DNA of 64,000 nt, from the NCBI GenBank assembly GCA_014240065.1, contig JAAZXR010000018.1, positions 1-64,000 of the forward strand. The letters are read 5' to 3'. The notes beneath the pieces are model-generated. The model was not told the origin of the DNA, did no database searches, and saw only the letters and a program-made list of their open reading frames with translations. This DNA comes from Myxococcales bacterium. Its GTDB lineage: Bacteria > Myxococcota_A > Polyangia > Nannocystales > Nannocystaceae. A program made the position numbers and the translations under genes. Shown piece by piece: positions 1-64,000 of the stretch. The number at the start of each line of letters is the position of its first letter. The first letter of the stretch is position 1.

Positions 1-2
1 CT

Positions 3-74
3 CATGTGGCGTCGCCCAAGGAGCTGCGAAGCATGGCGCGCGATCGCGTCCTCACCAATTGCGCGGCGCGGTAG
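3..74 (+). CDS. 3' end of an unidentified gene (partial)
   Basis: The first bases read openly from the window edge to a TAG stop and encode about 23 residues, including a plausible C-terminal helix (SPKELRSMARDRVLTN) that looks more protein-like than the Arg-rich readings of the other frames. The gene would be truncated by the window boundary and would converge on the lipoprotein gene that follows on the other strand. Too little is present to name a family, so this is only a likely coding tail. Confidence 0.35.
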   Translation, partial: HVASPKELRSMARDRVLTNCAAR

Positions 75-119
75 CCGGCGCGCGCACCAAGCATCCTCCG
101 ACACGCAGCGCGGGTCCGA

Positions 120-1598
120 CTACGGGGCGTACACGAACAGGCCACGCAGATCTTCCGTTCGAGAGATCGGGGTGATCGTGCCGTTCTTGTCGCGGATGGA
201 GGTCGCCCGGAACTGATAGTACATGCCCGGCTCGAGCGGATCCCCCGCGTAGGGCACCTCGACGGCGCCGCCGCCAGAGCCTCCCGGAATATTGCTGACA
301 TCCCAGACGATATCGCCGACGGCGTCGTACACGACGACCTGGTAGTAGTCCTCGCTCGAGTCGTCCTCGAACACCAAGGTGGGGGATTCCGTCACGGTTT
401 CGGGGAGGTCGGCGCCGGGTGATTCTACGGCCAGCGCGGCCGTGACTTTGAAGCCTGTGGAGAGGGTGACGAGCTCACCGGAGGGCACGGTGACCTCCAC
501 CACCTCTGTGCCGGCGATGCTCGTGTCGGGGTCGCGGACGAGCCCGTCGTTTTCGAAGGCCGCGAGGACCATGTAGGTGCCGGGTGGGACGTCTTCGATG
601 AGCCATCCGCCGTTGATATCTGGTGGCGTACCGGGGCTCGGGGCGCGCAGCCCGAAGGGGATGGCGCCGCGCTCAAAGACAGGATCGTAGACGCTCTTGG
701 GGATCAGCACGATGCTCGTGCCCGACCCACCCGGCGCGTTGACGATGCTCACCGAGCCTTCAACGCCGCCGGTCGCGAGCCCTTCGCCAGCTTGAAGCAC
801 CACGTCGGTGATGTCTGCGTCGGCCACGTCCCGCGACTCGGGCGCGAGCGCGAGCCCTCCCTTGTATCCCTCGATGGTGGCGGCGCCTTGCGGCACGTCG
901 AACACCTTGAAATCGCCGCTGAGGTCGGCGATTCCGGTCCGAATCGCGCCGCCTGAGTTCACGATGACCAAGGCCCCCGCGGCGCCGTCTGCGGCGACCT
1001 CGCCGGAGACGCTGACGCCCGCGGTCGCGTCGGGGTCACGGCCCACGAGCGCGATCGTGGTGGTCGCGTTCTCGATGGCTTGCACCGCCGCCCCCGCCGC
1101 GTCCTCGGTGGTCTCGGCGTCAATTAACGCGACCGGGATCGCGGGGCGGATGCCGCTGGGGTAGGCGAGGTACCCGGCGGCCGAGGCGTTCAGCGTCACG
1201 CTGCTCGACGGATCGATCTCCCCTTCTGCGTCTCGGGCGATGGGCACGTAGAGCTCGTAGTTTCCGCTGCCGTCGGTGGTCTCGACATCCGTCACTGGAG
1301 CTCCTTCGGCATTTTGGGCGAAGACGCGGGCATCTTCGATGGCGCTCTCATCCGCGGCGTCAATGACCATGCCCCGGAGCACAAGCGGGACCGCGCACAC
1401 GTGACCGCTCTCCGAGCTTGGGGCGGATTCGCAGCTGAAACCGTCAAGGCATTCCGAGGTGTCGTCCTCAGGATCGCAGGCACTCCCCACATCCCCGCCC
1501 GGTTTCTCCTTCTCCTCTTCTTTGCAGGCAGAGACGCTCAGCGCACAACCGACGGCCAGGGCAAAACTCATCAAGGTATATCTGCGAGACGAAGCCAT
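120..1598 (-). CDS. Lipoprotein with carboxypeptidase-regulatory-like repeats
   Basis: Predicted 492-residue secreted lipoprotein. I chose the internal ATG because it places a hydrophobic signal segment and a lipobox (LSVSAC, Cys25) at the N-terminus; the open frame extends 48 codons further upstream but that part has no signal. After the lipid anchor comes a charged stretch, then a short Cys-rich region (four Cys in CDPEDDTSECLDGFSCES and following), then several beta-rich segments such as GMVIDAADESAIEDARVFA and a GNYELYVP motif, which resemble the carboxypeptidase-D regulatory/CnaB-like fold used as surface or adhesion modules. No catalytic residues are visible. Function is unknown; a cell-surface structural or binding role is inferred. 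Confidence 0.75.
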   Translation of the reverse strand: MASSRRYTLMSFALAVGCALSVSACKEEEKEKPGGDVGSACDPEDDTSECLDGFSCESAPSSESGHVCAVPLVLRGMVIDAADESAIEDARVFAQNAEGAPVTDVETTDGSGNYELYVPIARDAEGEIDPSSSVTLNASAAGYLAYPSGIRPAIPVALIDAETTEDAAGAAVQAIENATTTIALVGRDPDATAGVSVSGEVAADGAAGALVIVNSGGAIRTGIADLSGDFKVFDVPQGAATIEGYKGGLALAPESRDVADADITDVVLQAGEGLATGGVEGSVSIVNAPGGSGTSIVLIPKSVYDPVFERGAIPFGLRAPSPGTPPDINGGWLIEDVPPGTYMVLAAFENDGLVRDPDTSIAGTEVVEVTVPSGELVTLSTGFKVTAALAVESPGADLPETVTESPTLVFEDDSSEDYYQVVVYDAVGDIVWDVSNIPGGSGGGAVEVPYAGDPLEPGMYYQFRATSIRDKNGTITPISRTEDLRGLFVYAP

Positions 1599-1812
1599 GC
1601 GCGGACTATACGACGCGGGGCGCGCCGTTCGGCAGCAAAATCCGGCGCGCAGCGGGCAGCCCGCAAATCGACCGGAGGGCCCGAGGGGGGGGGCAGAACT
1701 GGGCGCGATTTCAAGCAGATAGCCCGGTGTCGGGAGGCTCAAACGCGCGGCAACCGATGGTGAGGAGAGGGATGATGCGCGTTTCCATGGGGCGCCTGCT
1801 ACAGTCCCGGCC

Positions 1813-2796
1813 GTGGAAGGCCCAGCGCAGCGACCTCGCAGGAATCGAAAGAGCGCGTCTATTCGCGCGTGGCACAGCGAGAGCCGGGTCGGGAGCGAGC
1901 ATTTGATCTATCCGCTCTTCATCCATGAGGGCGCGGCCGACGAGGCGATCGCCTCGATGCCGGGGCAGTCTCGCTTGGGCCCGGATGGCGTGTTGGCCAC
2001 GGTGGAGCGAGCCGCCGCGCTCGGGATCGGATCGGTCGTTTTATTTCCTGCCATCGAGGAGAAGCTTAAGACCCCACGTGGTGAAGAGTGCAGCAACCCC
2101 GAGGGGTTGGTGCCCCGAACGATCGCGGCGATCAAGGACGCGCATCCAGAGCTCATCGTGGTCACGGACGTGGCGCTCGATCCCTACTCCTCCGATGGTC
2201 ACGACGGCGTCGTCTCTCCGGACGGACGCATCCTCAACGACGAGACGGTGGAGGTGCTGTGCGAGCAGGCCCTTTGTCACGCGCACGCCGGCGCCGACAT
2301 CATCGCCCCGAGCGACATGATGGACGGGAGGATCGGCGCGATCCGGGACGCGCTCGATGAGGCCTACTTCAGCGAGGTGTCGCTCATGGCTTACACGGCC
2401 AAGTACGCGTCGAGCTACTACGGGCCGTTTCGCGACGCCCTCGACTCGGCGCCGAAGAGCGGCGACAAAAAGACCTACCAGATGGATCCTGCCAACGCGC
2501 GCGAGGCGATTCGAGAGCTTGAACTCGATGAGCAAGAGGGGGCCGACATCGTGATGGTGAAGCCGGCGGGGCCGTACCTCGACGTGATTCGGCGCGTGCG
2601 GGAGCATACGACCTTGCCGGTGGCCGCGTACCAGGTGAGCGGTGAGTACGCCATGATGAAGGCCGCCTTTGAGCGCGGTTGGCTCGACGAGCGCGCGGTG
2701 GTCATGGAGAGCCTCCTCGGAATCCGGCGGGCTGGCGCCGACGTGATCTTGACCTACTTCGCGCTCGACGCCGCGGGCTGGCTCCGTGACGGATAG
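1813..2796 (+). CDS. hemB: Porphobilinogen synthase (delta-aminolevulinate dehydratase)
   Basis: Condenses two 5-aminolevulinate molecules into porphobilinogen, the second step of the common tetrapyrrole pathway. The 327-residue length is normal for the family. The Schiff-base lysine lies in MVKPAGPYLD (Lys250) and the second active-site lysine in YTAKYASSYYGPF (Lys197). The metal region reads DVALDPYSSDGHDG: the three zinc-binding cysteines of the E. coli type are replaced by Ala/Asp, which is the signature of the magnesium/monovalent-cation-dependent class. Translation appears to begin at GTG; the RPRRNRKSASIRAW start is typical. It converges on the peptidase gene with only seven bases between the stops. 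Ferrochelatase, the last step of the pathway, is encoded near 55 kb. Confidence 0.95.
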   Translation: MEGPAQRPRRNRKSASIRAWHSESRVGSEHLIYPLFIHEGAADEAIASMPGQSRLGPDGVLATVERAAALGIGSVVLFPAIEEKLKTPRGEECSNPEGLVPRTIAAIKDAHPELIVVTDVALDPYSSDGHDGVVSPDGRILNDETVEVLCEQALCHAHAGADIIAPSDMMDGRIGAIRDALDEAYFSEVSLMAYTAKYASSYYGPFRDALDSAPKSGDKKTYQMDPANAREAIRELELDEQEGADIVMVKPAGPYLDVIRRVREHTTLPVAAYQVSGEYAMMKAAFERGWLDERAVVMESLLGIRRAGADVILTYFALDAAGWLRDG

Positions 2797-2803
2797 CGCG
2801 CGC

Positions 2804-3778
2804 TCATCGGGGCGCTGAATCGCCGCTCGCGTAGCGATCCGTGGCGGAGACGAGCGCGTCCACGATCCCCGGCTCGAACGCGGAGTGTCCGGCCTCAGGG
2901 ATAATTTGCAGGTCCGCGTGCGGCATCATCTGTTTGAGTTGCCACGCGTTCTTGGCCGGACAGATGACGTCGTAGCGCCCATGCACGATGGTCGTGGGGA
3001 TCGTCGAGAGGCTCGCGGCGCCCCGCAGCAGCTGCTGGTCGTCTTGGAGAAAACCGCGGTTGACGAAGTAATGGACCTCGATGCGAGCGAAGGGGAGCGT
3101 GAAGCTGAGGTCATCGCACAGGGCGTCGACGCTCCGGTCTCGCCGCAGCGTGGCGACTCTGCATTCGTACAGGCTCCAGCTCCGCGCGAACGTCGCTTGG
3201 ACCTCGGGGTCAGCGCTCGTCAATCGTTGGTGGTACGCCTCGATCACATCGTCACGCTCCTCGGCGGGCAACGGCCCGACGAAGTCGTCCCACGCGTCGG
3301 GGAACAGGGCGCTCGTCCCACCGCCGTAGAACCACTCGAGCTCTGGTGTCGTGAAGGTGAAGACGCCGCGCAGGACGAGCTCGCTCACCCTGGACGGGTG
3401 CGCGATCGCGTAGGCCAACGCGAGGGTGCTACCCCACGAGCCCCCAAAGACCATCCATCGGTCGATGTCGAGGTGTTCGCGGAGGCGCTCGATGTCCTCG
3501 ACGAGCGCCCACGTGTCGTTGTCCTTCAACTCGGCGTGGGGGCGCGACCGCCCGCAGCCGCGCTGGTCAAACAGGACCGCGCGATATCGGTCGGGATCGA
3601 AGAACCGGCGGTGCTTGTCACCGCATCCCCCACCCGGGCCGCCGTGGAGGAACACCGCCGCCTTGCCATCCGGCGCCCCGCATTGCTCGTAGTACAGCTC
3701 ATGGAGATCCGATACGCGCAGCATCCCGGAGTCCCATGGCTCGACGTGTGGGTAGAGTGTTCGCATGGACTCGATCAC
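2804..3778 (-). CDS. pip: Proline iminopeptidase (alpha/beta hydrolase, S33)
   Basis: Cleaves N-terminal proline from peptides; probably cytoplasmic, since no signal peptide is seen. The 324-residue protein has the family's HGGPGGG oxyanion motif (around residue 45), FDQRGCGRS, the nucleophile elbow GGSWGST and a C-terminal GHSAF histidine region. The GTG start at 3778 overlaps the TGA of the upstream gene (GTGA), suggesting translational coupling; an ATG four codons later (MRTLYPH) is an alternative. Upstream lies a second, closely similar peptidase fused to a VOC domain, so the pair probably arose by tandem duplication. It is the last gene of a likely miaE - VOC/peptidase - peptidase operon. 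Confidence 0.9.
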
Positions 3779-5214
3779 CGCCCTACGAAACGGTCTGTGG
3801 CGTTCACCAGCGCGCGGATGATCCCGGGCTCGAGGGCGGAATGCCCGGCGTCTTCAATGATCTGGAACTCCGCCTCTGGCCACGCGCGGGACAGCTCGTA
3901 GGCCGTTTGGAGCGGGCAGACGACGTCGTGCCGCCCCTGAACGATGACGCCCGGGATGTGCCGGATCGCGTCAATATTCCGCAGCAGCTGGTCGCGCGGC
4001 TCGAAGAAGGCGCCGTTCATGAAGTAGTGACATTCGATCCTCGCGAGCGCCGCCGCGAACAGGTCGTCGTCTTCGCTGATGGAGTCGCCAGGTGGAGCGC
4101 CGCGCGGGCCGCGGAGCGTGCTGGTGGTGAGCTCCCAGCCCGCCCATCGCCGCGCGGCCTCACGTTGGGTGTCTTCGTCGTCGGCGGTGAGCCGCCGGTG
4201 GTATGCGCGCAGCAGATCGTGTCGCTCGTCGTCTGGGATGTGAGCGACGAAGGGCGCGAACTGATCGGGGTAGAGCTGGCTCGCGCCCTCTTGGTAGAAC
4301 CAGTGGAGCTCTCGCGGTCGCGCCATGAAGATGCCGCGCAGCACGAGCTCTGTGACCCGTGAAGGGTGAGTCTGCGCGTAGGCGAGGGCGAGGGTGCTGC
4401 CCCATGATCCCCCGAAGACCATCCAGCGATCGACGCCGAGGTGGAGGCGGAGGCGCTCGATGTCCTCCACGAGATCCCAGGTCGTATTTGATTCGAGGCA
4501 TGCGTGCGGGGTGCTGCGCCCTGAGCCCCGCTGATCGACGAGCACGATCCTGTAGCGCGCGGGGTCGAAGAAACGGCGATGGTCGTCGGCGCACCCGCCG
4601 CCCGGACCTCCGTGCAAAAACACCACGGGCTTGCCGTTCGGATCACCGCATTCCTCGTAGTACAAGTCGTGGCCGTCGGTGACGGCGAGGCGCCCGGTGA
4701 CGTAGGGTTCCAGCGCCGGGTAGAGTCCGCGCGGTGGTTGAGTGGAGGGGGGGGGGGAGCGATCGAGCAGGGCCGGCGGCGCTTGCACAAGCTCGATGAG
4801 GACCCCGACGCCGGAGTTGGGCGCGTCATCGGAGCCCTTCGGGTGGACAAAGCAGACGTCGTGGCCAGCGGCACCCTTGCGGATCCCTCCGGGGGTGAAG
4901 CGGACCTGCCTCGCCTGCAGCCAGCGAACCGCGGCCTCGAGGGAGTCCACCCACAGCCCGATGTGGTTGAGCGCGGGCTGGTGCACCTTGGGGCGCTTGG
5001 TGGGGTCGAGCGGTTGCATGAGATCGATCTCAACGCAAAACGGCGGCTCCCCGAGCACGAGGATCGACTCGTCGACGTTCTCGGACTCGCTCGTGTATTC
5101 GCCGCGCTTCGCGACGCCAAAGAGCTCGACCCAAAGGTGTTCGAGCGCCGCGCGATCGAGCGCGCCAATGGCGACTTGCTGCACACCGAGGATGCGGAAG
5201 GGACGTGCTTCCAT
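3775..5214 (-). CDS. VOC (glyoxalase-like) domain fused to proline iminopeptidase
   Basis: A 479-residue two-domain protein. Residues 1 to about 150 match the vicinal-oxygen-chelate/glyoxalase fold of methylmalonyl-CoA epimerase type: an N-terminal [10 protein letters not shown] strand, a central [16 protein letters not shown] repeat and a terminal [10 protein letters not shown] strand. After a Pro-rich linker (around 156-165) a complete S33 peptidase follows, with [23 protein letters not shown] and GHSALEPG motifs, closely resembling the adjacent stand-alone peptidase. Both domains appear intact. The linker is encoded by a run of 11 C's (G on the + strand), so a single-base indel would separate or disrupt the two parts. 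No separate Met start is seen for the peptidase half. It lies 45 bases after miaE and overlaps the next peptidase gene by four bases. Confidence 0.8.
4747..4757. repeat. G11/C11 homopolymer at the VOC-peptidase junction
   Basis: Eleven consecutive G residues on the + strand (C on the coding strand) encode the SPPPS part of the linker between the two domains. Such mononucleotide tracts are prone to replication slippage and to sequencing error, and any change not divisible by three would truncate the fusion within the linker or put the peptidase out of frame. Confidence 0.85.
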
Positions 5215-5259
5215 GGAGGACGAGCCTACCTCATGCGGCCGCGCGGCGACACCGCCGCG

Positions 5260-5841
5260 TCACGTGTGCAAGCGCGGGAGGTCGGGCGCGTCTGCGATGA
5301 CCGTCGCCTCGTGGCTCCCGATCTCCCGGATGCGGCGCTCCAAAGAGGCGTCATCGATGGCGCCTGTTTGGCGTGCCAAGTCAATATAGGTCGCGTGGTG
5401 CCTCGCCTCGGAGGCCAACAGGTCCGCGTAGAGCGTCTGCAAGTCATGTTCGCCGAGGGCCTCCGAGAGCAGTTTCATCCGCTCGCAACTTCGCGCCTCG
5501 ATGAAGGCGCAGCAGATCAGCAAATCGATCATGCGGTGCGGCTCTTCCTTCCGCGCGATCTCGACGAGGCGTCCTGCGTACGGGCTCGGCCGCTGCCGCT
5601 TAAATTCAAGTGAGCGAGCGCGAAGCAGGCCCACGACTCGCTCAAAGTGCTCAAGCTCTTCGCGGGCGAGCTCGGAGAGCGGGGTGACCAACTGGGGGTA
5701 CTCCGGGTAGCGGAAGATGAAGTTGATGGCCGTGGACGCGGCTTTCTTCTCGCAGTGGGCGTGATCGAGGAGCACCTCGTCCATGTGAGCGATGGTCTTC
5801 GAGGCCCACGCGGGCGGGGTGGCAGATGCGAGCCGCAGCAT
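5260..5841 (-). CDS. miaE: tRNA-(2-methylthio-N6-isopentenyl-A37) hydroxylase
   Basis: Predicted non-haem diiron monooxygenase that hydroxylates the isopentenyl group of ms2i6A37 in tRNA to give ms2io6A. The 193-residue protein has the ferritin-like pattern of the family: DHAHCEKKAA (first Glu/His pair), REELEHFERV, FIEARSCERMKLL and SEARHHATY, together supplying the two ExxH-type iron sites. Length and order match MiaE. It is first in a probable three-gene minus-strand operon with the two peptidase genes; I see no functional reason for that association. Its start is close to the divergent lipoprotein gene. A second tRNA-modification gene, ttcA, is near 16 kb. Confidence 0.92.
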   Translation of the reverse strand: MLRLASATPPAWASKTIAHMDEVLLDHAHCEKKAASTAINFIFRYPEYPQLVTPLSELAREELEHFERVVGLLRARSLEFKRQRPSPYAGRLVEIARKEEPHRMIDLLICCAFIEARSCERMKLLSEALGEHDLQTLYADLLASEARHHATYIDLARQTGAIDDASLERRIREIGSHEATVIADAPDLPRLHT

Positions 5842-5930
5842 GGCGATCTATCTACCATGGGCGTATGATGCGGGGCATGCGGCGGGGTCGTCATCACGCG
5901 GGGGCTGGGGCCAGATCCAGGCCGGGGTCC

Positions 5931-6773
5931 ATGCTCGTGAGATGGGCCGCGGCGGGGGCGGTGTGTGGCGCGTGCGGGGGCGGGCCTGCGCTGCCTCCCG
6001 TAGATCCGCTCCCGCGCTCCACGCCCTCGGCGACACGGGATCCGCCCGCGCCCATGCGCGTGATCTCAGCGTCAGACGACACCGGCACGATGGACGGGAA
6101 TTCGGAGGCGAGGCGGCTGCTGATGGTCGTCGACCGAAGCCTGGATCCGCTCTCAGTTCGCCCCGAGAGCTTCGTTGTGGTCACCGCGGGGGGGGTCCGG
6201 GTCGCGCCGGTCGAGGCGCGGTTCGTGGAGTCGTCTCGCTTCGGGATGCAGCGCTCCGTGCTGCTCACGGGGTCGTTTGGCGAGGGGCTGCCGCAGGCGC
6301 TGCTCGTGGTACGCCCGCTCCGCGCCGCGGCGGGCGGGATGCTGCATCGGGTTTCGGCGCCGCTGGAGCAGCGGGGGAGTCGCCCGCGAGTGCTGTTTTG
6401 GGAGTCACGGGCTTCCGACGCCGCAGATGGCTGCGGCGAGGGGTCGAGCGTCGTGGAGCTGTGGTGGTCGAGGTCGGTGCGGGGGGCGAGCGCGCCCGTC
6501 GAGCCCGCGCGTGTGGACGCACCGGCGGCCTCGGCCGGCAGCGCCGCCGCGGCAGCGCCGCTGGACTCGGCGGTCACGGCGCCTTTTTACGCGCGAGCAA
6601 ATCACACCATGCACTGCTACGCGTCGGGGAGCGAGCCGGTGACGCCGCCGCTCGTCCTCCCCGCGGGCGCCGTCGAGACTGAGGACGCGGCGCCCTCCGC
6701 TCGGGCGGTGCTGGACACGCGACACCGCGTCGGTCAAGATGCGACGCAGGGTGTCACCGAAGAGGGGGGGTGA
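5931..6773 (+). CDS. Hypothetical lipoprotein coupled to a sensor kinase
   Basis: About 280 residues from the chosen ATG; earlier in-frame ATGs (5865-5877) would add an Arg-rich leader. The N-terminus MLVRWAAAGAVCGACGGG looks like a short lipoprotein signal with Cys15 as the anchor. The next part (residues 40-150) contains DDTGTMDGN and a beta-rich segment, LSVRPESFVVVTAGGVRVAPVEARF-like in character, resembling bacterial Ig-like big domains. A second region holds two conserved-looking Cys (DGCGEG, HCYASG). Its TGA overlaps the GTG of the downstream histidine kinase, so it may be an envelope partner or signal-presenting protein for that two-component system; this is inference. No family recognised. 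Confidence 0.65.
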   Translation: MLVRWAAAGAVCGACGGGPALPPVDPLPRSTPSATRDPPAPMRVISASDDTGTMDGNSEARRLLMVVDRSLDPLSVRPESFVVVTAGGVRVAPVEARFVESSRFGMQRSVLLTGSFGEGLPQALLVVRPLRAAAGGMLHRVSAPLEQRGSRPRVLFWESRASDAADGCGEGSSVVELWWSRSVRGASAPVEPARVDAPAASAGSAAAAAPLDSAVTAPFYARANHTMHCYASGSEPVTPPLVLPAGAVETEDAAPSARAVLDTRHRVGQDATQGVTEEGG

Positions 6774-7732
6774 GCGCGATCATGGCAAAGCGACGACGCT
6801 CTATCTCAGGTCCCATCGTCCTCTCGTCGGTGTCGGTGGCGTTGAGCATCGCCATGCTCGTCGGCTGGATCTTCGTGCTGGTTCGCAACCGCGAGCTCAC
6901 CAAGGGGGTCGTGTTCAACACGTGGATGCTCGTCGGCGGTGTGGCCTCCCTCATCACGATCATCACTGTGCTCGTGTTGTTCACGGTGTTCCTCGCGCGA
7001 GAGATCGGTGAGGTGCGCCGCCAAGACTCTTTCATCGATTCAGTCACCCACGAGCTTCGGAGCCCGCTGGCAGCGATTCGGTTGTGTCTCGAGACCCTGC
7101 GCCGAACCGGCCTCGCTCCTGAGAAACGAGAGGAACTTCAACGGATGATGTTCGAGGACATCACGCGGCTTGACTCCCTCATTGACGCCGTCTTGATGGC
7201 GAGTCGGGTGGGGAGCGCGCGGGGCTTGTCTCGGGTGGCTCGCGTGTCGTTCGAAGCGTTGATCGAAGCTTCGATCGCGCGCGTCGCCGCTCGTCACCAT
7301 GTGCCGCCTGACGTCGTCACCGTGGAGTTTGAGCAGGCCTACGTCCTGCGCAGCGACCCGTCCATTCTCTCCCTCATCTTTGACAACATCATCGACAACG
7401 CGATCAAATACTCGGGCGGGCACCCGGCTGTGCACATCAAGGTCTTCGAGCGTGGCAGGACGCTCCGCGTCTCGATTCGCGATCGGGGAATCGGCATCTC
7501 CAAGCGCGATCTCAAGCGGATTTTTGATCGGTTCTACCGGGTCCCAGAGGAGTCGGTACGCACCCAGCATGGGACTGGACTCGGGCTGTTTATTGTGGCG
7601 GCCGTCGTCCGCAACATGGGGGGCAGGATCAAGGCTTTCTCGGAGGGGCCTGGTCGCGGAACCAACGTCACAGTGCGGCTCCCGTCGCGCTTGATCGTCG
7701 CGCGGGGCGGGGTGGCGCCCGTCGTCAGCTAA
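6770..7732 (+). CDS. Membrane sensor histidine kinase
   Basis: A 320-residue HisKA/HATPase kinase with two N-terminal transmembrane segments (about residues 15-38 and 52-76) separated by a very short loop, so there is almost no periplasmic sensor domain. The phosphoacceptor His94 lies in the H-box SVTHELRSPLA; the N-box is FDNIIDNAIKYSGG, followed by RDRGIGIS and GTGLGLFIV. Start GTG at 6770 overlaps the upstream stop (GTGA); ATG at 6782 is the alternative. It is 13 bases ahead of an OmpR-type regulator with which it forms a standard two-component pair. With no periplasmic sensor, the coupled upstream lipoprotein could supply the input, which is inferred. Confidence 0.93.
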   Translation: MSAIMAKRRRSISGPIVLSSVSVALSIAMLVGWIFVLVRNRELTKGVVFNTWMLVGGVASLITIITVLVLFTVFLAREIGEVRRQDSFIDSVTHELRSPLAAIRLCLETLRRTGLAPEKREELQRMMFEDITRLDSLIDAVLMASRVGSARGLSRVARVSFEALIEASIARVAARHHVPPDVVTVEFEQAYVLRSDPSILSLIFDNIIDNAIKYSGGHPAVHIKVFERGRTLRVSIRDRGIGISKRDLKRIFDRFYRVPEESVRTQHGTGLGLFIVAAVVRNMGGRIKAFSEGPGRGTNVTVRLPSRLIVARGGVAPVVS

Positions 7733-7745
7733 ACTCAGGAATCTT

Positions 7746-8462
7746 ATGGAGCAGACCCAACAGCGAATCCTAGTCGTCGAAGACGAGCGCAATATTGCCG
7801 CGGGCCTCAAGCTCAATTTCGAGCTTGAAGGTTACGACGTGGAGGTCGCCGGCTCGGCGCGGGACGCGGCGGCCTTGCTCGCGGGCTCAGACCACTTCGC
7901 GCTGATCTTGCTTGACGTCATGCTGCCTGACGCGGACGGATTTCAGGTGTGTCGGCGTATTCGGGCGGCGGGCGATTTCACCCCGGTCCTGATGCTCACG
8001 GCGAGAGACAGCACGGAGGATCGCGTCCGCGGGCTCGAGGCCGGCGCCGACGACTATATTACCAAGCCCTTCGAGCTCGAGGAGTTGATCGCTCGGGTGC
8101 GCTCCATGTTGCGCAGGCGGGGGTGGGAGCAGAGCTCGACCGCACATGTCTCTCACTCGCTCCTACGATTCGGGGGAGCGCAGGTGGACTTCGAGCGCGG
8201 CGAGGTCACCGTGCGCGGAGACGCGGTGTCGTTGACGCGGCTTGAACTCGACTTGCTGCGCTACTTTGCGGACAATCCGCGCAAGGTCTGCTCGCGGGCG
8301 GAGCTGCAAGCGGAGGTGTGGAAGCTCGACAACTATCCAAACTCGCGCATGGTCGACAACTTCATCCTTCGCCTCCGTAAGCACTTTGAAGAGGAGCCCT
8401 CGTCTCCCAAGCATTTTCTGGTCGCGCGGGGCGCGGGGTACAAATTCGTCCCCGATCCGTGA
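7746..8462 (+). CDS. OmpR/PhoB-family response regulator
   Basis: A 238-residue transcription factor. The receiver domain carries the acidic pair in VEDERN, phospho-acceptor Asp57 in LLDVMLPDADG, Thr in MLTARDS and the conserved Lys in TKPFELEE. A linker leads into a C-terminal winged helix (about residues 140-235) with LTRLELDLLRYFADNP, the KVCSRAEL turn, MVDNFILRLRKHFEE and GAGYKFV, the typical Trans_reg_C pattern. It directly follows its probable cognate kinase. About 140 bases of non-coding, relatively AT-rich DNA separate it from the desaturase gene downstream, which it might regulate, though nothing in the sequence proves that. Confidence 0.95.
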   Translation: MEQTQQRILVVEDERNIAAGLKLNFELEGYDVEVAGSARDAAALLAGSDHFALILLDVMLPDADGFQVCRRIRAAGDFTPVLMLTARDSTEDRVRGLEAGADDYITKPFELEELIARVRSMLRRRGWEQSSTAHVSHSLLRFGGAQVDFERGEVTVRGDAVSLTRLELDLLRYFADNPRKVCSRAELQAEVWKLDNYPNSRMVDNFILRLRKHFEEEPSSPKHFLVARGAGYKFVPDP

Positions 8463-8601
8463 ACGAGATTGCGCGGCGAGGTGCGCGGACGACTCCGGTC
8501 ATTTAGACATAATCGTGACAAACAAAGACAGAGTTGCGACAGGTGAAATGAGCGTTTAGAGGCATGCTCCTCCCGAGGAGCCCCCGGCTTCCACCGCGCC
8601 T

Positions 8602-9576
8602 ATGTTCGCCTCCACATCAGCCCTCCGCCAGCCGGCTCGCACGACGCCAAACCTCGTTCTCCGGACGATATTTTCCGTTTTCGGGTTTATCCATTTCCTC
8701 TGTCTCGGCGCGTTGTTCATGGAGGTGACCGCCGCGGATTGGTGGATGTGCGGCATTTTGTTTGTGGTCCGGATGTTCGGGGTCACCGGTGGCTACCACC
8801 GTTACTTCGCGCATCGAACCTACAAGACGGGACGGGTATTTCAGTTTTTGCTCGCGTTCCTCGCCCAGACAAGCTCCCAAAAAGGCGCGCTGTGGTGGGC
8901 GGCGCATCACAGGGGGCACCACAAGCACTCCGACACCGAGCAGGACACGCACTCGCCAATTCAAGACGGTTTTTTCTACAGTCACGTCGGCTGGATGTGG
9001 CATGAGGGGACGTCGGAGACCCAGTATGATCGCATCCGAGATTTCGCGAAGTACCCTGAGCTCGTGTGGCTAAATCGCTTTTGGGTCGTGCCGCCGATTG
9101 TTCTCGGCACCTGCGTCTACCTCGCGCTCGGTTGGTCTGGCTTGTTCGTCGGATTCTTCCTCAGCACCGTGGTCCTCTGGCACGCGACCTTCGCGATTAA
9201 CTCGCTCGCGCACGTGCTCGGGACTCGGCCGTACCAGTCGGGCGATGACAGTCGGAACAACTTTGTGCTCGCGCTGCTTACGCTCGGCGAGGGTTGGCAC
9301 AACAACCATCACTACTACCAAGCGTCGACGCGCCAGGGATTTCACTGGTGGCAGGTGGACATCACCTACTACACGCTCAAGGCCTTGTCGTGGATCGGGC
9401 TCGTGTGGGATCTTCGTGAGCCTCCCGCAGAGGTGGTGAGCGGCGCGCGAACGCTCAGCCACGTCAAACGTCTCGACGGGATGAAGCAAGAGCGCGAGGC
9501 GGCGCTGCCGATAGGGTCAAGCGTCTCCGCTCCGTCCCCGCTGCTCGCTGCGCGGATCTCGAAGAACGTCGCCTGA
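8602..9576 (+). CDS. Acyl-CoA (stearoyl-CoA type) delta-9 desaturase
   Basis: Membrane diiron enzyme of 324 residues that introduces a cis double bond into acyl chains, adjusting membrane fluidity. All three histidine boxes are present in order: HRYFAH (near residue 72), HRGHHKHSD (near 109) and HNNHHYY (near 233), plus the NSLAHVLGTRPY region seen in SCD-type enzymes. Four hydrophobic segments flank the boxes as in the family. The C-terminal 60 residues are variable. The 8463-8601 leader is AT-richer than its surroundings and probably holds the promoter; I could not fix a convincing -35/-10 pair. Similar enzymes are often cold- or redox-regulated, so the preceding regulator pair is a plausible but unproven controller. 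Confidence 0.93.
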   Translation: MFASTSALRQPARTTPNLVLRTIFSVFGFIHFLCLGALFMEVTAADWWMCGILFVVRMFGVTGGYHRYFAHRTYKTGRVFQFLLAFLAQTSSQKGALWWAAHHRGHHKHSDTEQDTHSPIQDGFFYSHVGWMWHEGTSETQYDRIRDFAKYPELVWLNRFWVVPPIVLGTCVYLALGWSGLFVGFFLSTVVLWHATFAINSLAHVLGTRPYQSGDDSRNNFVLALLTLGEGWHNNHHYYQASTRQGFHWWQVDITYYTLKALSWIGLVWDLREPPAEVVSGARTLSHVKRLDGMKQEREAALPIGSSVSAPSPLLAARISKNVA

Positions 9577-9811
9577 CGAGATAACGGCGCCGCCGTCGCG
9601 CAGGTGATGCGTACGTCGACCGCGTCGGGGCCGCTGCGGGCGCTTGGAGGCGTCTCCCCTCGAAGATCGTGATGGGGCGGGGAGAGATCTCCGCCACAGA
9701 GGTCGCGGGCGGGCGCTCGCTCCGAGGGAGTCGGGTGGCGATGCTGACCCGCATATGGCCGGGCGATGGACTCGCGGCCGACCCGGAGGCTGGTGCGTTA
9801 TCCTGCGGGAG

Positions 9812-12800
9812 ATGGCTGAGCCCCGCCCGATCCGAAAGCTCCTGTGTGCAAACCGTGGCGAGATCGCGATCCGAGTGTTCCGCGCCGCGACGGAGTTAAA
9901 CGTGCGCACCGTGGCGGTGTTTAGTCACGAAGACCGGGTCCATCTGCACCGCTACAAGGCGGACGAGGCCTATTTGATCGGGCGGGACACCACGCCCGTC
10001 GGCGCGTACCTCAACGTGGAGGAGATGATCCAGGTCGCGAAGCGGGCGGAGGTGGACGCGATTCATCCAGGTTATGGATTTTTGTCGGAGCGGGCGGACT
10101 TCGCCCGAGCGTGCGCGGAGGCTGGGATTCGTTTCGTCGGTCCGAGCGCGGAGACCATCGAATTGTTGGGCGACAAGACGACCGCGCGTGACCTCGCGAT
10201 CCGCGAGGGGGTCCCGGTGGTGCCCGGGAGCGACGGCCCGTTGGACGACGTAGACGCCTTGCGAGGGTTTGTTGGACAGCACGGGTTGCCAGTGATCATC
10301 AAGGCGGCGCACGGCGGAGGCGGACGAGGGATGCGGGTGGTGCGAGAGCTCGACGAGCTTGAGGGGGCCTTTGAGTCGGCGCAGTCCGAGGCGCTGTCGG
10401 CGTTCGGGAACGCCACCGTCTTCGTGGAGCGATTCGTGGAGCGGCCGCGCCATATTGAGGTCCAGATCGTCGGGGACCACGCCGGCAACGCCGTCCACCT
10501 GTTCGAGCGGGACTGCTCGGTGCAGCGTCGCCATCAAAAGGTGGTCGAGGTCGCGCCGGCGCTCCATCTCCAAGAGGAGCTCCGGGAGAGACTGACTGAC
10601 GACGCGATGAAGCTCGCGCGAGCGAGCGGCTACGAGAACGCGGGGACGGTGGAGTATCTGGTGGACTCGGAAGGGAGACACTATTTTATTGAGGTCAACC
10701 CGCGCATTCAGGTCGAGCACACAGTCACCGAGACCTGCACGGGGATCGACTTGGTGCAGACCCAGATTCAGCTGGCGTCGGGCGAGACGCTGGAGTCCCT
10801 CGGGCTGACACAGGAGTCCATCGACATGCGGGGATTTGCCATCCAATGTCGCATCACGACCGAGGATCCGGAGAATAAGTTCCAGCCAGACACCGGGAGG
10901 ATCGAGGTCTTTCGCGCCGCAGGGGGGATGGGAATTCGACTCGACGGGGGCTCAGGCTACGCGGGCGCGCGCGTATCTCCGCACTACGACTCTCTGCTCG
11001 TGAAGGTGACAGGGCGGGGGCTGACCTTCTCGGCGGCCGCCGACAAGGTCAAGCGGGCGCTCGCTGAATTTCGAATCCGTGGAGTGAAGACGAATATCCC
11101 GTTCTTGCAGAATGTGTTGGCGCACCCGACCTTCTTGAGCGGAGATGCGAGGACAGACTTCATCGACACCACCCCCGAGCTGTTCCGGTTCCCTCGACGG
11201 CGGAACCGCGCGCAGCGGGCGCTGCGGTTCCTCGGAGAGGTAGCGGTCAATGGCCCGATGGTGGAGGGCGCAGACGGGACCATCGGTCGAGACGTCGATC
11301 CCGAGGTGCCGAGCGTCGATCGTGCGGGTCCTCCGCCTCAGGGGCTCCGCCAGGTGCTGGAGCGAGGAGGCCCAGCCGCGTTCGCGAAGCACGTGCGCGC
11401 GAGCGAGCCGCTGCTGCTGACCGACACGACGTGGCGCGACGCCCATCAATCGCTGCTCGCGACCCGAGTCCGAACTCGCGAGCTGCTCGCGATCGCTCCT
11501 GCCACGGCGGACGTGCTCTCAAACTTCTATAGCCTCGAGATGTGGGGTGGGGCGACCTTCGACGTGTGCCTCCGCTTCCTGCGAGAGTGCCCGTGGGACC
11601 GGCTAGAGCGGCTGCGCGAGCAGGTCCCAAATATCCCCCTGCAGATGCTCCTTCGCGGGGCCAACGCGGTCGGATATACGAACTATCCAGACAACGTCGT
11701 GCGAGAGTTCGTCGGACAGGCGGCCCGCTCTGGGATCGACGTCTTCCGCGTCTTCGATTGCCTCAATTACGTGGAGAACCTCAAACTCGGGATCGACGCG
11801 GTGGGGGAGGCGGGCGGCGTGGTAGAGGCGGCGATTTGTTATACGGGTGACGTCTCCGACTCGACGCGGCGCAAGTACAGCCTCGACTATTATTTAGAGC
11901 TGGTCGGCGAGCTGGTGGCGCGAGGTGTCCACGTGCTCGCGATCAAGGACATGGCCGGACTGCTCAAGCCGTCGTCCGCCCGCCTGCTCATCGGGGAGAT
12001 CCGGGAGAACTTCCCCGATCTCCCGGTTCACGTGCACACGCACGATACGGCGAACACCGGGGTCGCCTCGATGCTCGCCGCCGCCGAGGCCGGAGCGGAC
12101 GTCGTCGACGTGGCGGTCTCTTCCATGGCGGGGCTGACATCGCAGCCCGCCATGGGCGCGGTCGTGGCGGCGTTACAGGGGACGCCGCGAGCGGTCCAGG
12201 TCTCCGCACACCGTATCCGCTCGCTCAACGAATATTGGGAGCAGGCGCGGGCCTTGTACTCTGCGTTCGAGTCAGGCCTCAAGTCCGGGAACTCCGATGT
12301 CTACGATCACGAGATGCCCGGCGGCCAGTATACGAACCTCCAGTTCCAGGCGTCGAAGTTGGGGCTCGAGGGGCGCTGGCCAGCGATCAAGCGGGCCTAC
12401 GCCGCGGCGAATCGAGTGCTGGGCGATATCATCAAGGTGACCCCCTCGTCGAAGGTGGTCGGTGACCTCGCGCAGTTTATGGTTCAAAATGATCTCGATG
12501 AATCGACGCTCGCGCGAGACGCGAGCACCTTGTCGTTCCCAAGCTCCGTCATCGAGTTTCTTCAGGGCCACCTCGGTATCCCACGCGGCGGGTTCCCAGA
12601 GGAGCTTCGCGTCGCCGTGACCCGCGGCGTCGGCCTCGTGGAGGGGCGGCCCGGCGGCTCCCTCGCGGACATGGATCTTGAGACGCTCGCGCGATCCATT
12701 CGCGCGAAACATGGGGAGCAGCTTCGCGATGTGGACGTCCTCAGCGCCGCCCTCTATCCCCGGGTGTTCGACGAGTACATGGAGTTCCGTCGGGAGTTCA

Positions 12801-13270
12801 GCGATATCTCCTTGCTTCCGACGCGAGCATGCCTCGCGCCGATGCGTATCAACGAGGAGCTCAGCTTCGACATCGAGCGCGGGAAGACGCTCGTCGTGAA
12901 GCTCAGCGCCGTCGGAGAGCTTGGAGTCGACGGGAAGCGCGAGGTCTATTTTGAGTTGAACGGGCAGCCGCGGTCGATCGGAATCCTGGATCGCGCGGCC
13001 ACTGTCGAGGAGGTGACACGACCCAAGGCAGATCCCAAGGAGGAGGGGCATATCGGGGCGCCCATGCTCGGCAGCGTGGTGGCCGTTCGAGTGCGTGATG
13101 GCGCTGAAGTCGAGAGCGGAGCGCCGCTCTTGGTGTTGAGCGCCATGAAGATGGAGACGGTCGTGACCGCGCCGTTGTCAGGGTGTGTGACGGAGATATG
13201 TGTGGCCGCGGGAGATGAGGTTCGAGCGGGCGACCTCTTGGTGCGGTTGGCGCCGGCTGTCCTCAATTGA
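9812..13270 (+). CDS. pyc: Pyruvate carboxylase (single chain)
   Basis: Carboxylates pyruvate to oxaloacetate using biotin, ATP and bicarbonate; the main anaplerotic reaction. The 1152-residue polypeptide has the full order: biotin carboxylase (KLLCANRGEIAIR; ATP-grasp Gly-rich AAHGGGGRGMR; FIEVNPRIQVEHTVTE), carboxyltransferase (LTDTTWRDAHQSLLATRVR; AIKDMAGLLKP carrying the carbamylated-lysine region; HTHDTA metal ligands), and a C-terminal biotinyl domain with the target lysine in SAMKMET. The ATG at 9812 matches the family start (MAEPRPIRKLL); the frame stays open upstream without homology. A GGGA element sits immediately before the ATG. A perfect terminator hairpin follows 35 bases after the stop. 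Confidence 0.97.
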   Translation: MAEPRPIRKLLCANRGEIAIRVFRAATELNVRTVAVFSHEDRVHLHRYKADEAYLIGRDTTPVGAYLNVEEMIQVAKRAEVDAIHPGYGFLSERADFARACAEAGIRFVGPSAETIELLGDKTTARDLAIREGVPVVPGSDGPLDDVDALRGFVGQHGLPVIIKAAHGGGGRGMRVVRELDELEGAFESAQSEALSAFGNATVFVERFVERPRHIEVQIVGDHAGNAVHLFERDCSVQRRHQKVVEVAPALHLQEELRERLTDDAMKLARASGYENAGTVEYLVDSEGRHYFIEVNPRIQVEHTVTETCTGIDLVQTQIQLASGETLESLGLTQESIDMRGFAIQCRITTEDPENKFQPDTGRIEVFRAAGGMGIRLDGGSGYAGARVSPHYDSLLVKVTGRGLTFSAAADKVKRALAEFRIRGVKTNIPFLQNVLAHPTFLSGDARTDFIDTTPELFRFPRRRNRAQRALRFLGEVAVNGPMVEGADGTIGRDVDPEVPSVDRAGPPPQGLRQVLERGGPAAFAKHVRASEPLLLTDTTWRDAHQSLLATRVRTRELLAIAPATADVLSNFYSLEMWGGATFDVCLRFLRECPWDRLERLREQVPNIPLQMLLRGANAVGYTNYPDNVVREFVGQAARSGIDVFRVFDCLNYVENLKLGIDAVGEAGGVVEAAICYTGDVSDSTRRKYSLDYYLELVGELVARGVHVLAIKDMAGLLKPSSARLLIGEIRENFPDLPVHVHTHDTANTGVASMLAAAEAGADVVDVAVSSMAGLTSQPAMGAVVAALQGTPRAVQVSAHRIRSLNEYWEQARALYSAFESGLKSGNSDVYDHEMPGGQYTNLQFQASKLGLEGRWPAIKRAYAAANRVLGDIIKVTPSSKVVGDLAQFMVQNDLDESTLARDASTLSFPSSVIEFLQGHLGIPRGGFPEELRVAVTRGVGLVEGRPGGSLADMDLETLARSIRAKHGEQLRDVDVLSAALYPRVFDEYMEFRREFSDISLLPTRACLAPMRINEELSFDIERGKTLVVKLSAVGELGVDGKREVYFELNGQPRSIGILDRAATVEEVTRPKADPKEEGHIGAPMLGSVVAVRVRDGAEVESGAPLLVLSAMKMETVVTAPLSGCVTEICVAAGDEVRAGDLLVRLAPAVLN

Positions 13271-13304
13271 TGGCGCCCGCAGGTCAGAGGCACCTGGAAC
13301 GAAG

Positions 13305-13335
13305 AAAACCTCCCGATCCAAGATCGGGAGGTTTT
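13305..13335. terminator. Bidirectional intrinsic terminator
   Basis: A perfect 14-base-pair stem (AAAACCTCCCGATC with GATCGGGAGGTTTT) around a CAA loop. A-tract on one side and T-tract on the other make it work in both directions, fitting its position between the convergent pyruvate carboxylase and small lipoprotein genes. Confidence 0.93.
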
Positions 13336-13378
13336 GTGATGCGGCGCGGTTGGCACCGCATAAAAAAGCGCTTCTAGA

Positions 13379-13606
13379 CTACTCTGCAGCGGCCTCTTCA
13401 GCGGCGGCTTCCTCAGCGGGAGCCTCTTCAGCGGCGGCTTCCTCAGCGGGAGCCTCTTCAGCGGCGGCTTCCTCAGCGGGAGCCTCTTCAGCAGCTGGTT
13501 CAGCCGCGGGGGTTTCGGTTTCAGCGCCGTCCTTATCGCAGCCTGCGAAAAGGAAACCGGAGCCAATGAGGGCGGAGGCCGCCAGGATATTCTTGAGGTT
13601 AGCCAT
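13379..13606 (-). CDS. Small lipoprotein with Glu/Ala/Pro decapeptide repeats
   Basis: A 75-residue protein starting at ATG 13606 (MANLKNILAASALIGSG...), preceded by an AGGAG element about 12 bases upstream. The signal ends in a lipobox (FLFAGC), after which almost everything is low complexity: several copies of EAPAEEAAAE, strongly acidic. The coding strand shows three perfect 30-base repeats. Such proteins are abundant envelope components in many Gram-negative bacteria, where an extended acidic tail may act as a spacer; the function here is unknown. It converges on pyc with the shared terminator. The copy number may vary by recombination or slippage among the repeats. Confidence 0.8.
   Translation of the reverse strand: MANLKNILAASALIGSGFLFAGCDKDGAETETPAAEPAAEEAPAEEAAAEEAPAEEAAAEEAPAEEAAAEEAAAE
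13401..13490. repeat. Three perfect 30-bp tandem repeats
   Basis: Units at 13401-13430, 13431-13460 and 13461-13490 are identical and encode the decapeptide repeats of the small lipoprotein; an eight-base remnant precedes and a diverged copy follows. Perfect identity at DNA level implies recent expansion. Confidence 0.92.
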
Positions 13607-13911
13607 GATGTTTTTTATCTCCTGAGTCTTCACCGCCTGTATGTCGTTGGTGGCGGTGCCGCGAAGTTCACGGACGGCACGCTACTTATCACGGACTGGT
13701 CGATGCGGTCCTGCAAATTTGTACAGCGGTGTGTGTTTTTTTTCGCATTTCATCGACATTTCTGCGGGAGATCGCCTCGCGACGTTCCTAAAGTGATTTT
13801 CGGGATCGATTATGGGGTGTTTTTGTGGTCAGTGCCGATACGGCGAAACGAGGCGCGCGGGGCGGTTATGGGGCTGCTGTGGGGTCGCGGGGGTGGTGGG
13901 CCGTCGAGTCT
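13607..13911. other. Non-coding stretch with an AT-rich core
   Basis: This 305-base gap separates the small lipoprotein from the broken cupin gene on the same strand. The part from about 13690 to 13830 is clearly AT-richer than the surroundings and contains T and A runs, so it probably holds the lipoprotein promoter. On the minus strand a TTGCAG near 13720 lies 18-19 bases ahead of a TGATAA-like element, a weak promoter candidate only. I see no ORF with coding character. Confidence 0.45.
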
Positions 13912-14435
13912 TCACGGTGCGCGGCAGCTGGCGGATTGCCGCCGCTCCCACGTCCAGGGATCATATTTTGAGGCGGGATCGGGGGGTGCGAAGATTTGGA
14001 TGGCGGGGAGGGGAGTGTCTCCGTTGGCGAAGCAGGCGATCGCTCCGGCGGGCGTGAAGGCGGTCGTGCCAGGCCGGCGCTGCGAGACCTCGCCATTGAT
14101 GGGGATGGCGCCGCCTCCTTCGAGGACGTGGATGTACTCTGCCGTAGCGTCGGCCCCGCGCTAGGGGACCGCGGCGCCCTCACAATCGTGAGCGCGGCGA
14201 TGAAGGGCTCATCGCCGCGGGCGAGCACCACCAGCCTGGCGATCCTAGCCGGAGACGTGGCCGTGGGAGCGGTGCGCATGTCGGTGAGCGTGGGCTGAAT
14301 CTCCGCGGCTGCGCCTGTGCTCGCGGCTGGAGATGCGCTGGCGCCTCGTTTTGAGGAGACGACTCTTGACGCGCAGGCCCCCGCGAGGAGCGCGGCGACG
14401 CAGTGAGGCACCATCGACCTCGGTGCGCGCGGCAT
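13912..14435 (-). pseudogene. Cupin-domain lipoprotein interrupted by a frameshift
   Basis: Reading from ATG 14435 gives a signal with lipobox (VAALLAGAC) and a first cupin half (ARIARLVVLARGDEPFI, AALTIV). At the GGGG run at 14154-14157 the sense switches frame: the next frame continues EYIHVLEGGGAIPINGE, then PGTTAFTPAGAIACFAN and DPWTWE before a TGA at 13912, which is a typical cupin barrel. In the frame of the second half a TAG lies immediately upstream of the shift, so the two halves cannot be one ORF as written; one additional G would restore a single protein of about 175 residues. Either a recent pseudogene or a sequence error. Small-molecule binding would be expected of an intact copy. 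Confidence 0.6.
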
Positions 14436-14565
14436 CCGCGAACGTTGCAAGCTCAAACGCGCGGCCAACCGCCTCGCGACCTGGCGGGCCTGCGGGTGTC
14501 TCCTCACCCCCAATCGGAGTGCTTGACTCCTTGAGGTTTGGGTCACGGCGCGGCACCCTTGTCCC

Positions 14566-14955
14566 GTGGAGCACCTCTCCCAAGCACAGCGCGAGCAGCT
14601 GCGTCAGCAGCTCGAGGGACGACGCGAGAGCGTGAGAGCGGAGCGGCGAGCGGAGTTAAAGAGCGTGGGTCGGCCGCAGGTCGCGGATGTTGGAGATACG
14701 CAGGACGCCGCCTCAGGAGAGGAGAGCCGACAGCGGAGCGCCGCGTTGCTCGCCAAATACGATCGCACGCTTGGCGAGATTGACGGCGCGTTGCAGCGTA
14801 TGGAGGATGGCACCTTCGGCGTCTGCGAGGAGACAGACGAGCCGATCCCCTACGGGCGCCTTCGGGTGCATCCGACGACGCGGCATTGTGTCGCGGCGCA
14901 AGAGCTGGTGGAGCGGAGCGTCGCGAGCGATGAGGAGGACACCGGTGCGTACTGA
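14566..14955 (+). CDS. DksA/TraR-family protein with an incomplete zinc finger
   Basis: A 129-residue protein with a long N-terminal coiled coil (residues 1-90, QLRQQLEGRRESVRAERR onwards) and a C-terminal globular part with the family motif GALQRMEDGTFGVCEETDEPIPYGRLRVHP. DksA-type proteins bind the RNA polymerase secondary channel and tune transcription with ppGpp. The canonical CxxC...CxxC zinc site is reduced to two cysteines (CEET and RHCV), like the zinc-independent DksA2-type variants. Start is GTG 14566. The last 11 bases overlap the metallophosphoesterase gene, whose Shine-Dalgarno lies inside this gene, indicating coupling. Which ppGpp-related role it has is unknown. Confidence 0.85.
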   Translation: MEHLSQAQREQLRQQLEGRRESVRAERRAELKSVGRPQVADVGDTQDAASGEESRQRSAALLAKYDRTLGEIDGALQRMEDGTFGVCEETDEPIPYGRLRVHPTTRHCVAAQELVERSVASDEEDTGAY

Positions 14956-16033
14956 GCAGCGCCTCTCACCCCCGTCGCGATGGACGCCGCGGCTGCCGGG
15001 TGGTGCCCGCGGGGGAGGACTCGTCTTGGTCGCGGCGCTGTTTGGCTGCCCCGCGCCCTCCGTTGCGATCTCGGGGCAACGAGAAGTGACGGCGACGAAG
15101 ACGCCGCCTGTCGCCGCGGCCGCGAGCGACGCGTCACCCGTCGCGACGGCCGAGGCGGTCGAGCGTCCGACTCCGGAGGCGGAGTGGCGAGCGCGGGCCG
15201 CGGGCTCTACGTTCTCGGTCCCGGGGCGGTTGATCGCGATGGGGGATCTCCACGGGGACCTGCGCGCTGCACGTGAGGCGCTGAGGCTCGGCGGAGTGAT
15301 CGACGCGAATGATCGATGGATCGGGGGGACGACGACCGTGGTGCAGACGGGTGACCAGCTCGATCGCGGAGATGACGAGCCCGAGATCCTGGCGCTGCTC
15401 GAGCGCTTGCGGGTAGAGGCGGCGGCGGCGGGAGGGGCGGTTCACGTGTTGAACGGCAATCATGAGTTCATGAACGTGGCGGGGGACCTTCGGTACGTGA
15501 CCCCCGGTGGGTTCGCTGACTACGTCTCCTACGACGACCCCAGCGTCCGACTCGGTGGCGGCGCTCCAGCGTCGGCGCGAGGCAGGATGCTCGCGTTTCG
15601 CCCGGGGGCGGACCTCGCGAAGGGCCTCGCGGAGCGGAAGGTGATCGCCGTGGTCGGAGAATCGATCTTTGTCCATGGCGGCGTGCGAGCGAAGTGGGCG
15701 GAGTACGGCGTCGACAAGATCAACGAGGAGGCCAGCGCTTGGTTGCGCGGCCCGGGGGGCCCACTGCCCCAGGCGCTGACCGCTCAAGACGGACCGGTGT
15801 GGGATCGAAGCTTCTCCCTCGACACGTCAAAAGAGGCGTGCGAAGAGCTCGCGTTGGTGCTGGCTCGGACCGGCACAAAACGAATGGTGGTCGGGCACAC
15901 TGTGCAGTCTGAGGGGATCTCGAGCGCCTGCGGCGGTCGCGTATGGCGCATCGATGTCGGGATGTCCGCGCATTATGGTGGCGCCCCTTCTGTGTTGGAG
16001 ATCAGCGGAGATCAGGTTCAAGCGCTGAGGTGA
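14945..16033 (+). CDS. Calcineurin-like metallophosphoesterase lipoprotein
   Basis: A 362-residue exported phosphatase of the PPP/Shewanella-like group. All metal and catalytic motifs are intact: MGDLHGD, GDQLDRGDDE, GNHEFM, VHGG and VVGHT. I chose GTG 14945 because AGGAGG at 14933-14938 sits six bases upstream and because it yields a clean signal ending in a lipobox (LVAALFGC); an ATG at 14930 is the alternative. Expected to hydrolyse phosphoester substrates at the cell envelope; the substrate is unknown. It overlaps the DksA-like gene and converges with ttcA, five bases from its stop. Contrast with the altered homologue encoded at 43943. Confidence 0.9.
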   Translation: MRTEQRLSPPSRWTPRLPGGARGGGLVLVAALFGCPAPSVAISGQREVTATKTPPVAAAASDASPVATAEAVERPTPEAEWRARAAGSTFSVPGRLIAMGDLHGDLRAAREALRLGGVIDANDRWIGGTTTVVQTGDQLDRGDDEPEILALLERLRVEAAAAGGAVHVLNGNHEFMNVAGDLRYVTPGGFADYVSYDDPSVRLGGGAPASARGRMLAFRPGADLAKGLAERKVIAVVGESIFVHGGVRAKWAEYGVDKINEEASAWLRGPGGPLPQALTAQDGPVWDRSFSLDTSKEACEELALVLARTGTKRMVVGHTVQSEGISSACGGRVWRIDVGMSAHYGGAPSVLEISGDQVQALR

Positions 16034-16038
16034 TCGGG

Positions 16039-16956
16039 CTACAGAGGTCGGCTCTTCCGCAGCTGTACGAGCGACGGGGATGGCGTCCCTCCGGCCGCAG
16101 CCTCCGCCGAGGGCGAGGGCGCCGCCGCGCGGGTCTTGGGACGCGAGGGCGTGGACTCGCTGGGGCGCGAGAGCCACACCTGCGCCACGTCGCGGTCGAG
16201 CAGGTGCGATGGGTTCACCTGCTTGAGGGCGTGCAGCATCACCGAGCGGATATTCGGGTTGTCGACTTCGAGCTGATCGAGGAGCGTGGTCATGGCGTCT
16301 CTGCGGAGTCCGGATTGAGATCCGCACAGGTTGCAGGGGAGGATCGGGTAGGCGGCGAGGCTGGCGTGCTCAATTATGTCGGGCTCCGCACATTCGATCA
16401 TCGGTCGGATCACCTCAAATCTGCCGTCGTCGGTGCGGTAGATCGCGGGCATCGCCTGTAGTTTCCCCGCGTAGAATAGGTTCATCAGCAGGGTCTCCAG
16501 CGCGTCGTCGCGATGGTGGCCTAGCGCGATCTTGTTGCAGCCGAGCCGCTCCGCGGTTCGGTACAAGATCCCCCGGCGAAGTCGCGAGCACGCGGAGCAG
16601 AAACTCTTTCCGCTCGGGACAAGGTCGACGACGGTCGAGTAGGTGTCCTCGCGCACGATCTCGTAGGCGGGCGAGTTGGCCTCGAGCCACGCCTTGAGGG
16701 GGGCGCCGTCGTATCCGGGCTGTACTTGGTCGAGGTGAACCGCGGTCAGACGAAAGTTGATCGGGGCTCGCCGTTTCAATTCATGGAGCAGCTCGTGCAG
16801 CGTGTAGCTGTCCTTGCCACCGGACAGGCAGACCATGACGTGGTCCCCATCTTCCAAGAGCCGGTAGCTCGTCACGGTCTTCGCGGTCTGGCGAGACAGC
16901 CGCCGCCAGACCGGGCTCTCGTGGCCGCGCCCTCGGGCCTGCCTGCCACGGCTCAC
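16039..16956 (-). CDS. ttcA: tRNA 2-thiocytidine biosynthesis protein
   Basis: Catalyses 2-thiolation of cytidine 32 in certain tRNAs, using ATP and an iron-sulfur cluster. The 305-residue protein has the PP-loop SGGKDS, the CSACSRLRRG pair (CxxC) and a second CNLCGSQ (CxxC) that are characteristic of TtcA, plus GHHRDDALETLLMNLF. The C-terminal 45 residues are Pro/Ser/Ala-rich and not conserved. GTG 16956 overlaps the TGA of yjbQ (GTGA), which decides the start over the longer open frame. It is the third gene of a coupled DUF1244-yjbQ-ttcA operon. Confidence 0.93.
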   Translation of the reverse strand: MSRGRQARGRGHESPVWRRLSRQTAKTVTSYRLLEDGDHVMVCLSGGKDSYTLHELLHELKRRAPINFRLTAVHLDQVQPGYDGAPLKAWLEANSPAYEIVREDTYSTVVDLVPSGKSFCSACSRLRRGILYRTAERLGCNKIALGHHRDDALETLLMNLFYAGKLQAMPAIYRTDDGRFEVIRPMIECAEPDIIEHASLAAYPILPCNLCGSQSGLRRDAMTTLLDQLEVDNPNIRSVMLHALKQVNPSHLLDRDVAQVWLSRPSESTPSRPKTRAAAPSPSAEAAAGGTPSPSLVQLRKSRPL

Positions 16957-17384
16957 TGAGCGGCTCCGATCAATGTCACTGAGATCGTGCGCGTGTGTGG
17001 AGCATGTCGATGCTCCCAAAGGAACACCTCCTGCCACGCGCCGAGCGACAAACTGCCGGCGGCGAAAGGGACAGAGACAGAGGTCTGAGTGAGCGCGGTG
17101 CGGACGTGCGCGGGCATATCATCCGGGCCTTCGGCGCGATGGAGAAACAAGTCGTCGCCGTCGGGGACGAGCCGCGCGAAGAAGCGCTCGAGGTCGCGGG
17201 TGACCTCTTCATCCGCCCCTTCGTTGATCAGCAACGACGCGCTCGTATGCGCGAGAAACAGGGTGCAGATTCCAGCGCGGAGCTCGCTGGCATCGAGCAC
17301 TCGATGAATTCGAGATCCCAAGGGGACGAACGACCGCCCATGGGTTTGAACGGACAACGTGTGTTGTGTGAGCGCGACGCTCAC
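16953..17384 (-). CDS. YjbQ/UPF0047 family protein
   Basis: A 143-residue member of the secondary thiamine-phosphate-synthase family (YjbQ). The recognisable features are the LFLAHTSASLLINEGAD segment with its conserved His and Asn, HRAEGPDDMPAHVR, and the LGAWQEVFLWEHR end. Homologues can form thiamine phosphate in vitro but their true role is unresolved. GTG 17384 overlaps the preceding TGA (GTGA), and its own stop overlaps ttcA in the same way, so the three genes are likely translationally coupled. Cytoplasmic; no signal or TM segment. Confidence 0.9.
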   Translation of the reverse strand: MSVALTQHTLSVQTHGRSFVPLGSRIHRVLDASELRAGICTLFLAHTSASLLINEGADEEVTRDLERFFARLVPDGDDLFLHRAEGPDDMPAHVRTALTQTSVSVPFAAGSLSLGAWQEVFLWEHRHAPHTRTISVTLIGAAQ

Positions 17385-17626
17385 TTCTGGAAATCGGCCT
17401 TCCAACGCGGGTACGGCATCCCGTAGACCTCCTCGCGCACCGCCTCAAGATCAGTCTCCACACCTCGCTCTTGAGCCTCGGCGAGGAACCACTTCGAGAT
17501 GCAGTTCCTGCAAAACCCCGCCAGGTTCATGATGTCGATGTTCTGCACGTCGGTGCGAGATTGGAGGTGCGCGACGAGTCGTCGAAACGCGGCAGCCTCC
17601 ACTTCAATTCTGGTCTGATCATCCAT
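17381..17626 (-). CDS. DUF1244 family protein
   Basis: An 81-residue protein of the DUF1244 family, recognised by DIMNLAGFCRNCISKWF with its CxxC pair, and the EEVYGMPYP end. The small helical fold and CxxC suggest metal binding or redox activity, but no function has been shown to my knowledge. Start at ATG 17626; it is the first gene of the coupled operon with yjbQ and ttcA and follows the HD-domain gene by only 21 bases, so the HD gene may belong to the same transcript. Confidence 0.88.
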   Translation of the reverse strand: MDDQTRIEVEAAAFRRLVAHLQSRTDVQNIDIMNLAGFCRNCISKWFLAEAQERGVETDLEAVREEVYGMPYPRWKADFQK

Positions 17627-17647
17627 CGTATGCGCCTATCTGTGGGG

Positions 17648-18208
17648 CTAGAAAAGGATCCCGTTCGTGATGGTTCGCGGCTCATTCCGGACCGTGATCC
17701 AAAAAAAGTCGAGGAGAACCTTGTCAAGGTTGGCCCTGGGGTATCGCTCGAAGACGTCCTGGACGGCTGCCTTGTCGAGGAGTCCATAGCGCTTGATACC
17801 CCTCGTGTGTTCGATCCACACCGCTTTTCGGAAGGCCTCCGCGGCGGACGAGCAGGTGGGCACCGGAAAGACCCGGTGGTTGAGCAGCATGCACTCCGAG
17901 AGGACGGTGTCGTCTACCTTCTCGCACAGCTCTCCGAACTCGTCTTGGAGGAGCCGGAGGCTGCGGTGCATGTAGCTAGGAGACTCGTCGCGCGGCATCG
18001 TGAGTCCCAGATCATGAAACATCGCGATGCCGAACGCGACGTCATCATCGAAGTCGATCTGCTCCGCTTCCATGACCAGCTTGGTGAGCTCGAACAGCCG
18101 GATGCAGTGGTTGAGAAAACCATCGCCCTCATAACTTGAATGGCGAGCGAAGGCGTCGAGCACCCGCGGCCGAAGGGCTGTCGTGTCGCTTTTGGGGGCG
18201 AGATCCAT
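17648..18208 (-). CDS. HD-domain metal-dependent phosphohydrolase
   Basis: A 186-residue single-domain HD protein. Visible elements are FLNHCIRLFELTKL with the first His, IAMFHDLGL (the HD pair) and a later MLLNHRVF His, consistent with the His/Asp metal site. Members hydrolyse phosphate esters or nucleotides; the substrate cannot be inferred. I chose ATG 18208 (MDLAPKSD) because residues before it in the open frame are Arg/Ala-rich and non-conserved. It stands 21 bases before DUF1244. The 257 bases between it and the hydrolase gene upstream carry no convincing gene. Confidence 0.82.
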   Translation of the reverse strand: MDLAPKSDTTALRPRVLDAFARHSSYEGDGFLNHCIRLFELTKLVMEAEQIDFDDDVAFGIAMFHDLGLTMPRDESPSYMHRSLRLLQDEFGELCEKVDDTVLSECMLLNHRVFPVPTCSSAAEAFRKAVWIEHTRGIKRYGLLDKAAVQDVFERYPRANLDKVLLDFFWITVRNEPRTITNGILF

Positions 18209-18465
18209 CAAGTTGGGAGCGTAGCGAACGGTTGGAGGTGATTCGAGGGGCGCGGCGAAAAAGGTTGCGCCGGCCGCGGCCGCGCGCGAGGGACCGCGCC
18301 GCAGCCGCCGGCAGGGCTCGTCGCAGCCAAGATTCGGCGTGATCGCGGTCCGTGAGGAAAACGACGTCGCCGCCGCGAGGCGCCGAGGGAGTGAGACCGC
18401 CGCCGCGCGCACCCGCGCCTCCTCGCGGAAGGACTCGCTCCGGTGGTGGCGCTCGAGAGGGGGGT

Positions 18466-19158
18466 TCAGCTGCCCGAATGAAACCGGGCGCCCACACCAA
18501 GCTCCTCGAGCAAGACACAGATGATCTCGCGATGCATCTCCACGCGGCGCGCGAGCGGGAACCCCATCCACGTTTCAATGCAGAGCCCGACGCATCCGAG
18601 GCGATCCACGATCACCTCGGTCGAGGAGGTCGAGACCGGATAGTAGTGGGGCGCCCAGGTCTCCGCGGGGTGCTGGGTGCTGGCGTTCATTCTTGAGACG
18701 GCCGCACCGACGATGCTCGGCGCGGGCTTAACCCCATAGACGACCGTCTGACCAAACGAAGGCTGCACATCGGGGTGAAACTTCTTTTTGCTCTCGTGCA
18801 GAGTGACCAACAGATCGGGGCGGGCGTTCGTCATCGCGCTCATGAAGGTCGCGGCCAGTCGGTGTTCGGCGCGCGTCCCCGCAGGGTCTCCGGGGAAACA
18901 GCGGTTGAGGTCCAGTCCGCCGGGGGCCACCCGCTGCTGGGCTCGGTAGGCCCCCGGGTTCATAAGCGGGCACACGATGAGGGTTCCCCGTTCCGGCTCG
19001 AGGCCCGCCTCCAACAGCTCTTCCGCGGCGTGTACGCCGGCGATTTCATCGCCGTGAATGCCCGCCTCGATCCACGCGGTCGGGCCAGGAAGGGGCGACC
19101 GAATCGTATGAATTCGAATCGTAGGCGCGATGAAATCGACCTGGGTTGATACTGCCAT
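18466..19158 (-). CDS. AstE/AspA-like zinc hydrolase (M14-type)
   Basis: A 230-residue protein of the succinylglutamate desuccinylase/aspartoacylase group of zinc carboxypeptidase-like enzymes. Zinc ligands are in EAGIHGDEIAGVHA (His-x-x-Glu) and LLVTLHESKKKFH; the substrate-carboxylate motif is GLDLNRCFPGDP. No signal peptide. Such enzymes remove acyl or amino-acid groups from small amides; the real substrate is unknown. It is divergently transcribed from the NtrC-like gene, with 139 bases between the two starts that probably hold both promoters. Confidence 0.85.
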   Translation of the reverse strand: MAVSTQVDFIAPTIRIHTIRSPLPGPTAWIEAGIHGDEIAGVHAAEELLEAGLEPERGTLIVCPLMNPGAYRAQQRVAPGGLDLNRCFPGDPAGTRAEHRLAATFMSAMTNARPDLLVTLHESKKKFHPDVQPSFGQTVVYGVKPAPSIVGAAVSRMNASTQHPAETWAPHYYPVSTSSTEVIVDRLGCVGLCIETWMGFPLARRVEMHREIICVLLEELGVGARFHSGS

Positions 19159-19297
19159 GCGAGGCGATGCTCGCGCTCATGGGCCCCAGAGGCAAGGGGG
19201 AATCGAATCCGCTCGACGCTACACAGGAGAGGTTGTGAATGCGCGTCCGGGGAGATACCCTGGAGGAGCACGACGGCGTTCGCGAGATTTTCGATAC

Positions 19298-20671
19298 ATG
19301 CACCAGACTCAAGACACAATTTCGGTTTTGGTCGTCGATGATGAGGCCGGCGCGCGTGAGCCGATGTGCGAGTTCCTCGCGGACGAGGGGTATGAGGTGC
19401 GGAGCGCCGCGGACGGCGCACAAGCGCTGGTGGAGGCGAGGCTCAAAGCACCGGATATCCTCTTGACCGATCTGCGCATGCCGACTGTCGACGGCCTCAC
19501 GCTGATCGAGACCATCTGCGGGGAGGAGGGCATGGACTGCGGGATCATCGTGATGACCGCGTTCGGCTCGGTGGAGACCGCGGTCGAGGCGCTGAAGCGC
19601 GGCGCCGACGACTATCTCGTCAAGCCGATCCACCTCGGACAGCTGCTCGTCGTGCTGGACCGGCTGTGCAGGCAGCGCCGCCTCCGCAAGGAGCTGCAGG
19701 AGGTTCGATCCCGCGGCGCCGCGACCGTTGAGGCTGATGGCGGCGGCGGCGGGGATCTGCCCCAGGTTTCACCGGCGCTCCGCGAGTCGATAGAGACGCT
19801 GGCTCCAATGCAGGCGAACGTGCTGGTCTATGGGGAGGTCGGAACTGGCAAGGTGCCAGTCGCGCGCGCGATTCATGCGGCGTCTGCCAGTTCGAAGGGG
19901 GCGAGAGTTCTTAACTGCGCCGTCCACGGCGAACGTACGGCCCACGAGTTGTTGTTTGGCGGCGCGGAAGGCGACGATGATGGGTGGTTGGCAGACGTCA
20001 GCACGACGTTGATCCTCGCAGACGTTGACCACCTAACGACTGCCGTCCAAGAGAAGCTTCATTTGACGCTGTCCGAGGCGGCAGCGGGAGCCGGGAGCCA
20101 CTGCGCGCGCGTCATCTCCACGACCGCCCTCGACATGCAAGAAGAGATGGACTCTGGTCGCTTCCTCCCTTCGCTCGGGCGACTCCTCTCGAGTGTTCGT
20201 ATCAGGGTGCCGACGCTGAGGGAGCGACACTCAGAACTCATTTCGATCATCCAGAGCGCCCTCGTCGACGCCGGGAGACGGTACCAAGCACCGGCGCCTC
20301 GGCTCAGTTCGCAGGCGCTCGAGCTGCTCGTCGGCTATGCGTGGCCAGGGAATCTTCGAGAGTTGCGCCAAGCCGTGGAGCGCGCGGTGCTCACGTGTGA
20401 AGGCCGAGATATTGAGGTGGCGCATTTTCCGGACGCGTTGCAGGCGGACTCTGCGGGTCTTCAACTTCCGGTGGTTCCGGGCGCGAGCCTGCGTGAGCTG
20501 GAGCGCTACGCGTTGCTTCAGACTCTTGAGCAGGTCGGCGGTAGCACGACGAAGGCGGCAAATATCCTCGGGATTTCTCCGCGGAAGATCCAGTATCGCC
20601 TCAACGAATATCGGGAGCAGGACCTGTCCGAACGCGGCGGCGCGGGGACGGAGTCCGGGGACGGCGGCTGA
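19298..20671 (+). CDS. NtrC-like response regulator with degenerate AAA+ domain
   Basis: A 457-residue REC-AAA-Fis protein. The receiver is complete (VVDDEAG, Asp58 in LLTDLRMPTVDG, TAFGS, VKPIH). The central domain is altered: Walker A survives as GEVGTGKV (residues 179-186), but the sigma-54-contacting GAFTGA loop, expected after LFG (219-221), is absent and replaced by GAEGDDDGW; Walker B is LILADVDH rather than LFLDEI-type. The WPGNLREL sensor-II region (349-356), the RIRVPTLRER segment and a C-terminal Fis-type helix-turn-helix (398-438) are kept. It should bind DNA but is unlikely to activate sigma-54 polymerase. ATG 19298 is the start that precedes the receiver. It converges with the REC-PAS-kinase gene 24 bases away. 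Confidence 0.9.
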   Translation: MHQTQDTISVLVVDDEAGAREPMCEFLADEGYEVRSAADGAQALVEARLKAPDILLTDLRMPTVDGLTLIETICGEEGMDCGIIVMTAFGSVETAVEALKRGADDYLVKPIHLGQLLVVLDRLCRQRRLRKELQEVRSRGAATVEADGGGGGDLPQVSPALRESIETLAPMQANVLVYGEVGTGKVPVARAIHAASASSKGARVLNCAVHGERTAHELLFGGAEGDDDGWLADVSTTLILADVDHLTTAVQEKLHLTLSEAAAGAGSHCARVISTTALDMQEEMDSGRFLPSLGRLLSSVRIRVPTLRERHSELISIIQSALVDAGRRYQAPAPRLSSQALELLVGYAWPGNLRELRQAVERAVLTCEGRDIEVAHFPDALQADSAGLQLPVVPGASLRELERYALLQTLEQVGGSTTKAANILGISPRKIQYRLNEYREQDLSERGGAGTESGDGG

Positions 20672-20695
20672 ACAGCCGAGTGAGCGGTCGCGGCG

Positions 20696-22240
20696 TCAGG
20701 GATCGAGGATAGTGCCGAGGGGGATGGTCGGGAAAGAGCCGGAGGGCAACCGCTTGGATTGAGGGAGCGGGGGCTCCGCGGGGAGCGTCACGTCGACGTG
20801 AAAACCTTGGTCGTTTCTGAGATCGATCTCGCCTCCGTGCAGCGAGATGATCGAGTGCGTGATCGCCATGCCGAGTCCGGTGCCACCATCCGCGGTGGTA
20901 TAGAACGGCTCGAACACCCGCGCGAGCTCCTCTTCTGGGATTCCCGGCCCGGTGTCGGAGATGACGATCCGCGCAGAGTTGCCATCGGCCTCCACGCACA
21001 TCCTCACGGCGCCCCCGCTCCCGGCCGCACGCAGGGCGTTATTGATGATGTTGAGGAAGACCTGCTTCAGCCGCTCGGGGTCGGCGGTGATGTACAGGGG
21101 CACCGTCGGTAGATCCAAAGAGAGCTGCGCATTGGCGGCGGCGGCGGCGGGCTCAACGAAGGCATTGAACTCGCGGAAGAACTCACACATTTCGACTCTG
21201 GAGGTCCGCAGCTGGGTCGGACGTGCGAAGTTAAGGAAGTCCTCCACCAGCCGGGTGAGGCGGCCGAGCTCGATCCGAACGGCTTCGATAGCGACGTTTG
21301 ATTTTTTGCGCATGGGCTGCGGCAAAGAGAGCTTGCTGATGCGGCGGGTCATGAGCTGGAGCTGAAGCTCCGCGGCGTTGAGGGGGTTTCGGATCTCATG
21401 GGCGAGCCCCGCCGCCAGGGTGCCGACCGCAGCGAGTTTCTCCGAGAGGCGCGTGCGCCGCTCAAGATTTGCCAGCTCTGTCACATCGAGGCCGGACGCG
21501 TAGATCTCCGTGGCTCCGTCTTCGCGCTGCAGCGGCGTCCATTGCCAACGGATTCGGTACTCTGGACCCGCGTCGCTGCCCGATCTGACGATGCGGGTGT
21601 CGAAGCCCACGGGGGTCCCTCGCAAGACGAGGGCCGAGGCGTTGTTCAACTCTTCATGTTCTCGCGGCGGGATAAAGTCGTTCAACGAGCGACCGATGAG
21701 CTGTCTCTCATCGAGTCCAAGGTGCTGCTCCGTCGCAGGATTCGCGCTCCTGATCACGCCATCGTCCGACAGCGTCAAGAGCATCACCTGCACAGTGCCG
21801 ACCAGCGTGCGCAGCTTCTCTTCTCGCTCGGCGAGTTGTCGCGCGAGGACGGCGGTCTGTTTCTTGGTGTGAACCAGATTGGAGGCGTGCTGAACAGTGG
21901 CGATGAGGCGGAGCGGATCGAAGGGCTTGACGACATAGTCATAGGCGCCAGCTTTGACGGCCTCGATCGCGTCCTCGAGGGTCGCGTCGCCGGTGATGAG
22001 GAGAATCTCAGGGGTGGGGCCGCTGATGGACCGCAGCTTGGGGAGCAGATCAAGTCCCGTGCCATCCGGGAGACGAATGTCGACCAGGGCGACGTCGAAG
22101 GGGGTGTGGGCCAGCTCAAGCCCTTCTCTCGCCGTCGCCGCGTGGACGACGATGGCGCCCTCGTCCGCCAGGATTTCTCCGATGTTCGCCGCGAGCTCAA
22201 CGTTGTCGTCGACGAGGAGGACGCGCGTCCCAGGTGTCAC
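20696..22240 (-). CDS. Receiver-PAS-histidine kinase hybrid
   Basis: A 514-residue soluble kinase: N-terminal receiver (VDDNVE, Asp54 in LVDIRLPDGTG, Lys in VVKPFDP), a short coiled linker (120-150), a PAS domain (about 150-255, GVIRSANPATEQHLGLDERQ region), HisKA with His282 in GLAHEIRNPLNA, and an HATPase (NIINNALRAAG, SDTGPGIPEE, GGTGLGMAI). It has no TM segment, so input is probably phosphoryl transfer to its receiver plus a PAS ligand. GTG 22240 overlaps the stop of the double-receiver gene (GTGA), so it is the last gene of a coupled run. It is convergent with the NtrC-like gene, which may be its output. Confidence 0.93.
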   Translation of the reverse strand: MTPGTRVLLVDDNVELAANIGEILADEGAIVVHAATAREGLELAHTPFDVALVDIRLPDGTGLDLLPKLRSISGPTPEILLITGDATLEDAIEAVKAGAYDYVVKPFDPLRLIATVQHASNLVHTKKQTAVLARQLAEREEKLRTLVGTVQVMLLTLSDDGVIRSANPATEQHLGLDERQLIGRSLNDFIPPREHEELNNASALVLRGTPVGFDTRIVRSGSDAGPEYRIRWQWTPLQREDGATEIYASGLDVTELANLERRTRLSEKLAAVGTLAAGLAHEIRNPLNAAELQLQLMTRRISKLSLPQPMRKKSNVAIEAVRIELGRLTRLVEDFLNFARPTQLRTSRVEMCEFFREFNAFVEPAAAAANAQLSLDLPTVPLYITADPERLKQVFLNIINNALRAAGSGGAVRMCVEADGNSARIVISDTGPGIPEEELARVFEPFYTTADGGTGLGMAITHSIISLHGGEIDLRNDQGFHVDVTLPAEPPLPQSKRLPSGSFPTIPLGTILDP

Positions 22241-22962
22241 CGCAGCACCTCGTCGAGCGCCCGCTTGAGCTCATTGGGACGAAATGGCTTGCTGATGATG
22301 GGGGGCGGTTCAAGTCCCTCAGGCAGCGCTTCGAGGGCTCCGTCTCGATTGCCGGTGATGTAGATCAACGGGATTTCTCCGAGGTCGGTGATCAGCGATT
22401 GATGCCGAGAGATCGTCGTCCCGTCCGGCAGGTTGACGTCGAGGATCGCCGCGTGAAATTGTACGTTGTGAGCGAGGTGCATGGCAGAGGCGAGGTCGGA
22501 GGCCTGCGTGACGTGGACCCCATCAAACCGCGAGAGGTAGTTCGACAAGAGGGTGCGGAGTTGGCGATCGTCCTCGACGATCAGAATCCTGGTCCTGGCC
22601 GCGACGAAGCGCGTCACCGTGGAGAGCAGCTGTATCGTCTGCACCGGCTTGATCAGCACGTCCACCGCGCCCCAGTCCTTGGCGGCCTTCAAGAGCTCGT
22701 CTTCGGCGTACGCGGTCATGACAACCGCCGGCAAATCGGGGTACAGCCGCCGCACCTCTCGCACGACGTCAGAGCCGTTCATCCCGGGCATCCTCATGTC
22801 CGTGAGGACGAGGTCGAAGTGCTCGGCGCTCAGGCACGCCAGGCCCTGATCCCCGGTGTGAGAGATGACGACCTCCACGTCGTCAACGTCCAGCTCGATA
22901 ATCTCTTGCAGATTCTCCGCCAGCTCGACGTTGTCTTCGATCAAGAGCACGCGAGACTTCAT
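22237..22962 (-). CDS. Double-receiver (REC-REC) protein
   Basis: A 241-residue protein with two complete receiver domains in tandem and no output domain. The first has LIEDNVE, Asp55 in LVLTDMRMPGMNG and Lys in VLIKPVQ; the second has IVEDDRQ, Asp174 in AAILDVNLPDG and Lys in ISKPFRP. Such proteins act as phosphate shuttles or sinks between kinases. ATG 22962 is chosen because GGAGG lies six bases upstream (CGGAGGACAC) and it overlaps the preceding kinase stop. It is flanked on both sides, with 4-base overlaps, by histidine kinases, supporting a shared phosphorelay. Confidence 0.94.
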   Translation of the reverse strand: MKSRVLLIEDNVELAENLQEIIELDVDDVEVVISHTGDQGLACLSAEHFDLVLTDMRMPGMNGSDVVREVRRLYPDLPAVVMTAYAEDELLKAAKDWGAVDVLIKPVQTIQLLSTVTRFVAARTRILIVEDDRQLRTLLSNYLSRFDGVHVTQASDLASAMHLAHNVQFHAAILDVNLPDGTTISRHQSLITDLGEIPLIYITGNRDGALEALPEGLEPPPIISKPFRPNELKRALDEVLR

Positions 22963-24194
22963 GTGTCCTCCGAGAGCTTGGTCGGCAACGTGAACGACAC
23001 GAGCGCCCCCCCCTCGGGAGGGTTCGTGGCGACGGCTTGCCCTCCGTGACGTGCGACGACGCTGCGGACCAGCGCGAGGCCGAGCCCTGTCCCCTTGGGC
23101 CTCGTGGTGACGAGCGGTTCGAAGGCGGAGGTCAGGAGGCCGGGAGGGAACCCCCCCCCGTTGTCTCGGACGCTGATGGAGATGCCGCTTGGTTCGCGGG
23201 TAGCCGTGAGCCAGATCTGTGGTTCGGTCGCATCGATCAGCGCGTACACCGAGTTTTGGACGAGGTTCATCATGCACTGCACGATGAGTCCGGGTTCCAC
23301 CTCGGCGGTCACGTTGCCAGGGGAGTCGACGTGCAGCGTCACCTCCTCAGGGAACTGGATCGCGTCGCAGGCTTGATCGAAGACCTCACGAATGGCCCGC
23401 CGCTCAAGTCGCAGCGGTCGATCCCGCGTCATCTCGAGGAGATCGGAGATGATTCGATTGCACAGCGTGACCTGCCCATCCATACGATCAAGGTGCTTTG
23501 TGGTGCGTGGGTCGTCGCCGGCTCTCCTCCGCACGAGGAACAGCGAGGACTGAATGACGCCGAGCGGATTTCGCAGGTCATGCCCCATGCTCGCCGCGAG
23601 CTGTCCGATGGTAGCGAGGCGCTCATTCCCTCTCGCCCTGGACTCCGCGCGGACTCGAATCCCAGACAGCACCACCGCCGTCTCAAGGGAGACCCATCGG
23701 TCGAGGTGTCGGATCCTCTGTAGCAGCAGGGCCTTCGTTGGCTCCTGCTCAATGAGGATACGGTGCATGACATGAGACAGGGAGGTCGCCGCCGCGAAGA
23801 CCTCTGTCTCTTGGATATCTTGCTCCACCGCGTGCATGACCGCGCGAGAGCGCTGGGTCCAATACTTTTGAGAGGCGGCGTTTTGAAGCCCACGCGTCAG
23901 CCATTTTTGGAACTCACCAACAAAATCGTCTTCGCTGAGTGAGAGCTTGACGAACACTGAGCTGGTCGCCGGATGCACGGCCAAGGTGTTGTAGATTTCC
24001 CTGCTGATATTTTCCGAGTGGGGCATCAGCGTCGTCGTGAGCGCCTCGATCTCGTGCGCCTCGTCCGGGGAGAACCCCATGGAAGCGATAAATTCATCGA
24101 GGACCTGATCCACAGGGCAAGTTTGGGGCGCGGCAAGACCGCTGACAAGGGGGTTTTTTGGGCGGCTCGAAACCCACACCCGCGCGACCGACAT
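22959..24194 (-). CDS. Histidine kinase with protoglobin-like sensor domain
   Basis: A 411-residue soluble kinase from ATG 24194 (GTG 24221 is possible). Residues about 25-150 are helical and match the protoglobin/globin-coupled-sensor pattern: SPDEAHEIEALTTTLMPHSE, IYNTLAVHPATSSVF, a WLTRGLQNA segment and RSRAVMHAVEQDI, in which His121 (counted from the chosen start) is the candidate proximal haem ligand. HisKA follows with His205 in SMGHDLRNPLG, then an HATPase with NLVQNSVYAL, RDNGGGFP and GTGLGLALV. Haem and gas (oxygen, NO or CO) sensing is inferred from the fold only. It begins 64 bases after the GST gene and overlaps the double-receiver gene. Confidence 0.82.
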   Translation of the reverse strand: MSVARVWVSSRPKNPLVSGLAAPQTCPVDQVLDEFIASMGFSPDEAHEIEALTTTLMPHSENISREIYNTLAVHPATSSVFVKLSLSEDDFVGEFQKWLTRGLQNAASQKYWTQRSRAVMHAVEQDIQETEVFAAATSLSHVMHRILIEQEPTKALLLQRIRHLDRWVSLETAVVLSGIRVRAESRARGNERLATIGQLAASMGHDLRNPLGVIQSSLFLVRRRAGDDPRTTKHLDRMDGQVTLCNRIISDLLEMTRDRPLRLERRAIREVFDQACDAIQFPEEVTLHVDSPGNVTAEVEPGLIVQCMMNLVQNSVYALIDATEPQIWLTATREPSGISISVRDNGGGFPPGLLTSAFEPLVTTRPKGTGLGLALVRSVVARHGGQAVATNPPEGGALVSFTLPTKLSEDT

Positions 24195-24257
24195 GCGCGA
24201 GCTGGCGCACCCGTGCTGCACAGCGGTTGAGGGCCTCTCAGGGTCCGTGCCAGAGGC

Positions 24258-24902
24258 TCACGGGTCGGTCAACGCGTGCTCACCGGCGGCTTCGAGACGC
24301 CATTTGGCCATCCCTTCGTGGCCGCGCATGGTGTGAGCGTACGCAGCGCAGAGCGCGTCGATGGGTACACCGTATCCGAGGAACCGCTCGATCACGGGAG
24401 CGAACATGCAATCCGCGATGGAGAATTGACCGAAGAGATAGGGGCCAAGGTGGGCGTTGCTCGCGAGGGCCGCCCGCCACAGCTCACAAATTCGGGTGAC
24501 TTCATGCCAGCACTCTGTGCTGATCTCTCGGGTCGTATTGGCGTCCAAATCCATCGGTAGTTCACGCCGAAGGTTCGGAAATCCGGCGTGCATCTCGGCC
24601 GCATAGGCGCGGGCGACGGCGCGCTGGAGAGGATCTGACGGCCACAGGGGCGCCGCCGGGATTGAACGCTCCGCCGCAAATTCGCAGATCGCCAGTGAGT
24701 CCCAGACGGTGTGCTCGCCGATGCGGAGCGCCGGGAGCCGCTGTGAGCCACCCAGCTCCGCCACGCTCGGGATGAAGCTCGGCGAGTCGAGCCAGATCAT
24801 CGTGCATGAGAAGGAGACGCCGCTCGCGCGGAGAGCCAGCCACGCGCGCAGGCTCCACGAGGAGTACCTGCGGTTTCCGATGAAGAGCTCGACGTCGGCC
24901 AC
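24258..24902 (-). CDS. Glutathione S-transferase family protein
   Basis: A 214-residue cytosolic GST-fold protein. The thioredoxin-like N-terminal half reads ELFIGNRRYSSWSLRAW (with the catalytic-site Ser in RYSSWS), QRLPALRIGEHTVWDSLAI (cis-Pro and the Asp-Ser glutathione-contact pair), and the helical C-terminal half contains FGQFSIADCMFAPV, the N-capping box of the family. Expected to conjugate or reduce using glutathione; the substrate is unknown. It is upstream of the globin-like kinase on the same strand with a short gap, so it may be part of the same transcript, which is unproven. Confidence 0.9.
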   Translation of the reverse strand: MADVELFIGNRRYSSWSLRAWLALRASGVSFSCTMIWLDSPSFIPSVAELGGSQRLPALRIGEHTVWDSLAICEFAAERSIPAAPLWPSDPLQRAVARAYAAEMHAGFPNLRRELPMDLDANTTREISTECWHEVTRICELWRAALASNAHLGPYLFGQFSIADCMFAPVIERFLGYGVPIDALCAAYAHTMRGHEGMAKWRLEAAGEHALTDP

Positions 24903-25039
24903 GCGCGCAGCCTACGTCATCGAGCGCTGCAGTGGCCCCCTCAAGGGCGCTGTGGGGGTGCCTCGTCGTGAGACGCCCGCTCGATCGTTCGCCAAATTTT
25001 GGTGTTCGGCCAAAGATGTGCACACTTGTTGACGTAGAC

Positions 25040-25186
25040 GTGAACTGGATGTCACACCGCCGCCGATTTGTACCCATGAAACGGGGGCGCCTGCTAGTTG
25101 TAAATGCTTGCAATTGTTACATTTTGCTCACATTGCTGAACAGTTTTTCCCCCTGACATGATGATTGCAAAACAACGGAGCTACCC
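25040..25186 (+). promoter_or_regulatory. AT-rich leader of a small ORF
   Basis: From about 25050 to 25180 the sequence is strikingly AT-rich for this genome, with TTGTAA, TTGCAATTG and ATTGCAAAAC elements, and it ends in a GGAG Shine-Dalgarno at 25177-25180. It is the most likely promoter/regulatory region between the GST gene (leftward) and the 56-residue ORF (rightward). I could not identify a confident -35/-10 pair. Confidence 0.5.
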
Positions 25187-25357
25187 ATGGAACACGCGAC
25201 ACAAGCAAGGTATCTAGTGCCGATTTTGAGCTTCAACGACGGCGAACACGAGCTCGTCACGGCCTTCGCCCGAGCGGCGAAGCTCTTTCGAGTTCGAGGC
25301 ATGGACCCATCGGAGCCGGCGCGCCGCGCGAGCAACGATGTTGCGAAGCGAAAATGA
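25187..25357 (+). CDS. Small 56-residue ORF of unknown function
   Basis: ATG 25187 follows a GGAG element at 25177-25180 with six bases spacing and opens a 56-codon frame ending at TGA 25355. The protein is basic at its end (RRASNDVAKRK) and mixed elsewhere (YLVPILSFNDGEHELV), without a signal peptide or TM helix. It stands directly behind the AT-rich leader and ahead of the cytochrome gene, whose start is about 100 bases after this stop. The strong ribosome-binding site and promoter-like leader argue for real translation. No family recognised. Confidence 0.55.
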   Translation: MEHATQARYLVPILSFNDGEHELVTAFARAAKLFRVRGMDPSEPARRASNDVAKRK

Positions 25358-25460
25358 GGGCGCGTTGGCGCCGCCGATGCGGGATTCGAATTCTCGGCGC
25401 CGCGGCCGCTTGCGCGCGGCGCTGGCGAAGTGGCGTCGTCGCGTGCAAACTCCCGTCGCG

Positions 25461-25859
25461 ATGAAGGGACTTCAAAACAAACGTCGGGTGGTGGTGTTGG
25501 CGCTCGCGGCTACGGTGTTCGCAGGCTGCGGCAAGATGGGCGCCTCTGCGGAGGGGACCGAGGCCGCTGAGGCCGGAGCGAAGGATGAGGTGCAGAAGAT
25601 CTGGGACACGCGGTGCGCGAACTGCCACGGCGACGAGGGGCTCGGCGATGGACCGGGCGCTGTCGCCCTCGATCCAAAGCCGCGCTCATTCGCGGATCGA
25701 AAGTGGCAAGCGACGATCACGGATGACAAAATCCGAACCGTCATCGTGGAGGGTGGCTACGCGGTCGGGCTGAGTCAGTCGATGACGGCGAACCCGGATC
25801 TTCGCTCGCGTCCGGAGGTCGTCGAGGGGCTCGTTAAGAAGGTCCGAGGCTTTCGCTAG
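25461..25859 (+). CDS. c-type cytochrome lipoprotein
   Basis: A 132-residue electron-transfer protein. ATG 25461 gives a signal with lipobox (ATVFAGC, Cys23), so it is anchored in an envelope membrane. A single haem site CANCH occupies residues 52-56, followed by GDEGLGDGPGAVA, DPKPRSFAD and, near the end, SQSMTANPDL with a candidate axial Met, the standard class I order. The partner is unknown; the neighbouring P450 operon converges on it (20 bases between stops) and runs on the other strand. Confidence 0.88.
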   Translation: MKGLQNKRRVVVLALAATVFAGCGKMGASAEGTEAAEAGAKDEVQKIWDTRCANCHGDEGLGDGPGAVALDPKPRSFADRKWQATITDDKIRTVIVEGGYAVGLSQSMTANPDLRSRPEVVEGLVKKVRGFR

Positions 25860-25879
25860 CGTGAGCGTGAGCGTCGGTC

Positions 25880-27274
25880 TCACCAGGCTGAGACCCGAAT
25901 GTTGATGGGGGCGGTCGGACGCAGGGTGATACCAGCGAGCAACGGCACCGGAGCGTCGTCGAGGGTCTGAACCGCGACGCGGCGACAGAGTCCCGCGAGT
26001 GACAAGACCCCCTCGACCATGGCGAAGTGCTGACCAATGCAGATGCGCGCCCCTCCTCCGAAGGGGAAGTAGCTCATCTTGGGGCGGCTCTTGCTCCGTG
26101 AGTCGTCACTCCAGCGCTCGGGATCGAACGAGCGCGGTGAGTCAAACCATCGAGGGTCGCGGTGAACAAGCCACTGGGGGAGCAGCAGCTGATCCCCCCT
26201 GTTCATCGTCCAGTCGCGCAGTTTAAAGGGGGAGACGACCTCGCGGCCGATGGCCCAGGCAGGAGGATACAGCCGCATGGTCTCGAGCAGCACCTGCCGC
26301 GCGAGGCTAAGCTGAGGCAGGTGCGTACGGCGCAGCGGGCCCTCCTTGTTCGCACGCAGCGCCTCATCGCGGAGCGCGGCGCCCAGCGCAGGACGGAGCC
26401 CGATCTCGCGGAGGGCGAAGGTGAGCGCGAGCGCGGTGGTCTCGTGCCCCGCGAGAAACAAGGTCGTGAGTTCATCGCGCAGCTGCACGCTGTCGAAGCG
26501 GTTGCCGACCTCATCGGTCGCGTGGCACAGGCGGTCGAGGAGATGCTGCGCGCCGCGTGGGGAGCTGCGGTAGTTCGCGATGGTTTGCTCGATAATCGCC
26601 CTCATCTCCTCACGGACGACGAGCATCGCTCTCCCCTCCGGGGTCGGCGCGTCGATCGGAAGCGCGGTCCGCCATCCGGTCCGACGTCTGGTGAAGGCCG
26701 CGGTGAAGTCGTCCGCGAGCTGGCCTATCCGAGCCGCGTCGGCGGACGCCGCCCGACCGAAGAGCGCGTTGACGACGATTTCGAGCGCGAGCTTGGTCAT
26801 CGCTTGATGCAGATCTACCGGCGCCGTCGCAGCCGCGAGCAGGGTGTTGAGGGTCGTCTCGGTCGCCTCGGCGATGACCTCGTCGTAGTCGAGCACCTTC
26901 GCCTTGGCGAAGTAGGGAGCGGAGATTCGTCGGTGGCGGCGCCACGCGGGACCGTGCGAGGTGAGCAGCCCATTCCCAAGAAGGATCGACAGGTCGCGGA
27001 GCATCGAGTCCTTGCAGGTGCGGGTGTGTTCGCGGACGAGCAGGTGTTCAATATCGCTCGGATGACGGAAGATCCACATGGAGAGCGGACCGAGGCGCGT
27101 CCACACCACATCCTCGTAGCTGGCCGCGATCTCATCGAGGAAGCGTAGCGTGTCGCCGGTGGTGTGCAGCGGGGACAGTCCCCGCAGCAGCAGGTTGGGG
27201 CCGGGCGGACGCCGCGTCGCGCCAAAAATCCCCCGACGGGGTTTGGGGTCGGAGGGAGGCGGCGGCGCGCTCAT
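25880..27274 (-). CDS. Cytochrome P450
   Basis: A 464-residue soluble P450 monooxygenase. Recognisable: the I-helix oxygen-activation motif AGHETTA, the K-helix ETMRLYPPAW (ExxR), the PERF-like FDPERW segment, and the haem-binding loop FGGGARICIG with Cys412. No N-terminal membrane anchor. Sequence style (HTRTCKDSM, ISAPYF) resembles the CYP102/CYP4-like fatty-acid or sterol clades, but I do not assign a substrate. ATG 27274 overlaps the TGA of the HTTM gene (ATGA), so it is the last gene of a three-gene coupled operon. No ferredoxin or reductase is adjacent. Confidence 0.95.
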   Translation of the reverse strand: MSAPPPPSDPKPRRGIFGATRRPPGPNLLLRGLSPLHTTGDTLRFLDEIAASYEDVVWTRLGPLSMWIFRHPSDIEHLLVREHTRTCKDSMLRDLSILLGNGLLTSHGPAWRRHRRISAPYFAKAKVLDYDEVIAEATETTLNTLLAAATAPVDLHQAMTKLALEIVVNALFGRAASADAARIGQLADDFTAAFTRRRTGWRTALPIDAPTPEGRAMLVVREEMRAIIEQTIANYRSSPRGAQHLLDRLCHATDEVGNRFDSVQLRDELTTLFLAGHETTALALTFALREIGLRPALGAALRDEALRANKEGPLRRTHLPQLSLARQVLLETMRLYPPAWAIGREVVSPFKLRDWTMNRGDQLLLPQWLVHRDPRWFDSPRSFDPERWSDDSRSKSRPKMSYFPFGGGARICIGQHFAMVEGVLSLAGLCRRVAVQTLDDAPVPLLAGITLRPTAPINIRVSAW

Positions 27275-28116
27275 CTCGAGGCCTCGTCCGCGCGGTCATC
27301 CGCGCGCCTCGGCCATATCCACGCCGCGGGGACAAAGGCGAGGTAGAGCGCGACCATCTGCGCGCTGAAGTAGATGAGCTTGTACATCGTCACAGCGATG
27401 ATGATGTGGAACAGCAACCCGAAGATCAGGGTGGGCGCGCGCAGCCGTCGAATCGTGAACAACACCGGCGCGGTCACCTCGAAGCCGAGCGCGGCGTGCT
27501 GCATGAGCGTCCACACCTCGGGTGGGAAGGTCCGGATAGACCACGCCGCCGCGTTGGTCATGTAGACGCCTTGGACCTGCGTCCACAGGACGTCCGCGTG
27601 GCGGAGCCAGTCGCCGTGGAGCATTTTGCACATGCCCGACGCAGCGTAATGGGTGAGCAAGAGGACCTGCAGCATGCGCAGCGGCCACCCCGGCATGGTC
27701 CCCGTCGCGCGCTGAGGCGCGATCGCGAGGATAAACAGGGTGATCACATAGAGGCGGTTGATGGTGAAGGCGGAGATAGGATCGGCGGCGGTGACGTAGA
27801 CGACGCCGGCCCACACGATCCAGCTCGACCACGGACGCAGTCGACCGCTGAGCCACGCGATGGCCACCGCGAGGTAGGTGAGGCCGAGGGGCGCGGCCAT
27901 CGCTCGCGGCAACAAGGGGAGGCGAGGCGCGTTGCGGTGATCGGCCTCCGGCGACGGGTGGAAGCCGCCGGCGGTGAGCCATTCGTCGATGTGGAGTCCC
28001 CACGAGATGAAGTACGCGATGAGCACGATCCCGAGACCGCGGCGCACAAGCTCGACGCGCCTCGCGTCCACGGGCGCGAGCCAAAACCGCCACCACGCGC
28101 GCTGGATCTGGTTCAC
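27271..28116 (-). CDS. HTTM-like integral membrane protein
   Basis: A 281-residue polytopic protein with about six to seven hydrophobic segments. The overall pattern (GLHIDEWLTAGGFHP near the start, MCKMLHGDWLRHADVLW, and a repeated helix array ending FVPAAWIW) resembles the HTTM / vitamin-K-dependent gamma-carboxylase-like superfamily, but the catalytic lysine of true carboxylases cannot be confirmed by eye. GTG 28116 overlaps the upstream stop (GTGA) and the stop overlaps the P450 start. The conserved coupling to a P450 suggests a shared membrane-associated oxidative pathway, which is inference. Confidence 0.75.
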   Translation of the reverse strand: MNQIQRAWWRFWLAPVDARRVELVRRGLGIVLIAYFISWGLHIDEWLTAGGFHPSPEADHRNAPRLPLLPRAMAAPLGLTYLAVAIAWLSGRLRPWSSWIVWAGVVYVTAADPISAFTINRLYVITLFILAIAPQRATGTMPGWPLRMLQVLLLTHYAASGMCKMLHGDWLRHADVLWTQVQGVYMTNAAAWSIRTFPPEVWTLMQHAALGFEVTAPVLFTIRRLRAPTLIFGLLFHIIIAVTMYKLIYFSAQMVALYLAFVPAAWIWPRRADDRADEASR

Positions 28117-28679
28117 TCGACGAGCTCCTCGCGGTCGTACTCGGCGATCACGCGACGCCGGCGAGGGGAGAGGCGTCTCCACGCCGGCGGGTTCCACCGC
28201 CCGGCGGGGGGCTCTTCGACAGAAGAACGAGTCCAGCCTTGCGCGATACGGACGCGGGAGGGGAGGGGCTGTCCCGGCTCAAGCTCCGCGAAGCGTGACA
28301 GCATCCACCGCGCCATCTCCCGGGTCCCAGGGCCCTCTCGCCGCCGCCAACTCACGAGGTACCGGTGCAGGCGCGAGCGATAGCCGAAGGGCCGCATGCC
28401 CGCCAACGAAGAGGTCTCCAGCGTGTCCCATCGCTGGCTGCCTTCGCGTTGGACTTGGAAGTAAAAGAACACCCACCCGTCCGGCTTGGTGCTGAACAGG
28501 CAGGAGATATTCTGCACGTCGGCGACGGTGCGAGGCAGGCCGCGCATGAGCGGTTGATTCTCCACTCCCGCATAGGCCACCGGGACCGCGATGAGCGCGA
28601 CAAACCCCCACACCGCGACGCGTTGATGCCAGCGCGGAGTAATGGGGGCGCCCGGCGCGTCCGTTCGGGGATCCTCCAT
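28113..28679 (-). CDS. Single-TM protein of unknown function
   Basis: A 188-residue protein with one hydrophobic segment near residues 22-40 (VAVWGFVALIAVPVAYAG) and a soluble, Trp/Arg-rich remainder (WVFFYFQVQREGSQRWDTLE, MARWMLSRFAELEPGQP). This resembles small partner proteins that accompany HTTM-family membrane proteins, but I cannot name a family. ATG 28679 starts it; the stop overlaps the HTTM gene, so the three genes downstream are probably one transcript. A promoter would lie in 28680-28742. Confidence 0.65.
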   Translation of the reverse strand: MEDPRTDAPGAPITPRWHQRVAVWGFVALIAVPVAYAGVENQPLMRGLPRTVADVQNISCLFSTKPDGWVFFYFQVQREGSQRWDTLETSSLAGMRPFGYRSRLHRYLVSWRRREGPGTREMARWMLSRFAELEPGQPLPSRVRIAQGWTRSSVEEPPAGRWNPPAWRRLSPRRRRVIAEYDREELVE

Positions 28680-28742
28680 ACGAGTTGGAGTCTAGTGCCG
28701 GCGCTTTGTCTCCGTCAAAGACGGTCCGTGTCCGGGCCCGGA

Positions 28743-30116
28743 TTATTCGTCTTCAGGGGCGCCGTTGAGGATCCACGTGGCGATATCGTCGATGTAGTCT
28801 TGGGGCAGGCTCCCCTCGCCGCTGAGAGGATCGAGCGGCATCTTGTCGCCGTCGATGCCGTCCGCGCCGGTAATCTTCATGTACAGATAGCTGTTTTCGA
28901 GGTCTCCTGGCTCCACGAGGTTGAGGCCGGTGAGCTGCGTGGAGGGGACCGAAACCACATTGCTGTACCCCTCTGCGCTCGCGAGGTCGAGGCCCGCGAG
29001 TGGTTCGGTGCCACCGTGACAGCCGCAGTTCGAACCGAGGATTCCTTTAATCCGCGTGTTCCAACTTAGCCCGATCCCGAGTAAATCGACGGACTCCGGA
29101 TCTTCTGTGTACGAGCAGTTCTTGTAGTCGATGGGGCTGGCGATCCCGCTGGTATCTCCTGACGCCGGGAATTGCTCGATCAGACAGTAGAAAGCGAGCA
29201 TCTCTGATACGGAGAGCGGCTGATTGGCCAGGGGCATGCGTGAACCCGGAATCAGCTCGTCGTACATCTCCCCCCGCATGCGCCCGAGCAGGTAGCTTTG
29301 CTCTGGGACGCCCGGGTGAAGGAGTTTGTGTGGCTCCGACTCGCGAGCGCCGTAGATCCCGTTTCGGTTTCGGTCGCCCTCTACGATGCCCACGGACACC
29401 AAGTTTTGTACCGTGGTGGTCTGATACGAGCGCACGTCGGCGATGAGGTGGGTGCGATCGTCCAGGACCCAGTAGCGCGTGCCATAGGTGGAGAAAATGA
29501 TGTCATTGACCTCGCCATCCACGATGAAATAGCGGGAGAACTGACCGTCGCCGTAGCCGTCTTGACGGTCACCGGGGACGGGACTCTCAAGGTGAATATG
29601 CAGCCCTGGCGCGTTGAAGGGGGGCGGGTCATCACCGTATTCCAGCGGCTCTCCGGGGATCAGCTCGATCCATCCGATCTCTTCAGTAAACGGATCAAAT
29701 CCGCCGCCGTTAATGGAGAAACGATCACCAGGCCGCTCACACCCATCCCACACAGAGCTGTAGTCTTTCGGCTGCAGGTTGCACGACGCGCCGAACGCCG
29801 CCGCGAAATTCGCCGGGGTCCGGAGGTCTGGATACTCCTTGTTGTTGTGGCAGACGCCACCGTTCGGTGTGCACGTCCTCCAGATGACCTTCTCGTGAAA
29901 TTCAATGCCTGTGCGGAGGTTCGTCTGCGCCTCGAGCACGATCTCGTTGTCGCCCGTGTAGGGATCGATGGCCGCGTCGTCGTCATCGACGTCAGGCCGA
30001 TCCGGATCGAAGCCGGGCTCGTTGTCGTCGTAGAGGCTGGGCACGGTGGACGTGCCGCAGCCGAGGAGGAGCGCCGCGAGTACGGGCGAGAGGTGATACC
30101 AGCGGGGGTGGCTCAT
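28743..30116 (-). CDS. Cytochrome-like lipoprotein with irregular haem motifs
   Basis: A 457-residue lipoprotein (lipobox LAALLLGC) that starts at ATG 30116, overlapping the DUF1501 stop by four bases. Two segments look like planctomycete-type cytochrome domains: CTPNGGVCHNN near residue 70 and ILGSNCGCHGG near residue 380, each followed by the usual downstream sequence (SIQTP/LDL-type). Neither is a regular CxxCH: the first has six residues between the Cys pair and the second only one (CGCH). An acidic linker (DPDRPDVDDDDAA) follows the anchor. Haem attachment is therefore uncertain; the fold may serve another purpose. It is the last gene of an operon with the DUF1592- and DUF1501-type genes. 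Confidence 0.75.
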   Translation of the reverse strand: MSHPRWYHLSPVLAALLLGCGTSTVPSLYDDNEPGFDPDRPDVDDDDAAIDPYTGDNEIVLEAQTNLRTGIEFHEKVIWRTCTPNGGVCHNNKEYPDLRTPANFAAAFGASCNLQPKDYSSVWDGCERPGDRFSINGGGFDPFTEEIGWIELIPGEPLEYGDDPPPFNAPGLHIHLESPVPGDRQDGYGDGQFSRYFIVDGEVNDIIFSTYGTRYWVLDDRTHLIADVRSYQTTTVQNLVSVGIVEGDRNRNGIYGARESEPHKLLHPGVPEQSYLLGRMRGEMYDELIPGSRMPLANQPLSVSEMLAFYCLIEQFPASGDTSGIASPIDYKNCSYTEDPESVDLLGIGLSWNTRIKGILGSNCGCHGGTEPLAGLDLASAEGYSNVVSVPSTQLTGLNLVEPGDLENSYLYMKITGADGIDGDKMPLDPLSGEGSLPQDYIDDIATWILNGAPEDE

Positions 30117-31513
30117 CCGAACAGATCCTCGAACGGGTCGTCCGCGGGGAAGAACTCGTCGTGCTCGCAGCCGAGCATATCCATGAAGGTCTTCATGGTC
30201 GCGCGATACGAGTACACGCTCCCGACGGCCTTCAGGTCCGAACTCCGAGTCTCCCCAAGCTGTTGGCCGAGCACCTTGATGGGGCCGCCCATCATGGGCA
30301 TCGACATCCATCGGGTGGCGTAGTCTCCCCCGTGGTCACTGCCTCTCGCCGAGTTAAATTGTGAGCCCCGCGCGGTGCGGCTGAACTCACTCCCAAAGGC
30401 GACCACAGTGTGGTCCCAGTAGGTCCCGCCGTCGGGGTGTTCCATCTCGTGGAGCGTCTTGTGAATCGCGCTGATCAGGCGACTCAGGCTCCTCACGCGG
30501 CCCGGGAGGGAGCTCTCCTCGTTGGAGTGGAGGTCGTAGCCCCCCTGGTCCATGTAGACCGCCGGGCAGCCGAAGTGGAACAAGCGCAGCGCGAGCCGGA
30601 TGTTGCGCGCGGTGCCGTCGTTGCCGATCAGGTCCTCGAGCCGTCGGTTGCTGATCCCGTCATGCAGGTCGGTCGAGTTGTTTCGGATCTTCAAGATGTC
30701 GGAGTTAAAGATGTCGGCGTAGGCCTGGGTCGCCTCACGCGACTGGATATACCCGTCCACCTTTCCGTAGTGCTGCAGGTTCTGCGAGTCACGGAACTTC
30801 AGGTCGTAGGACTGCGCGAGCTCACGCATCCATGGGTCGAGGACACTCTCCACGCCGAACGCGAACTGATCGAGGTCGTCGCCCCGAAGGATCGGTGGGC
30901 GGTACGCGGCGTAGTCGCCGACGCCGCGGGCCATACCGGGGTTCCCCATGATGATGGCCGGCAAGATCACCTGTTCCGATTCGCTCGCGGCCTCGTAGCG
31001 AGCCTTGAGGCCGTAGTTGATCATGGTGAACAGGCCGGTCTCGCCGCCGACGTACCCGGTGAGGAACCGTTCGAGGCCAGTGGCGTGGTTGCCGTCGGCT
31101 CCGCCCGACAAGGGCTCGTGGTCCACACACGGCAGCACCGCGATGTCGTTGGTGAGCGAGGTGACCGAGCTGAGCCCTTCCGTCTGGAGCTCGGGGGTGA
31201 GCCACTCGTCGTCTGCGAGCAAGGAGCCCACACCCCACTCTGTACCCTCTGCGACGCCGCTCGCTTGACCGAAGGGGTTGAACTCCTGGGCGACGCTGGC
31301 GTTGAAGCAGGTGGGGAAGCGAAACCCGCCAGAGAGCCGAAAGTACAGCAGGTGCTTCGCCGTGTTGAACCCGGCCGTGGAGGCGCGGGCGCGACCTGGG
31401 ATCCAGATATGCGGGAACGCTGCCGCGCCTGCGACCGCGGAGGAGGACAGGATGAATCCGCGGCGGCTGAGCCTTCCGGACCGTCGAGATGTACGTTTTT
31501 TCTTCGTTGTCAT
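30113..31513 (-). CDS. DUF1501 family protein, Tat-exported
   Basis: A 466-residue protein starting at ATG 31513 with a Tat signal (SRRGFILSSSAVAGAAAF). The rest carries the DUF1501/alkaline-phosphatase-superfamily-like pattern: FRLSGGFRFP, a central region with YGKVDGYI, RLFHFGCPAVYMDQGGYD, SEFSRTARG and a GSDHGGDYATRW block. Members of this family are often exported in planctomycetes and myxobacteria with DUF1800/DUF1592-type partners, but their reaction is not known to me. Operon position is between the DUF1592-like lipoprotein and the cytochrome-like lipoprotein. Confidence 0.88.
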   Translation of the reverse strand: MTTKKKRTSRRSGRLSRRGFILSSSAVAGAAAFPHIWIPGRARASTAGFNTAKHLLYFRLSGGFRFPTCFNASVAQEFNPFGQASGVAEGTEWGVGSLLADDEWLTPELQTEGLSSVTSLTNDIAVLPCVDHEPLSGGADGNHATGLERFLTGYVGGETGLFTMINYGLKARYEAASESEQVILPAIIMGNPGMARGVGDYAAYRPPILRGDDLDQFAFGVESVLDPWMRELAQSYDLKFRDSQNLQHYGKVDGYIQSREATQAYADIFNSDILKIRNNSTDLHDGISNRRLEDLIGNDGTARNIRLALRLFHFGCPAVYMDQGGYDLHSNEESSLPGRVRSLSRLISAIHKTLHEMEHPDGGTYWDHTVVAFGSEFSRTARGSQFNSARGSDHGGDYATRWMSMPMMGGPIKVLGQQLGETRSSDLKAVGSVYSYRATMKTFMDMLGCEHDEFFPADDPFEDLFG

Positions 31514-31526
31514 CGTCGTTGGGCTC

Positions 31527-33311
31527 CTAGTAGAACAGGCCTTCTGCGCTGGAGGCGATGGCGAAACAGACGGGGCGCGCAAAGTCCTCCGCCGTGCATG
31601 GTTTGGGTGCGCACGCGTCCGAGAATGTGGCGGCGCGCGCGAGCTCTTCTCCCGTGGGCTCCCGACCGAGGAACAGCCGAGTCTGCTTGGTGACGATGTC
31701 TTGGGCCACCTCCTCTGAGAGCGCCGTGGTCGGGGTGGTCCCGTCGGGCAACAAGGTGTCGATATCCGCGGAGTTGGGGCTGTCGAACATGCCGCAGCGA
31801 TCTGCGACGTAGCTCTCTTGCAGCGCGGTGTTGAGCACGCTCACCGTGGTGAACCGTCCGACGGCTTCATTGGTCGGACACCCGCCCAGGGTCTGCGCGA
31901 TGTTGCGATAATCGGTCACGAGGGCGTCGGATTCATCCAGCGTCCAGCGTGACTGACGCACCATCGAAACCGACCAAGGCGTCGCGACGTCCATGTCGAG
32001 GTAGTCCTCCGGATGCGGCATGCGGTGGTCGCACGTCCCGAGTCGGTCGCCGAGGAAGGTCTCGAGGCTGTCGAGCCACACCTCGGGTTGCGCTTGCTTG
32101 AGCGGTCCGTCGGTCCACGCCAATTCGTCATCGGGGCCACCCCGGCTCGATTGAAGGTAGGGGATGGACGTCACGATCGCGTAGTGCAGGGCCCGGATAT
32201 CCCCCTTGAACTCGAGGTGGTACTTGACCAACTCACGCCGGACGTCAGGCGCCAACGTGCCGAGATCATAGCCAAAGTACTGCTCCATCGCGTCGTCCGC
32301 CGCGAACTCCCAAAAGGCCTCCTGACCCGCGAGGATCTTGCCGGGCAGCTGGAGCTGTTCCCACTCACTCGCCGTCAGTCGCCCCGACCACATGCTGCCG
32401 TCTTCTCGCAGCCGGTTCGCTTCGGGCGTCAAGACCAGCGGGTTGTAGCCCCACAGCACGCTCGTGCACTCGCCGGCGAGGGCCGCTTGGGGGACGCCGT
32501 CCTCGTCCACGCACCTGAAGTTGATGACGGAGTCGGGGAGCGTACCCAGGTGCGGGTGATCCCAATAGTCGTTGTCCCAAAGCGCGTACAAGCGCGCGAG
32601 ATCGGAGCGCTCGGCCTCGTATGGGGGGCGCCCAAAGAACAGCTTGAACGCCGCCTCCGCGCGGTCGCCCGCGGTGTCACGGCGCCGGACGAAGACGGGA
32701 TGCGCGAGCGTGACAGCGGCGAATTGATCCCACGCGACGTAGCCCCCGTAGGTCTTGGTGGCGAGCTCGTCCATGTCGTAGATGCGCTCAATGCTGACGG
32801 CGCGGTTGTTGTACAGCAGCCTGTCGGACCACTTGCGCCGCTGCACCAGCAAGAACTCCTCCGTGTTCAGAAGATTCCACGCGAGGTTGCCCCAGGTCGT
32901 CCCTTTGCAGTAGGTGTTGACCTCGATGGGCGTGGGGAAGCGACCGAGCATGTCGGCGTACAGGCGCCGGCAGGTCTCTTTGTTGTCGATGGGGTTGGAC
33001 GCGATTCCCAGCCCCCAAAGCTTCGTGCAGATGCCCCGATTAATTGGATTCTCGAGCGCGAGGTCTTCGCAATAGCTCTCGCATCCTAGGTCGCACACGT
33101 CGCCGAGCGTGCCGTCGGGGTTGGGCGCGGGTGGGAGGTCGTTGCCACCCGGGAAGGGGGCGTCATTAAGCTTCTCCCCGTTCCCGACCATGCCCCCAGG
33201 ACCTCGCCCTGGATCGGCCGGATCGAAGCCTTCAATTTCGACACATCCCACGGTCCACGCGACCGTCGCGATGCTCGCGAACAACACTGCACTTCGTTGC
33301 GATCGTTTCAT
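31527..33311 (-). CDS. DUF1592/DUF1800-like surface lipoprotein
   Basis: A 594-residue lipoprotein; ATG 33311 is supported by GGAGG ten bases upstream and a lipobox (VAWTVGC). The mature part begins with a short Cys-rich stretch (CDLGCESYCED), then mostly helical segments such as FFGRPPYEAERSDLARLYAL and LFLGREPTGEELARAATF, which recur like the repeat units of DUF1592/DUF1800-type proteins. No catalytic signature is evident. It is first in a three-gene operon with DUF1501 and the cytochrome-like lipoprotein, 13 bases ahead of DUF1501. The divergent outer-membrane-protein gene starts 236 bases away. Confidence 0.78.
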   Translation of the reverse strand: MKRSQRSAVLFASIATVAWTVGCVEIEGFDPADPGRGPGGMVGNGEKLNDAPFPGGNDLPPAPNPDGTLGDVCDLGCESYCEDLALENPINRGICTKLWGLGIASNPIDNKETCRRLYADMLGRFPTPIEVNTYCKGTTWGNLAWNLLNTEEFLLVQRRKWSDRLLYNNRAVSIERIYDMDELATKTYGGYVAWDQFAAVTLAHPVFVRRRDTAGDRAEAAFKLFFGRPPYEAERSDLARLYALWDNDYWDHPHLGTLPDSVINFRCVDEDGVPQAALAGECTSVLWGYNPLVLTPEANRLREDGSMWSGRLTASEWEQLQLPGKILAGQEAFWEFAADDAMEQYFGYDLGTLAPDVRRELVKYHLEFKGDIRALHYAIVTSIPYLQSSRGGPDDELAWTDGPLKQAQPEVWLDSLETFLGDRLGTCDHRMPHPEDYLDMDVATPWSVSMVRQSRWTLDESDALVTDYRNIAQTLGGCPTNEAVGRFTTVSVLNTALQESYVADRCGMFDSPNSADIDTLLPDGTTPTTALSEEVAQDIVTKQTRLFLGREPTGEELARAATFSDACAPKPCTAEDFARPVCFAIASSAEGLFY

Positions 33312-33547
33312 CCTGCCTCCCGACTCCGCGCGCGAGCGCCGACGAATGCCAGCCACTGCGCGACGCTGCATCGTACCAAATTTGGCTCTGCGCTGCCGCC
33401 GTTCGTGGAAACCGGCCGGAGGGTCGGACAATTTGCTCGCAGGCGGGCGTGCGAGCGCGTCCATCGCAGATGAAGACGTGGTCGAAGACAACACCTCGCC
33501 CGCCCGGCCGTGACCATCGATAGGGCCATGGCGTATCCTTCGGCGAC

Positions 33548-34519
33548 ATGCAGCGAACGAACTCCCTCTCATCGGATCTCTTCTGCTCTCACGGTCGCCG
33601 ACCGCTGCTCCAGGGATCGCGCATTCGGGGCAGGCGGATCGGGCTCACGGTCGCAGGCACGCTGGCGGCGTCGGTCGTCTTGGCGACGCCGGCGAGCGCG
33701 GCCTCAGTGGAGGACGCGAAGCCCAAGGCGTCGGCCGCCAAGGCGGACTCGGAAGCCGAAGGGGACGCCGCGTCCGACGTTGATGCGCAAGAAGAGGAGC
33801 TCGCCAAATCGACGGAGCCGGAGGACGACGAGGATGGACCCGAGCCAGAGGCATCACCGGAGGATGACGGAGCGGCCATGATGCCCGACGCGGCGGCAGG
33901 GGGCGCGGGGAAGAAGGCGGCGTCCAACGGCATGCGCAATCGAATTGGCCTGGGGGCCATGCGCACCCTCGGCGGCGCGAACGCGCTGCGCGTGTCGTGG
34001 TACGCGATCGACAAGCTCTCTGTGAGCGCGCTTATCGGCTTCGCGACCTACACTCAAGAGGCGCAAGACGCCGACGGTGACTACACCAAGAAAGAGACCT
34101 ACGGGTTGCTCGCCGCCGGCGGAGACGTGCTGTATTGGCCCGTGCAGGGTGATCGGAGTCGCAGCGTCTATGCAGATTTCGGTGTCGGGTTAAGGACCAC
34201 CGTGTTCACGGGGATTCGCCCCCCTCCAGACGAGGACACCGGGCGTCGCACAAAGCCCATGGAGGTCAACGTGGAGATCCCAGTTTCGCTCCCGATTTGG
34301 TTCGGACAAAATGTGACCGTGACGCCTGAGTTCGGATTCACCGCGCGCATCGTCCCAGGCTCCATCGAGCCCGATACGAACGGCAACGCCGACGAAAACG
34401 AGGGGCAGGGGACCGCGGAGCGGCTCGGCGCCGCGAACGCCCCAGGTTGGGGTGTCGAGCTCGGTGACAACGGCGGGCTGTTCTTCGGGCTCTCGTTCGC
34501 CTACGTGTTTGGCGGGTAG
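33548..34519 (+). CDS. Secreted beta-barrel-like protein
   Basis: A 323-residue protein with an N-terminal Arg-rich signal ending ATPASA-A (near residue 50), an acidic, low-complexity linker (Glu/Asp/Ala, residues 55-130) and a beta-strand-rich C-terminal half (TYTQEAQDADG, SVYADFGVGLR, FGFTARIVPG) ending LSFAYVFGG with terminal aromatics, as in outer-membrane barrels of the OmpA/outer-membrane-beta-barrel type. The assignment is by pattern only. ATG at 33548 is used as start, close to the divergent lipoprotein. An inverted repeat lies after it. Confidence 0.7.
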   Translation: MQRTNSLSSDLFCSHGRRPLLQGSRIRGRRIGLTVAGTLAASVVLATPASAASVEDAKPKASAAKADSEAEGDAASDVDAQEEELAKSTEPEDDEDGPEPEASPEDDGAAMMPDAAAGGAGKKAASNGMRNRIGLGAMRTLGGANALRVSWYAIDKLSVSALIGFATYTQEAQDADGDYTKKETYGLLAAGGDVLYWPVQGDRSRSVYADFGVGLRTTVFTGIRPPPDEDTGRRTKPMEVNVEIPVSLPIWFGQNVTVTPEFGFTARIVPGSIEPDTNGNADENEGQGTAERLGAANAPGWGVELGDNGGLFFGLSFAYVFGG

Positions 34520-34554
34520 CGAGACCCGCGGCGCGAGGGCGGACGGTCGTGGGG

Positions 34555-34580
34555 CCTGACCGCGCGAGATCGCGGTCAGG
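34555..34580. terminator. Inverted repeat, terminator or operator candidate
   Basis: CCTGACCGCG and CGCGGTCAGG form a perfect 10-bp stem around a 6-base loop, 35 bases after the stop of the barrel protein. No T-run follows, so it is a weak intrinsic-terminator candidate, or a factor-binding site ahead of the TRAP operon. Confidence 0.45.
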
Positions 34581-34718
34581 GACAGAGTCGCGCGCGCTCG
34601 GGTCGGCGCAGAACGAGGAATGGGGGGCAGAAAGCAGAGGACTGGCAGGTTGGTGTTGGAGTCGGGGGGCGGGTGTCGTATAACCAGCGCACTTTTACTG
34701 GGCAGAAAGTCACACCAC

Positions 34719-35612
34719 ATGCTGAAGCGATTCGCCGTACTCACCCTCCTTGGAACCTCTCTCGTGCTCGACGCCGGCTGCGCCGGGCGCACCGCCGCGT
34801 GGCAGCAAGAGCAGACCTCGCCGACCGAAGCCGGGCCTGCCGACGCGGGCGGATCGATGGCCGCGGCGGGCGACGCAGCGTGGGCAGAGCGAGACACGCT
34901 CGCCAAGGTCAACGAGGCCATCGCGGGCTGGGAGAAAGCCTCGGAGGCCGGGGCCAACGACGTGGCGACGCTGACCAAGCTGACGCGCGCCTACTACTAT
35001 CGCGCCGACCGATTTTTGCGGGCCGACGAGGGCGCGTACCTCGAATCGATGAACAAGGGCGTGGAGTGGGGAGAGCGGGCGCTCGTCGCCGCGTCTCCCG
35101 CGTTCGAAGAGGCCATGCGTGGCAAGAAGGGCAAGTTCCAAGAGGCCGTCCTCCTCGTCGGTCCAGAGGGGATCGGCGCGATGTACTGGTACGCCTCGTG
35201 CCTCGGCAAGTGGGCCAAGCGCACGGGCTTCGCGGTCCTCTTGGGTCAAAAAGACAACATCAAAGCGACGATGACCCACGTGCTCGAGCTCGACGAGAAA
35301 TTTTATCACGGGGGGCCCCACCGCTACTTCGGAGCCTACTACTCCATCGCGCCGGGTTTCGCGGGCGGTGACACGACCAAGTCGGACGAGGAATTCTCCG
35401 CCTCCCTCAAGATCTCGCCGTACTTCCTCGGCACCAAGGTGCTCAAGGCCGAGCACTACGCCGTGAAGATGGACGACGAAGATCTCTTTAAGTCGCTTTT
35501 GGAGGAGGTGCTCGCGGCCAACCCCGAAGAGGTGGCAGAGATCGCGCCGGAGATGCGCGCCGAGCAAGAAAAAGCGACGGAACTGCTCGAAAATATTGAC
35601 GAATTGTTCTAG
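34719..35612 (+). CDS. TRAP-transporter-associated lipoprotein (TatT/TtaT family)
   Basis: A 297-residue lipoprotein; ATG 34719 gives a signal with lipobox (LVLDAGC, Cys21). The mature part is all-helical, TPR-like, with repeated motifs such as KLTRAYYYRADRFLRA, MYWYASCLGKWAKR and HRYFGAYYSIAPGFAGGD that characterise the TRAP-T-associated T component. It precedes the substrate-binding protein by 115 bases and heads a complete TRAP operon. It is thought to scaffold ligand or the binding protein in the periplasm. Confidence 0.9.
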   Translation: MLKRFAVLTLLGTSLVLDAGCAGRTAAWQQEQTSPTEAGPADAGGSMAAAGDAAWAERDTLAKVNEAIAGWEKASEAGANDVATLTKLTRAYYYRADRFLRADEGAYLESMNKGVEWGERALVAASPAFEEAMRGKKGKFQEAVLLVGPEGIGAMYWYASCLGKWAKRTGFAVLLGQKDNIKATMTHVLELDEKFYHGGPHRYFGAYYSIAPGFAGGDTTKSDEEFSASLKISPYFLGTKVLKAEHYAVKMDDEDLFKSLLEEVLAANPEEVAEIAPEMRAEQEKATELLENIDELF

Positions 35613-35727
35613 TCGCCACCCCGGCGCGGGAACACCGCGACGACCCGATGCCCCGAGGTCGCTTCCTTTTGAAGCAATCGAAGAGGTGCCCGTCCAACGA
35701 CCGGCGCACCAGAAACGAAAAGACAGC

Positions 35728-36771
35728 ATGTCCAACGAAAAGCTCAGCACCAAGTCAAAATCTCGCAGCTCTCGCCGACTGTTTATGGCGACGTCGTCGG
35801 CGGCGGCGGCGGCCTCGTTCTTCATCGGCGGTAAGGCGCTCGCGGCGGATCCCGAGTTCGTCATCAAGCTCGGCACCACGGCGCCGGCCGGTACCCCGTG
35901 GGAGCAGGCGCTCAAGGCGTGGAAGCGCCGGGTCAAAAAGGCGACCGACGGACGAGTGAAGATCAAAGCATACTGGGGCGGGGCGCTCGGTGACGAGCAG
36001 ACCATCGCGGACCGTGTCACACGAGGCGGCGTGCAGGTGTACGGCGGCAGCTGCGGCGGAGCTTCGAACAAGGTGCCCGAGCTTGAGGGCATCGAGCTGC
36101 CGTACTTGTTCCCGACCTTGAAGGCCGCCGACAAGGCCCTCGATTCCTCCTACGATTTCGTGGACAGCATGCTGAACCGTCGCGGGCTCAAGCTGCTGTT
36201 TTACTCCGAGAACGGGCGCCGGAGCATCGGGCTCAAGGGGGGCTTTGTGAAGAGCCCGAGCGATCTCAAGGGCAAAAAAATGAGGTCCCAGCAGACCGAC
36301 GTTCACATCGACACCTGGCGGGGCCTCGGTGCCTCCCCGGTCCCCATGCCCGTGACTGAGGTGCTGTCATCCCTGCAGACGGGCGTGGTCGATGGCTTCG
36401 ACAACACGCCGTTGTTCACCTTCGCCGCGTCTTGGTACCAAGCGGTCGACCATTTCACATTGACGCAGCACAGCTACCAGCCCGGAATCATCGCGATGAA
36501 CAAGGAGTACTGGGAGTCCCTCCCCGCGGACATTCGAACCGCGCTGTTGGGCGATCCCGAGGCCGAGGCGCGCAAGCATCGAAAGATGGTCCGCGCCATG
36601 GAGCCCGTGCTCGTGCAGAACTTCCGTAACGCCGGCATCGCGGTGCATGAGTCCACGAAGGCTGAGAAAGCCGCGTTCGCGAAGGCGACCAAGAGCGCGC
36701 ACGCGAAGTTTCGCAAGAAGCACTCGGGGGATGGCTCCAAGATGCTCGCAAAATTCCAAGCGGCGATGTAA
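35728..36771 (+). CDS. dctP: TRAP transporter substrate-binding protein (DctP)
   Basis: A 347-residue periplasmic binding protein. ATG 35728 precedes an export signal with a twin-arginine motif (SRRLFM) and an ALA-AD cleavage site near residue 40. The mature part has the DctP pattern: FVIKLGTTAPAGTPWEQALK, the conserved Arg in ENGRRSIGLKGG, FVKSPSDLKGKKMR and MPVTEVLSSLQTGVVDGFD. It delivers a carboxylate-type ligand to the DctQM permease by a sodium gradient; the ligand is unknown. It lies between the TatT lipoprotein and DctQ. Confidence 0.94.
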   Translation: MSNEKLSTKSKSRSSRRLFMATSSAAAAASFFIGGKALAADPEFVIKLGTTAPAGTPWEQALKAWKRRVKKATDGRVKIKAYWGGALGDEQTIADRVTRGGVQVYGGSCGGASNKVPELEGIELPYLFPTLKAADKALDSSYDFVDSMLNRRGLKLLFYSENGRRSIGLKGGFVKSPSDLKGKKMRSQQTDVHIDTWRGLGASPVPMPVTEVLSSLQTGVVDGFDNTPLFTFAASWYQAVDHFTLTQHSYQPGIIAMNKEYWESLPADIRTALLGDPEAEARKHRKMVRAMEPVLVQNFRNAGIAVHESTKAEKAAFAKATKSAHAKFRKKHSGDGSKMLAKFQAAM

Positions 36772-36951
36772 CGAAGGATGCGCCGCTAGCGCGCGATGGA
36801 GCGGCTCCACGTCGGTGGAGTCGCTTTTTGCTTCTTGGACGGGCGAGCCCGCACATGGCGGCACCATCCCCGCGAGGAGGGGGTGCGAACGCCTCGCTCA
36901 ATTTGCGAAAGCTCGGTGCCGCTCCGCGTCTCTTGCTAGTATCCGGCACGC

Positions 36952-37902
36952 GTGGAACAGCCCTTGGAAAAGATCAATTCCCTCATCTACCGAGTGGAGA
37001 AGGCGGTGGTCGTCGCGTCCTTGCTCGTGATGTCACTGCTCGTGTTCATGGACGTGGTGCACCGACGCTACTCCGATCCTGAGAGCAAGCTCTCCTCGAT
37101 GCTCGCTGGGTTCGCCGGGATCGGCGCGGAGGATGCGGCGTTCGCCAGCCTCCAGTCGCTCTCGCCGTGGCTCAACGGGGGCTGTTTTTTCTTGCTGTTT
37201 TGGTTGGGGATTTCTACGGCGTCAACGCGACCCATGGGCGGCGCGGAGCGAGCCGAGGATGACGCGCGGCGGCCGAGTCGGGCCAAGGCGGCCGGCATGG
37301 CGCTCGGGCTCGTGCTGGCCTGCGCGTTCGTGCTGCGGGTCACCTTCGGTAGCGGCACGCAGGACGCCGAAATGTGCATTGAGCGAGGCTTCTCCCTCGA
37401 GTGTGGGCTCTTCCCCAGCGGCTTGATTTGGTCGCAGCCGGTGGCGCTGGTGCTCACAATCTGGGTAGGTTTTTTGGGCGCGTCCATGGCCACCCGAGAT
37501 CACCGTCACCTCAAAGTAGAGGCGGTGCAGCAGCGCTTGCCGGAGGGTCTGAGGCGCAAGTCGAGCCTGGTCGCGGGAATCTTTACTGCGCTGTTTTGTC
37601 TGCTGGTGGCCTACCTCTCGTGGAACTACGTGCTCGAGCAGCGAGGCGACTATCTGAGGAGCGATGGCCTCGGTGGCGTCTTCGACGGGCTCCCAGTCCC
37701 GCGGTGGATCGGTTTCATCGTGCTCCCAGTGGCATATTCGTTGATGGCAGCTCGCTTCGTGGTCGCGGGGCTCGCCGGCTTTCGCGGAGAACAGCTCGGC
37801 GGGCTGGGAGAGCTAGGTGACCTCGACCTCGAGGCGCTGGCGGTGGACGTTCCGGGCGATGAAGCGACGGAGCCCGCGAACGGCGAGGCGGTGGACGCGT
37901 GA
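36952..37902 (+). CDS. dctQ: TRAP transporter small permease (DctQ), enlarged
   Basis: A 316-residue DctQ subunit, markedly longer than the usual 160-200. The first TM (KAVVVASLLVMSLLVF) and the later FLGASMATRDHRHLKVEAVQQRLPEG signature are typical, but about 100 extra residues with two further hydrophobic segments (WLNGGCFFLLFWLG, AAGMALGLVLACAF) sit between them, giving about six TM helices. The C-terminal tail is acidic (GDLDLEALAVDVPGDE). It starts at GTG 36952, 180 bases after dctP, and its TGA overlaps dctM (GTGA). Confidence 0.9.
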   Translation: MEQPLEKINSLIYRVEKAVVVASLLVMSLLVFMDVVHRRYSDPESKLSSMLAGFAGIGAEDAAFASLQSLSPWLNGGCFFLLFWLGISTASTRPMGGAERAEDDARRPSRAKAAGMALGLVLACAFVLRVTFGSGTQDAEMCIERGFSLECGLFPSGLIWSQPVALVLTIWVGFLGASMATRDHRHLKVEAVQQRLPEGLRRKSSLVAGIFTALFCLLVAYLSWNYVLEQRGDYLRSDGLGGVFDGLPVPRWIGFIVLPVAYSLMAARFVVAGLAGFRGEQLGGLGELGDLDLEALAVDVPGDEATEPANGEAVDA

Positions 37903-39722
37903 GGAACCGAATGGAAAAATACGCGAAGCCAAAGCACCCGCGGCTGTTGGCGCTCGGCGTGGCGCTCGTGTTGTTGGGCGGACTCGGCGCGCCCGGTGAC
38001 GCGTGGGCCGCGGAAGGCGGCGGCGCCGGCGGTGGCGCCCTCATCCTGGTCGGCGCGCTGGCCGGGATGATCGCCCTCGGACTGCCGCTGTTCGTCCTCA
38101 TCGGCGTCTTGGCGGTGTTGTGCTTCTCCTTCTTCGGGAGTGATTTCCGCGGGCTCGACACCCTCGGAATTCTCCCGGTCGAAGTGGCCAAGCTGGTCGG
38201 GAAGAACGAGCTCCTCGCGATCCCGTTCTTCGTCGCGTCCGGCGCCATCATGAGCGCCGGCGGTATCGCCAAGCGGCTGGTGGCGTTCGCGCGCGCCCTC
38301 GTGGGCTTCTTGCCCGGCGGGCTCGCGGTCGCGACCGTCGGCGCGTGCATCATCTTCGCGGCAATTTCGGGCTCGAGCCCTGTCACCGTGATCGCCATCG
38401 GCTCCATGACCTACCCCGCGCTCCTCAAGGCCGGCTACGATCGCAAGTTCGCGTTGGGCTTGGTGTCGAGCGCGGGATCGCTGGGAATTTTGATCCCGCC
38501 GTCGATCCCCATGATCATCTACGCGATCGTGGCCGGGGGCCAGCGCCCGTTGGACGTCTCAGAGTTGTTTTTGGCCGGGTTGCTTCCGGGCGCGCTTATC
38601 GGCGCGTTGCTGTCGATCTACAGCATGTTCCGGGCGGGCAAGGGCACGCGAGACAAGTTCGAGATGCGCCGCGTGATCGAGACGCTCCGCGACGGGATCT
38701 GGTCGGTTTCGTTGCCGCTGGTGATCTTGGGCGGCATCTATTCTGGAGTGTTCACGCCGACCGAGGCCGCCGCGATTTCGGTGGTCTACGCCCTCGTGAT
38801 CGAATTGTTGATCCATCGGGACATCACGATCTCCGACATCGCCAAGATCCTCGGGGAGGCGACGGTCACGATGGGGAGCATCTTGATCATCATGTCCCTC
38901 GCTGTGGCGCTCAACATCTTTCTCGTGGAAGAGGAGGTCCCACAGCGAGCGGTGGAGTGGATTCGGGCCAAGGAGCTCACCCCCGTGACGTTCCTCTTGC
39001 TGGTCAATGTGTTCTTGTTGTTGGTGGGTGCGGTGATGGATTCGATCAGCGCGATCTTGATCATCGCTCCGCTCCTCGCGCCGATCGCGTACCAGCTCGG
39101 GATCGACCCCGTACACCTCGGGATCGTCTTCATCGTCAACCTCGAGATCGGCTATCTGACCCCGCCCATCGGCATCAACCTGTTCGTGGCGTCGTCGGTG
39201 TTTCGCAGATCGATGGGCGAGGTTAGCCGCGGCGTCTTGCCGTTTATCGGCTTGATGATGATCGGGCTCGTCGGGGTGACGTACGTCCCATCGCTCTCGC
39301 TCGGGCCAGTCAATATGCGATTCCGCGACAAGCCGTTCTACGAGCCGTTCCCCGAGCTTCGATCAGAAGATGACGAGGCCGCGGGAGGCGGCGATGATGA
39401 AGGCGCCGTTAACCCGGAGACGGGTGATCGGGTGCAGTCGATGGAGGAGATGATGAAGGAGCTCGGGCTTCAAGAGATGCTCGACGAAGAGGAGGACGAG
39501 GACGACGACGAGGACGAGGTGGACGGACCCATGGGACGCGCGCCGGCCATGCCCGGGATGATGCCCGACGACGACGACGAGGACGACGACGACGACGAGG
39601 ACGACGACGACAGCGAGGACGACGACGACAGCGAGGACGATGAGGTCGGGCCGATGGGGCGGGCGCCGACGATGCTGGCGCCGGCGCCCTCCGGCGACGC
39701 CACGGGAGCGGTCGCCCCCTAG
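37899..39722 (+). CDS. dctM: TRAP transporter large permease (DctM) with acidic tail
   Basis: A 607-residue DctM-family permease of the sodium-coupled TRAP system. The core (residues about 45-490) has the family blocks GSSPVTVIAIGSMTYPALLK, LGILIPPSIPMIIYA and the late PPIGINLFVASS region, with about 12 TM helices. An N-terminal hydrophobic leader ends AWAAEGG, possibly a cleaved signal. The last 110 residues are unusual: Glu/Asp-rich runs (DEEEDEDDDEDEVDG, DDDDEDDDDDEDDDDSEDD) with GRAP motifs; ordinary DctM proteins end before this. GTG 37899 overlaps the dctQ stop; ATG 37911 is an alternative. Confidence 0.92.
   Translation: MRNRMEKYAKPKHPRLLALGVALVLLGGLGAPGDAWAAEGGGAGGGALILVGALAGMIALGLPLFVLIGVLAVLCFSFFGSDFRGLDTLGILPVEVAKLVGKNELLAIPFFVASGAIMSAGGIAKRLVAFARALVGFLPGGLAVATVGACIIFAAISGSSPVTVIAIGSMTYPALLKAGYDRKFALGLVSSAGSLGILIPPSIPMIIYAIVAGGQRPLDVSELFLAGLLPGALIGALLSIYSMFRAGKGTRDKFEMRRVIETLRDGIWSVSLPLVILGGIYSGVFTPTEAAAISVVYALVIELLIHRDITISDIAKILGEATVTMGSILIIMSLAVALNIFLVEEEVPQRAVEWIRAKELTPVTFLLLVNVFLLLVGAVMDSISAILIIAPLLAPIAYQLGIDPVHLGIVFIVNLEIGYLTPPIGINLFVASSVFRRSMGEVSRGVLPFIGLMMIGLVGVTYVPSLSLGPVNMRFRDKPFYEPFPELRSEDDEAAGGGDDEGAVNPETGDRVQSMEEMMKELGLQEMLDEEEDEDDDEDEVDGPMGRAPAMPGMMPDDDDEDDDDDEDDDDSEDDDDSEDDEVGPMGRAPTMLAPAPSGDATGAVAP
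39481..39650. repeat. GAC/GAG simple repeat in the dctM acidic tail
   Basis: Long runs of GAC, GAG and GAT codons encode the poly-Asp/Glu tail; the DNA is a near-perfect trinucleotide repeat and could expand or contract by slippage. Confidence 0.85.
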
Positions 39723-39806
39723 GGGGGCGCGGTTGGCCAAGCAGGTGGGCGCCAGGCTCGCGGTCCGCGTCCCGCCTGCTCGTTGAACTCGCGGTGTGCG
39801 CGGCGC

Positions 39807-40556
39807 CTACGCGCCGAACTCGACCCACTCGTCGGCGATCAGCCGCTCGTGGGGTCGATAGGACGCCTTGTAGCGCATGGCGGCGCACTGCTGGACGTAC
39901 AGACCGAGGTACAGATACTGCAATTGTTCGCGCCGAGCATATTCGATCTGGGTCATGATCGAGAAGACCCCTGGACTCAAAAATTCGAACGCTGGATCGA
40001 AGTAGGTATAGACGGCGGACAGTGATCGCTCACCACGGTCGACGATGGCGATCGCGACGAGCTGCTCTCCCGCCCGATATTGCATCTCGAACGAGCTCAC
40101 GCACGAGTCCACCAAGAAGGCGTTGTAGCCGGCCGGGTCGATGAGGTCGCTGGTGCCCATGAGGTCCCGACTGGACTTGTGGGTGTTGTAGAGCGCGACC
40201 TTCTCCTCGGTCAGCGAGGTCGGCGCGATCGTCATGTCGAGGTGTTTCAGGCCGCGACGCAGCGCTCGCCGCTGACTCTTTGACGCGATGAATTTCGCGA
40301 CGTCGATGCGAATGGGCTCGCAGGCGCGGCAGTCTGGGCAGCGCGGGTTGTACAGCAAGATGCCCTGGCGCCGATCGCCGACCGCGAGCTTGCGTTCGAA
40401 TTCTGCCGGGCCCAACGGGCGAATGGGGAGCCGCATGGGGAGCCGCGCGACGGTGTCCTCCAGATACGGGCACGGGCCCGCCTCGTCGTACACGAGGAGC
40501 TCTGGAGGATCTACGTCGAGCAGGCGAAGCCGTCGTGTGTCGGTTCCCACGGGCAT
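39807..40556 (-). CDS. bpt: Aspartate/glutamate leucyltransferase (Bpt)
   Basis: A 249-residue aminoacyl-tRNA-protein transferase that adds Leu to N-terminal Asp or Glu of proteins, feeding them to the ClpS/ClpAP N-degron pathway. Identifying features are the CPYLEDTVARLPMR start region, YNPRCPDCRACEPIRIDVAKF (Cys-rich N-terminal motif), SQRRALRRG and the C-terminal YLGLYVQQCAAMRYKASYRPHE block. ATG 40556 gives the typical length; the open frame upstream is not homologous. It is divergent from the MBL-fold gene. Confidence 0.92.
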   Translation of the reverse strand: MPVGTDTRRLRLLDVDPPELLVYDEAGPCPYLEDTVARLPMRLPIRPLGPAEFERKLAVGDRRQGILLYNPRCPDCRACEPIRIDVAKFIASKSQRRALRRGLKHLDMTIAPTSLTEEKVALYNTHKSSRDLMGTSDLIDPAGYNAFLVDSCVSSFEMQYRAGEQLVAIAIVDRGERSLSAVYTYFDPAFEFLSPGVFSIMTQIEYARREQLQYLYLGLYVQQCAAMRYKASYRPHERLIADEWVEFGA

Positions 40557-40655
40557 TACCGTAGCATGCTCTGTCGCGCGCGGCAGGGTGGCGGTGGGCT
40601 GTCGCGTCGTGGGGGGGGGTGACGAGGTCGTCGGCAGGCTGCTATTTTCCGTTTG

Positions 40656-41501
40656 ATGCCAGGTTTGAAGCACGAGGTGCTCGCGCCGGGGGTTGCGCTG
40701 ATGGCGTTGAAGACCCCGACGCTGCCGCCCGCCACGACGACCAACACGCTCATTGTGGGACGCCGCCGCCTCGCGCTCATCGAGCCGGCGTCGCCACACG
40801 CGGACGAGCAGGCGAATCTTGAGGCGTACGTACAACGCGAGCGCGAGCGAGGCGCGCAGGTGGTGGCGATCTTGCTGACGCATCATCACCGCGATCACGT
40901 GGGTCATGTGGCGCGGCTTCAGGAGCTGCTCGGCGCGCCTGTGATGGCCCACCGGGCGACCGCGGACCGGGTCTCGTTCCGGGTCGATGAAATTGTGGAG
41001 GACGGTGACCTCATCGCGCTCGATGAGGGCCATCGGATTCGAGCGCGCCACACACCTGGCCACGCGCCGGGTCATCTCGTATTCGTCGAAGAAAAGAGCG
41101 GGATCATCCACGTCGGCGACATGCTGGCGGGCGTCGGCACGATCTTGATAGATCCTGGTGACGGTGGGGATATGGGCGAATACTTGGGGTCCTTGCGGCT
41201 GATCCGAGATGAGCTGTGCGCGGACAACACGCGGCTCGTCCCCGCCCATGGACCCGTCATCGAGCGCGCTCGGGCGGCGTGCGAGGCGTTGATCGAGCAT
41301 CGTCTGCGTCGTGAGTCGAAGGTGATCAGCGGCGTGGGCGCGGAGGGACGGAGCTTCGACGACTTGCTCGCCATCGTCTACGACGACACCCCAAAACAGC
41401 TGTGGCCGCTCGCGGCGATGTCGTTGGAGGCACACGTCGCGAAGCTGGTCGCCGACGGGCGGCTCACCCGTGTGGGTGGGCGCGTCACCCCGGCATCATG
41501 A
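40656..41501 (+). CDS. MBL-fold metallohydrolase (LACTB2-like)
   Basis: A 281-residue metallo-beta-lactamase-fold hydrolase with the di-zinc motif THHHRDHVGH (around residue 79), HTPGHAPGHLVF, GDMLAG and a late PAHGPV His; the C-terminal 80 residues form a helical winged domain as in LACTB2-type proteins, which cleave RNA or thioesters in homologues. The start is ATG 40656, preceded in frame by another codon of the same open frame. It lies tail-to-head with the SRPBCC gene (gap 22 bases), possibly one transcript. Confidence 0.92.
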   Translation: MPGLKHEVLAPGVALMALKTPTLPPATTTNTLIVGRRRLALIEPASPHADEQANLEAYVQRERERGAQVVAILLTHHHRDHVGHVARLQELLGAPVMAHRATADRVSFRVDEIVEDGDLIALDEGHRIRARHTPGHAPGHLVFVEEKSGIIHVGDMLAGVGTILIDPGDGGDMGEYLGSLRLIRDELCADNTRLVPAHGPVIERARAACEALIEHRLRRESKVISGVGAEGRSFDDLLAIVYDDTPKQLWPLAAMSLEAHVAKLVADGRLTRVGGRVTPAS

Positions 41502-41523
41502 TCGCACGAAGGGAGATCCATCA

Positions 41524-42003
41524 ATGGAGCTATCAAGAGAGATCGTAAGGACCTTCCAGACCTCAGCGTCGCCGTCGCGTGTGATCGAGCTGCTCGGAGA
41601 CGTGCCTCGGTCAGGCGCCCACATGCCCGACGTGGAGCGCATCGACGCGTGCGCCGACGGACACCGCTGGTCGATGAAGCGCCTCGGCGCGGGGAGGGTC
41701 TCGCTGCAGGCGGTGTATTGCTCAAGATTCGTCGCCGACCTCGAGGCGCTCACCGTCACCTGGGGACCTCGGCCCGATCTCGGGAACTCTTGGGCAGAGG
41801 GCGAGTGGCAAGTGAGCGTGCGCGGCGCTGGCAGCGAGGTGCGTCTGCGTTCGGTGTTCGGGGTCAACCTGCCGTTGCCGGGATTAATGAAGCGGCCGGC
41901 CCTCGCGGTGTTCGAGCGAGAGTATGGCCGGCTCATCAAGACCTACTGCGAGCACCTCAAGCGCACCCTCGACGGCGGAGACGGTCGCATCCATCGCTGG
42001 TGA
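41524..42003 (+). CDS. SRPBCC (START-like) family protein
   Basis: A 159-residue single-domain protein starting at ATG 41524, with a GGGAG element nine bases upstream. The pattern (EIVRTFQTSASPSRVIELLGDV, VSLQAVYCSRFVADL, WAEGEWQVSVRGAGSEVRLR, long C-terminal helix ending EHLKRTLDG) matches the Bet v 1/START-like SRPBCC fold that binds hydrophobic ligands. No function can be inferred. It converges with the S41 peptidase gene, whose stop is six bases away. Confidence 0.75.
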   Translation: MELSREIVRTFQTSASPSRVIELLGDVPRSGAHMPDVERIDACADGHRWSMKRLGAGRVSLQAVYCSRFVADLEALTVTWGPRPDLGNSWAEGEWQVSVRGAGSEVRLRSVFGVNLPLPGLMKRPALAVFEREYGRLIKTYCEHLKRTLDGGDGRIHRW

Positions 42004-42008
42004 CCGGA

Positions 42009-43331
42009 CTAGCGGGCGGTGTGAATCGCCGAGAGGGGGTCTGCCGGGTTGGCGTCGACGCCGGCGCGGAGCCCGGGGGTCGCCTGATAGGCGCTGCACG
42101 AGCCGTTTTGGAGGTAGTCGAGCGCGTTGGCGAGGAGAGACTCGTTCGGGTCTCCAAGCTCGTACTCGGGCTGGTCGTCGCCACCGCAGCCGGTGGCGAG
42201 CCCGTCGAAATACTCGCCCTCGTCGAGCGAGTTCAGCAGCTTGAAGGTGATGGGATACAGCAGTTTCTCGCAAAACTCGAAGGAGTTCGAGCCCACAGGC
42301 TTGCCGGAGGTCGCGGCGCCGATCAGCTCCACGTCGGTGTAGGGGAGCATGGCGTTGATGACGAGCTCGCTCGCCGAGGACGTCGATCCTGAGGTGATGA
42401 AGGCGATCCGCTCGAGGGGGAGCGCGTGGGACGTCGTCGCGAAGCGGTACGAGTTGTCACCCTCCGATAGGTTGGAGTTGTATTTCACCTTGTACATGAC
42501 GGCGTCGTCGTTCATCGCGCTCCCGAGCAGGTTCGCCAGGTGTCGCGCGGTGGAGATCAGCCCGCCGCCGTTGTAGCGCAGGTCGACCACGAGCTTGGTG
42601 ACGCCCGCAGCCTCGAAGGTCTCGAACGCAGCGTCGAGTTCGGCGACGGAGGTCTTCACGAACGTGTCGAAGTAGAAGTAGCCGACCGATTCGCCGGCGA
42701 GGTCGAGGACTGTCGCGTTCGGGACGGTGATGATCAGATACCAGTCGCGCGTGACGGGGACGAGCTCGGGCTCCGCGTTGGGGTCTGCGGCTTGCTCTCG
42801 AGGGATGACCTCAAAGTTGACGATGAGCCCCTCATCGTTCTCGCCCCAGTCCGAGCTGCTCGCCTCGGGGGATGGGACGCCGTTCACCGATACGATGACG
42901 TCGCCTCGACGCAGGCCCGCGACCCCCGCTGGTGATCCCGGGTGCACCAACTTCAAGACGAGATTGCCGTCGTCGTTGGACCTGTACTTGAAGCCGATCC
43001 CGAGGCGCATGCCCGCCATGAACAGGGCGTCGCTCTCCACCTTGTCCACCGCCCGAGTCCAGCGATCCACGTTCTGTCGCAGCGCGGTCGTGAGGGCCTC
43101 TGGGCTGTCGTAGCTCGCGAAGTCGACTTCGTCCTTGGGTGGGAGCTCGGTGCTCCACAAGTAGACCTCGTCCATCGTGTCGTAGATCCACTCCTTTTGC
43201 GCTTCGAGATCGCAACTCGCGGGTGGCTCGATATTCGGCAAGCCCTCCGATTGGCACCCGTGGGTTGTGACTGTGGCGCCGACGAAGAGCGCGGGGAATA
43301 CGAAGCCTCCAAAGACACGACGAGCTAACAC
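42009..43331 (-). CDS. S41 family (C-terminal-processing-like) serine protease, lipoprotein
   Basis: About 440 residues from the inferred GTG 43331, which yields a signal with lipobox (VTTHGC); upstream in-frame ATGs are less likely. After the anchor comes a region ahead of a PDZ domain (GSPAGVAGLRRGDVIVSVNG), then the S41 catalytic domain with the nucleophile region SGSTSSASELV and the general-base Lys in SGKPVGSN. The linker GYFYFDTFV and LVVDLRYNGGG are family hallmarks. It should degrade or trim envelope proteins. It is divergent from the small lipoprotein gene and converges with the SRPBCC gene. Confidence 0.9.
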   Translation of the reverse strand: MLARRVFGGFVFPALFVGATVTTHGCQSEGLPNIEPPASCDLEAQKEWIYDTMDEVYLWSTELPPKDEVDFASYDSPEALTTALRQNVDRWTRAVDKVESDALFMAGMRLGIGFKYRSNDDGNLVLKLVHPGSPAGVAGLRRGDVIVSVNGVPSPEASSSDWGENDEGLIVNFEVIPREQAADPNAEPELVPVTRDWYLIITVPNATVLDLAGESVGYFYFDTFVKTSVAELDAAFETFEAAGVTKLVVDLRYNGGGLISTARHLANLLGSAMNDDAVMYKVKYNSNLSEGDNSYRFATTSHALPLERIAFITSGSTSSASELVINAMLPYTDVELIGAATSGKPVGSNSFEFCEKLLYPITFKLLNSLDEGEYFDGLATGCGGDDQPEYELGDPNESLLANALDYLQNGSCSAYQATPGLRAGVDANPADPLSAIHTAR

Positions 43332-43419
43332 GTCCCGAGAGTTGCACTCCACGGTGGGGTTCGCAACGCGGACCAAAAAAAATGCCCTCACCGCGACACT
43401 GAAGGGTACGCTCGCGCCC

Positions 43420-43884
43420 ATGAGCACGGTGCGCCGGGACCGCATTCGGGAGGGAGAGGCTCCCGGTGAACAGGCGATGTGCCCCGCGGCCCCCCCCGTG
43501 AGCCCGAGAGGGCGAGCCGCGCGCCGGCGAACGTTCGGGCGTGTGCGAATCTTGCTTGCGGCATGCGCCTGCCTCGGGTGCACCCCCGTCGAGTACCGCG
43601 TCGTGACGACGCCGCTCGGCGGCGAGGGAGCACCCACGGCGCGGGCGAACGCCGAACAGTGCGAGCGATTTGCCTCCCATCTCCGCGCGCTCACATTTCA
43701 AGAGATTCGGCGACGCGCGGATCGTGTCCAGGAAGACCCGCCGACGGATCGTTGGGCGATGGGCCAAGCAGACGAATCGTATCGCTTCGCGAGGGCCAGC
43801 TGTCTCGAACGTGGGACTGTCGGCGAGGTCCGGTGCGCGGTGCAAGTTCCGACGCTGTCCGCGCTGAGCGAGCGCTGCGGCTGA
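43420..43884 (+). CDS. Small hypothetical lipoprotein
   Basis: A 154-residue protein from ATG 43420 (an internal start nearer the signal is possible). The signal-like segment RILLAACACLGC gives a lipobox, followed by a compact domain with four Cys (QCERF, SCLERG, VRCAV, SERCG) and a helical start (SHLRALTFQEIRRRADRV). The paired cysteines suggest disulfides. No family recognised. It precedes the altered PPP gene by 58 bases on the same strand and is divergent from the S41 gene. Confidence 0.6.
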   Translation: MSTVRRDRIREGEAPGEQAMCPAAPPVSPRGRAARRRTFGRVRILLAACACLGCTPVEYRVVTTPLGGEGAPTARANAEQCERFASHLRALTFQEIRRRADRVQEDPPTDRWAMGQADESYRFARASCLERGTVGEVRCAVQVPTLSALSERCG

Positions 43885-43942
43885 GGAGCGCGGGCGCGTC
43901 GCCGATTGTTCGAAACACACGACAAGAGGTAGACTCGGCCTG

Positions 43943-45280
43943 GTGAACGTGGCGAGACGAACCGACCTCCCGCTCCTCGTATACGACGGGTGGGACTATG
44001 TGGGAGGGAGCTTCCCAACGGGCTGGGAGCCGTGGCCGGCGGCGCTGCCTGCTGGCCACGAGGGATCGGGGGCGCCGGTGACCGCCGCTGCTCCCTTCGT
44101 GCCGCCACCTCGAGAGGTCTTCGTGTTCGGGGACGCCCAAGGGGATCCTGGCGCGGCGCTCCGCTCTCTCGTGCTGTGTGGGGGCGTCGCGAAGGTGGGC
44201 CCAGACGACTGTGATCTCGAGCTCTCACCGCGGGGCGAGCGAGGGATCTTCCTGTTTTTGGGCGACATGCTCGGCAGGGGTCAAAGCAGTCTCCGGGTGC
44301 TTCGAATCCTCCGCTGTCTCTCGGATCTTGGCGCGGAGTTGAGGGTGTTGGCGGGCAACGAAGAGCTCCGCATGTATCAGGCGTTGTGGGCGATAGGGCG
44401 CCACGAGGGCAAGTACGCCCACCTGACTGTCCGTGGCGGCAGGCAGCTGGTGGGGTGGATTCGAGAGGTGCTCGACGACCCGAAGATCGACACGTCCACG
44501 GTCCTTCGCGAGGATGAAGCGAGGAGCATGCTGCTGGTGGAAGACGAGTGGTTTGAGCGTTTTCCCGAGTGGACCGAGGGCATCGTTCCAGCGCAGCATC
44601 GCGCGAGAGAGGTGTCTCGCATCAAAGAAAAGTGCGCGGAGTTTGCGGTCGCGCTGGAGGAAGCAGATCTGAGCTTCGCGGAGGCCGCGAGCGCGGCGAT
44701 CGGACTCCGCGACGCCTGCTTCTTCGGGGAGTTCCAGTGGTTCTTCGATGTGATGCGGCTCGTGGAACAACTTGGGAGCGCGCTGTTTGTCCACGCGGGT
44801 GTAAATGACGTCGTCGCCGAGCGCATCCGCGTCGAGGGCGGGGTCGACGGTCTCAACGCGGAATTCCAGCGGATGCTGAAGGAGGCCCCCATGGCCATGT
44901 ACCACGGCACATTGGGTAACTGCGTTCGGACGCGGTATCGGATCAGCGACGAGCCCCTTGGCGACGACGGGCTCCGTGCGCTCGAGGAGGCCGGCCTCTC
45001 GCTCGTTGTGCACGGCCACTCCGGCGCCCGCGGGGATGAGGGAGACCGATGCCAGCGGCTGTCACGGCGCGGTGGTGTCATGGATTTGGATTGCGACGTC
45101 ACGATCAACGTACACCGGCGGGCGAAGCGTGGCCTCGAAGGCCTGGGCGCGTCGGTGGTGATGCTGCAGCAAAGCGGGCTGCTGTGCGCGCTCAGTTTGG
45201 ACAGTGAGCGCGGGCGCTGGATCGATTGCGGTGGACGCGACTCGGGGGCGGCGCCACCGACCGCGCCCGTCCGGCCGTGA
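43943..45280 (+). CDS. PPP-fold metallophosphoesterase-like protein with altered active site
   Basis: A 445-residue protein that follows the PPP phosphatase layout but with substituted catalytic residues: GDxHG is GDAQGD (residues 63-68, His to Gln), GDxxDRG is GDMLGRG (107-113, second Asp to Gly, Arg kept), GNHE is GNEE (138-141, catalytic His to Glu). VHAG and GHSG are present near residues 300 and 360, and the metal-bridging first Asp and the Asn survive. The canonical counterpart at 14945 has all of these intact. Loss of a metal ligand and the acid suggests a pseudo-phosphatase or a changed reaction. GTG 43943 is the start. Cytoplasmic by sequence. Confidence 0.8.
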   Translation: MNVARRTDLPLLVYDGWDYVGGSFPTGWEPWPAALPAGHEGSGAPVTAAAPFVPPPREVFVFGDAQGDPGAALRSLVLCGGVAKVGPDDCDLELSPRGERGIFLFLGDMLGRGQSSLRVLRILRCLSDLGAELRVLAGNEELRMYQALWAIGRHEGKYAHLTVRGGRQLVGWIREVLDDPKIDTSTVLREDEARSMLLVEDEWFERFPEWTEGIVPAQHRAREVSRIKEKCAEFAVALEEADLSFAEAASAAIGLRDACFFGEFQWFFDVMRLVEQLGSALFVHAGVNDVVAERIRVEGGVDGLNAEFQRMLKEAPMAMYHGTLGNCVRTRYRISDEPLGDDGLRALEEAGLSLVVHGHSGARGDEGDRCQRLSRRGGVMDLDCDVTINVHRRAKRGLEGLGASVVMLQQSGLLCALSLDSERGRWIDCGGRDSGAAPPTAPVRP

Positions 45281-45590
45281 CAGGATCCCGAGTTGAGCAC
45301 TGCGCGCACTGCGCGGTCTGGCTCAAAGCGTCGGTCCGGTGGACGCAACGTTGGGGCGGGGATGGCGAGGAGGTATGATGATGTCTACAAATCGACGCCG
45401 GCCCAACCAGCGCCACCGAGAGGTGTTCCGCTCCCTTCTCCGCTCGAAACGGCTCTCGCCGCAGACCTACGAGAGGGTTCGCCCCGCCCGCTGCGGGGAG
45501 AATGAGGCTGTTGCGGGAGTTGCGAATGTTGTGGCGAACCTCGCTTCGAGCGCCCGGCGAGTGTTACTGTGCGTCGGCGGAGAGTTAGCG
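45281..45590. other. Non-coding gap ahead of the vWA lipoprotein
   Basis: 310 bases without a convincing gene; the vWA frame stays open through most of it but has no signal or homology. It ends in a GGAG Shine-Dalgarno at about 45579-45582 and probably carries the promoter of the vWA lipoprotein. I saw no hairpin or repeat of note. Confidence 0.4.
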
Positions 45591-46790
45591 ATGACCCAGA
45601 GCTTATCAAAGATGTCTTTAGTCGCGTTTGTGCTCGGGGCGGTCGTCCCTGGCTGCTCGGGATCGTCGTCCGATTCCAATGATGACGCTGCGTCTTCGGC
45701 CAGCGGTACGGCGGGCGAGACCGACGCCGGCGCGACCATTTCAAGCGGCGACAATTCGGGGATGGGGAGCGAGGGCGGAGACGGAGATGGAGACGCAGAC
45801 GCAGACGGCGGAGACGGCGACGGCGACAGCGGAGATGGTGACGGCGACAGCGGAGACGGAGACGGCGGAGACGGAGACGGAGACGGAGACGGCGGAGACG
45901 GAGACGGAGACGGCGGAGACGGAGACGGCGTCAAGTTCGACGTGGGCGATGGAATCATGGGGGACGCGGGTGGCGCCTGTGACGAGGTCACGGTCACTGG
46001 TGAGCCCGAGCCACCTAACATCATGCTAATTTTGGATCGATCCTGTTCGATGGCCGGTCAACGGTGGACGGATCTTCAGACGGTGGTGACTTCATTGGTC
46101 GCCAACTACGACACCGAGGTTAACTTCGGCGCCCAGTTTTACCCGCAGGTGGTCGGCGCTGACGTGTGTGGCGTGACGCTCGACGTCCCGGTAGGGCCCA
46201 TGAACGGCACCACGATCACGAATCTCATCAACGGCAATGGCCCGATCGGGCTCACGCCGACCTTGCCGGCGGTGCAGACGTCGGTGACTCACTTGCAGGG
46301 GCTGATGTCCGTTGGAGACCCGGTCCAAATCCTCATCGCCGACGGCGACGTCAACGAGTGCGGCACGGCCACCGACGTCGAGATGGCGCTCAGCGCCGCC
46401 TACAATGGCGGCGTCGACTTGAGCATCCCAACCTACGCGGTCAGCGTGGGAGGCACGGTCACGCAGCTGCAAAACTTCGCAGTGGCCGGGGGGACCGGCA
46501 ACTACATCGAGACCTCGGACCTCACGTCCCTCAACGCGGCCATCGACGCCATCGTGGAGGGTGTGCTGAGCTGCAAGATCGCGCTCGACCCACCGCCCGA
46601 GTGGCCCGAGGACGTCGAGGTGTCCGTGGGGGGCATGGTGTATCCGCAGCTCGCGAACGCGGCCGCGTGCGGCGACGGTTGGTATTATACGACGCCGGCG
46701 AAGGACGAGCTCGAGCTCTGCGGCGCGGCGTGTGATCAGCTCAAGATCACCTTCCAGGCCGACATCGCCTACAAGTGTCCGCAAAACTAG
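45591..46790 (+). CDS. vWA-domain lipoprotein with Gly-Asp repeat linker
   Basis: A 399-residue surface lipoprotein. ATG 45591 has a GGAG element and a lipobox (AVVPGC). An anchor-side Ser/Asn linker leads into about 50 residues of Gly-Asp repeats (GDGDGDGGDGDGD-type, encoded at 45774-45930) and then a von Willebrand factor A domain whose MIDAS starts ILDRSCSM (DxSxS) with later LIADGDVN; the C-terminal part has a Cys-rich region (CGDGWYY, LELCGAACDQ). vWA domains bind ligands through a divalent metal. A second lipoprotein at 58042 carries the same kind of linker. Calcium binding by the repeat is possible but unproven. Confidence 0.85.
   Translation: MTQSLSKMSLVAFVLGAVVPGCSGSSSDSNDDAASSASGTAGETDAGATISSGDNSGMGSEGGDGDGDADADGGDGDGDSGDGDGDSGDGDGGDGDGDGDGGDGDGDGGDGDGVKFDVGDGIMGDAGGACDEVTVTGEPEPPNIMLILDRSCSMAGQRWTDLQTVVTSLVANYDTEVNFGAQFYPQVVGADVCGVTLDVPVGPMNGTTITNLINGNGPIGLTPTLPAVQTSVTHLQGLMSVGDPVQILIADGDVNECGTATDVEMALSAAYNGGVDLSIPTYAVSVGGTVTQLQNFAVAGGTGNYIETSDLTSLNAAIDAIVEGVLSCKIALDPPPEWPEDVEVSVGGMVYPQLANAAACGDGWYYTTPAKDELELCGAACDQLKITFQADIAYKCPQN
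45774..45930. repeat. Gly-Asp coding repeat (GGAGAC/GGCGAC units)
   Basis: Short units such as GGAGACGGAGAC and GGCGACAGC repeat many times and encode the Gly-Asp linker of the vWA lipoprotein. Imperfect copies, suggesting expansion by slippage or recombination. The similar stretch at 58217-58283 is in a different gene. Confidence 0.85.
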
Positions 46791-46840
46791 GCGCCCTCGT
46801 CAGGATAGGGATGCCGCCGTCGCGCCCGGCCCGGGCATGA

Positions 46841-47821
46841 CTAGGCTCCCTGTAGGAGGACGAAGAGGCGCTCGATGGACCAATACGCCGCGGTGATGCC
46901 CATGGCGTAGATGAAGCTGGTGCGCAGCCAAGGGGCCCGCTCGGTCGCCCTTGAGGCGGGGCGGGACAGCAGTCCCAGGATCGCCACGACGAGCAGCTGG
47001 CCGGCCTCCACGCCCAGATTAAAGCTGAGCAACGGCACGGTGACCTGCTCGGTGGGGAGGCCGATCTCGGCGAGCGCGCCGGAGAAGCCAAAACCGTGAA
47101 TCAGCCCGAATACGAAGGCGACGATCCATGGAAACCGTCGGGTGAGGGACGGGCGGTCGTCGAGGGCCTCCCGCGCGACCAAGACGATGGACAGGGCGAT
47201 CACAAACTCCACCGGCGCGGCGGCGAGGCGCACAAGCTCCATGACGCTCGCCGCGAGGGTGATGCTGTGCGCGGCGGTGAAGGCGGTGATGGTCCAAAAC
47301 AGGCGCCTGCGGAAGCCGACGATCAAGATTAATCCCGTGACGAACATCAGGTGGTCGAAGCCCTCCAAGATATGCTTCAGGCCGAGCGTAAAGTACTGCT
47401 CAGCGAGCGCGCCGCTCGTCGTCGAGCGCTGCAGCTCTTGGACTGCGGGGTCAAAGGTCTGATCATCGGAAGACAGCACCTGGGTCTGCACCGAGCCGTC
47501 GAGATGCTCCACGGTCACGACCACCTCGACGTTGGAGCCGGCGAGTCCAGAAAAGGTGATGGCGCCGCGCAGGCCCTCCGGTCCGCACGACAGGCTTAAC
47601 GGAGTCTCAGAGCACGCCGCGGGAAACACCGGAGTCACCGTCGGCTGATCACCTCGAGCGCGGGGGGGGCTCCATCGAAGCGAGTAGGTGCCCTCGGTGG
47701 TCTCCTTGAGGGAGAGCACCGCCGGGCGAAAATCATGGGCGGAGACCTCCGACGGCCCGGCGAGGAGCGCGGCGCCGATGACCGCGGCGATGAGGAGTCG
47801 CGCTGCGTGTCTGAGGGTCAT
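46841..47821 (-). CDS. HupE/UreJ-like membrane protein
   Basis: A 326-residue protein with a signal peptide (ALLAGPSEVSAHDF, cleavage before HDF) and a soluble N-terminal domain of about 110 residues containing a Cys pair, then about six TM helices. The membrane part carries GLKHILEGFDHLMFVTG, AAHSITLAAS and LIHGFGFSGALAEIG, the signature of the HupE/UreJ (nickel/cobalt-permease-related) family. Metal transport is inferred from the family. It shares a 4-base overlap (ATGA) with the PPIase-like gene upstream and converges with the vWA gene. Confidence 0.85.
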   Translation of the reverse strand: MTLRHAARLLIAAVIGAALLAGPSEVSAHDFRPAVLSLKETTEGTYSLRWSPPRARGDQPTVTPVFPAACSETPLSLSCGPEGLRGAITFSGLAGSNVEVVVTVEHLDGSVQTQVLSSDDQTFDPAVQELQRSTTSGALAEQYFTLGLKHILEGFDHLMFVTGLILIVGFRRRLFWTITAFTAAHSITLAASVMELVRLAAAPVEFVIALSIVLVAREALDDRPSLTRRFPWIVAFVFGLIHGFGFSGALAEIGLPTEQVTVPLLSFNLGVEAGQLLVVAILGLLSRPASRATERAPWLRTSFIYAMGITAAYWSIERLFVLLQGA

Positions 47822-48648
47822 GGCGGGGCGACCTCGGCGTCGGCTGATGGGTCGAGCTGATACTGGGCCGAGAGCTCGTCCAGGCGTGACTGGACGTGGG
47901 CCGCCTCCACCGAGCGTCGCCAGTCTTCTTCGACCTTCGCGCGGACATCATGGAGGACCGGCGCGACCGCGTCGCTCACCCGCGAGACCCGCACGAGCAC
48001 CCACCCGTCTGACGAGCTCAGGGCCATCCATGTCTTTGGCTTCGCGCCTTCAACCTCGCGCGCGAAGTCCTCACCAAACTCGGCCACCAACGCTCGATGA
48101 GGCCGGTGATGTCTGGCGTCAAGCTGCTCGAGGGGCACCGCGTCGAGCCCGTCGATGTCGATGGCCTCGAGGAGGGCGCTGGCGCGTGTCTCCGACAGGG
48201 CGCCGCCCGCGTCGTCGCCTCGAACCAAGTCGAATGACCATCGCGCAGGGCTCCCGTAGCGGTCTCGGCGCGCGTGGAGGAAGGCGCGCAATTCCTCGTC
48301 GGTGGGGTCGCGACGCGGCGCCGTGCTCCGCAGCATATGAGTCATGGCGCGCACGAGCTGGGTCTTCACCACCGGGTCGTGCTCGCCCATCCCGAGCTTG
48401 ATCGCCTCGCGGTAGAGGACCTCTCGCTGCTTCCATTGTCTCGTGGTGGCGGCGCGCTCCGCCGGCGTTGGAGGGCGGCCGAGCCGGTCTTCAAGCTGTC
48501 CAAGCTCGGCCGCCAGGGAGGCGCTGTCGAGCGTCGAGGCGTCGTTGGAGGGGGCCATCCAGCGCGCGAGTCCAAACCCGATCACGGCGACCAGCGCGAA
48601 CGCAAAGAGCGGATCGACGCGACGCCTGCGCTGTCGTGGAGCGTTCAT
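47818..48648 (-). CDS. SurA/PpiC-like peptidyl-prolyl isomerase-type protein
   Basis: A 276-residue membrane-anchored protein with one N-terminal TM (FAFALVAVIGFGLARW) and a helical chaperone-like region (LAAELGQLEDRLGRPPTPAER, REVLYREAIKLGMGEHDPVVKTQLVRAM) that matches the N-terminal part of SurA/PpiC proteins. A clear parvulin core is not visible; WSFDLVRGD and WVLVRVSRV may represent a reduced one. Its stop overlaps the HupE-like gene, so a joint role (folding or inserting that protein) is possible but inferred. It follows the acyl-CoA ligase gene by nine bases. Confidence 0.75.
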   Translation of the reverse strand: MNAPRQRRRRVDPLFAFALVAVIGFGLARWMAPSNDASTLDSASLAAELGQLEDRLGRPPTPAERAATTRQWKQREVLYREAIKLGMGEHDPVVKTQLVRAMTHMLRSTAPRRDPTDEELRAFLHARRDRYGSPARWSFDLVRGDDAGGALSETRASALLEAIDIDGLDAVPLEQLDARHHRPHRALVAEFGEDFAREVEGAKPKTWMALSSSDGWVLVRVSRVSDAVAPVLHDVRAKVEEDWRRSVEAAHVQSRLDELSAQYQLDPSADAEVAPP

Positions 48649-48657
48649 CGCCGCGGA

Positions 48658-50484
48658 CTAGAACTTCTCCACGTAGAACGAATCAAAGATGTGACCGAAT
48701 TTGCTGTTCACCACCTTGCGCTTGACCGAGAGCTTCGCGGTGAGCTCGCCCGTCTCGATGCTGAAGTCGGTGGAGAGGACCTCGTATTTTTTGATGGTCT
48801 CGTAGCTCGCCAATTCGCTGTTGGCGGCCTTGATCGCGGCGGCCACCGCGTCTTTGACCTCTGAGGAGTCGCGCAGCGTCTCGCTGTCGCCTGCGAGGCC
48901 GACACCTTCGGCGAAGGAGTGGAGCTGCTCCTCGTCGAGGGCGATGAGCGCCGAGAGGTATTTGCGCTTGTCGCCGTGGACCACGCACTGGCTGATCAGC
49001 TTGTGGGTCTTGACCAAGTTCTCGATCTTCTGAGGCGCCACGTTTTTGCCGCCCGCCGTGATGATGATGTCTTTCTTACGATCCGTGATGCGGAGCGCGG
49101 AGGAGCGGGGATCGATCTCGCCGATGTCGCCCGTGTGGAGCCAGCCATCGGGATCGATGGTCTGGGCGGTCGCCTCGGGGTTGCGCCAGTACTCGCGCAT
49201 GATCCCGGGGCCCTTGACCAAGATCTCTCCATCTTCGGCGATACGCACGCGCGTCCCGGGAACGGCGGGGCCGACGGATCCGATGACGTTGGCGTGGGGG
49301 AGGTTGACCGTGGTCGCCGCCGCCGTCTCGGTCATTCCATATCCCTCGAGGATGGTGATCCCGGCGTCTCGAAAGAACCACGCGATGGTCTTGGAGAGGG
49401 GGGCCCCACCCGAGACCATGATGCGCATGCGCCCGCCGAGGCTCGCCATGACCCCCGCGCCAATCTTTGAGAACACGACGCGTTTGAGCGCGGTGAATTG
49501 GACAGCGTCGAGAAGCCCGAGCGCGTCACCTCGTTCTTCGAGCGTGCCGTTACGGGTCGAGAGCCCCAGCGCCGTCTGGAACAGGTGGTGCTTGATCTTC
49601 TCGCCGGGAGAGGGAGTGGCAGGGAGGGTGCCGCCCTTCTCAAGGACCGCCGCGTAAAACTTCTCAAATACGCGCGGGACGGCCGCCATGAGCGTGGGAC
49701 GGACCTCTAACAGATTCTCCTTGAGCGCGTTGATGCTCTCGGCGAAGGCGAGGACATGCCCAGTCGCGAACCACGAGACCTCCAGCAGCTTGGCGAAGAC
49801 GTGGGCCATGGGAAGGAAGAGGAGTTGGACGTCGTCGGTGCGCACCACGTCTTGTTCGTGAATCACCTCCGCTTCGTAGAGCATATTGCCGTGAGTCAAC
49901 ACGACGCCCTTCGGCCGCCCCGTCGTCCCGGAGGTGTAGATGATCGTGAGGATCGCGTCGCGATGGAGCGCCTCTCTGCGCTCTTTGAGGGCGGCGTGGT
50001 GCGTCTCGTCCGCCGCCGCGATGAAATCAGCGAAGCTCTTGACCCACGCGTCTTCGGTGGGGGGAGCGCCGGTCATCTGCACCACCGCGAGCAGCTGGCC
50101 TTCAAGCTGCGGCTTCACCTCGAGGAGCTTTTGTGTCTGCGTCGCGTCCTCCGTGAAGATGACGCGAGCGCCTGAGTTCTCGATGATGTAGGCGCACTCG
50201 TCGGGGAGGTTCGACGGGTAGATCGGGATGGTCACGGCCGCAGCGGCCAAGATGCCGACGTCGACGACGCACCAGTCGAGTCGAGTATTGGAGAGGATGC
50301 ACACGTGGTCGGCCGACTCGACGCCGAGCGCCAACAGTCCCGCCGCGACCTCGGACGCGCGTCCCCACAGGCTCTGCCAGGTCACCTGCTGATACGCGCC
50401 GTGTTTTTTTTCGAGCGCCGCGGTGTCCGTCGGTCGTTCTTCGACATGCTTGAGGAAAAAATCGAGGATGGATCGTGGTTGCAT
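48658..50484 (-). CDS. Long-chain fatty-acid-CoA ligase
   Basis: A 608-residue AMP-forming acyl-CoA synthetase that activates fatty acids for degradation or lipid synthesis. Motifs in order: YTSGTTGRPKGVVLTHGN (P-loop/A3, near residue 180), GYGMTETAAATTVN, the A5-A7 GWLHTGDIGEID and ITDRKKDIIITAGGKNVAPQKIE near the C-terminus. Length is near the FadD15-type bacterial/eukaryote-like subclass. ATG 50484 is used (GTG at 50493 is possible). It lies before the PPIase-like gene, same strand; the 250 bases upstream probably hold the promoter. Confidence 0.94.
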   Translation of the reverse strand: MQPRSILDFFLKHVEERPTDTAALEKKHGAYQQVTWQSLWGRASEVAAGLLALGVESADHVCILSNTRLDWCVVDVGILAAAAVTIPIYPSNLPDECAYIIENSGARVIFTEDATQTQKLLEVKPQLEGQLLAVVQMTGAPPTEDAWVKSFADFIAAADETHHAALKERREALHRDAILTIIYTSGTTGRPKGVVLTHGNMLYEAEVIHEQDVVRTDDVQLLFLPMAHVFAKLLEVSWFATGHVLAFAESINALKENLLEVRPTLMAAVPRVFEKFYAAVLEKGGTLPATPSPGEKIKHHLFQTALGLSTRNGTLEERGDALGLLDAVQFTALKRVVFSKIGAGVMASLGGRMRIMVSGGAPLSKTIAWFFRDAGITILEGYGMTETAAATTVNLPHANVIGSVGPAVPGTRVRIAEDGEILVKGPGIMREYWRNPEATAQTIDPDGWLHTGDIGEIDPRSSALRITDRKKDIIITAGGKNVAPQKIENLVKTHKLISQCVVHGDKRKYLSALIALDEEQLHSFAEGVGLAGDSETLRDSSEVKDAVAAAIKAANSELASYETIKKYEVLSTDFSIETGELTAKLSVKRKVVNSKFGHIFDSFYVEKF

Positions 50485-50743
50485 GGTGATCACGAGGTCC
50501 GTTCGAGGACTTCCTTATCGTGTGTAGCTGTTGTCACGGTCGTCTTTCAAGGGAAACGTTCCCCCTGAGCCATAGAATCACGCCCTCGCCGCAGGGACGC
50601 GGGAGGGGGGCGCGGGGAGGGGGCGCGGGAGCGTCTCGCGCCCGACGAACCCAAACCGAACCCGTCGCGAGACTCGAACAAATGGCCGCACTCTTTTCGG
50701 CCGAGAGGGTGTCGGGCGCCGTGCGGGGCGTTAGGATGGGCGC

Positions 50744-51544
50744 ATGAAGCCCGATCTTCGACTGGCGGAGCTCGCCGAGCCGCGCACTGGGTCGCCTCTT
50801 GAATTGGAGTCGGGGGGGTTGCTCAGCGCTCGCAGCGGGCGCCGTTTCCCGCTGCACGCCGACTGGATCGATTTTATCCCAGAGCACGAGCGCGAGGGAC
50901 CGAAGGTGGTGACGGCGTTGATGCACCTCCCCGCAGTGTCCGCGGCCTACGAGCAGGTGCTGCGACCTTCGGTGGACCGAATTCGGGTCGGCCAGCGTGT
51001 CGACTGGCGTCAGGAGATGTCGTGGGCTGTCGAGGCGCTCCGAGGGCACGTGGGGGTCGTCGCGGACATCGCGTGCGGGAGCGGAGCGGTGGGGGTCGCG
51101 GCCGCGCGGGGGGCCGACTTTGAGCGCTTGTATTGCGTCGACCGTTCGGAACCTCTGCTCGCGCAGTGCGTGCGCAGGTCTGAGATGGCGACGCTGCGCT
51201 GTCCCGTGGTGCTCTTGCGCGCGGACGCGCGATACTTGCCCCTCGCGGATTCAATATTGGACGCGGCGCACGTACGGATCGGAGCGTCGCTGTGGCGCGC
51301 GTTCGACCGGCTGATCGCCGAGCTCGCGCGCGTGGTCAAGACCGGCGGAGAGGTGATCGCATCTGCGGCGAGTGGGAAGGGGGATCTGCGTGGTCTCGCT
51401 GCGCGGATGATCGTGGCGCGGACGGCCGGGATTTCGATGCCATCACCCGGGCGCGTCCGCTCACTCTGTGAGGCGGCCGGCTTTCACGGCGTCGAGGTGG
51501 AGCGGCGGTCCGGGACGTTGAGAATGAGGATGATCCGCTCGTGA
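50744..51544 (+). CDS. SAM-dependent methyltransferase (class I)
   Basis: A 266-residue Rossmann methyltransferase. The SAM motif I is VADIACGSGAVGVAAARG and the later blocks LYCVDRSEPLLAQ and DARYLPLADSILDAAHVRIGA fit the Methyltransf_11 fold; LRADARYLPL is the classic motif III area. The N-terminal 90 residues (a small zinc-ribbon-like or Trm112-like leader, LLSARSGRRFPLHADWIDFIP) are seen in some small-molecule methyltransferases. Substrate unknown. Its TGA overlaps the GTG of the hydrolase gene (GTGA), so the two are probably coupled. Confidence 0.85.
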   Translation: MKPDLRLAELAEPRTGSPLELESGGLLSARSGRRFPLHADWIDFIPEHEREGPKVVTALMHLPAVSAAYEQVLRPSVDRIRVGQRVDWRQEMSWAVEALRGHVGVVADIACGSGAVGVAAARGADFERLYCVDRSEPLLAQCVRRSEMATLRCPVVLLRADARYLPLADSILDAAHVRIGASLWRAFDRLIAELARVVKTGGEVIASAASGKGDLRGLAARMIVARTAGISMPSPGRVRSLCEAAGFHGVEVERRSGTLRMRMIRS

Positions 51545-52491
51545 ACCATACGCCGGGGGCGTCACTTGGGGATCCGAACGTGCACGCGCTGACCGCCGAC
51601 GATGGCTGGGTGTTGCGGGTCTACGAGTTTTCGCCGCGCGCCCCAACCGCGCTCGGGACCGTGCTCCTCGGACACGCGATGATGGTGGACGCGCGGACCA
51701 TGTGTCGCGCGGATCGCCCCACCATCGCCGCGGCGCTCGTGGCGAGCGGCTTCCGCGTCCTCGTGCCTGATCTCCGAGGGCACGGCGCGAGCGGACCCCA
51801 CGCGGCGCAGGGGGCCGATTGGTCGTACGACGATCACGTGAGGGATGTGGGCGTGCTCGTTCGATGGGCGCGCGCGCTGGCGCCCACGGCGCCGCTGCAC
51901 CTCGTCGGCCACAGCCTGTTTGGGAACGCCAGCCTCGCGTGGCTCGGTCAAAACCCCACGCGCGACGTGACCTCCCTCGTCTTGCTCTGTGTGGATATCT
52001 GGTGTGAGGGACACGAGCCGCGGTGGTGGCGATGGCTGCTCAAGCGGCTGTTGTTCTCGCTCTCGCGGCTCCTCGTGCGGGCGGTCGGTTATCTGCCCGC
52101 GAGCGCGCTGGGGGTGGGGACAGCAGACGAGTGCGCGCGCTACTGGGCACAATTCGAAGGGTGGATGCGCAGCGGCCGATGGACCGACGAGGCGGGCGTC
52201 ACGGACTACGGGGGTGCGCTGGCGCAGATCCGGCAGCCGGTCCTGCACGTGCTGAGCGCGGGAGATCGACTCTACGCCGCACCAGAAGCCGCGCTCGAAT
52301 TTACCAAGACGCTCGCTCGGCGCGAGGTGATGATGACCCCGGCGCGGATTCCAGCGCGGCGGGCCGTGGGGACCGTGGCCGTGGGGCATATGAGCTTGGT
52401 GACAGATCCCGCGTGCGCGATCTTCTGGGAGCGGATCGCGCGCTGGTTGGTCGCGCTCGAACCGGCGGCGACCGGGGAGACAGGGCGCTAA
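51541..52491 (+). CDS. Alpha/beta hydrolase
   Basis: A 316-residue alpha/beta-hydrolase-fold enzyme with the nucleophile elbow LVGHSLFGNAS (GxSxG), the preceding strand HGASGPHA and a late GHMSLV (catalytic His). An inserted basic segment (PRWWRWLLKRLLFS) about residue 160 may be a membrane-facing cap helix. No signal. Ester or thioester substrates are likely but not identifiable. GTG 51541 overlaps the methyltransferase stop; the two may act on the same metabolite. Confidence 0.85.
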   Translation: MNHTPGASLGDPNVHALTADDGWVLRVYEFSPRAPTALGTVLLGHAMMVDARTMCRADRPTIAAALVASGFRVLVPDLRGHGASGPHAAQGADWSYDDHVRDVGVLVRWARALAPTAPLHLVGHSLFGNASLAWLGQNPTRDVTSLVLLCVDIWCEGHEPRWWRWLLKRLLFSLSRLLVRAVGYLPASALGVGTADECARYWAQFEGWMRSGRWTDEAGVTDYGGALAQIRQPVLHVLSAGDRLYAAPEAALEFTKTLARREVMMTPARIPARRAVGTVAVGHMSLVTDPACAIFWERIARWLVALEPAATGETGR

Positions 52492-52581
52492 CCCAGGGGC
52501 TTTCGTGGCGCTGGGGTCTGCGGGGCGCGGGCGCCGAAGAGGGGGTGCGACGGGCTCGAAAATTCGCGTAGATTGTCCGAG

Positions 52582-53700
52582 ATGAGCCGCGAAGCCACGT
52601 CGATGAGTTTTGAGGAGTACAAGGCAGCGCTTGGGACCTCCGCGTCGAGGAGAGCGCTGCTGTTTCGGGACGGGCGGCCGTTCCACGTGTTGTTGAGTCA
52701 GCAGTTTTCTCGCGACGACCTGATCCATCTTACCGACACCGCGACCTCCATCCGTCGCCTCGACCGCCACCGGGACGGGCGTGACTTTTTGCGCGGCCTC
52801 CTTCGAGGTATTCGCGTGATGAATCTGTTCGCCCAACCGAGCACGCGAACCGCCGAGAGTTTTATCGCCGCCGCCGACAAGCTCGGGGCGACCACGCGAC
52901 TCGTCGCCGACATTCGAACGTCGAGTTTCTCGAAGGGGGAGACCGTGGAGGACTCGGTTCGGACCTTGTCGTCATTCTTCGACACCATCGTGACGCGGCA
53001 CCCAGAAGACGATTTCGCCGTCCGCGCGGCCTGGGGCCTCCAAAGGAGCAGTCGCCCGATCCCGGTGGTGTCCGCGGGCAGCGGCAAGTCGCAGCACGTC
53101 ACGCAGTCGCTTCTTGACATCTACACCCTGCGCTATTCGCTTGAGCAGCGCGGCGGGATCGACGGTCGCACAGTGCTGCTCGTCGGTGACATCTTGAGAA
53201 ACCGCGCCGCCCGTTCGTTGGCCTATCTCCTCACCAAATTCGACGTGGCGCGCGTCGATTTTGTGAGCGCGAAGAACTATCTTCCAGAGGGAGGGCTCGT
53301 GCAATATATCGAGAAGCACGGCATCAAAGTCGGCGTGGATGACAACCTCGAGTCGTATCTGAAGCGACGAGGCGGCGAGGTCGACGCGATTTATATGACG
53401 CGCTTGCAGCAAGAGTGGGACAAGGGTGACGGGCAGCCGACCGCGAAAGGAGGAGAGCTCGGGACGGAGGACGCGTTCGTGTTGAAGTCCGAGTTTAGGA
53501 GCCTGATCCGGGAGGATTGCGTCCTCATGCACCCGCTGCCGCGGGTGAACGAGCTGCCCGAGTCGTGGGAGGACCACCCGGGCTTCGTGGTCTGGAGGCA
53601 GGTGCGAAACGGGATGTGGATGCGCGCGGCCTTGTTCGCCGCCATCCACGGCGCAGATCAAGAGATCCGCGCTCGAGCCGTGCGGCTCGGCCTCGTCTAG
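52582..53700 (+). CDS. pyrB: Aspartate carbamoyltransferase
   Basis: A 372-residue enzyme that makes carbamoyl-aspartate in pyrimidine synthesis. The carbamoyl-phosphate loop is PSTRTAES, with SFSKGETVEDS, the VTRHPEDD loop, GSGKSQHVTQSLLD and, for aspartate, MTRLQQEW and HPLPRVNELPESWEDHP. All key Arg/His/Gln residues of the PyrB family are present. It is longer than the usual 310 residues owing to an N-terminal extension and inserts. ATG 52582 is the start; a TTG nine bases earlier is possible. No pyrC or pyrI is adjacent. Nearest neighbour is a PrsW-like gene in the same direction. Confidence 0.93.
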   Translation: MSREATSMSFEEYKAALGTSASRRALLFRDGRPFHVLLSQQFSRDDLIHLTDTATSIRRLDRHRDGRDFLRGLLRGIRVMNLFAQPSTRTAESFIAAADKLGATTRLVADIRTSSFSKGETVEDSVRTLSSFFDTIVTRHPEDDFAVRAAWGLQRSSRPIPVVSAGSGKSQHVTQSLLDIYTLRYSLEQRGGIDGRTVLLVGDILRNRAARSLAYLLTKFDVARVDFVSAKNYLPEGGLVQYIEKHGIKVGVDDNLESYLKRRGGEVDAIYMTRLQQEWDKGDGQPTAKGGELGTEDAFVLKSEFRSLIREDCVLMHPLPRVNELPESWEDHPGFVVWRQVRNGMWMRAALFAAIHGADQEIRARAVRLGLV

Positions 53701-53741
53701 GTGGTTGGCATTCGCCGCGCAGATTTGTAGCATGGGGTCAC

Positions 53742-54539
53742 ATGGGGGGACCTCTGGCATTGTTGTTGGCTGCGGCCGTCCCCACGCTCCTCGTCTCGTT
53801 GTATTTTGATTGGCTCGACCGGGAGCGACCCGAGCCGAGATCGTCGCTGCGTCGGGTCTATCTCGCGGGCGCCTGCTCCTTCGCGCCAGTGCTCCTCCTT
53901 GAGATGTTGTTAAAATCGCGAGGGCATGATCTCAGCGGAGCGGCGCTGGCGGCGTGGGACGCGTTCGTGGTCGCGGCCGCGCCGGAGGAGGGGGCGAAGA
54001 TGGCGTGCATCGCGTTGCTCGTCTGGAGACGCTCGAGCTTCGATGAGCATATGGACGGAATCACGTACGGGGTGCGGGCGGGCTTGGGGTTCGCGCTCGT
54101 CGAGAACCTCGGATATTTTTGGATGGCGCCGCCAGACCAGCTCTTTGACGTGCTGGTGCTCCGCTCGGCCTTGCTCGTCCCCGGACACGCCGCGTGGGGG
54201 GCTATCGCAGGTTATTGGGCCGCCCGGCGCCGGTTCTCCGGGGACGGACTCGGGGTGGTCGGCGGGTGGTTGTGCGCCGTCGCGCTGCATGGCGCCTACG
54301 ACTTCTGCATTTTCTCAATGGCGCTTCAACGAGGCGAGGGGTGGCTCTCGGCGATGGCGTTCGTGGCGGCCCTCTCGGTGTTGGTCGGCTCCGTGATCTG
54401 GATGCGGAGGCTCGCGACGAGCGCCCTCAGATCTGACGAATTGCTCGACCAGGCCATCATGCAGCGGGCAGCGTCGACGCCGCGCCACCGCGACGAGCGC
54501 TCCCGTGAGGGGGCCCGCGGCGACTCCCGCGGCGACTAG
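53742..54539 (+). CDS. PrsW-like intramembrane protease
   Basis: A 265-residue integral membrane protein with about seven TM segments. The PrsW-family motifs APEEGAKM (metal-binding Glu pair), VENLGYF and GHAAWG with HGAYDF are present in order, so a metal-dependent intramembrane protease of the CPBP/PrsW superfamily is likely. In Bacillus PrsW cleaves an anti-sigma factor; here the substrate is unknown. ATG 53742 is the start. The C-terminal tail is highly basic (RHRDERSREGARGDS). It converges with the ferrochelatase gene. Confidence 0.82.
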   Translation: MGGPLALLLAAAVPTLLVSLYFDWLDRERPEPRSSLRRVYLAGACSFAPVLLLEMLLKSRGHDLSGAALAAWDAFVVAAAPEEGAKMACIALLVWRRSSFDEHMDGITYGVRAGLGFALVENLGYFWMAPPDQLFDVLVLRSALLVPGHAAWGAIAGYWAARRRFSGDGLGVVGGWLCAVALHGAYDFCIFSMALQRGEGWLSAMAFVAALSVLVGSVIWMRRLATSALRSDELLDQAIMQRAASTPRHRDERSREGARGDSRGD

Positions 54540-54565
54540 GCGGCCCGCGCCGCGGCGACGAACCT

Positions 54566-55636
54566 CTAGGAGACCACCGGCAATCCTCGCCGCGGCGTCG
54601 CGGCCTCTGTGACCAATTCTCGTACCGCTTCCACCCACTGGGGAGACGCGTTCAGCGAGGGGATCAGCCGCAGGTCCTCACCGCCTGCGCGGCGGAATTC
54701 TTCGCGCGCCTCCATCCCGATCTCCTCGAGCGTCTCGAGGCAGTCGGCGACGAAGGCGGGGCAATAGACCGCGAGCCGCTTCACGCCGCTCTTGGCCAGC
54801 TCCTCCACGCGATGGTCGGTGTAGGGTTTGATCCACTCCCTTCGACCCAGCCTCGACTGGAACGACACGCTCCACTGGTCGTCCGCGAGCTCGAGCTCCC
54901 GCGCCAAGAGACGAGCGGTGACGAAGGACTGCGCTCGGTAGCACTGCTGACCGACCACGGCGCCCTCGAGGGCGGCTCGGTCGCAACAATCCGCGCTCGC
55001 CAGGCAATGAGCTCCGGTGGGATCGCTCTTGCGCATGTGGTGCTCCGGGAGCCCGTGGAAAGAAAACAGCACGAAGTCTTGTTTGAACTCGTCGAGCGTG
55101 GGTCGCCCGACCGCCGCGAACGCCTTGATGAACGCGGGGTGCGAGAAAAATGGAGGCACGATCGACACGAACGGGGTGTTCCAACGACCCTGCACGTGGC
55201 GGAGCACCGCCTCTACTGTCGATCCGGTGCTGCTCGACGCGTATTGTGGGTACAGCGGAAGCACGACCAGGTGGTCGCACCCCTCGGCCTCCAGCTCAGC
55301 GAGACCGCTGGTGATCGACGGGGAGCCGTATCGCATGGCGAGCGCGACCGGCCACTGTGGGAGGGCGCCGTCGACCGCGGCCGCCAGCGCCTCGCTGTGC
55401 GACAAGAGCGGGGAGCCGTCGTCGCCCCAAATTTTTTGATACGCGCGCGCCGACCGTGGTGACCGGAACGTGCTGATGATGAGGTTCACCAGCATCCATC
55501 GCTTGATTGGGTTGATGTCGATGACTCGCCCGTCCATCAAGAACTCTCGCAGGTAGCGTCGCACCGCTGGTGTCGTCGGTGCGTCGGGCGTCCCGAGGTT
55601 GATGAGGAGCACCCCTGTCTTGTGGCCGGTTGCCAT
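54566..55636 (-). CDS. hemH: Ferrochelatase
   Basis: Inserts iron into protoporphyrin IX in the last step of haem synthesis. The 356-residue protein has the family start LLINLGTPDAPTTPAVRRYL, LPLYPQYASSSTGST, FSFHGLPEHHM (catalytic His) and QSRLGRREWIKPYT (active-site region). An internal Cys cluster (one Cys, then a CC pair five residues later, and a Cys 13 residues further on, in HCLASADCCD...QQCYRA) matches the bacterial ferrochelatases described with a [2Fe-2S] cluster held by internal cysteines. ATG 55636 is the start. It converges with the PrsW-like gene; hemB is at 1813. Confidence 0.94.
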   Translation of the reverse strand: MATGHKTGVLLINLGTPDAPTTPAVRRYLREFLMDGRVIDINPIKRWMLVNLIISTFRSPRSARAYQKIWGDDGSPLLSHSEALAAAVDGALPQWPVALAMRYGSPSITSGLAELEAEGCDHLVVLPLYPQYASSSTGSTVEAVLRHVQGRWNTPFVSIVPPFFSHPAFIKAFAAVGRPTLDEFKQDFVLFSFHGLPEHHMRKSDPTGAHCLASADCCDRAALEGAVVGQQCYRAQSFVTARLLARELELADDQWSVSFQSRLGRREWIKPYTDHRVEELAKSGVKRLAVYCPAFVADCLETLEEIGMEAREEFRRAGGEDLRLIPSLNASPQWVEAVRELVTEAATPRRGLPVVS

Positions 55637-55709
55637 GCGCAGGTGAGATCCTGACGCCCTCCCGCCGGTTTGCAACCCCCGCGAAGAGCTTTTGTGCTAC
55701 GACTCGGCG

Positions 55710-56534
55710 ATGGCTACTTTGGAAGGAAAAACCCTCTTCATCTCAGGGGCGAGTCGCGGCATCGGCAAGGCGATCGCGCTGAGGGCGGCCCGCGACGGGG
55801 CGAACATCGTCATCGCGGCGAAGACAGACACACCCCATCCGAAGCTGCCGGGCACCATTCACACCGCGGCCGAGGAGATCGTGGCGGCCGGCGGTCACGC
55901 GCTCCCGGTGGTGGTCGATATTCGAAAAGACGAGCTGATCGAGGCCGCCGTCGCGAAGGCGGTCGAGACCTTCGGGGGGATCGACATCCTCGTCAACAAC
56001 GCCAGCGCGATCAGCCTCACGGACACCCCCTCGACGCCCATGAAGCGCTACGACCTGATGAATCAGGTGAATACGCGCGGGACCTACGCCTGCACCAAGT
56101 ATTGTCTCCCACAGCTGGAGAAGGCGTCCAATCCGCATATTTTGACGCTGTCGCCTCCGCTGAATATGGACCCAAAGTGGTTTCGCGGGAACTTGGCCTA
56201 CGCCATCGCGAAGTACGGCATGAGCATGTGCGTGCTGGGGCACGCGGCCGAATTTGAGAAGCGTGGGATCGCTGTGAACGCGCTGTGGCCCCGGACCGCG
56301 ATCGACACGGCCGCGATTCGGAACGTGATCCTCGGAGATGAGGGGGCGAAGCGTTGTCGAACCGTGGACATCATGGCGGACGCGGCGCATCTCATTTTGA
56401 CGCGGGACAGTCGCGAGGCCACGGGGAACTTCTACATCGATGACGAAGTCCTCCAAGAGGCCGGCATCACCGACCTAGACAAGTACAAGGTCGATCCCGA
56501 CGCGGACCTCATGGGCGATTTCTTTATCGACTAA
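55710..56534 (+). CDS. Short-chain dehydrogenase/reductase (HSDL2-like)
   Basis: A 274-residue SDR oxidoreductase with the dinucleotide motif SGASRGIGKA, NNAS, and the catalytic YAIAKYG (Tyr-x-x-x-Lys). The TDTPHPKLPGTIHTAAEEI segment and the RGIAVNALWPRTAIDTAAIRN region are typical of the hydroxysteroid-dehydrogenase-like protein 2 group, which lacks an assigned substrate. Start ATG 55710. It follows the ferrochelatase gene divergently (73 bases), so both promoters probably lie between. A lipid or steroid substrate would be consistent but is not shown. Confidence 0.88.
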   Translation: MATLEGKTLFISGASRGIGKAIALRAARDGANIVIAAKTDTPHPKLPGTIHTAAEEIVAAGGHALPVVVDIRKDELIEAAVAKAVETFGGIDILVNNASAISLTDTPSTPMKRYDLMNQVNTRGTYACTKYCLPQLEKASNPHILTLSPPLNMDPKWFRGNLAYAIAKYGMSMCVLGHAAEFEKRGIAVNALWPRTAIDTAAIRNVILGDEGAKRCRTVDIMADAAHLILTRDSREATGNFYIDDEVLQEAGITDLDKYKVDPDADLMGDFFID

Positions 56535-56583
56535 TTGTGTTGCAGCGCGACCGCGACCGCAAAATTGGGGTACGCTGTGGGGA

Positions 56584-57261
56584 GTGGCAGCCGTCTTCGC
56601 ACTCACTGTGGGCTTGCTCGTCACCGCGATTCTCTGGGCGGTGATTCGGCGAGCGCCGGAGGTGAGTGAGGCCTGTCGAGTTTCAGAGGTAGAGGATGGC
56701 CTCGTTGAAGTCGAGGGTGCGCTCGAAGCTTGTGGGGCGCTGCGGGCGCCGCTCTCCGGCCGCGCGGCGGCGGCGTGGGAGGTGGTGGTGGAGCGAGAGG
56801 AGGGGCTGTTTTCTTGGCGGCCCGTGGTGGTCGTGTCGAGCGCGGAGGCCCTCGCGGTCGTGGACGACTCTGGTCGCATCGAGCTGGCCGTGCCGCCGGA
56901 GCAGCTCCGGGTGTCTGCCCCGGCGTTGTCGGGTCGCGCGGGGCCGTTTCGGGCGCCGCCGCCCGCGGTGTTGCGACTGCTCCGTCGCCGACGCTGCGAT
57001 CCTCGGGGGGTCATCTTTTGTCGAGGCTTTCGCTGGTCAGAGCGGGTCTTACGCCCGGGTGATCACGTGCGGGTTCGCGGCGTGGCGCAGTGGACGACAC
57101 TGGCGCCCTCGGCCTCCGCGGCGGGCCGACCTGGAGGACGAGGGACCGGCGGCTATCGGGGGCTCGAGACGAACGCCGTCCTGCGCGCGCAGGCAGGACA
57201 GCCGGTCCAGATCAAAACCGTGGCGCGTGGCCCTTCTCCGGAGTCAGCGCCCCGACGCTGA
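56584..57261 (+). CDS. Membrane protein with GIDE-like domain
   Basis: A 225-residue protein with one N-terminal TM (ALTVGLLVTAILWAVIRR) and a soluble domain carrying ALEACGALRAPLSGRAAAAWEVVVE and RRCDPRGVIFCRGFRWSERVLRPGD. The pattern resembles the GIDE/BAM domain of the mitochondrial MUL1-type E3 ligases and their bacterial relatives, whose function is unknown. The C-terminal region is Gly/Ala/Pro-rich and probably disordered. It starts at GTG 56584, 49 bases after the SDR gene, and may be in its transcript. Assignment is by pattern only. Confidence 0.6.
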   Translation: MAAVFALTVGLLVTAILWAVIRRAPEVSEACRVSEVEDGLVEVEGALEACGALRAPLSGRAAAAWEVVVEREEGLFSWRPVVVVSSAEALAVVDDSGRIELAVPPEQLRVSAPALSGRAGPFRAPPPAVLRLLRRRRCDPRGVIFCRGFRWSERVLRPGDHVRVRGVAQWTTLAPSASAAGRPGGRGTGGYRGLETNAVLRAQAGQPVQIKTVARGPSPESAPRR

Positions 57262-57406
57262 TCGCCGCGCGGCGGGACGTGCGTGAGGGGTGTCGCCCGG
57301 ACTCCGTTCGCGTCATGTGCCGATTGACGAATTGTCACGCACCGGGCCGGTGAAATTGCCGCGGGCACAGTGGCCGAGCGGGGCCTCAGGCGTTTATCAT
57401 GGAGGC

Positions 57407-58030
57407 ATGGTGAGTCTATTGGCGCCGCTGCTCACGCTCAGTGTTATGTCCGCGACCGACGTCGCGCCGGGGACGCAGCGATCCCAGGTCGCGACTGTGG
57501 AGCTCTCCGCTCGCGCCGGTTCCTCGAGCGCCGCGGATGTGTCGGCGGGCCCCACCGAGTCGACGCCGCAGTCGCCGCCCGTGGATGATGAGGGCGCCAA
57601 CAGCGGGCAGCCGGCACCCGCGGACCTCACGCTCGTGCTCGATCCCTACGGTCTGCGGCCGAGTCATCGCGCAAACGCGGGGAAAGGGCTCACCATTTCG
57701 AGCTACGTGTTCGGTGGTATTGGCACGGGCTTGATGCTCGTCGGTGTGACGTATCTCGGCTTGTCCATGAAGCAGCGGGACAAGGTGTCCTCTGACGCGC
57801 TTGACACCCTGGAGGAGCGACGCGAGCTGCTCCAACAAATCGAGCAGCACGATCGCAATATGACGATCTTCATGAGCGCGGGCGCTGGCACGCTGGTGCT
57901 CGCGACCATGCTGTATCTCGCGGGGCGCCGGCAGCGGGCGCGCGCGGCGTCGACAGCGACGGCGAACATGAGGATGAGATCGTGGACGAGGGGCGATGGC
58001 TTCGGGCTCACCTTGCGAGGAGTATTTTGA
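57407..58030 (+). CDS. Hypothetical two-TM protein
   Basis: A 207-residue protein with a signal-like start (LLAPLLTLSVMSATDVAPG), a long Ser/Ala/Pro-rich extracytoplasmic linker and two TM helices (ISSYVFGGIGTGLMLVGVTYLG and MSAGAGTLVLATMLYL) separated by a coiled-coil-like EERRELLQQIEQHDRN segment. The C-terminus is basic (RRQRARAAST). No family is recognised. Start ATG 57407 has GGAGG directly before it. Its stop overlaps the first possible start (TTG 58027) of the following lipoprotein, so the two may be coupled. Confidence 0.6.
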   Translation: MVSLLAPLLTLSVMSATDVAPGTQRSQVATVELSARAGSSSAADVSAGPTESTPQSPPVDDEGANSGQPAPADLTLVLDPYGLRPSHRANAGKGLTISSYVFGGIGTGLMLVGVTYLGLSMKQRDKVSSDALDTLEERRELLQQIEQHDRNMTIFMSAGAGTLVLATMLYLAGRRQRARAASTATANMRMRSWTRGDGFGLTLRGVF

Positions 58031-58041
58031 AAGTGAAACGA

Positions 58042-58905
58042 ATGCAGCGCTCACACGATTGGATTGTCGGCTACGCGTGCTCCTTCGCATTGGCGGGGGC
58101 GTGGGGGCTCGGGTGCGCGAACTCAGGGTTGACCGAGGGGCTGGCGTGCGAGTCCTCCGCGGACTGTTTCTCGGGCCAGGAGTGTATCGAGGGGGTGTGT
58201 GGCGGTCCGATGGGGTCAGACAGCGGTGATGGTGACGGCGATGGCGACAGCGGAGACGGAGACGGAGACGGAGACGGAGACGGGGGCTCTCGCTCCGTGG
58301 TCATTTACACCGGGGTGGAGTCGGGGGGCGCGCTCACGGCGGACAGTCTCAAGTCAGCGTTCGAGGCGGACGGTCACGACGTCGCGCTGCTCGCGTCGGT
58401 GAGCGGCGATGACCTCGCGGCGGTCGACACGCTGCTGTTTCTAAACCCGCTCACCGCCGTTGATTCCGTCACCGTGACGGCGTCCTCGAGTTTCTTGAGC
58501 GGGGGTGGGCGCGTCGTCGTGCTCACCGATGAATGCAAAACCAATTGCATCAGCGCGCCTGCCGAGGTGACGAGCCTCTTGTCCGCCATTGGGAGCGGCA
58601 TGTTTGTGAGCGGGGAAGGCGGCGGCGAGGGCGAGTCGGATGTCGCCATCGTCCCCTACGCGCCGTTCACGGACGGGGTCACGTCGCTGCTGATGACAGA
58701 CACCGGGAGCGTGGTGCTCGGCGCGGGTGCGATCGCGCTGGGCTTCGTGGAGGAGACCGGCGCGCGGACGCCCCCGGCGTCCAACGTGGTCTTCGGCCTC
58801 GAATTCGTGGGGGACGGCGAGCTCCTGGTGCTCACCGACGTCGACCTGTTCGTCGATGTCAGCGTGTCCGTCGACAACGCGGCGCTGCTCGCCAACCTGC
58901 CGTAG
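58042..58905 (+). CDS. Lipoprotein with Gly-Asp linker and Cys-rich N-terminus
   Basis: A 287-residue lipoprotein from ATG 58042 (TTG 58027 or GTG 58033 are alternatives that would overlap the upstream stop). The signal ends in a lipobox (AWGLGC), then a compact Cys-rich module (ACESSADCFSGQECIEGVC), then a Gly-Asp repeat linker and a C-terminal domain of alternating beta strands (VVIYTGVESGGALTADSLK, DTLLFLNPLTAVDS, LVLTDVDLFVDVSVSVDNA) resembling a Rossmann-like fold. The linker matches that of the vWA lipoprotein at 45591. Function unknown. Confidence 0.75.
   Translation: MQRSHDWIVGYACSFALAGAWGLGCANSGLTEGLACESSADCFSGQECIEGVCGGPMGSDSGDGDGDGDSGDGDGDGDGDGGSRSVVIYTGVESGGALTADSLKSAFEADGHDVALLASVSGDDLAAVDTLLFLNPLTAVDSVTVTASSSFLSGGGRVVVLTDECKTNCISAPAEVTSLLSAIGSGMFVSGEGGGEGESDVAIVPYAPFTDGVTSLLMTDTGSVVLGAGAIALGFVEETGARTPPASNVVFGLEFVGDGELLVLTDVDLFVDVSVSVDNAALLANLP
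58217..58283. repeat. Gly-Asp coding repeat, second copy
   Basis: GGAGACGGAGAC-type units encode the linker of the lipoprotein. The unit and amino-acid repeat are shared with the stretch at 45774-45930, although the flanking proteins are unrelated. Confidence 0.85.
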
Positions 58906-59108
58906 GGGGCGACAGCGGCGCCGCGTCGGCCACGAGCGCGACAGCACCTAGATGTGTGGGTGCGCCGCGAGCAGACGAAGGCGCGGCCTGCCCGCGGCGG
59001 CGGTTCCTCTGCGGTCGAAACGAGGACACAACGGCGGTTTCCCGTACTCTTGCGGGATGTCCCGTCGTAGCCTTCTTTGATACACTCCGGCCTGGAGACA
59101 TTCAAAGA

Positions 59109-60323
59109 ATGAAACGCCTCTCACTCGTCACATTTTTCTGCTCGGGGCTCATCGTTGGCTCGGTGTCAGATGGGCACGCTCAACCCGACCTCGCGACAGG
59201 TCAGGAGGGCGATGATATTTTGGAAGTGTTGATGCTTCCCGTGGAGATGCAAGAGGCCAGCGCCTCAGGCATGTCGAACAAAGAGGTGGAGGGTGTCGTC
59301 GAAGCGTTCCGAGAATCGGGGATGCCCCCAGGAGAGGCAGCCTCCGTGATCCGCTTTGAACGCACCCTGAGCGCCCGCAGGGGGCTAAAAAAAGGATTCT
59401 CGGGGCATGTGCTTCGAAGGCTGAGCGATGGGGCCGCGACGACCGAGGTGATCGCGTCGTTGCGTGAGCGCGAGGCGTCCGATCCGCTTGGCGACGAGGA
59501 GCACAAGCGCCTCAAAAAGTCCGCCTCGAGGCGCGCGAAAATGGAGCGTACGCGAACAAAAGCGCGAAGGAAGCGCGACCGGGAGAAACGCGCGCGGGGT
59601 GAAAAAGTGATCATCCGTGGGCAGATGAGGATGATGCCCAGCGGCGAGGGGCAAGGAGATCTCCGCCCGCCCGAGGCGAAGATAGATCTGCCGTGGCTGC
59701 AAAAGCGGCTCGAGATGGTGCAGCGGCGCATGATCAGGCTCGACACCCGAGCTGGGAAGATGAAGGAGAAAGCCGTGGCGAAGGGCCATGACAAGCAGCG
59801 CGAGCGCTTGTTGAAAGAGCGTGAGGTGTTGGTGGGCTTCATCGACCGGATGAAGGCGCTCGACGCGGAGGGCCAATTCGAAGGTTCGGCACGGGACCAG
59901 CTGCTCGACGAGATCAAGGACGCGCTGAAGATAGATCGCCGGCGGATGCCCCGCGAGGTTGGCCGCGGTGACGGAAAAGGCGCCGGGGCAGGGGGAGAGC
60001 GACCGAATCCTCGGGGGCCAGACGGCGAAGCGCTCGCAGATCCACGTGAGGGGCCGCAGCCTCCACGGGGTCCAAATGGTCGCGGGCTCGGTGGACGCGC
60101 GCCCGAAGGCGGGCAGGGTCCCAAGGGCGACAAGGCCGGCGCGGCGATGAATGGCGGCGCTGGCGATGCTCCAAATCCGGGGGGTGATGCTGGCACAGAC
60201 CACACCTCGCTGAAGGGACCGAAGGGGCCACGTGGAGGGGACAAGAAGAAGGGTGACCGACCGTCTGGAGCGAATTCCAAGGAGTTGCGCGGGAATCACG
60301 ACGGCCAAGGAAAAGCGAAATGA
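59109..60323 (+). CDS. Hypothetical secreted protein with charged coiled coil and GP-rich tail
   Basis: A 404-residue protein; ATG 59109 gives a signal (LVTFFCSGLIVGSVSDGHAQ, cleavage after HA). The middle is long, highly charged and helical (KSASRRAKMERTRTKARRKRDREKRAR, KMKEKAVAKGHDKQRERLLKERE), a probable coiled coil or nucleic-acid-binding segment. The last 110 residues are Gly/Pro/Asp-rich with collagen-like spacing (GPDGEALADPREGPQPP, GPKGDKAGAAMNGG). No family recognised. It is followed, 11 bases later, by a small lipoprotein gene and may be co-expressed with it. Confidence 0.7.
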   Translation: MKRLSLVTFFCSGLIVGSVSDGHAQPDLATGQEGDDILEVLMLPVEMQEASASGMSNKEVEGVVEAFRESGMPPGEAASVIRFERTLSARRGLKKGFSGHVLRRLSDGAATTEVIASLREREASDPLGDEEHKRLKKSASRRAKMERTRTKARRKRDREKRARGEKVIIRGQMRMMPSGEGQGDLRPPEAKIDLPWLQKRLEMVQRRMIRLDTRAGKMKEKAVAKGHDKQRERLLKEREVLVGFIDRMKALDAEGQFEGSARDQLLDEIKDALKIDRRRMPREVGRGDGKGAGAGGERPNPRGPDGEALADPREGPQPPRGPNGRGLGGRAPEGGQGPKGDKAGAAMNGGAGDAPNPGGDAGTDHTSLKGPKGPRGGDKKKGDRPSGANSKELRGNHDGQGKAK

Positions 60324-60334
60324 AGGGGAATCAT

Positions 60335-60691
60335 ATGAACGCTCAGTACAAGACCGCTCCGCGCTCCTCGGCGCTCCGTTTCGCCGCAGCTCTTTTGCTC
60401 GCGGCGCCCATGGGCTGCTCGGGAGCGACCACCAATGAGGCACCGGAGAGTGAGGGGCTCGAAACCGCCAGCGGAGAAGGCCAAGCAGCCCCCGTCGATC
60501 CAGGGGCGATGGACGAGGTTGATCGCGCGGTCGCCGTCGCGAAAGAGATCATGCGAGCGCCGGAAGAGGCGGACGATATCCTCGCGCGCTACGACCTCGA
60601 TCGCGTGGGCTTGGATGAACTCGTCTACAAGATCGCGTCAGATCCGGCGTCGCGGAAGCGATATTCGGAGCAGCTCACCGCGCGCGACTAG
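60335..60691 (+). CDS. Small hypothetical lipoprotein
   Basis: A 118-residue protein from ATG 60335, with an AAGGGGA Shine-Dalgarno; an earlier in-frame ATG at 60320 would overlap the preceding stop. The signal ends in a lipobox (AAPMGC), then a Glu/Ser-rich linker and a helical end with EIMRAPEEADDILARYDLDR. Its TAG shares the CTAG with the amidase stop on the other strand. No family recognised. The preceding gene is probably co-transcribed. Confidence 0.68.
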   Translation: MNAQYKTAPRSSALRFAAALLLAAPMGCSGATTNEAPESEGLETASGEGQAAPVDPGAMDEVDRAVAVAKEIMRAPEEADDILARYDLDRVGLDELVYKIASDPASRKRYSEQLTARD

Positions 60692-62169
60692 GGAGCGCTG
60701 GCGGGTGAAGTCTGGGCTCGCTGAGCCCAGAGGCGCGTTGGCGGGCACCAGCCTCCGAACCGGCGCTCGAGGTGGTGCGCCGCGCGGATGGTTCGATGGT
60801 CGTGCCCGTGGGCCGCGACGATCTGGACGCCGGTCGGCACGCCTTCACGATCGAGCCCCATCGGGACCTGCGTCACCGGCAGCTCGAGGACATTGAAGAG
60901 GATGGTGGTGTAGGCGGCCAGGGGTCTCATCATGGCGCGGCCGTGTCGCGGCGCGACGAGCGGATAGCTCGGCGCCACCATGATCCCGGTGCCGATGTGT
61001 TCTGCAAGTTGATCCCGGGCTCGTCGCGCGTGGTCAAGCAGCTTGCGCTGGGTTCGAGAACCCAGCACGCGGCGGTCGATGCCTGCGAGGACGAGGGAGG
61101 GCAGGGTGTGGTCCGCCCGTCGCAGGGGGAGCTTGGCGAATTGCCGCAGCAACGACCCGGGGCCTCGAAGGCCGAGCATCTTGCGGTAGGGAATGTTGCC
61201 GTCGGAGGTGAGCCCCGCGGCCCACCATGTGATCGTCTTCGTGAACGCGGGCATGTCGAGCTCCCGACATCGGGCGCCCGCGCGCTCGAGGGACGCCGCG
61301 GCCTCCTCGGTGGCCTTGAGGAGGGCGGGCGACACCCGAGCGCGCTTGGGGAAGCGCGCGATGAAGACCGGATGCTCTGCGAGGGTGTGCTCGCTCGGCT
61401 CCGCGAGCGGATAGTCGACGCAGCCACGATCGACTCCATCGGGGCCCGCGAGGATGCGGAGCATGGGCATGAGGTCTTCCGCGCGGCGTGTCAACGGTCC
61501 GGTGGTCAAGAAAGTCTTGGCGCCTCCCTGCGCGATCGGATATTGACCGGTCGAGGGGACGAGCCCGCCGCTGGGCTTGTGCCCGAAGACCCCACAGAAT
61601 CCAGCGGGGATTCGAATGGATCCACCCACGTCGGAGCCCACGCCGATCGGAGAGAGCCCCGCGCCGACGAGCGACGCCTCTCCACCGGAGCTCCCGCCCG
61701 CGGAGCGGGTAGGATCGTAGGGATTATTTGTCCGACCGTAGACGCGGTTGTCGCTCTCCATCCACATGCAAAGCTCCGATGTGTTGGAGACCCCCACGAT
61801 GATCGCGCCCGCGGCTCGCAGCCGGGAGACGACGGTGGCGTCCTCGCTGGCCACCACGTCTCGTCGCGATTTCAGCCCCGCGCTTTGAGGCATGCCGCGC
61901 ACGGCGAAGCACTCTTTCACGGTGCACGGTACCCCGAGGAGGGGCGGCAGCGACTCGAGCGGTTCGGAGGCGACCCTGGAATCGGCCTGCGTGGCCTCCT
62001 GAATCGCGTCGGCGAAGCGTTCGGCCACCATCGCGTTGAGTGAGGGGTTGACGCGTCGGATGGCCTCGATGTGGGTGGCGACGATCTCACGGGAGGTCGT
62101 CTCTCCCCGCCGAATCTGCCTCGCGAGCTCGGTGGCAGACGCGAGGAGTGCGCGCGGCGGTGGGGCCAT
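60688..62169 (-). CDS. Amidase signature family hydrolase
   Basis: A 493-residue amidase with the Ser-cis-Ser-Lys catalytic triad: Lys in PCTVKECFAV (near residue 84), the cis-Ser in RSAGGSSGGEASL and the nucleophile Ser in VGSDVGGSIRIPA. These define the family of amide hydrolases (FAAH2-like/GatA-related) rather than a GatA subunit of the tRNA amidotransferase, since no GatB or GatC is adjacent. No signal peptide. Substrate unknown. It converges head-on with the small lipoprotein gene, the two stops overlapping in CTAG. Confidence 0.93.
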   Translation of the reverse strand: MAPPPRALLASATELARQIRRGETTSREIVATHIEAIRRVNPSLNAMVAERFADAIQEATQADSRVASEPLESLPPLLGVPCTVKECFAVRGMPQSAGLKSRRDVVASEDATVVSRLRAAGAIIVGVSNTSELCMWMESDNRVYGRTNNPYDPTRSAGGSSGGEASLVGAGLSPIGVGSDVGGSIRIPAGFCGVFGHKPSGGLVPSTGQYPIAQGGAKTFLTTGPLTRRAEDLMPMLRILAGPDGVDRGCVDYPLAEPSEHTLAEHPVFIARFPKRARVSPALLKATEEAAASLERAGARCRELDMPAFTKTITWWAAGLTSDGNIPYRKMLGLRGPGSLLRQFAKLPLRRADHTLPSLVLAGIDRRVLGSRTQRKLLDHARRARDQLAEHIGTGIMVAPSYPLVAPRHGRAMMRPLAAYTTILFNVLELPVTQVPMGLDREGVPTGVQIVAAHGHDHRTIRAAHHLERRFGGWCPPTRLWAQRAQTSPASAP

Positions 62170-62278
62170 CGGGGCACTATACAGCGGGCGAGGTGCTGTG
62201 TGTGTCGTGGCGTTTCAAGCGCCAAAATTGAGCGCGCGCGACCTTGAGTTTTCAGCTGTTTGCTCGCCATAATCAGGG

Positions 62279-62902
62279 GTGACGGCGATCTTGGCATCTT
62301 CCTCAAACCGGCCGCGTTCGTTGTGCGTGGCGCCGTGGACCGGATGGCGCGCGCGGGGAGCATCGGGCTTGCTCGTGGTGTGCGCGGTCCTCCTCGGTTG
62401 CGGGGATCCACAAGAGGACGCCGCAGCGGACACATGTGCTGGAAGCGCGGATGCGGCGGAGGAGTGGGGCCTCTTCGAAGAAGAGGTGATCAGCTTGACG
62501 AACGACGCGAGGGCCGCGGGGGCGACGTGCGGCGCCAACGGTGATTTCCCCTCGGCGCCGCCCCTCTCCATCGACGTGCGCTTACAATGCGCGGCGAGGA
62601 AACACTCGAGGGCCATGGGCGATGACGGCTTCTTCGCGCATGACGATCCGAACACGGGGACGTCGCCGTTTGATCGGATCGAGGCTGAAGGCTACGCGTT
62701 CTCCGCGGCGGGTGAGAATATCGCCGCGGGCTATGCTTCGCCTGCGGACGTGGTCCAAGGTTGGCTCGACAGCGACGGCCACTGCGCGAATTTGATGGGC
62801 GGCGCCTACACCCACATCGGTGTGGGATACGCGTTCGCCGAGGGGTCCGACTTTGGGCACTATTGGACGCAGGTCTTCGCGACTCCGCTCGGAGGAGGCT
62901 GA
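62279..62902 (+). CDS. CAP (SCP/PR-1-like) domain lipoprotein
   Basis: A 207-residue secreted lipoprotein; GTG 62279 is used, though a later start (GTG 62327) would give a more compact signal before the lipobox ([11 protein letters not shown]). The CAP domain carries the conserved histidines and glutamate: [22 protein letters not shown] and [10 protein letters not shown], with the HYWTQVF end, typical of CAP/SCP proteins of about 140 residues. Members bind lipids or peptides or act as proteases in some lineages; the role here is unknown. It runs into the molybdopterin oxidoreductase gene, 50 bases away. Confidence 0.88.
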
Positions 62903-62952
62903 GGGAGGTCCGGGCGTTGCGACGACGCGAGCAGCTGCTGAAACGGGGCGAC

Positions 62953-64000
62953 GTGTCCTTCGTGCGGGGCGTCTGCCCCCACGACTGTCCCGACACGTGC
63001 GCCTGGGAGGTGGCGGTGGACGCGTCAGGGACCGCCGTGGACCTTTGGGGAGCTCCGGAGCATCCCTTCACCCGCGGGGGGCTCTGCGGAAAGGTCGATC
63101 GCTACGTAGAGCGGACCTACCATCCCGACCGGCTCACGCGCCCCATGGTGCGTGTGGGTCCGAAGGGGAGCGGGGAGTTCAAGCCTGTCGATTGGGACGC
63201 CGCGCTCGACGTGATCGGGGAGCGACTCTCCAACATCATCGACCGGCACGGCGCCGAGGCGGTGCTGCCATTCTCCTACTCGGGGACGCTCGGAGCGCTC
63301 AACGGAGAAGGGATGGCCGGGCGCTTCTTCCACGCCCTCGGCGCGAGTCAGCTGGCCCGGACGATCTGCGCGGAGGCCGGGAGTTGGGGGCTGCGATACA
63401 CCTGCGGGACCACGGCGAGCGTCGATTCGATGGACGCCGAGTTCTCGAGGCTCATCGTCTTGTGGGGGACAAACACCCTGTCTTCCAACCTCCATTTCTG
63501 GCCTGTGGTGTTGCGAGCCAAAAAACGTGGCGCGCGCGTCATCGTCATCGATCCCGTGGAGACGAAGACCGCCAAGGCCGCGGACCAGTGGATTCGCATC
63601 CGTCCCGGCACCGACGCCGCGCTCGCGTTGGCGATGATGCACGTCCTCATCGCGGAGTCACTCGTCGATGAGGATTTCATCCGCGAGGGGACGATTGGAT
63701 TTGAGGAGCTCTCGGCCGCGGTCGAGGGGTGGACACCGGCGAGGGCGTCGGAGGTGACCGGGATCCCCAACGACGAGATCGTGTCACTCGCGCGGGAGTT
63801 CGCCGCGGCAGACCCCGCGCTGGTGCGCCTCAATTACGGCATGCAGAGGCATCGCGGCGGCGGGATGGCGGTGCGCACGATCGCCTGCCTCCCCGCGCTC
63901 ACGGGGCACTGGAGGCGGCGCGGAGGGGGAGTGTTGCTCAGCACCTCCGCGGCCTTCGGCCTCGATTCGCGCCCGCTCCGACGGCCGGACCTGATGCCAA
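62953..64000 (+). CDS. Molybdopterin-dependent oxidoreductase (3' partial)
   Basis: The frame is open from the window interior to its end, so at least 349 residues are present and the C-terminus is missing. The N-terminal [4Fe-4S] motif is [10 protein letters not shown] with a fourth Cys in GGLCGK; PLSYSG-type FSYSGT, the LIVLWGTN pterin-binding block and [13 protein letters not shown] follow, all typical of the DMSO-reductase superfamily. GTG 62953 is the chosen start; TTG 62917, with GGGAGG eight bases upstream, would add 12 residues. The metal is molybdenum or tungsten and the substrate cannot be told from this part. No Tat signal is visible, so it may be cytoplasmic. Confidence 0.88.

Follow-up and report, generated by a model that had tools for sequence, protein, structure and literature searches.

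The nmp locus and its gene content

Within the stretch of 64,000 nucleotides of Myxococcales DNA analysed here (the window), positions 19298-24194 hold three minus-strand genes, nmpU, nmpT and nmpS, and a convergent plus-strand gene, nmpR. The nmpU homologue (22959-24194 or 24221, minus strand), assigned by Pfam and homology, encodes a globin-domain histidine kinase; an ATG lies at 24194, and the reading frame stays open as far as a GTG at 24221. The nmpT homologue (22237-22962, minus strand) encodes two receiver domains only and is a putative phospho-sink, the nmpS homologue (20696-22240, minus strand) encodes a REC-PAS-HisKA-HATPase kinase, and the nmpR homologue (19298-20671, plus strand) encodes a receiver, a degenerate AAA+ domain and a Fis-type helix-turn-helix (HTH). 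Overlaps of 4 bases each join S with T (22237-22240) and T with U (22959-22962), and the convergent R and S lie 24 bp apart. All four frames were intact, and the GC contents of the four genes at the three codon positions (65-71, 36-47 and 76-83%) were those of coding sequence throughout. Upstream of nmpU, the minus-strand interval 24261-28197 holds genes for a glutathione S-transferase (GST) and a cytochrome P450 and one gene without a Pfam match, the stop codon of the GST gene lying just upstream of nmpU.

In a Pfam scan, the main domains of all four proteins scored above the curated cut-offs: Protoglobin (32.7 bits, cut-off 25), HisKA and HATPase_c in NmpU, two Response_reg domains in NmpT, Response_reg, PAS_4, HisKA and HATPase_c in NmpS, and Response_reg, Sigma54_activat (weak, 52.8 bits) and HTH_8 in NmpR. 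None of the four proteins gave a Pfam match to an Hpt domain. Reading of the sequences showed that each of the four receivers keeps its acidic pair, Asp, Thr and Lys, and each of the two kinases its H, N, G1 and G2 boxes. These results bear out the initial annotation of this DNA, which had described the domain content, the four-base overlaps with a converging NtrC-like gene, and four receiver aspartates with two kinase histidines.

That annotation also regarded the combination as undescribed, but it is already known as the NmpRSTU oxygen-signalling system of Myxococcus xanthus, which has been studied genetically and biochemically (PMC6211767, PMC11841059), and the puzzle it raised has a published answer there. 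In M. xanthus, NmpU is a protoglobin kinase homologous to the O2-sensor kinase AfGcHK, NmpT consists of two receivers and is a putative phospho-sink, NmpS is a REC-kinase, and NmpR is an NtrC-like regulator that works with sigma-54 at genes likely for oxygen use. NmpU transfers phosphate to NmpT-REC1 and to the receiver of NmpS, by which it is proposed to keep NmpS off, and NmpS phosphorylates NmpR only (PMC6211767, PMC11841059). The M. xanthus genes (MXAN_4240, 4244-4246; L139) encode the same four proteins in the order U-T-S with R converging downstream. As in M. xanthus, the window has a Protoglobin-HisKA-HATPase kinase beside an adjacent NmpT (REC-REC) and NmpS (REC-kinase), with the NtrC-like NmpR close by. 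The domain plan differs only in NmpS, where Pfam detected no PAS domain in M. xanthus or in Myxococcus sp. (L138); a PAS was also present in three other NmpS proteins tested (L055, L057, L150).

The specificity helices match as well. By inspection, helix 1 is nearly identical in NmpT-REC1 (DNVELAENLQEI) and the NmpS receiver (DNVELAANIGEI) and unlike that of NmpT-REC2 and NmpR, and the specificity residues common to the first two are different in NmpR; the same likeness has been published for M. xanthus in the NmpRSTU papers. The nmp gene set with mostly the same layout, that is U-T-S with R nearby and usually convergent, was found across Myxococcota, the M. xanthus AM003 locus (L139) among them. 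Because this linkage recurs in dozens of Myxococcota loci, it is not due to chance. As judged from sequence, the window locus is the nmpUTS operon with convergent nmpR of a Nannocystaceae-type myxobacterium, a known system that is here in variant form.

Loss of the GAFTGA motif in NmpR and its spread

Alignment of the window NmpR showed a kept Walker A motif (GEVGTGKV; 19832-19855, plus strand), a loop L1 site (19952-19993, plus strand) that reads LLFGGAEGDDDGWL and is missing GAFTGA, and a Walker B motif (20003-20029, plus strand) changed from GTLFLDEV to TTLILADV, its Asp-Glu being replaced by Ala-Asp. The arginine-finger stretch 3' of Walker B is likewise lost (FREDLYYRL to FLPSLGRLL). The Fis-type HTH (GSTTKAANILGISPRKIQYRL; 20486-20611, plus strand) is conserved by Pfam and alignment. 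Thus, among the hallmarks of a sigma-54 enhancer-binding protein, Walker A and the Fis-type HTH are present, and GAFTGA, the Walker B Asp and the arginine fingers are gone. A protein with these changes is predicted to be unable to drive sigma-54 RNA polymerase, as the initial annotation had proposed in calling it uncoupled from sigma-54, whereas M. xanthus NmpR carries GSFTGA and depends on a sigma-54 site. Loss of RpoN was ruled out as the cause of the missing GAFTGA, since the window genome encodes RpoN; across the family, 26 of 29 genomes have it. Several other regulators of the window genome carry GAFTGA-type loops. A second NmpR-like regulator of the same genome (G000 contig C155:33228-34565, L085), 37% identical to the window NmpR, is likewise without GAFTGA, and its Walker A is changed.

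The NmpR rows formed one clade in the tree (100/99), apart from other bacterial enhancer-binding proteins (bEBPs) of the genome. The window NmpR, on a long branch, grouped with GAFTGA-less NmpR proteins of its own family, with support of 98/97 in the first tree and 99/97 in a rebuilt tree from which the other long branches, including L067, were left out. Its pairing in the first tree with the long-branch L067, from another family, was gone on rebuilding without L067, where it stood with G095, G131, G194, G201 and four others, all GAFTGA-less. Within the family, GAFTGA-less NmpR was found in G095, G131, G195, G198, G196, G199, G191, G193, G204 and G197, in the last two of which it is one of two NmpR copies. 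In the Plesiocystis group the loop is GAFAGA, and in G190 it is GAFPGA. Going by these trees and alignments, GAFTGA-less NmpR is a lineage feature of the window's family (Plesiocystis/Nannocystis group). The L067 locus (G103, another family of the class) has the nmpUTS/nmpR arrangement and an NmpR without GAFTGA and with changed Walker motifs; this loss is apparently independent of that in the window's family.

We also searched for NmpR-type operators. Of the 11 loci with a GAFTGA-less NmpR, 8 had such a site no more than 120 bp from nmpR, against a background of 3.6%, and in each of them it was a single site. A single operator also occurs in some relatives whose NmpR bears GAFTGA, and the uncoupled form therefore does not have this layout to itself. 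Among the four genomes searched, the sole exact match to GCGCAANNTTTGCGC was a site upstream of nmpU in G131. No NmpR operator was found at the window's own nmpR; the only site preceding its nmpU has one mismatch and falls within the GST gene upstream. At neither gene of the window did we find the pair of GCGCA-N5-TGCGC operators plus sigma-54 site, and a genome-wide motif search of the window genome gave no excess of operators, the hits being mostly repeats or their counts no higher than in the control. The arrangement of paired operators plus sigma-54 site is more a trait of the regulon in M. xanthus than of the set of proteins.

NtrC proteins without GAFTGA are known from Rhodobacter capsulatus and Caulobacter, as is VspR of V. 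cholerae; like the window NmpR, they have lost the L1 motif and kept DNA binding and the phospho-Asp. They are reported to be active at sigma-70 promoters, and R. capsulatus NtrC needs ATP binding but not hydrolysis (PMC10274813). They belong to another subfamily with another signal, however, and Caulobacter NtrC requires the Walker B motif that is changed in the window NmpR.

The globin sensor of NmpU

The window NmpU was 34-37% identical to its closest NmpU homologues over nearly its full length. A second genome of the same genus, 54% complete, gave no match. Its HisKA and HATPase_c domains (22980-23606, minus strand), found by Pfam, have intact HDLRN, N, G1 and G2 motifs. The globin sensor domain (23631-24104, minus strand) has a predicted globin fold (AF2 pLDDT 91.9, pTM 0.85), and the best PDB match of the model was the AfGcHK globin 5ohf (TMq 0.84, rmsd 1.7), in line with the protoglobin-like N-terminus that had been proposed for this kinase. 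AfGcHK of Anaeromyxobacter sp. Fw109-5 is likewise a globin-coupled histidine kinase with a double-receiver response regulator; it is, however, a haem O2 sensor, and in the window globin Ala takes the place of the ligand.

This Ala, encoded by GCG at 23829-23831 (minus strand), aligned with H96 of M. xanthus NmpU and with the proximal His of the AfGcHK globin. The fold is kept in the prediction, and the haem ligand of globin-coupled sensors is lost. In a MAFFT alignment of 76 sequences, the proximal His was present in 71 of the 75 others. When the window and the other rows lacking the His were left out of the profile, alignment to it again placed the Ala at the ligand position, and the phmmer alignment of the window NmpU to 5ohe was ungapped there. 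Frameshift or misalignment as the cause of the missing His was rejected, since three alignments agree without gaps and the anchors hold on both sides. The near-invariant residues I, G, Q and Y around the ligand are also changed, and most pocket-motif residues differ from those of the family.

One residue before the ligand position, out of register, the window NmpU does have a His. That haem is ligated by this His or some other residue following a slight local shift, leaving a working oxygen sensor with M. xanthus-like input, would fit the Protoglobin match above its cut-off, the confident fold prediction, the retained conserved Tyr and invariant Trp and the place of this His in the same helix, but we regard it as unlikely, because the flanking anchors (YW..R before, F.A after) fix the register gap-free in three alignments, the adjoining IG..H and LPQ.YM residues are altered too, and Ala at this position means no haem in M. 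xanthus NmpU. There, the wild-type protein keeps the His and binds haem; the H96A variant bound no haem, lost most of its kinase activity and autophosphorylated far more slowly. The window globin is very probably haem-free, and the gas gating through haem suggested by the initial annotation is unlikely in this copy. A precedent is the stressosome protein RsbR, in which a haem-free globin takes part in signalling (PMC6614362), as we propose for the window NmpU, although RsbR is a STAS protein of the stressosome and NmpU a histidine kinase.

The proximal His is also absent from NmpU of four other family genomes, G199 and G191, where a recognisable globin is retained, and G204 and G197, where none is recognisable; His-less or globin-less NmpU occurs in two further genera. 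All five of these genomes, the window's included, also have GAFTGA-less NmpR; a linked loss of His and GAFTGA was not significant within the family (Fisher p 0.23, kinship being ignored). In G204 and G197, the globin-less NmpU-like kinases (L120, L121) adjoin a GAFTGA-less NmpR and an NmpS, and a GAFTGA-bearing NmpR is present elsewhere in these genomes. The window genome has a second protoglobin (G000 contig C132:60926-61354, L001) that keeps the proximal His; read by eye, this protein comprises the globin, HAMP-like and GAF-like stretches and a HisKA.

A probable M. xanthus-like phosphotransfer core with altered ends

Taking these results together, we consider it likely that the locus is an nmp system with an M. 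xanthus-like core and altered input and output. We infer its wiring from homology and from the conserved specificity helices. As in M. xanthus, NmpU would pass phosphate to NmpT-REC1 and to the NmpS receiver, the phosphorylated receiver would hold NmpS off, and NmpS, once released, would phosphorylate NmpR, although the M. xanthus wiring may not transfer to this species. Because the globin is very probably haem-free, NmpU would sense something other than O2 directly, or stay in one state. At the other end, NmpR probably relies on its Fis-type HTH for DNA binding that depends on phosphorylation, and it probably acts as activator or repressor at sigma-70-type promoters. It probably binds ATP without hydrolysing it, which its kept Walker A and changed Walker B would fit, as in R. 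capsulatus NtrC (PMC10274813).

With the haem His lost in NmpU and the sigma-54 loop lost in NmpR, the pathway appears to have been rewired at either end. The same losses could belong to a decaying locus, where relaxed selection on both oxygen sensing and the sigma-54 output would leave the genes heading to loss. This is the main rival, and it would suit the degenerate state of both globin and AAA+ domain, the long NmpR branch, the lack of a detected operator at the window nmpR and the absence of a strong NmpU match from 11 of the 29 family genomes. We nevertheless give it only a small chance, as the four frames are intact with their 4-base overlaps kept, codon-position GC is that of coding sequence, and the GAFTGA loss is common to a clade of genera that retain the nmp genes. 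All phospho-acceptor and kinase motifs and the HTH are intact, and that the kinases, the receivers and the DNA-binding domain have kept their residues speaks for a re-functionalised rather than a decaying locus. A linear, gas-gated multistep relay through all four receivers, which the initial annotation read from the four receivers and two kinases encoded together, is highly improbable, since M. xanthus NmpS phosphorylates neither its own receiver nor either NmpT receiver, M. xanthus NmpU does not phosphorylate NmpR, and no Hpt match was found; by homology, the cascade would be branched and inhibitory, with NmpS alone acting on NmpR.

For the rebuilt cascade that we favour over decay, a fuller account can be offered only tentatively: in this Nannocystaceae-type lineage, the Nmp cascade may have been rebuilt at both ends around a kept phosphotransfer core, with a haem-free globin gating the top kinase for a different signal and NmpR moved from a sigma-54 enhancer role to direct sigma-70-type control, mostly at single operators. 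In the literature searched, we found no description of an Nmp variant with an altered NmpU haem ligand and a GAFTGA-less NmpR. The window NmpU is a natural counterpart of the published H96A experiment, in which the globin is kept and the haem ligand is not, and it sits in a pathway whose regulator has lost its sigma-54 contact. Relatives show each state, namely haem ligand with GAFTGA, haem ligand without GAFTGA, and neither, and comparing these states could teach how the input and output of a signalling cascade come to change around a middle that is kept.
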